Source: an uncultured Prevotella sp. (GTDB lineage: Bacteria; Bacteroidota; Bacteroidia; Bacteroidales; Bacteroidaceae). From it: DNA of 10,000 bases. Shown piece by piece: positions 1 through 10,000 of the stretch. The DNA is taken from positions 1 through 10,000 of the forward strand of contig CAKQFW010000067.1 of the NCBI GenBank assembly GCA_934230965.1, written 5' to 3'. A program made the translations under genes and the position numbers. The notes under the pieces were generated by a model, which was not told the DNA's origin, searched no databases, and saw only the letters and a program-made list of their open reading frames with translations. Each line of letters begins with the position of its first letter. The stretch's first letter is position 1.

Positions 1-89
1 CATGGGTCAAAAAACGAACACGGATAGCACCGATGTAACGGATTTATCTTTTCACGGATCGTTTTTTGACACTATTCATTGGATCTTTT

Positions 90-102
90 GCGCCTACGGC
101 GC
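90..102. repeat. Mini-hairpin GCGCC-TAC-GGCGC
   Basis: A perfect 5-bp GC-rich stem closes a 3-nt loop inside the left inner arm of the palindromic element. Its partner in the right arm is the equivalent hairpin at 244-256 (loop GGA). Similar three-base-loop hairpins occur at 123-135, 365-375 and 468-478. Confidence 0.6.
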
Positions 103-122
103 GGATTGTTCCTGATTTTCTC

Positions 123-135
123 GACGCTGCGCGTC
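123..135. repeat. Mini-hairpin GACGC-TGC-GCGTC
   Basis: A perfect 5-bp stem with a 3-nt loop in the left half of the palindromic element. The mirror position in the right half (about 209-226) holds a different interrupted hairpin with CGGC and GCCG ends. The fold is kept there, while the sequence is not. Confidence 0.5.
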
Positions 136-161
136 TCGGTGAATACCATTGCTGGTGCTGG

Positions 162-187
162 AGTACAGGGCACGGAGACCCTGTACT
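162..187 (+). repeat. Type I hairpin repeat, central copy
   Basis: The 9-bp stem AGTACAGGG pairs perfectly with CCCTGTACT around the 8-nt loop CACGGAGA. It is preceded by GCTGG and followed by ACTAT, as in the other family members. It sits at the centre of the 1-357 palindrome. Its third stem pair is T-A, where other copies have A-T or G-C. Confidence 0.8.
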
Positions 188-243
188 ACTATTTTGTGGG
201 TGCAACACGGCGAGCTTGCGAGCCGAAAAATCTATTAAAATCC

Positions 244-256
244 GCGCCGGAGGCGC
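244..256. repeat. Mini-hairpin GCGCC-GGA-GGCGC
   Basis: A perfect 5-bp stem with a 3-nt loop. It is the right-arm counterpart of 90-102 and is flanked by AATCC on the left and AAAATC on the right. Confidence 0.6.
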
Positions 257-364
257 AAAATCAGAAGAATAGAGACAAGAAAAAAAATCAAAAATGAATC
301 CGTGAAAAAGATAAATCCGTTACATCGGTGCTATCCGTGTGCCATTTTTGACCTGTGCGAACAA

Positions 365-375
365 CGCCGAAGGCG
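365..375. repeat. Mini-hairpin CGCC-GAA-GGCG
   Basis: A 4-bp perfect stem with a GAA loop, just outside the right end of the palindromic element. It has the same architecture as the mini-hairpins at 90-102, 244-256 and 468-478. Confidence 0.45.
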
Positions 376-408
376 GTGAGCACCTACGCCCAAAACATGA
401 ACACAAAG

Positions 409-456
409 ATACTTTTTGGTTGCTGGAGGACGGGGCACGGAGGCCACCGTCCTACT
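409..456 (+). repeat. 55-bp-family unit with type II hairpin (427-453)
   Basis: A solitary copy of the unit that is tandemly arrayed at 6504-6751. It begins GATACTTTTTGGTTGCTGG and carries a hairpin at 427-453. In that hairpin AGGACGG pairs with CCGTCCT, followed by GG with CC across a bulged A, and the loop is CACGGAGG. The same lead sequence and hairpin recur near 4776-4823. Confidence 0.75.
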
Positions 457-467
457 TGGTTGCTGGG

Positions 468-478
468 GCGCGAAGCGC
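468..478. repeat. Mini-hairpin GCGC-GAA-GCGC
   Basis: A perfect 4-bp stem with a GAA loop, immediately after the 409-456 repeat unit. It follows a second TTGGTTGCTGG lead sequence, as if it replaced the usual type II hairpin of a further unit. Confidence 0.4.
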
Positions 479-495
479 GAAAAACGTAGGTATAC

Positions 496-522
496 AAAAA
501 AAGCCCACCTTGTGTGGTGGAC
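496..522 (-). terminator. Rho-independent terminator of the tRNA operon
   Basis: On the minus strand GTCCACC pairs with GGTGGGC (7 bp, one G-T pair) around the loop ACACAA, followed directly by seven T residues. It lies 53 nt downstream of tRNA-Gly, so it should end the tRNA transcript. The plus-strand side also carries a T-rich tail, so it may work in both directions. Confidence 0.85.
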
Positions 523-575
523 TTATATTTTTTCTTCTTACCCAATAATCAGCAACACCCTATGGTGGACTGCTG

Positions 576-648
576 AGCGATAAACGGGGCTCGAACCCGC
601 GACCCCCAGCTTGGGAAGCTAGTGCTCTACCAACTGAGCTATTATCGC
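576..648 (-). tRNA. tRNA-Gly (anticodon CCC)
   Basis: This 73-nt cloverleaf has acceptor stem GCGATAA/TTATCGC and discriminator T. The D-arm is GCTC-AGTTGGTA-GAGC. The anticodon arm is CTAGC-TTCCCAA-GCTGG, giving anticodon CCC, which reads the glycine codon GGG. The T-arm has GCGGG/CCCGT around TTCGAGC. The 3' CCA is not encoded and must be added after transcription. The gene lies 10 nt downstream of tRNA-Thr and is probably cotranscribed with it. Confidence 0.97.
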
Positions 649-658
649 GTGGTTAATG

Positions 659-731
<73 letters not shown>

Positions 732-775
732 CTTTGCAATGTGATGGTAAGCGGTAGCTTGCCGAATTGCGGTTG

Positions 776-807
776 CAAAGATAGTGTATTTTTTTTGTTG
801 TGCCAAA
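776..807 (-). promoter_or_regulatory. Bacteroidota-type promoter of the tRNA-Thr/Gly operon
   Basis: On the minus strand TTTG (804-807) is followed after 20 nt by TATCTTTG (776-783). This matches the phylum's -33/-7 pattern, TTTG and TAnnTTTG. Transcription would start near 769-771, about 38 nt before tRNA-Thr. The same spacing is seen at the serine hydrolase promoter. Confidence 0.75.
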
Positions 808-846
808 TGTTAGGCGCATTATTTTCTGTGTTCGTCAGAATTTTAG

Positions 847-862
847 CTCCCTTTAGAGGGAG
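847..862 (-). terminator. Weak hairpin after the plug gene
   Basis: On the minus strand CTCCCT pairs with AGGGAG around CTAA, just 5 nt after the TAA stop at 868-870, followed by CTAAAATT. The stem is clear but the T-tract is poor, so termination here is only possible. It may act instead as a 3'-end stabilising hairpin. Confidence 0.35.
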
Positions 863-867
863 AGGGC

Positions 868-2115
868 TTATTTCAGTTGCACATGTCGGTAGGCCACCAG
901 TCGGTCGGTGCGGCTGCCTATGGGTCGATAATAAACCAGGGCATAATAGGTGTTTTCGGTTTGAAAAAAGTTGCCATCGGCGGGCAGCGTGCGCAGCGCG
1001 TTGGGGGTGTGCAAGAGGTAGGTGTACGAGTAGTAGCCTTGCTTGAGCAGCACATCGGCCGTGTAGGCTTGCAGCTCGGGGTGGTAGGTCATGCGGTAGG
1101 TGGGTTCGAGGCTACTGTTGGTCCATTGTCCGTGTAGATATACGTCGCCAGGCTGTGGTGGGCAGAGCAGGGTGAAGCGTGTAAGGATATAGTCGGAGGC
1201 TATGTCGTTTTCAATGTTATCGCTGTTTCTGATGTAGAAGCTTCCGTTAGCATCTTCGTCATACACATAGTTGGGGCGTGGCTCGTCGGGCCACACGCTG
1301 GCCGAGAAGTGTGTGCCATCCCATCCCACGGCCTCTATGCCCATGGTGGGGTGTGTGGGGTCGAGGGTTTCAAACTTTCGGTATTCGTTTCCAGCGTTGA
1401 AGATGAGCTGCGTGTTGTGGCTCCACTTCAGCCCATCGGGCATGATAAATTGTGGTGTGGCGTTGCGTGCGGCATCATACCAATATCCGTTTTTCAGCAC
1501 CACGGTTTTTATCTCTCGGCTATAGTCGGTTACTTTATTCCCGTTATACGATAGCTGCATGGCCACCTGTTGGTGCTGGCGGTTAATGTCTTTATCGGTG
1601 TTAGTGTATGCCTCAAGGCCCAGGTTCATGGTTTGTTCGCACAGCATAAAACAGGCGGTAAGGATGCTGTCGCCCGTGTTATCGTCGGTTACCGTTACGC
1701 GATAGTTTCCGCTCAGGGTGGGGCGGCATTGGCGGTTGGGCACCTGAAAATGATAGTGGGTGTAAAGCTGTTTGGTGTTGATGCTTTTTTCTACGTCGTC
1801 GATGGTGTTGCCCTCGGTAAAGCCTTCGCAATATTCGCTGGGCAGCAGCTCTTGTGAGGGGCTCCAGTCGGCCTCGCAATGTTCAATGCTATAAACGTAG
1901 CGATGATACTCGTGTGTGAGGTCGTCGAAGCTGATGTGTATGGCCTCGTCGCCCGTTAGCGTGATGACGGGCATTGACAGCCAATTATCGCCAGCCACCA
2001 CCTGTAGCGATGCAATGTTAGGTTGCAGCAAGCGGTGGTTTTGTGCCGATGCCGTGCTGTGGGGTATGAGGTTGAGCCCGCACAAGGCTATAAGGGTGGC
2101 GATAAGATGCTTCAT
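868..2115 (-). CDS. Type IX secretion system plug protein (formerly DUF5103)
   Basis: The 415-aa product has a typical signal peptide, with a hydrophobic stretch at residues 3-18 and likely cleavage after ASA (residue 24). The mature protein is therefore expected in the periplasm or at the outer membrane. I recognise the DUF5103/T9SS plug family from several segments. These are QLSYNGNKVTDYSREIKTVV (about 187-206), GNEYRKFETLD (242-252) and a C-terminal stretch with DGNFFQTENTYYALVYYRP (380-398). In Flavobacterium a plug protein closes the periplasmic side of the SprA translocon when no PorV-cargo complex is bound; that role is family knowledge and is not shown here. The length is normal for the family and nothing looks broken. 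The ATG at 2113-2115 follows the receptor stop by 24 nt, so the two genes probably form one operon. No Shine-Dalgarno is visible. Confidence 0.85.
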   Translation of the reverse strand: MKHLIATLIALCGLNLIPHSTASAQNHRLLQPNIASLQVVAGDNWLSMPVITLTGDEAIHISFDDLTHEYHRYVYSIEHCEADWSPSQELLPSEYCEGFTEGNTIDDVEKSINTKQLYTHYHFQVPNRQCRPTLSGNYRVTVTDDNTGDSILTACFMLCEQTMNLGLEAYTNTDKDINRQHQQVAMQLSYNGNKVTDYSREIKTVVLKNGYWYDAARNATPQFIMPDGLKWSHNTQLIFNAGNEYRKFETLDPTHPTMGIEAVGWDGTHFSASVWPDEPRPNYVYDEDANGSFYIRNSDNIENDIASDYILTRFTLLCPPQPGDVYLHGQWTNSSLEPTYRMTYHPELQAYTADVLLKQGYYSYTYLLHTPNALRTLPADGNFFQTENTYYALVYYRPIGSRTDRLVAYRHVQLK

Positions 2116-2139
2116 AGAGATAAGTATAGGGTGTGTGGG

Positions 2140-4512
2140 TTAGAATTCGAATTGCAAACGTAGGTTCATCATTCGGCCCGTGAGATAGTTGGGCACGGCA
2201 TATTGATGATTGGTAACGTCGGTTACCCAATAGTATGAGTTTACGTTGTTGATGCCGAAGAGGTTGAGGCAGTCGATGCCCAGCCATATGTTTTTGCAAA
2301 ACTTTTTGATGGCGGCCTTCTCGTTGTTTATCACTCGGTAGCTGAGGCCAATGTCGGCACGCTTATAGGCGGGCGCTCTGAACGAGTTGTTCTCCATCTC
2401 TTGGTGGGGCGCCGAGAAGGGCAGACCATCGGCAAAGGCCAACTTGAGCGACATTTTCCAGCGGTCGGTATTGGGAAAATAGTCGGTGAAGAAGAAGTTG
2501 ACGGCGTAACGCTGGTCGGTGTGCAAGGGTATGCTCTTGCCGTTAAGCTTCATCTTCGTGTCCATGAGCGAGAGGCTTATCCACGAGTCGGTGCCAGGCA
2601 CAAACTCGCCAAAGAGTTTGAGGTCGATGCCCGCTGCATGTCCGCTGCATGCGTTGTCGCCATAATACACCACCTTTACATTGTTCACGCTATAGGGCAC
2701 AAAATTGCTCAGTGCCTTATAGTAGGCTTCGGCTGTAAACTTATAGGGGCGCTCCTTCACGTTGAAGCGATAGTCGAGGCCCGCAATAAAGTGCAGCGAG
2801 CGCTGGCTCTTGGCCTTTTGGTTCAGGTTGGCATAGGTTACGTGGTTCAGGGTGGTGGTGTCGCGTATCTCCTTGTAGAAGGGTGCCTGATAATAAAGAC
2901 CTGTGGCCAGGCGCAACGTCATATCGCGGCAGAAGGGGGGCACGATGCCCAGCGAGAGGCGTGGGCTGACGATGGTTTCTTTGTTGAAGCTCCAGTGGCT
3001 CAGGCGCACACCATAGTTTAGGGTGAAGTGGGTGTGCTCGTGGGCGCTGGTAAAGCGGTAGGTGTCTTGCAGATAGGCCTCGGTGCGCGTGGCGTTTAGG
3101 GTGTTATGGGCGCGCATAGAGTATATCATATACAGGTCTTTGCCTGTGTGGGGTATGCTGTAGCCACTTGAATCGCGCATCTCATATTCGATAGAGTTTT
3201 CTTTTATGCGCTCGCTCTTAAACGTTAGGGCACCCTCAAAGGCGTGGTGCGCGTTCTTGCTCTTAAATAGCAGCTTGGCGCTGGCCACGTTAGCTTTCAG
3301 GCGGTTACGGGCATGCTGAAAATAGGTACCCACGCCCAGGTTTTCGCTGGTCTCGGTTTGCGTAAGCCAGTATTGCCCTTGCAGGTCGTAGGTTTCTTGC
3401 TCTTTGGTGTGAAAAGCCGATCCTATGAGCGAGAGCGATGTGTTTTCAGAAAAATGGCGTGTGATGTTTACCGAGCCAAAGAAGGTGCGGAACACATCTT
3501 TCTCTTGACCATCAAAATATACTTTAAACTTCTTTACGTTCTCCATTGTTCCGAAGCTGGTTTCGCGGTCAGAGGGCACAAAGGTGTAGTGGTTATCTGA
3601 TATGTTGCCCATGAACGAAAGGCTCCAGCGCTTGTTGGGCTCATAGGTAAGATAGGTTTGATAATCAACAAAGCGGGGGCGATACTCGCCTGTGGTTTGC
3701 AGCGACCCCAGCATATATTGGTTTGTTTTATAACGAAGACCGTTGCTCCACGAAAAGTGCTTATTGCTTACGCCCACAAAGGCGCTGGCGCCCAGCAACG
3801 ACATTGAGGCCGAGGCCTCGAAACGTTTAGGACGACGGTAGGTAATGTCGAGGGCCGACGACATCTTATCGCCATATTTAGCCTCGTAGCCGCCCGTTGA
3901 AAAGCCTATCTTGTCTACCATGTCGGCATTAATCACCGAGAGGCCTTCTTGCTGACCGCTTCGCACCAAGAAGGGGCGATAAATCTCTACATTATTAATA
4001 TAAACGCTGTTTTCGTCGAACGAACCGCCGCGCACGTTATATTGCGACGACAGTTCGCTGTGCGTTGAAACGCCAGCTTGGCTCTGTATCAGCTCTTCTA
4101 CGGCATTGCCCGTGGTAGAGGGCATGCTCTTGGTTTGCTCTTTCTTTATCTCCTGGGTTTGGCCTGTTTGCCTACGCATCTCGGTGATGGTAACCTCTGA
4201 CAGGGTGTTGTCGCTGTGCAGCACCACCTGCAGCGTTTGCTTGCCTCGTGGGCGGCGCAGCACGCGGGTTTTGGTCTTATAGCCCACCATTGAGAAGCGC
4301 ACCACTACCGAGTCGGCCGATTGCAGCTGCATCGAGAAGTCGCCCTTCAGCGAGGTCATGGCTATCTTGCCTTGTTGCACACAGGCCACGGTGGCAAACT
4401 CCATGGGGTTCGACTGCTCGTCGAGCACCTTGCCTTGCAGCGTAAAGGTTTGGGCTTGTATGCCGATACAAGCCAACAGGGTTATATAGAAGATAATAAA
4501 CAGTCGTTTCAT
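2140..4512 (-). CDS. TonB-dependent receptor with CarboxypepD_reg-like domain
   Basis: This is a 790-aa outer-membrane receptor. Residues 1-20 are a signal peptide, with cleavage after IQA before QTFTLQGKV. A CarboxypepD_reg-like domain covers about 24-100 and includes VVRFSMVGYKT. The LSEVTITE linker (104-111) leads to the plug domain at about 120-225, with YNVRGGSFDENSVYINNVEI (158-177) and NADMVDKIGFSTGGYEAKYG (195-214). The remainder reads as a 22-strand barrel ending in LQFEF, whose terminal aromatic residue is the usual outer-membrane insertion signal. Such receptors import ligands using TonB energy. The substrate is not predictable, because no SusD-like partner or metal or heme gene lies nearby. 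The length suits the smaller, non-SusC class. It is the first gene of the operon with the T9SS plug gene. No good promoter is visible in the repeat-rich DNA upstream. Confidence 0.9.
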   Translation of the reverse strand: MKRLFIIFYITLLACIGIQAQTFTLQGKVLDEQSNPMEFATVACVQQGKIAMTSLKGDFSMQLQSADSVVVRFSMVGYKTKTRVLRRPRGKQTLQVVLHSDNTLSEVTITEMRRQTGQTQEIKKEQTKSMPSTTGNAVEELIQSQAGVSTHSELSSQYNVRGGSFDENSVYINNVEIYRPFLVRSGQQEGLSVINADMVDKIGFSTGGYEAKYGDKMSSALDITYRRPKRFEASASMSLLGASAFVGVSNKHFSWSNGLRYKTNQYMLGSLQTTGEYRPRFVDYQTYLTYEPNKRWSLSFMGNISDNHYTFVPSDRETSFGTMENVKKFKVYFDGQEKDVFRTFFGSVNITRHFSENTSLSLIGSAFHTKEQETYDLQGQYWLTQTETSENLGVGTYFQHARNRLKANVASAKLLFKSKNAHHAFEGALTFKSERIKENSIEYEMRDSSGYSIPHTGKDLYMIYSMRAHNTLNATRTEAYLQDTYRFTSAHEHTHFTLNYGVRLSHWSFNKETIVSPRLSLGIVPPFCRDMTLRLATGLYYQAPFYKEIRDTTTLNHVTYANLNQKAKSQRSLHFIAGLDYRFNVKERPYKFTAEAYYKALSNFVPYSVNNVKVVYYGDNACSGHAAGIDLKLFGEFVPGTDSWISLSLMDTKMKLNGKSIPLHTDQRYAVNFFFTDYFPNTDRWKMSLKLAFADGLPFSAPHQEMENNSFRAPAYKRADIGLSYRVINNEKAAIKKFCKNIWLGIDCLNLFGINNVNSYYWVTDVTNHQYAVPNYLTGRMMNLRLQFEF

Positions 4513-4554
4513 ACGATTAATAACGCGAAATCTTGCCGATTATTGCCCTTTTGT

Positions 4555-4629
4555 AATTCATAATTCATAATTCGTAATGGGGCTGCGCTTGTTGAATTCA
4601 TAATTCGTAATTCGTAATGGGCTGCGCTT
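4555..4629 (+). repeat. Two heptamer blocks with GGGCTGCGCTT tail
   Basis: Heptamers AATTCAT/AATTCGT occur three times in a row, then AAT and GGGCTGCGCTT, at 4555-4590. The same pattern is repeated at 4595-4629, giving a period of about 40 bp. The same heptamers and tail open composite element B at 6340-6381 and recur at 6385-6401. Confidence 0.8.
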
Positions 4630-4640
4630 AATTCACAATA

Positions 4641-4823
4641 CGAGAGCGGCGAGGCAAACCATAGTAGAACAGGGTCTCCGTGCCCTGTTCTCCAGCACCC
4701 AAACTATTAAACCCTACTTTGTTGGAGGCTGGTTGCTGGAGGACGGGGCGCGGAGACCCTCGTCCTACTTGAAGATACTCTTTTGGTTGCTGGAGGACGG
4801 GGCACGGAGGCCACCGTCCTACT
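4641..4823 (+). repeat. Composite element A: inverted type I hairpin plus two type II units
   Basis: Bases 4641-4703 match 6405-6467 at 62 of 63 positions and contain the type I hairpin 4666-4691. Its stem is AGAACAGGG/CCCTGTTCT and it is read here in reverse orientation, with loop TCTCCGTG. Two forward hairpins follow at 4740-4766 and 4794-4820, 54 bp apart. The first has a T bulge (AGGACG/CGTCCT, then GGG/CCC) and the second an A bulge. The arrangement is a head-to-head pair followed by a short tandem run. It lies between the 3' end of the serine hydrolase and the receptor. Confidence 0.85.
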
Positions 4824-4847
4824 AATTATCACTCTTCACTTAAAGAG

Positions 4848-4919
4848 GCTATAGGATTTTCCCTTTTCCCTTAAAAGCCATGCTATAGGATTTTTCACTT
4901 TTCACTTTTCCCTTTTCAC
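4848..4919. repeat. Direct repeat GCTATAGGATTTT and CTTTTCAC/CTTTTCCC tract
   Basis: GCTATAGGATTTT starts at 4848 and again at 4882. Each copy is followed by pyrimidine-rich pentamer-like runs (CTTTTCCC, CTTTTCACTTTTCAC) up to the hydrolase stop at 4920. Read on the minus strand this is a purine-rich 3' UTR directly after the stop codon. I see no standard terminator in it. Confidence 0.6.
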
Positions 4920-6230
4920 TTAAATTCTCGTGAACAGGTCTCGGCGAGGAAATTTGTGGCCATACTTTTTGCGTAGCTGTTCAAACAGGCGCATGGTATC
5001 GTTAGAGAAGTCGTGACCCTTCCAGGTGCTGGTGTTGGTAATGAAAACCCAGCACTCGCCATCGGCATATTTCAGCACCAAGGCACTGGTGCCCCCTAAC
5101 GACCCCGTGCGCACCCAAGGGCCCTTGGTGGGGGTATAGTTCCAGCCCAGCGAGTAGGCATGATCGGGCATAGGCTGCGTCATGGCCGTTATGCTCTTTG
5201 CGCTCAAAATGTCGGGCTTGCCAGGGTGGTTGTCAATGGCAGCTATCAGTCGGCTGAGTTCTGCCGCCGAAGCGCACCATGCTCCCGCCCCTTTAAGGTT
5301 CGGAATATCGTTTTCGCCATAACATTTTTGCACCATACGTCCGCTGTTGTTATATTCGTACACGGGCACCGAGCCCTGGTGCATATAATATTTTACCTCG
5401 TTAGGGCGGCGGTCTTTATAATAGTTGCCCGCAATATGAAAGTCGAAACAGCCCGCGGGCTGCAACACATGTTTCTGCATATAGGCATCGTAGGTCATGC
5501 CCGTGCGCTTTTCGATAATCATTGAAAGCAGCGTGAATCCCAGGTTAGAGTAGCAGCGTGCCGTGCCAGGTGTGAAGCCCAAGTGGCGTTTCAGCAAGAT
5601 GCTGAGCAAGGTGTGGTTGTTAGGTGGTGTGGTGAGCCTGTTCTGCATCATGATGTAACGGGTAGAGAACATAGGGTCGCCAGCATAATTGGTGAAGCCT
5701 GCCGAGTGGCGCAGCAGCTGCTCGACGGTAATATCAAAGTAGCGCTTATCTTTAATGGCCTTTGTATAGGTGGTGTCGTTCAGTATGCCTTGGGGGCCGA
5801 ACACGCGGTCGGTGAGGCGTAGGCGCCCCTCTTCTTGCAGCTTCATAATGCCCACGGCCGTTACCAGTTTCGACACCGATGCTATGCGCATAATGTGCGA
5901 GGGCTGCATCTCTATCTCGCGCTCCATGTCGGCCCATCCGTAGCCGCGAGCATACAGCAGCGAGTCGTTGCGCGATATGGCCAACTGTGCTCCGTTTATC
6001 TCCCAGCGCTTCATGTATCGCTGCATGATTGAGTCGAGGTCGTGCAGCTCGGTGGTCATGGTGATGGCGTTGGTGAGCGAGTCGTTCAGATGAAAAGGTG
6101 CCACCTTGGTGCTATCGTTTTGTGTGGGGGCACTGCTGCACGAGCAGCAACGCAAGAGCGAGATGATGGCTATAGTGATAATGACGATGACCGTAAGAAG
6201 GCGTAAGCGCAGTATGTTATAATGTTTCAT
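4920..6230 (-). CDS. Serine hydrolase, class C beta-lactamase/penicillin-binding-like
   Basis: The 436-aa product belongs to the beta-lactamase-related serine hydrolases (Pfam 'Beta-lactamase' family). Its three active-site motifs are visible. They are SVSK (118-121; nucleophile Ser118 and Lys121), YSN (227-229) and RTG (374-376), which stands in the KTG/HxG position before SLGGTSA. The supporting motif LLRHSAGFT (172-180) is also present. The N-terminus has a long hydrophobic segment (about 9-27) ending in LLRCCSCSS. This could be a lipoprotein signal or a membrane anchor, but arginine just before the first cysteine fits a lipobox poorly. The enzyme should face the periplasm or surface. Likely substrates are peptidoglycan peptides or other esters and amides; beta-lactam resistance cannot be inferred. 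The gene stands alone with its own promoter at 6269-6299 and is bracketed by the two composite repeat elements. Confidence 0.9.
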   Translation of the reverse strand: MKHYNILRLRLLTVIVIITIAIISLLRCCSCSSAPTQNDSTKVAPFHLNDSLTNAITMTTELHDLDSIMQRYMKRWEINGAQLAISRNDSLLYARGYGWADMEREIEMQPSHIMRIASVSKLVTAVGIMKLQEEGRLRLTDRVFGPQGILNDTTYTKAIKDKRYFDITVEQLLRHSAGFTNYAGDPMFSTRYIMMQNRLTTPPNNHTLLSILLKRHLGFTPGTARCYSNLGFTLLSMIIEKRTGMTYDAYMQKHVLQPAGCFDFHIAGNYYKDRRPNEVKYYMHQGSVPVYEYNNSGRMVQKCYGENDIPNLKGAGAWCASAAELSRLIAAIDNHPGKPDILSAKSITAMTQPMPDHAYSLGWNYTPTKGPWVRTGSLGGTSALVLKYADGECWVFITNTSTWKGHDFSNDTMRLFEQLRKKYGHKFPRRDLFTRI

Positions 6231-6268
6231 TTTGTTGCTTTCTGTTTTGATGCTTTTTTTAATGCATG

Positions 6269-6299
6269 CAAAGTTAGAAAAAAAATATCACATGGGCAA
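6269..6299 (-). promoter_or_regulatory. Bacteroidota-type promoter of the serine hydrolase
   Basis: On the minus strand TTG (6297-6299) lies 20 nt upstream of TAACTTTG (6269-6276), which fits the TAnnTTTG -7 box. The predicted start near 6262-6264 leaves a leader of about 32 nt before the ATG at 6228-6230. Spacing and sequence match the tRNA promoter at 776-807. Confidence 0.75.
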
Positions 6300-6308
6300 T
6301 TTTCCATG
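6291..6308. promoter_or_regulatory. Possible operator overlapping the -33 box
   Basis: CATGG and CCATG form an inverted repeat separated by 8 nt, and the left half overlaps the -33 element of the serine hydrolase promoter. A further inverted pair, ATTATCA at 6310-6316 and TGATAAT at 6336-6342, lies just upstream. Regulator binding is inferred from position only, because short palindromes like these are common by chance. Confidence 0.25.
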
Positions 6309-6339
6309 GATTATCAAAGTGGGATGGGGGGACTCTGAT

Positions 6340-6401
6340 AATTCGTAATTCGTAATTCATAATTCATAATGGGCTGCGCTTGTGAATTCATAATTCATAA
6401 T
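6340..6401 (+). repeat. Heptamer blocks opening composite element B
   Basis: Four heptamers (AATTCGT twice, then AATTCAT twice), AAT and GGGCTGCGCTT run from 6340 to 6381. A shorter block of two heptamers and AAT follows at 6385-6401. They correspond to the blocks at 4555-4629 and have the same orientation relative to the hairpin module that follows. Confidence 0.8.
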
Positions 6402-6404
6402 GGA

Positions 6405-6467
6405 CGAGAGCGGCGAGGCAAACTATAGTAGAACAGGGTCTCCGTGCCCTGTTCTCCAGCACCCAAA
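6405..6467 (-). repeat. Type I hairpin module of composite element B
   Basis: A 63-bp direct copy of 4641-4703, differing at one base. It contains the hairpin at 6430-6455, AGAACAGGG/CCCTGTTCT around TCTCCGTG, which is the family hairpin in reverse orientation. It lies head-to-head with the forward array that begins at 6504. Confidence 0.85.
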
Positions 6468-6500
6468 TATTTGAGCCCTACTTCGCTGTAGGCTGCTTGC

Positions 6501-6755
6501 TGGAGGACGGGGCACGGAGACCACCGTCCTACTTTTAGATACTCTTTTTGGCTGTTGGAGGACGGGGCGCGGAGGCCACCGTCCTACTTTTAGATACTCT
6601 TTTTGGCTGTTGGAGGACGGGGCACGGAGACCACCGTCCTACTTTTAGATACTCTTTTTGGTTGTTGGAGGACGGGGCGCGGAGGCCACCGTCCTACTTT
6701 TTAGATACTCTTGCTGCTTGTTGGAGGACGGGGGGCGGAGACCACCGTCCTACTT
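6501..6755 (+). repeat. Five-unit tandem array of 55-bp hairpin repeats
   Basis: Hairpins at 6504-6530, 6559-6585, 6614-6640, 6669-6695 and 6725-6751 are spaced 55, 55, 55 and 56 bp apart. Each has AGGACGG/CCGTCCT, then GG/CC across a bulged A, with loops CACGGAGA, CGCGGAGG, CACGGAGA, CGCGGAGG and GGCGGAGA. The linkers (ACTTTTAGATACTCTTTTTG followed by GYTGTTGG) are nearly identical too. Loop types alternate, and 6501-6590 matches 6611-6700 at all but one position, so two-unit blocks were duplicated. The array lies in the 3' region of the deacetylase operon, beyond its terminator. Confidence 0.9.
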
Positions 6756-6781
6756 TGATAATTGCTCGTAAACTTTTCTTA

Positions 6782-6805
6782 ATGACAAGATGACAAGATG
6801 ACAAT
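6782..6805. repeat. Octamer ATGACAAG, three copies
   Basis: ATGACAAG, ATGACAAG and ATGACAAT follow each other without gaps. This looks like ordinary slippage-type repetition next to the hairpin array. No function is visible. Confidence 0.7.
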
Positions 6806-6814
6806 GTTGTTAAT

Positions 6815-6833
6815 GAGCCCCCTCGTCCTACTT
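6815..6833 (+). repeat. Fragment of a type II hairpin unit
   Basis: GAGCCCCCTCGTCCTACTT matches the right half and trailing ACTT of the unit at 4740-4766 (GAGACCCTCGTCCTACTT). The left stem half is missing, so it cannot fold. It is probably a decayed sixth unit of the array. Confidence 0.6.
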
Positions 6834-6863
6834 TGTTACAATAACAGTTACAATAACAATAAC

Positions 6864-6937
6864 AAAAAAAGGACAACATAAACAACATTGCTTTCATACA
6901 TATAATAATTGTATCAGAAATGTTGTTTCTGTTGTCC
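6864..6937 (-). terminator. Long-stem terminator of the DUF2723-deacetylase operon
   Basis: On the minus strand a 19-bp stem with one mismatch joins 6919-6937 to 6871-6889 and is followed at once by seven T residues (6864-6870). The 29-nt loop holds an inner stem, ATACA/TGTAT at 6896-6900 and 6910-6914. The position, about 130 nt after the deacetylase stop, and the T-tract favour a terminator, although the stem is longer and more AT-rich than usual. Confidence 0.65.
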
Positions 6938-6967
6938 TCTTGTTGTTCAGCGTTGTCGTGTCTTTAT

Positions 6968-7040
6968 CTTAAACACAACTCCTTTTGTCTTAAACAAGTT
7001 CGTTCTTAAACAAGCTCGTTCTCTTAATCACAACCTCGTT
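6968..7040. repeat. Imperfect tandem CTTAAACAAGYTCGTT repeats
   Basis: Degenerate copies about 15-20 bp long follow each other (CTTAAACACAACTC, CTTAAACAAGTTCGTT, CTTAAACAAGCTCGTT, CTTAATCACAACCTCGTT). They lie in the 3' UTR between the deacetylase stop and the terminator. No function is evident. Confidence 0.5.
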
Positions 7041-7066
7041 ATGCTTGAAAAGGGTCGAGTGGGGGA

Positions 7067-7678
7067 TTAAGGAAAAATCTTGAAGGCGTAGCCCTGATCC
7101 TTTAGCCACTGCAGTGCTTGGGGCAATGCGAAGTGCAGCTTATCGATGCTCTTTAGCGAGTCGTGAAAGGTGATGATTGACCCATTGCGAGCGTATCGTT
7201 TCACGTTGTTTACCACATCGTCGGCGGTCATCCATTTTGAATAATCGCGCGTTACGAGGTCCCACATCACGATGCGATACTTTTTCTTCAGCCACCAATA
7301 TTCGGTCATACGCATCCAGCCGTGGGGCGGCCGAAAGTAGTGGGCCTTTATCAGCTTGTTTGCTTCTTCAGTATCGTCGATATAGGTCGTCACCAGGTGC
7401 TTTAGGGCACCGAGATGATGAAAGGTGTGGTTGCCCACCTGGTGGCCAGCGTCCACAATCTGTTGGTACAGCTCGGGGTGGCGGCGCACGTTATCGCCCA
7501 CCATGAAGAAGGTGGCCTTGGCATCAAACTGCTTCAGCGTTTCAAGGATGAACGGCGTGGCCTCAGGAATGGGCCCATCGTCAAAGGTCAGGTATACGGC
7601 CTTCTCGGTGGGGTCCATTCGCCAGGCTGCATCAGGATACAGCCATCTTAGCCATTTGGCAGGTTGTTCTATAAACAT
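7067..7678 (-). CDS. Polysaccharide deacetylase (NodB domain, carbohydrate esterase 4)
   Basis: The 203-aa product is almost only a NodB homology domain. Such enzymes use a metal ion to remove N- or O-acetyl groups from glycans such as chitooligomers, peptidoglycan or exopolysaccharide. All catalytic motifs are visible. They are TFDDGP (31-36; Asp33 as base, Asp34 as metal ligand), HTFHH (84-88; His84 and His88 as metal ligands), RPPHG (116-120), WDLVTRDYSKW (139-149) and TFHDS (170-174; catalytic His172). The protein should be active. There is no signal peptide or membrane segment, and an in-frame TAA three codons upstream (7685-7687) rules out a longer start. It is therefore cytoplasmic or exported in some unseen way. 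It begins 27 nt after the DUF2723 gene and is probably cotranscribed with it. The glycan substrate is unknown. Confidence 0.92.
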   Translation of the reverse strand: MFIEQPAKWLRWLYPDAAWRMDPTEKAVYLTFDDGPIPEATPFILETLKQFDAKATFFMVGDNVRRHPELYQQIVDAGHQVGNHTFHHLGALKHLVTTYIDDTEEANKLIKAHYFRPPHGWMRMTEYWWLKKKYRIVMWDLVTRDYSKWMTADDVVNNVKRYARNGSIITFHDSLKSIDKLHFALPQALQWLKDQGYAFKIFP

Positions 7679-7705
7679 TTCGCGTTAGCTCTTTTCTTAT
7701 TGCTT

Positions 7706-10000
7706 TTACTCTTGTGCTTCAGACTCTTGTGCCTGTGCTCCCTCAAAGGGTGTTCCGCCCTTGGCGAGGTAGAGCTTATACAGTGTTTGACAATCGTTCA
7801 GAACCTTGTCGGCAGCCTTTTGGTCGATAAGGGCCATCACGTCGGCGGTGTTCTGCATCATCAAGATGTTGCGCAGCACATCGTTTTGCGACATGAGGAA
7901 GCGGTCTCTTGACAATGACAGATACCAGCAAGCATACTGCTTATTGTTCAGCAGCACGGCGCGAGCTATCTTCATGGCCTTATCTTTCATGCCCAGCAGC
8001 GCGTAGGCGCGAGCCAGGTCGGTGGCACCCGACACATAGGTGTAAGGCACGTTGTAGGCGGGCAGCACCTTTTCAGACAGCTGCACCACGTTTTTAGCCT
8101 TTTCAAGTTGGCCTTCTGAAATGAGCTCCAGAGCGAGGTCGTTCAGCAGATGGCGGTGTGTGTAGCACATGCGCATCACGGTTTCGTCAAGATACAGCCC
8201 GGGCTTCTCCAGTCCGCCCCACTTGTAGCGGTGCATTACGTTGTCGTAGGTCTTCTCGGTGTCAAACTTGCGTGTACCAGCGGCCGATGTGGTGAAGGGC
8301 GTGATACGGTTGGCCAAGCCTTCGCGCACGAAGTTGTTGCCCAAGTTCATATAGTTGCCTTCGCCCACGGTGGTGGCCACGTATACGGGTCGTGTCCAGT
8401 TACACTGAGCAATAATTTCAAGCATCATCAGCTCGCCTTTATACAGGGCTGTTTTGCCAGCCAGCGAGATAACCATGTGGTCGGGTATGCTATCGCAAGC
8501 CATCATCATGCCGCTCTTCTTCACCGCCTCTTTATCAATCTTCAGGTAGATGGTGTCGGTAGGAATTACGTGCATGTCTTCATCTTTCGAGCGCACCCAG
8601 TATTTCATGATGTTGTGCAGCTCGAAGGGCTCGTCGCCAAACTGCTTCTTGGCCTCTTCAGGATAATTCTTGAAGAAGTCGAGCACCTGTGCCTTGATGG
8701 CGGGGTTTACGCGCACATATTCGTTGGTGCCCGAGCAGTAGTCGAGACGTGGCCAGCTGATCGGCAGTGCGGGCGAATTGTAGGCGGGGCGCTTCATCTG
8801 GTCAATATACCAGTCGGTGTTCACATAGCTCAGGTTGCAAACGCGGGCATCGGTGCGCACGCCTTCTACCTCTTGGTTGTACCACAGCGGGAAGGTGTCG
8901 TTATCGCCATTGGTGAAGATGATGGGGTTGCCCTCGCCTTGCAAGGTCATGAGATAGTTTTGACCATAGTCGCGACAGGTGTAACGGTTGCTGCGGTCGT
9001 GGTCGTCCCATGTTTGCGAGGCCATCTGTATAGGCACCAGCACGCACACGGCGCCCACGATGGCGGCTGTGGCGGTAGCGTTCTGCTTCAGGCGCTTATT
9101 AATAAGGTCGAACAGGGCTGCCACACCCATACCACACCATATGGCGAAGGCATAGAACGAGCCAGCATAAGCATAGTCGCGCTCGCGGGGCTGCATAGGT
9201 GTTTGGTTCAGGTAGATAACGATGGCCAAACCTGTCATGAAGAACAGGAAGAACACCACCCAGAACTGGCGTATGCCACGGCGTCCGCGCCATGCTTGCC
9301 AGAACAGGCCTATGAGGCCCAATATTAAGGGCAAGCCGTAGAACACGTTATGGCCCTTGTTGTTCTTCAGGTCGTCGGGCAGCTTGCTTTGGTCGCCATA
9401 CATCAGGTTGTCGAGGAACGAGATGCCTGTAATCCAGTTGCCATGTTCCAGCTCGCCATTGCCCTGAATATCGTTTTGGCGTCCGCAGAAGTTCCACATA
9501 AAGTAGCGCCAGTACATAAAGTTGCACTGATATGACAGGAAGAAGCGAATGTTGTCCCACTGTGTAGGCATCTTCACCATTACGGGTTCGCCACAACGGT
9601 CGTAGGGCACGTCATAGCCTGTTACACCGCCCAGCCAGCTTTCGTAAGCCTTGGCGTGGTCAGAGCTATACATGCGTGGGAACACCATGTTTTGTGCATA
9701 TTGCAGCTTATCTTTGGTGCTCACCACAAAGTAAGAGTCTTTCTCTTCCTTTGAAGCTTTTTCTTTGCGCTGATAGATGGGTGCTCCCTTCTTGCGGCTG
9801 GGGATGCACATGTTGCCATCAACATCAAAGGCTATCTGTGAGGTGTAAGCCTGTCCGTAAGCCAAGGGACGGTCGCCATACTGGTCGCGGCTGAGGTAAG
9901 AGCCCAGCGTGAAGATGTCTTCGGGCGAGTTTTGGTCCATGGGCGGGTTAGCTGTAGAGCGAATAACGATTACAGCATAGGTAGAATAGCCTATCATCAG
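7706..10000 (-). CDS. DUF2723 membrane protein, putative glycosyltransferase (partial)
   Basis: The visible 764 residues are the C-terminal part of a DUF2723 protein. The frame stays open to the window edge (CTG before the ATG at 9995-9997), so the N-terminal membrane domain lies outside; full-length relatives are around 1,000-1,150 aa. Recognisable segments include STANPPMDQNSPEDIFTLGS (14-33), TPMQPRERDYAYAGSFYAFA (266-285) and NPIIFTNGDNDTFPLWYNQE (357-376). Four likely membrane helices lie at about 218-235, 244-263, 276-298 and 308-326. A large extracytoplasmic domain follows, with helical TPR-like repeats at about 615-745. The family resembles protein O-mannosyltransferases (GT-C fold), so transfer of a lipid-linked sugar to protein or envelope glycan is likely, though I infer this from the family. 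The tail is Glu/Gln/Ala-rich. It is the upstream partner of the deacetylase. Confidence 0.88.
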   Translation of the reverse strand: MMIGYSTYAVIVIRSTANPPMDQNSPEDIFTLGSYLSRDQYGDRPLAYGQAYTSQIAFDVDGNMCIPSRKKGAPIYQRKEKASKEEKDSYFVVSTKDKLQYAQNMVFPRMYSSDHAKAYESWLGGVTGYDVPYDRCGEPVMVKMPTQWDNIRFFLSYQCNFMYWRYFMWNFCGRQNDIQGNGELEHGNWITGISFLDNLMYGDQSKLPDDLKNNKGHNVFYGLPLILGLIGLFWQAWRGRRGIRQFWVVFFLFFMTGLAIVIYLNQTPMQPRERDYAYAGSFYAFAIWCGMGVAALFDLINKRLKQNATATAAIVGAVCVLVPIQMASQTWDDHDRSNRYTCRDYGQNYLMTLQGEGNPIIFTNGDNDTFPLWYNQEVEGVRTDARVCNLSYVNTDWYIDQMKRPAYNSPALPISWPRLDYCSGTNEYVRVNPAIKAQVLDFFKNYPEEAKKQFGDEPFELHNIMKYWVRSKDEDMHVIPTDTIYLKIDKEAVKKSGMMMACDSIPDHMVISLAGKTALYKGELMMLEIIAQCNWTRPVYVATTVGEGNYMNLGNNFVREGLANRITPFTTSAAGTRKFDTEKTYDNVMHRYKWGGLEKPGLYLDETVMRMCYTHRHLLNDLALELISEGQLEKAKNVVQLSEKVLPAYNVPYTYVSGATDLARAYALLGMKDKAMKIARAVLLNNKQYACWYLSLSRDRFLMSQNDVLRNILMMQNTADVMALIDQKAADKVLNDCQTLYKLYLAKGGTPFEGAQAQESEAQE

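What the first reader, a model, noticed from the sequence alone, without database searches (positions are those of the whole stretch)
162..6751. Dispersed hairpin family with conserved 8-nt loop and covarying stem
Eleven full copies (162-187, 427-453, 4666-4691, 4740-4766, 4794-4820, 6430-6455, 6504-6530, 6559-6585, 6614-6640, 6669-6695, 6725-6751) share the loop CRCGGAGR, with GGCGGAGA once, on a 9-bp stem. The third stem pair is G-C, A-T or T-A in different copies and the sixth is A-T or G-C, always complementary. Type II copies carry one extra bulged base (A, or T in 4740-4766). Compensatory change implies that the folded form, as RNA or as single-stranded DNA, is under selection. The GCTGGAG lead and ACT tail are also kept. 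Nothing in the window encodes a REP-type transposase.
Basis: partly seen in the sequence, partly recalled or inferred. Interest (0 to 1): 0.72.

Follow-up and report, generated by a model that had tools for sequence, protein, structure and literature searches.

The report
Prevotella family of REP DNA hairpins
The eleven hairpins are small non-coding repeats of a known kind (REP elements), probably copied around the chromosome as single-stranded DNA by a transposase encoded elsewhere; the unusual point is that other bacteria keep the same loop while changing the stem.

Summary
In detail: eleven hairpins at the stated places, with covarying stem pairs and a fixed loop. Read on the other strand, every copy is GTAG + 7-bp stem + loop YCTCCGYG + CTCC, the layout of GTAG-type REP elements (pattern: 10 hits in the window, 0 in 200 shuffles). 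Two pairs of copies face each other with GTAG outside (REPIN-like, 105 bp); others stand in a 55-bp tandem array. The window's genome is not held, so its transposase could not be sought. In a genome of the same genus sample (G429) a REP-associated tyrosine transposase gene is bracketed by four hairpins with the same loop, and 70 copies are scattered through that genome (reversed-pattern control 0). In two further genomes such a hairpin lies inside a (possibly degenerate) transposase frame. Across genomes the stem changes (98.3% of cells pair; covariation 0.60 against 0.15 shuffled) while the loop stays. So: a new family of a known kind, most likely spread in trans by a subclass-2.4-type TnpA-REP acting on the GTAG strand, plus local duplication. 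Transposition itself was not shown.

The parts
160..189 (-). REP, stem TACAGGG/CCCTGTA, loop TCTCCGTG, no bulge
425..455 (-). REP, stem GACGG(t)GG/CCCCGTC, loop CCTCCGTG
4664..4693 (+). REP, stem AACAGGG/CCCTGTT, loop TCTCCGTG; left half of dimer 1
4738..4768 (-). REP, stem GACG(a)GGG/CCCCGTC, loop TCTCCGCG; right half of dimer 1
4664..4768 (.). REPIN-like inverted dimer 1, GTAG outside, folds as one long hairpin
   Evidence: 4655-4775 folds with z -7.2, 0 of 200 shuffles as stable
4792..4822 (-). REP, stem GACGG(t)GG/CCCCGTC, loop CCTCCGTG, 54 bp behind dimer 1
6428..6457 (+). REP, stem AACAGGG/CCCTGTT, loop TCTCCGTG; left half of dimer 2
6502..6532 (-). REP, stem GACGG(t)GG/CCCCGTC, loop TCTCCGTG; right half of dimer 2 and first unit of the array
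6428..6532 (.). REPIN-like inverted dimer 2; its block 6404-6548 is 90% like 4640-4784
   Evidence: 6419-6760 folds with z -9.0, 0 of 100 shuffles as stable; block duplication (D4)
6557..6587 (-). REP of the tandem array, loop CCTCCGCG
6612..6642 (-). REP of the tandem array, loop TCTCCGTG
6667..6697 (-). REP of the tandem array, loop CCTCCGCG
6723..6753 (-). REP of the tandem array, loop variant TCTCCGCC
   Evidence: not a hit of the pattern
6815..6831 (-). probable truncated REP remnant (GTAG plus 5' arm only)
   Evidence: read by eye; CGTCCTAC at 6824; not tested further

Best explanation
These are GTAG-type REP elements of a Prevotella-like bacterium, present as single copies, as REPIN-like inverted dimers and as a tandem array. 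Inferred mechanism: when the DNA is transiently single-stranded, the GTAG strand folds into the hairpin; a Y1 (HuH/tyrosine) transposase of the TnpA-REP subclass 2.4 type (RAYT group 4), encoded elsewhere in the genome, recognises the GTAG foot, the hairpin and probably the YCTCCGYG loop, and cuts at CT dinucleotides, such as the CT that directly follows the stem in all 11 window copies; the non-autonomous hairpin or dimer is thereby moved to new intergenic sites. Tandem and block duplication multiplied copies at 4640-4822 and 6404-6753. Shown here: layout, covariation, and the bracketing of a TnpA-REP gene by hairpins with this loop in a relative. Inferred: cleavage, transposition, and the presence of such a gene in this genome.
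For: GTAG-stem-loop-CTCC layout, 10 hits against 0 in 200 shuffles. Inverted dimers with GTAG outside that fold as one hairpin. Outer five pairs complementary in 59 of 63 hits to a pattern that does not demand it, against 1 of 18 and 0 of 15 in isolated hits. 47-row alignment: 98.3% paired, score 0.601 against 0.154, 0 of 500. G429: TnpA-REP (NF047646 82.8 bits, cut-off 80; best solved relative 4er8 TnpArep) with three hairpins of loop CCTCCGTG before and one after it, 70 copies in the genome, control 0. [quoted passage not shown] G1024: one before the HuH motif of such a frame with an inverted partner between the motifs. GTAG hairpins within 400 bp of 16 of 29 Prevotella-sample transposase frames, 67 hits in 40 kb near against 11 in 53 kb far; changed feet give 5 of 29. 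T-G pairs that pair only on the GTAG strand in 43 of 70 G429 copies.
Against: The window's genome is not held. G756 (16 hits) and G006 (26 hits) show no clear subclass-2.4 gene, and G003 and G007 no Y1 match at all. In Leyella stercorea G002 only three copies, all on one contig, were found, and its REP-type transposase is flanked by a different hairpin. The G004 and G1024 frames look incomplete (105 aa; a stop within the match). Window stems lack the three leading G-C pairs that Quentin 2018 gives for canonical subclass-2.4 REPs. No empty site was found. The copies in the tandem array and duplicated block need no transposition.
Confidence: 0.85

Rival explanations
1. The hairpins act as RNA (terminators, mRNA-stabilising or regulatory hairpins) and selection keeps the folded RNA.
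For: 9 of 11 copies have the GTAG strand in the direction of the neighbouring minus-strand genes; T-G pairs would also pair as G-U in RNA; 3 of 11 copies are flagged by a loose terminator scan.
Against: The 3 flagged copies are read on the strand opposite to GTAG, with weak tails such as ACTATTTTGT, and the scan finds 23 sites against 11.7 in shuffles. No Rfam family matches besides two tRNAs. Two copies are inverted. The GTAG foot and the placing around and inside TnpA-REP genes are not explained. A later role as RNA, as discussed for other REPs, is not excluded.
Confidence: 0.1
2. Most copies are passive: an old REP was multiplied by tandem and block duplication, with no present transposition.
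For: 6502-6753 is a tandem array with 55-56-bp steps; blocks 4640-4784 and 6404-6548 are 90% alike over 145 nt.
Against: Three stem types with compensated changes and copies in a third intergenic space at 160-455. It speaks to copy number, not to what the element is. 70 scattered copies in G429.
Confidence: 0.3
3. They belong to a subclass-1.2-like Y1 transposase or another IS200-type element rather than to TnpA-REP.
For: G756 (16 hits) has one such gene with a degenerate copy about 150 bp before it; G002 and G787 have such genes too.
Against: In G756 and G002 these genes are flanked by another palindrome (GCGCCCT..AGGGCAAAAGC). Quentin 2018 reports no REPs for subclass 1.2. G429, G004 and G1024 link the loop to REP-type genes.
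Confidence: 0.05

Closest known systems
GTAG REP elements (Di Nocera 2013, PMC3733652: abstract, section on GTAG families and passages seen)
   Same: GTAG at one foot, 6-13-bp stem, subfamilies with alternative complementary stem residues, occasional 1-bp bulge, single copies, HH dimers and clusters, intergenic.
   Different: 8-nt loop against mostly 2-4 nt; the one mention of Bacteroidetes in its text is for CGTC repeats (its figure was not seen); a conserved CTCC tail, AGC or AAC after it.
REPINs of Pseudomonas (Bertels and Rainey 2011, PMC3116915, passages seen)
   Same: Two inverted REPs that fold into one long hairpin; compensatory changes; tandem arrays of REPs.
   Different: Only two dimers in the window; excision not tested.
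TnpA-REP subclass 2.4 REPtrons (Quentin 2018, PMC6006769; abstract, sections 12 and part of 15, passages seen) = RAYT group 4
   Same: Listed for Bacteroidetes and other phyla; GTAG REPs flank the gene (G429) or lie inside it (G004, G1024).
   Different: Formal subclass profile not available here; Y motifs depart (YIFTNP, YVNNNA, YIENNG against YIxNNP); window stems do not begin with three G-C pairs.
E. coli, S. maltophilia and Marinomonas REPtrons (PMC8266576, passages seen)
   Same: GTAG foot on the recognised strand, CT available beside the hairpin.
   Different: Other stems and loops; E. coli needs a mismatch bulge and is tolerant in the upper half, the two group-3 systems read some loop positions.

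Membership tests
GTAG REP element | GTAG at the 5' foot of a hairpin | tested here: met
   11 of 11 window copies
GTAG REP element | Palindromic stem of about 6-13 bp with compensated variation | tested here: met
GTAG REP element | Repeated, mostly intergenic copies | tested here: met
   11 copies in three intergenic spaces of the window; genome-wide number not testable
GTAG REP element | Cognate TnpA-REP (RAYT) in the same genome | not testable with these tools
   genome not held; met in G429 with the same loop
REPIN | Two REPs in inverted orientation forming one long hairpin | tested here: met
   4664-4768 and 6428-6532
REPIN | Moves as a unit | not testable with these tools
   no strain comparison; no empty site found
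REPs of TnpA-REP subclass 2.4 | REPs flank or lie inside a transposase with NH[IFV]H, WQ and YIxNNP | tested here: inconclusive
   relatives only: G429 (NHIH, WQ, YIFTNP), G004 (NHVH, WQ, YVNNNA), G1024 (NHIH, WQ, YIENNG); not for the window
REPs of TnpA-REP subclass 2.4 | Stem bottom of three consecutive G-C pairs (canonical long type) | tested here: not met
   window stems begin GAC, AAC or TAC; G429, G756 and Bacillota-record copies begin GGG or GGA
Intrinsic terminator | Stem followed directly by a T tract | tested here: not met
   8 of 11 not flagged; 3 weakly flagged without a clean T run
Known Rfam RNA family | Covariance-model match at gathering score | tested here: not met
   only two tRNAs in the window

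The most novel reading that the evidence does not exclude
The loop, not the stem, is the family's recognition tag: GTAG REPs with the same YCTCCGYG loop on unrelated complementary stems occur in Prevotella and in genomes from Clostridium/Ruminococcus-type records, linked to transposases that are not each other's closest relatives in the tree. That would be a loop-reading code kept, or reached more than once, across phyla.
Probability: 0.35. Interest if true: 0.55.

Novelty: new member of a known kind. Interest (0 to 1): 0.38.

Why it matters
It puts GTAG REPs, REPIN-like dimers and a complete REPtron in the genus of a dominant gut group, for which the survey text read here names no GTAG family. 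Because stems vary while the loop stays, the family is a natural experiment on what a TnpA-REP reads in a single-stranded hairpin: foot, stem shape or loop. It also warns that covarying REP hairpins can be taken for structured RNAs in microbiome screens.

Tried and rejected
Own genome and its transposase: not held. Family scan: 6 of 399 genomes hit, G002 convincing, one other (L039) pairs only with a bulge. Genus scan: 13 of 398 hit; G756 and G670 look real. Order scan of G007: 6 of 245; G007, G1024 and G880 pair, G838 (2 hits), G913 and G937 do not. Subclass 1.2 as the transposase: dropped. Empty-site test: in 30 fetched relatives no hydrolase gene was found within the fetched flanks, so the intergenic site could not be matched. 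Hairpin strings in papers: 0, which says little because figures and supplements are not searched.

Rows left out. I grouped sources after seeing their hits; single-hit genomes G670 and G004 were put with the carriers because of their stems (without them 57 of 61); L004, L005 and L019 (cyanobacterial, CSSED10-310 and Chloroflexi titles) were in neither group; of 26 G006 hits 19 were fetched and 18 distinct counted. A2: 47 rows; left out were 7 of the 18 G006 hits, 8 of the 16 G756 hits, among them one with an unpaired 3' arm (L290), both unpaired G838 hits, the L007 copy at 1577 that has lost its foot, and duplicates. In one search two of the five measures do not stand out from shuffles clearly (doubly changed pairs 94 of 500, pair types 26 of 500). 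One search used a pairing filter and is not evidence for pairing by itself; 30 loci, one (L319) without a frame found.
Full report
What is there. The window comes from a Prevotella-like bacterium: the best listed relatives of its TonB receptor are unnamed (97%), and named ones are from Prevotella sp. (79%) and Leyella stercorea (77%). Its larger genes, all on the minus strand, are a T9SS plug-like protein, a TonB-dependent receptor, a beta-lactamase-family protein, a polysaccharide deacetylase and a large membrane protein that I call DUF2723-like from recall (Pfam gives only a sub-threshold MFS_1 match), with tRNA-Gly and tRNA-Thr. The eleven hairpins sit in three spaces between these genes.

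The strand. Read on the opposite strand, each copy is GTAG, a 7-bp stem, the loop YCTCCGYG (TCTCCGCC in one), the complementary arm, and CTCC. A pattern of this layout finds ten copies in the window and none in 200 dinucleotide-preserving shuffles. Nine copies read this way on the minus strand and two on the plus strand (4664, 6428). In TnpA-REP of other bacteria the GTAG motif matters and cleavage is at CT beside the hairpin, with AG-CT complementarity proposed as a guide (PMC8266576, passages seen); that this holds here is inference.

Arrangement. 4664-4693 with 4738-4768, and 6428-6457 with 6502-6532, are inverted pairs with GTAG outside, each 105 bp, joining an unbulged and a bulged copy. 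The stretches around them fold as one long hairpin (z -7.2 and -9.0; 0 of 200 and 0 of 100 shuffles as stable), as in REPINs (PMC3116915, passages seen). Behind the second pair stands a tandem array with 55-56-bp steps, and the two pairs lie in 145-nt blocks 90% alike. So part of the copy number is local duplication.

Covariation. The window alone has seven distinct sequences: 98.0% of cells pair, two pairs change on both sides, score 0.286 against 0.095 (1 of 500 shuffles as high; the number of doubly changed pairs is reached by 48 of 500). Other genomes decide it. Scans gave genomes in which the same foot and loop stand on other stems: CGTCGGG (G006), GGGCGGG (G756, G670, G007, G1024), GGGAGGG (G880, G1024, G003, G004), GGACAGG (G007). 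Because filters for pairing, I made an unselected count with a pattern that fixes only GTAG, the inner GG/CC and the loop. The outer five pairs were complementary (at least four; five if a bulge is used) in 59 of 63 distinct hits from eleven sources (window 10/10, L007 2/2, G006 18/18, G756 14/16, G670 1/1, G1024 4/4, G880 4/4, G838 0/2, G007 3/3, G003 2/2, G004 1/1), against 1 of 18 and 0 of 15 among isolated hits. On 47 aligned rows (41 distinct) 98.3% of cells pair, five of seven pairs change on both sides, score 0.601 against 0.154, 0 of 500; slid versions pair in 44-55% of cells. Two cruder measures are less clear (94 and 26 of 500 shuffles reach them). Rows are related copies, so shuffle counts are not probabilities.

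The transposase. The window has none and its genome is not held. In the genus sample a profile of REP-type transposases hits 54 of 398 genomes. Of 30 loci fetched, 29 had a frame and 16 have GTAG/GTGG hairpins within 400 bp, with many different loops; hairpins are denser there (67 in 40 kb) than further out (11 in 53 kb), and with two other four-letter feet 5 of 29 loci ring. One of them, G429, has the window's loop: three hairpins before and one after a 180-aa frame that passes the curated cut-off for REP-associated tyrosine transposase (82.8 against 80 bits) and has TnpArep 4er8 as its best solved relative (E 2.1e-5). That genome has 70 copies within three mismatches, 33 forward and 37 reverse, control 0. 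Among them 18 have a both-sides change that still pairs and none a both-sides change that fails; 16 of 490 cells are unpaired; the loop is CCTCCGTG in 42 of 70. In 43 of 70 one pair is T-G, which would be A-C on the other strand, so the GTAG strand is the one kept foldable; this fits single-stranded DNA and would also fit RNA of that strand. [quoted passage not shown] in G1024 it lies before the HuH motif, with an inverted partner of loop TTCCAC between the motifs. Both frames look incomplete (105 aa; a stop within the match). Quentin 2018 (PMC6006769, parts seen) reports REPs inside the gene as unique to subclass 2.4.

Against. G756 (16 hits) and G006 (26 hits) show no clear subclass-2.4 gene; G003 and G007 show no Y1 match. 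In Leyella stercorea, a related carrier, three copies on one contig were found, and its REP-type transposase is flanked by a different hairpin pair. The window stems lack the three leading G-C pairs of canonical subclass-2.4 REPs. No empty site was found.

Loop. In a tree of 37 transposases the G429 gene groups with Prevotella-sample genes (sister L341, 100/91; with L317 and L343, whose loops are YCCCGT and CCCCGT, 85/24) and not with L300 and L308, which carry the same loop. A shared loop without closest shared transposase may mean an old loop, convergence or capture; the tree has open forks and long branches, is midpoint-rooted, and no clade test was run.

Verdict. A new family of GTAG REPs with REPIN-like dimers: a new member of a known kind.

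Noticed in passing
window 5-52 and 306-353: 48-nt inverted repeat, 94% complementary, with a second one nested (86-119 and 227-260), enclosing the REP at 160-189; looks like a miniature element.
   Followed up: no
window 4544-4621 and 6336-6404: Repeats of AATTCATAATTCGTAATGGG type beside both REP clusters (D5 and D7).
   Followed up: no
window 6861-6892 and 6916-6947: 32-nt inverted repeat, 88% complementary, beyond the array.
   Followed up: no
L007:1477-1604: A group II intron end (RF00029, 1477-1576) directly abuts a REP that begins at 1577 and has lost its GTAG foot; a 464-aa frame upstream looks like its reverse transcriptase (by eye). IS elements are known to target REPs (PMC1525189, passages seen).
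   Followed up: partly
L096:1236-2192 and L025:1165-2290: Subclass-1.2-like Y1 genes (YxxxQxEHH) in G756 and Leyella stercorea, both flanked by GCGCCCT..AGGGCAAAAGC palindromes, although this subclass is reported without REPs.
   Followed up: partly
L029:1084-1885: REP-type transposase of Leyella stercorea with inverted pairs of a GGGGACGCCCTCGTCCCC hairpin without GTAG foot on both sides.
   Followed up: partly
L193:436-1908: IMG/VR contig 3300015199_000009 with four GTAG hairpins of loop CCTCCGYG on stems CGCCCGG and CGTCCGA.
   Followed up: no
L262-L279 (G006): Many copies form inverted dimers with a second GTAG hairpin of another loop (TTCCAC or TCCC type), like mosaic REP pairs.
   Followed up: no
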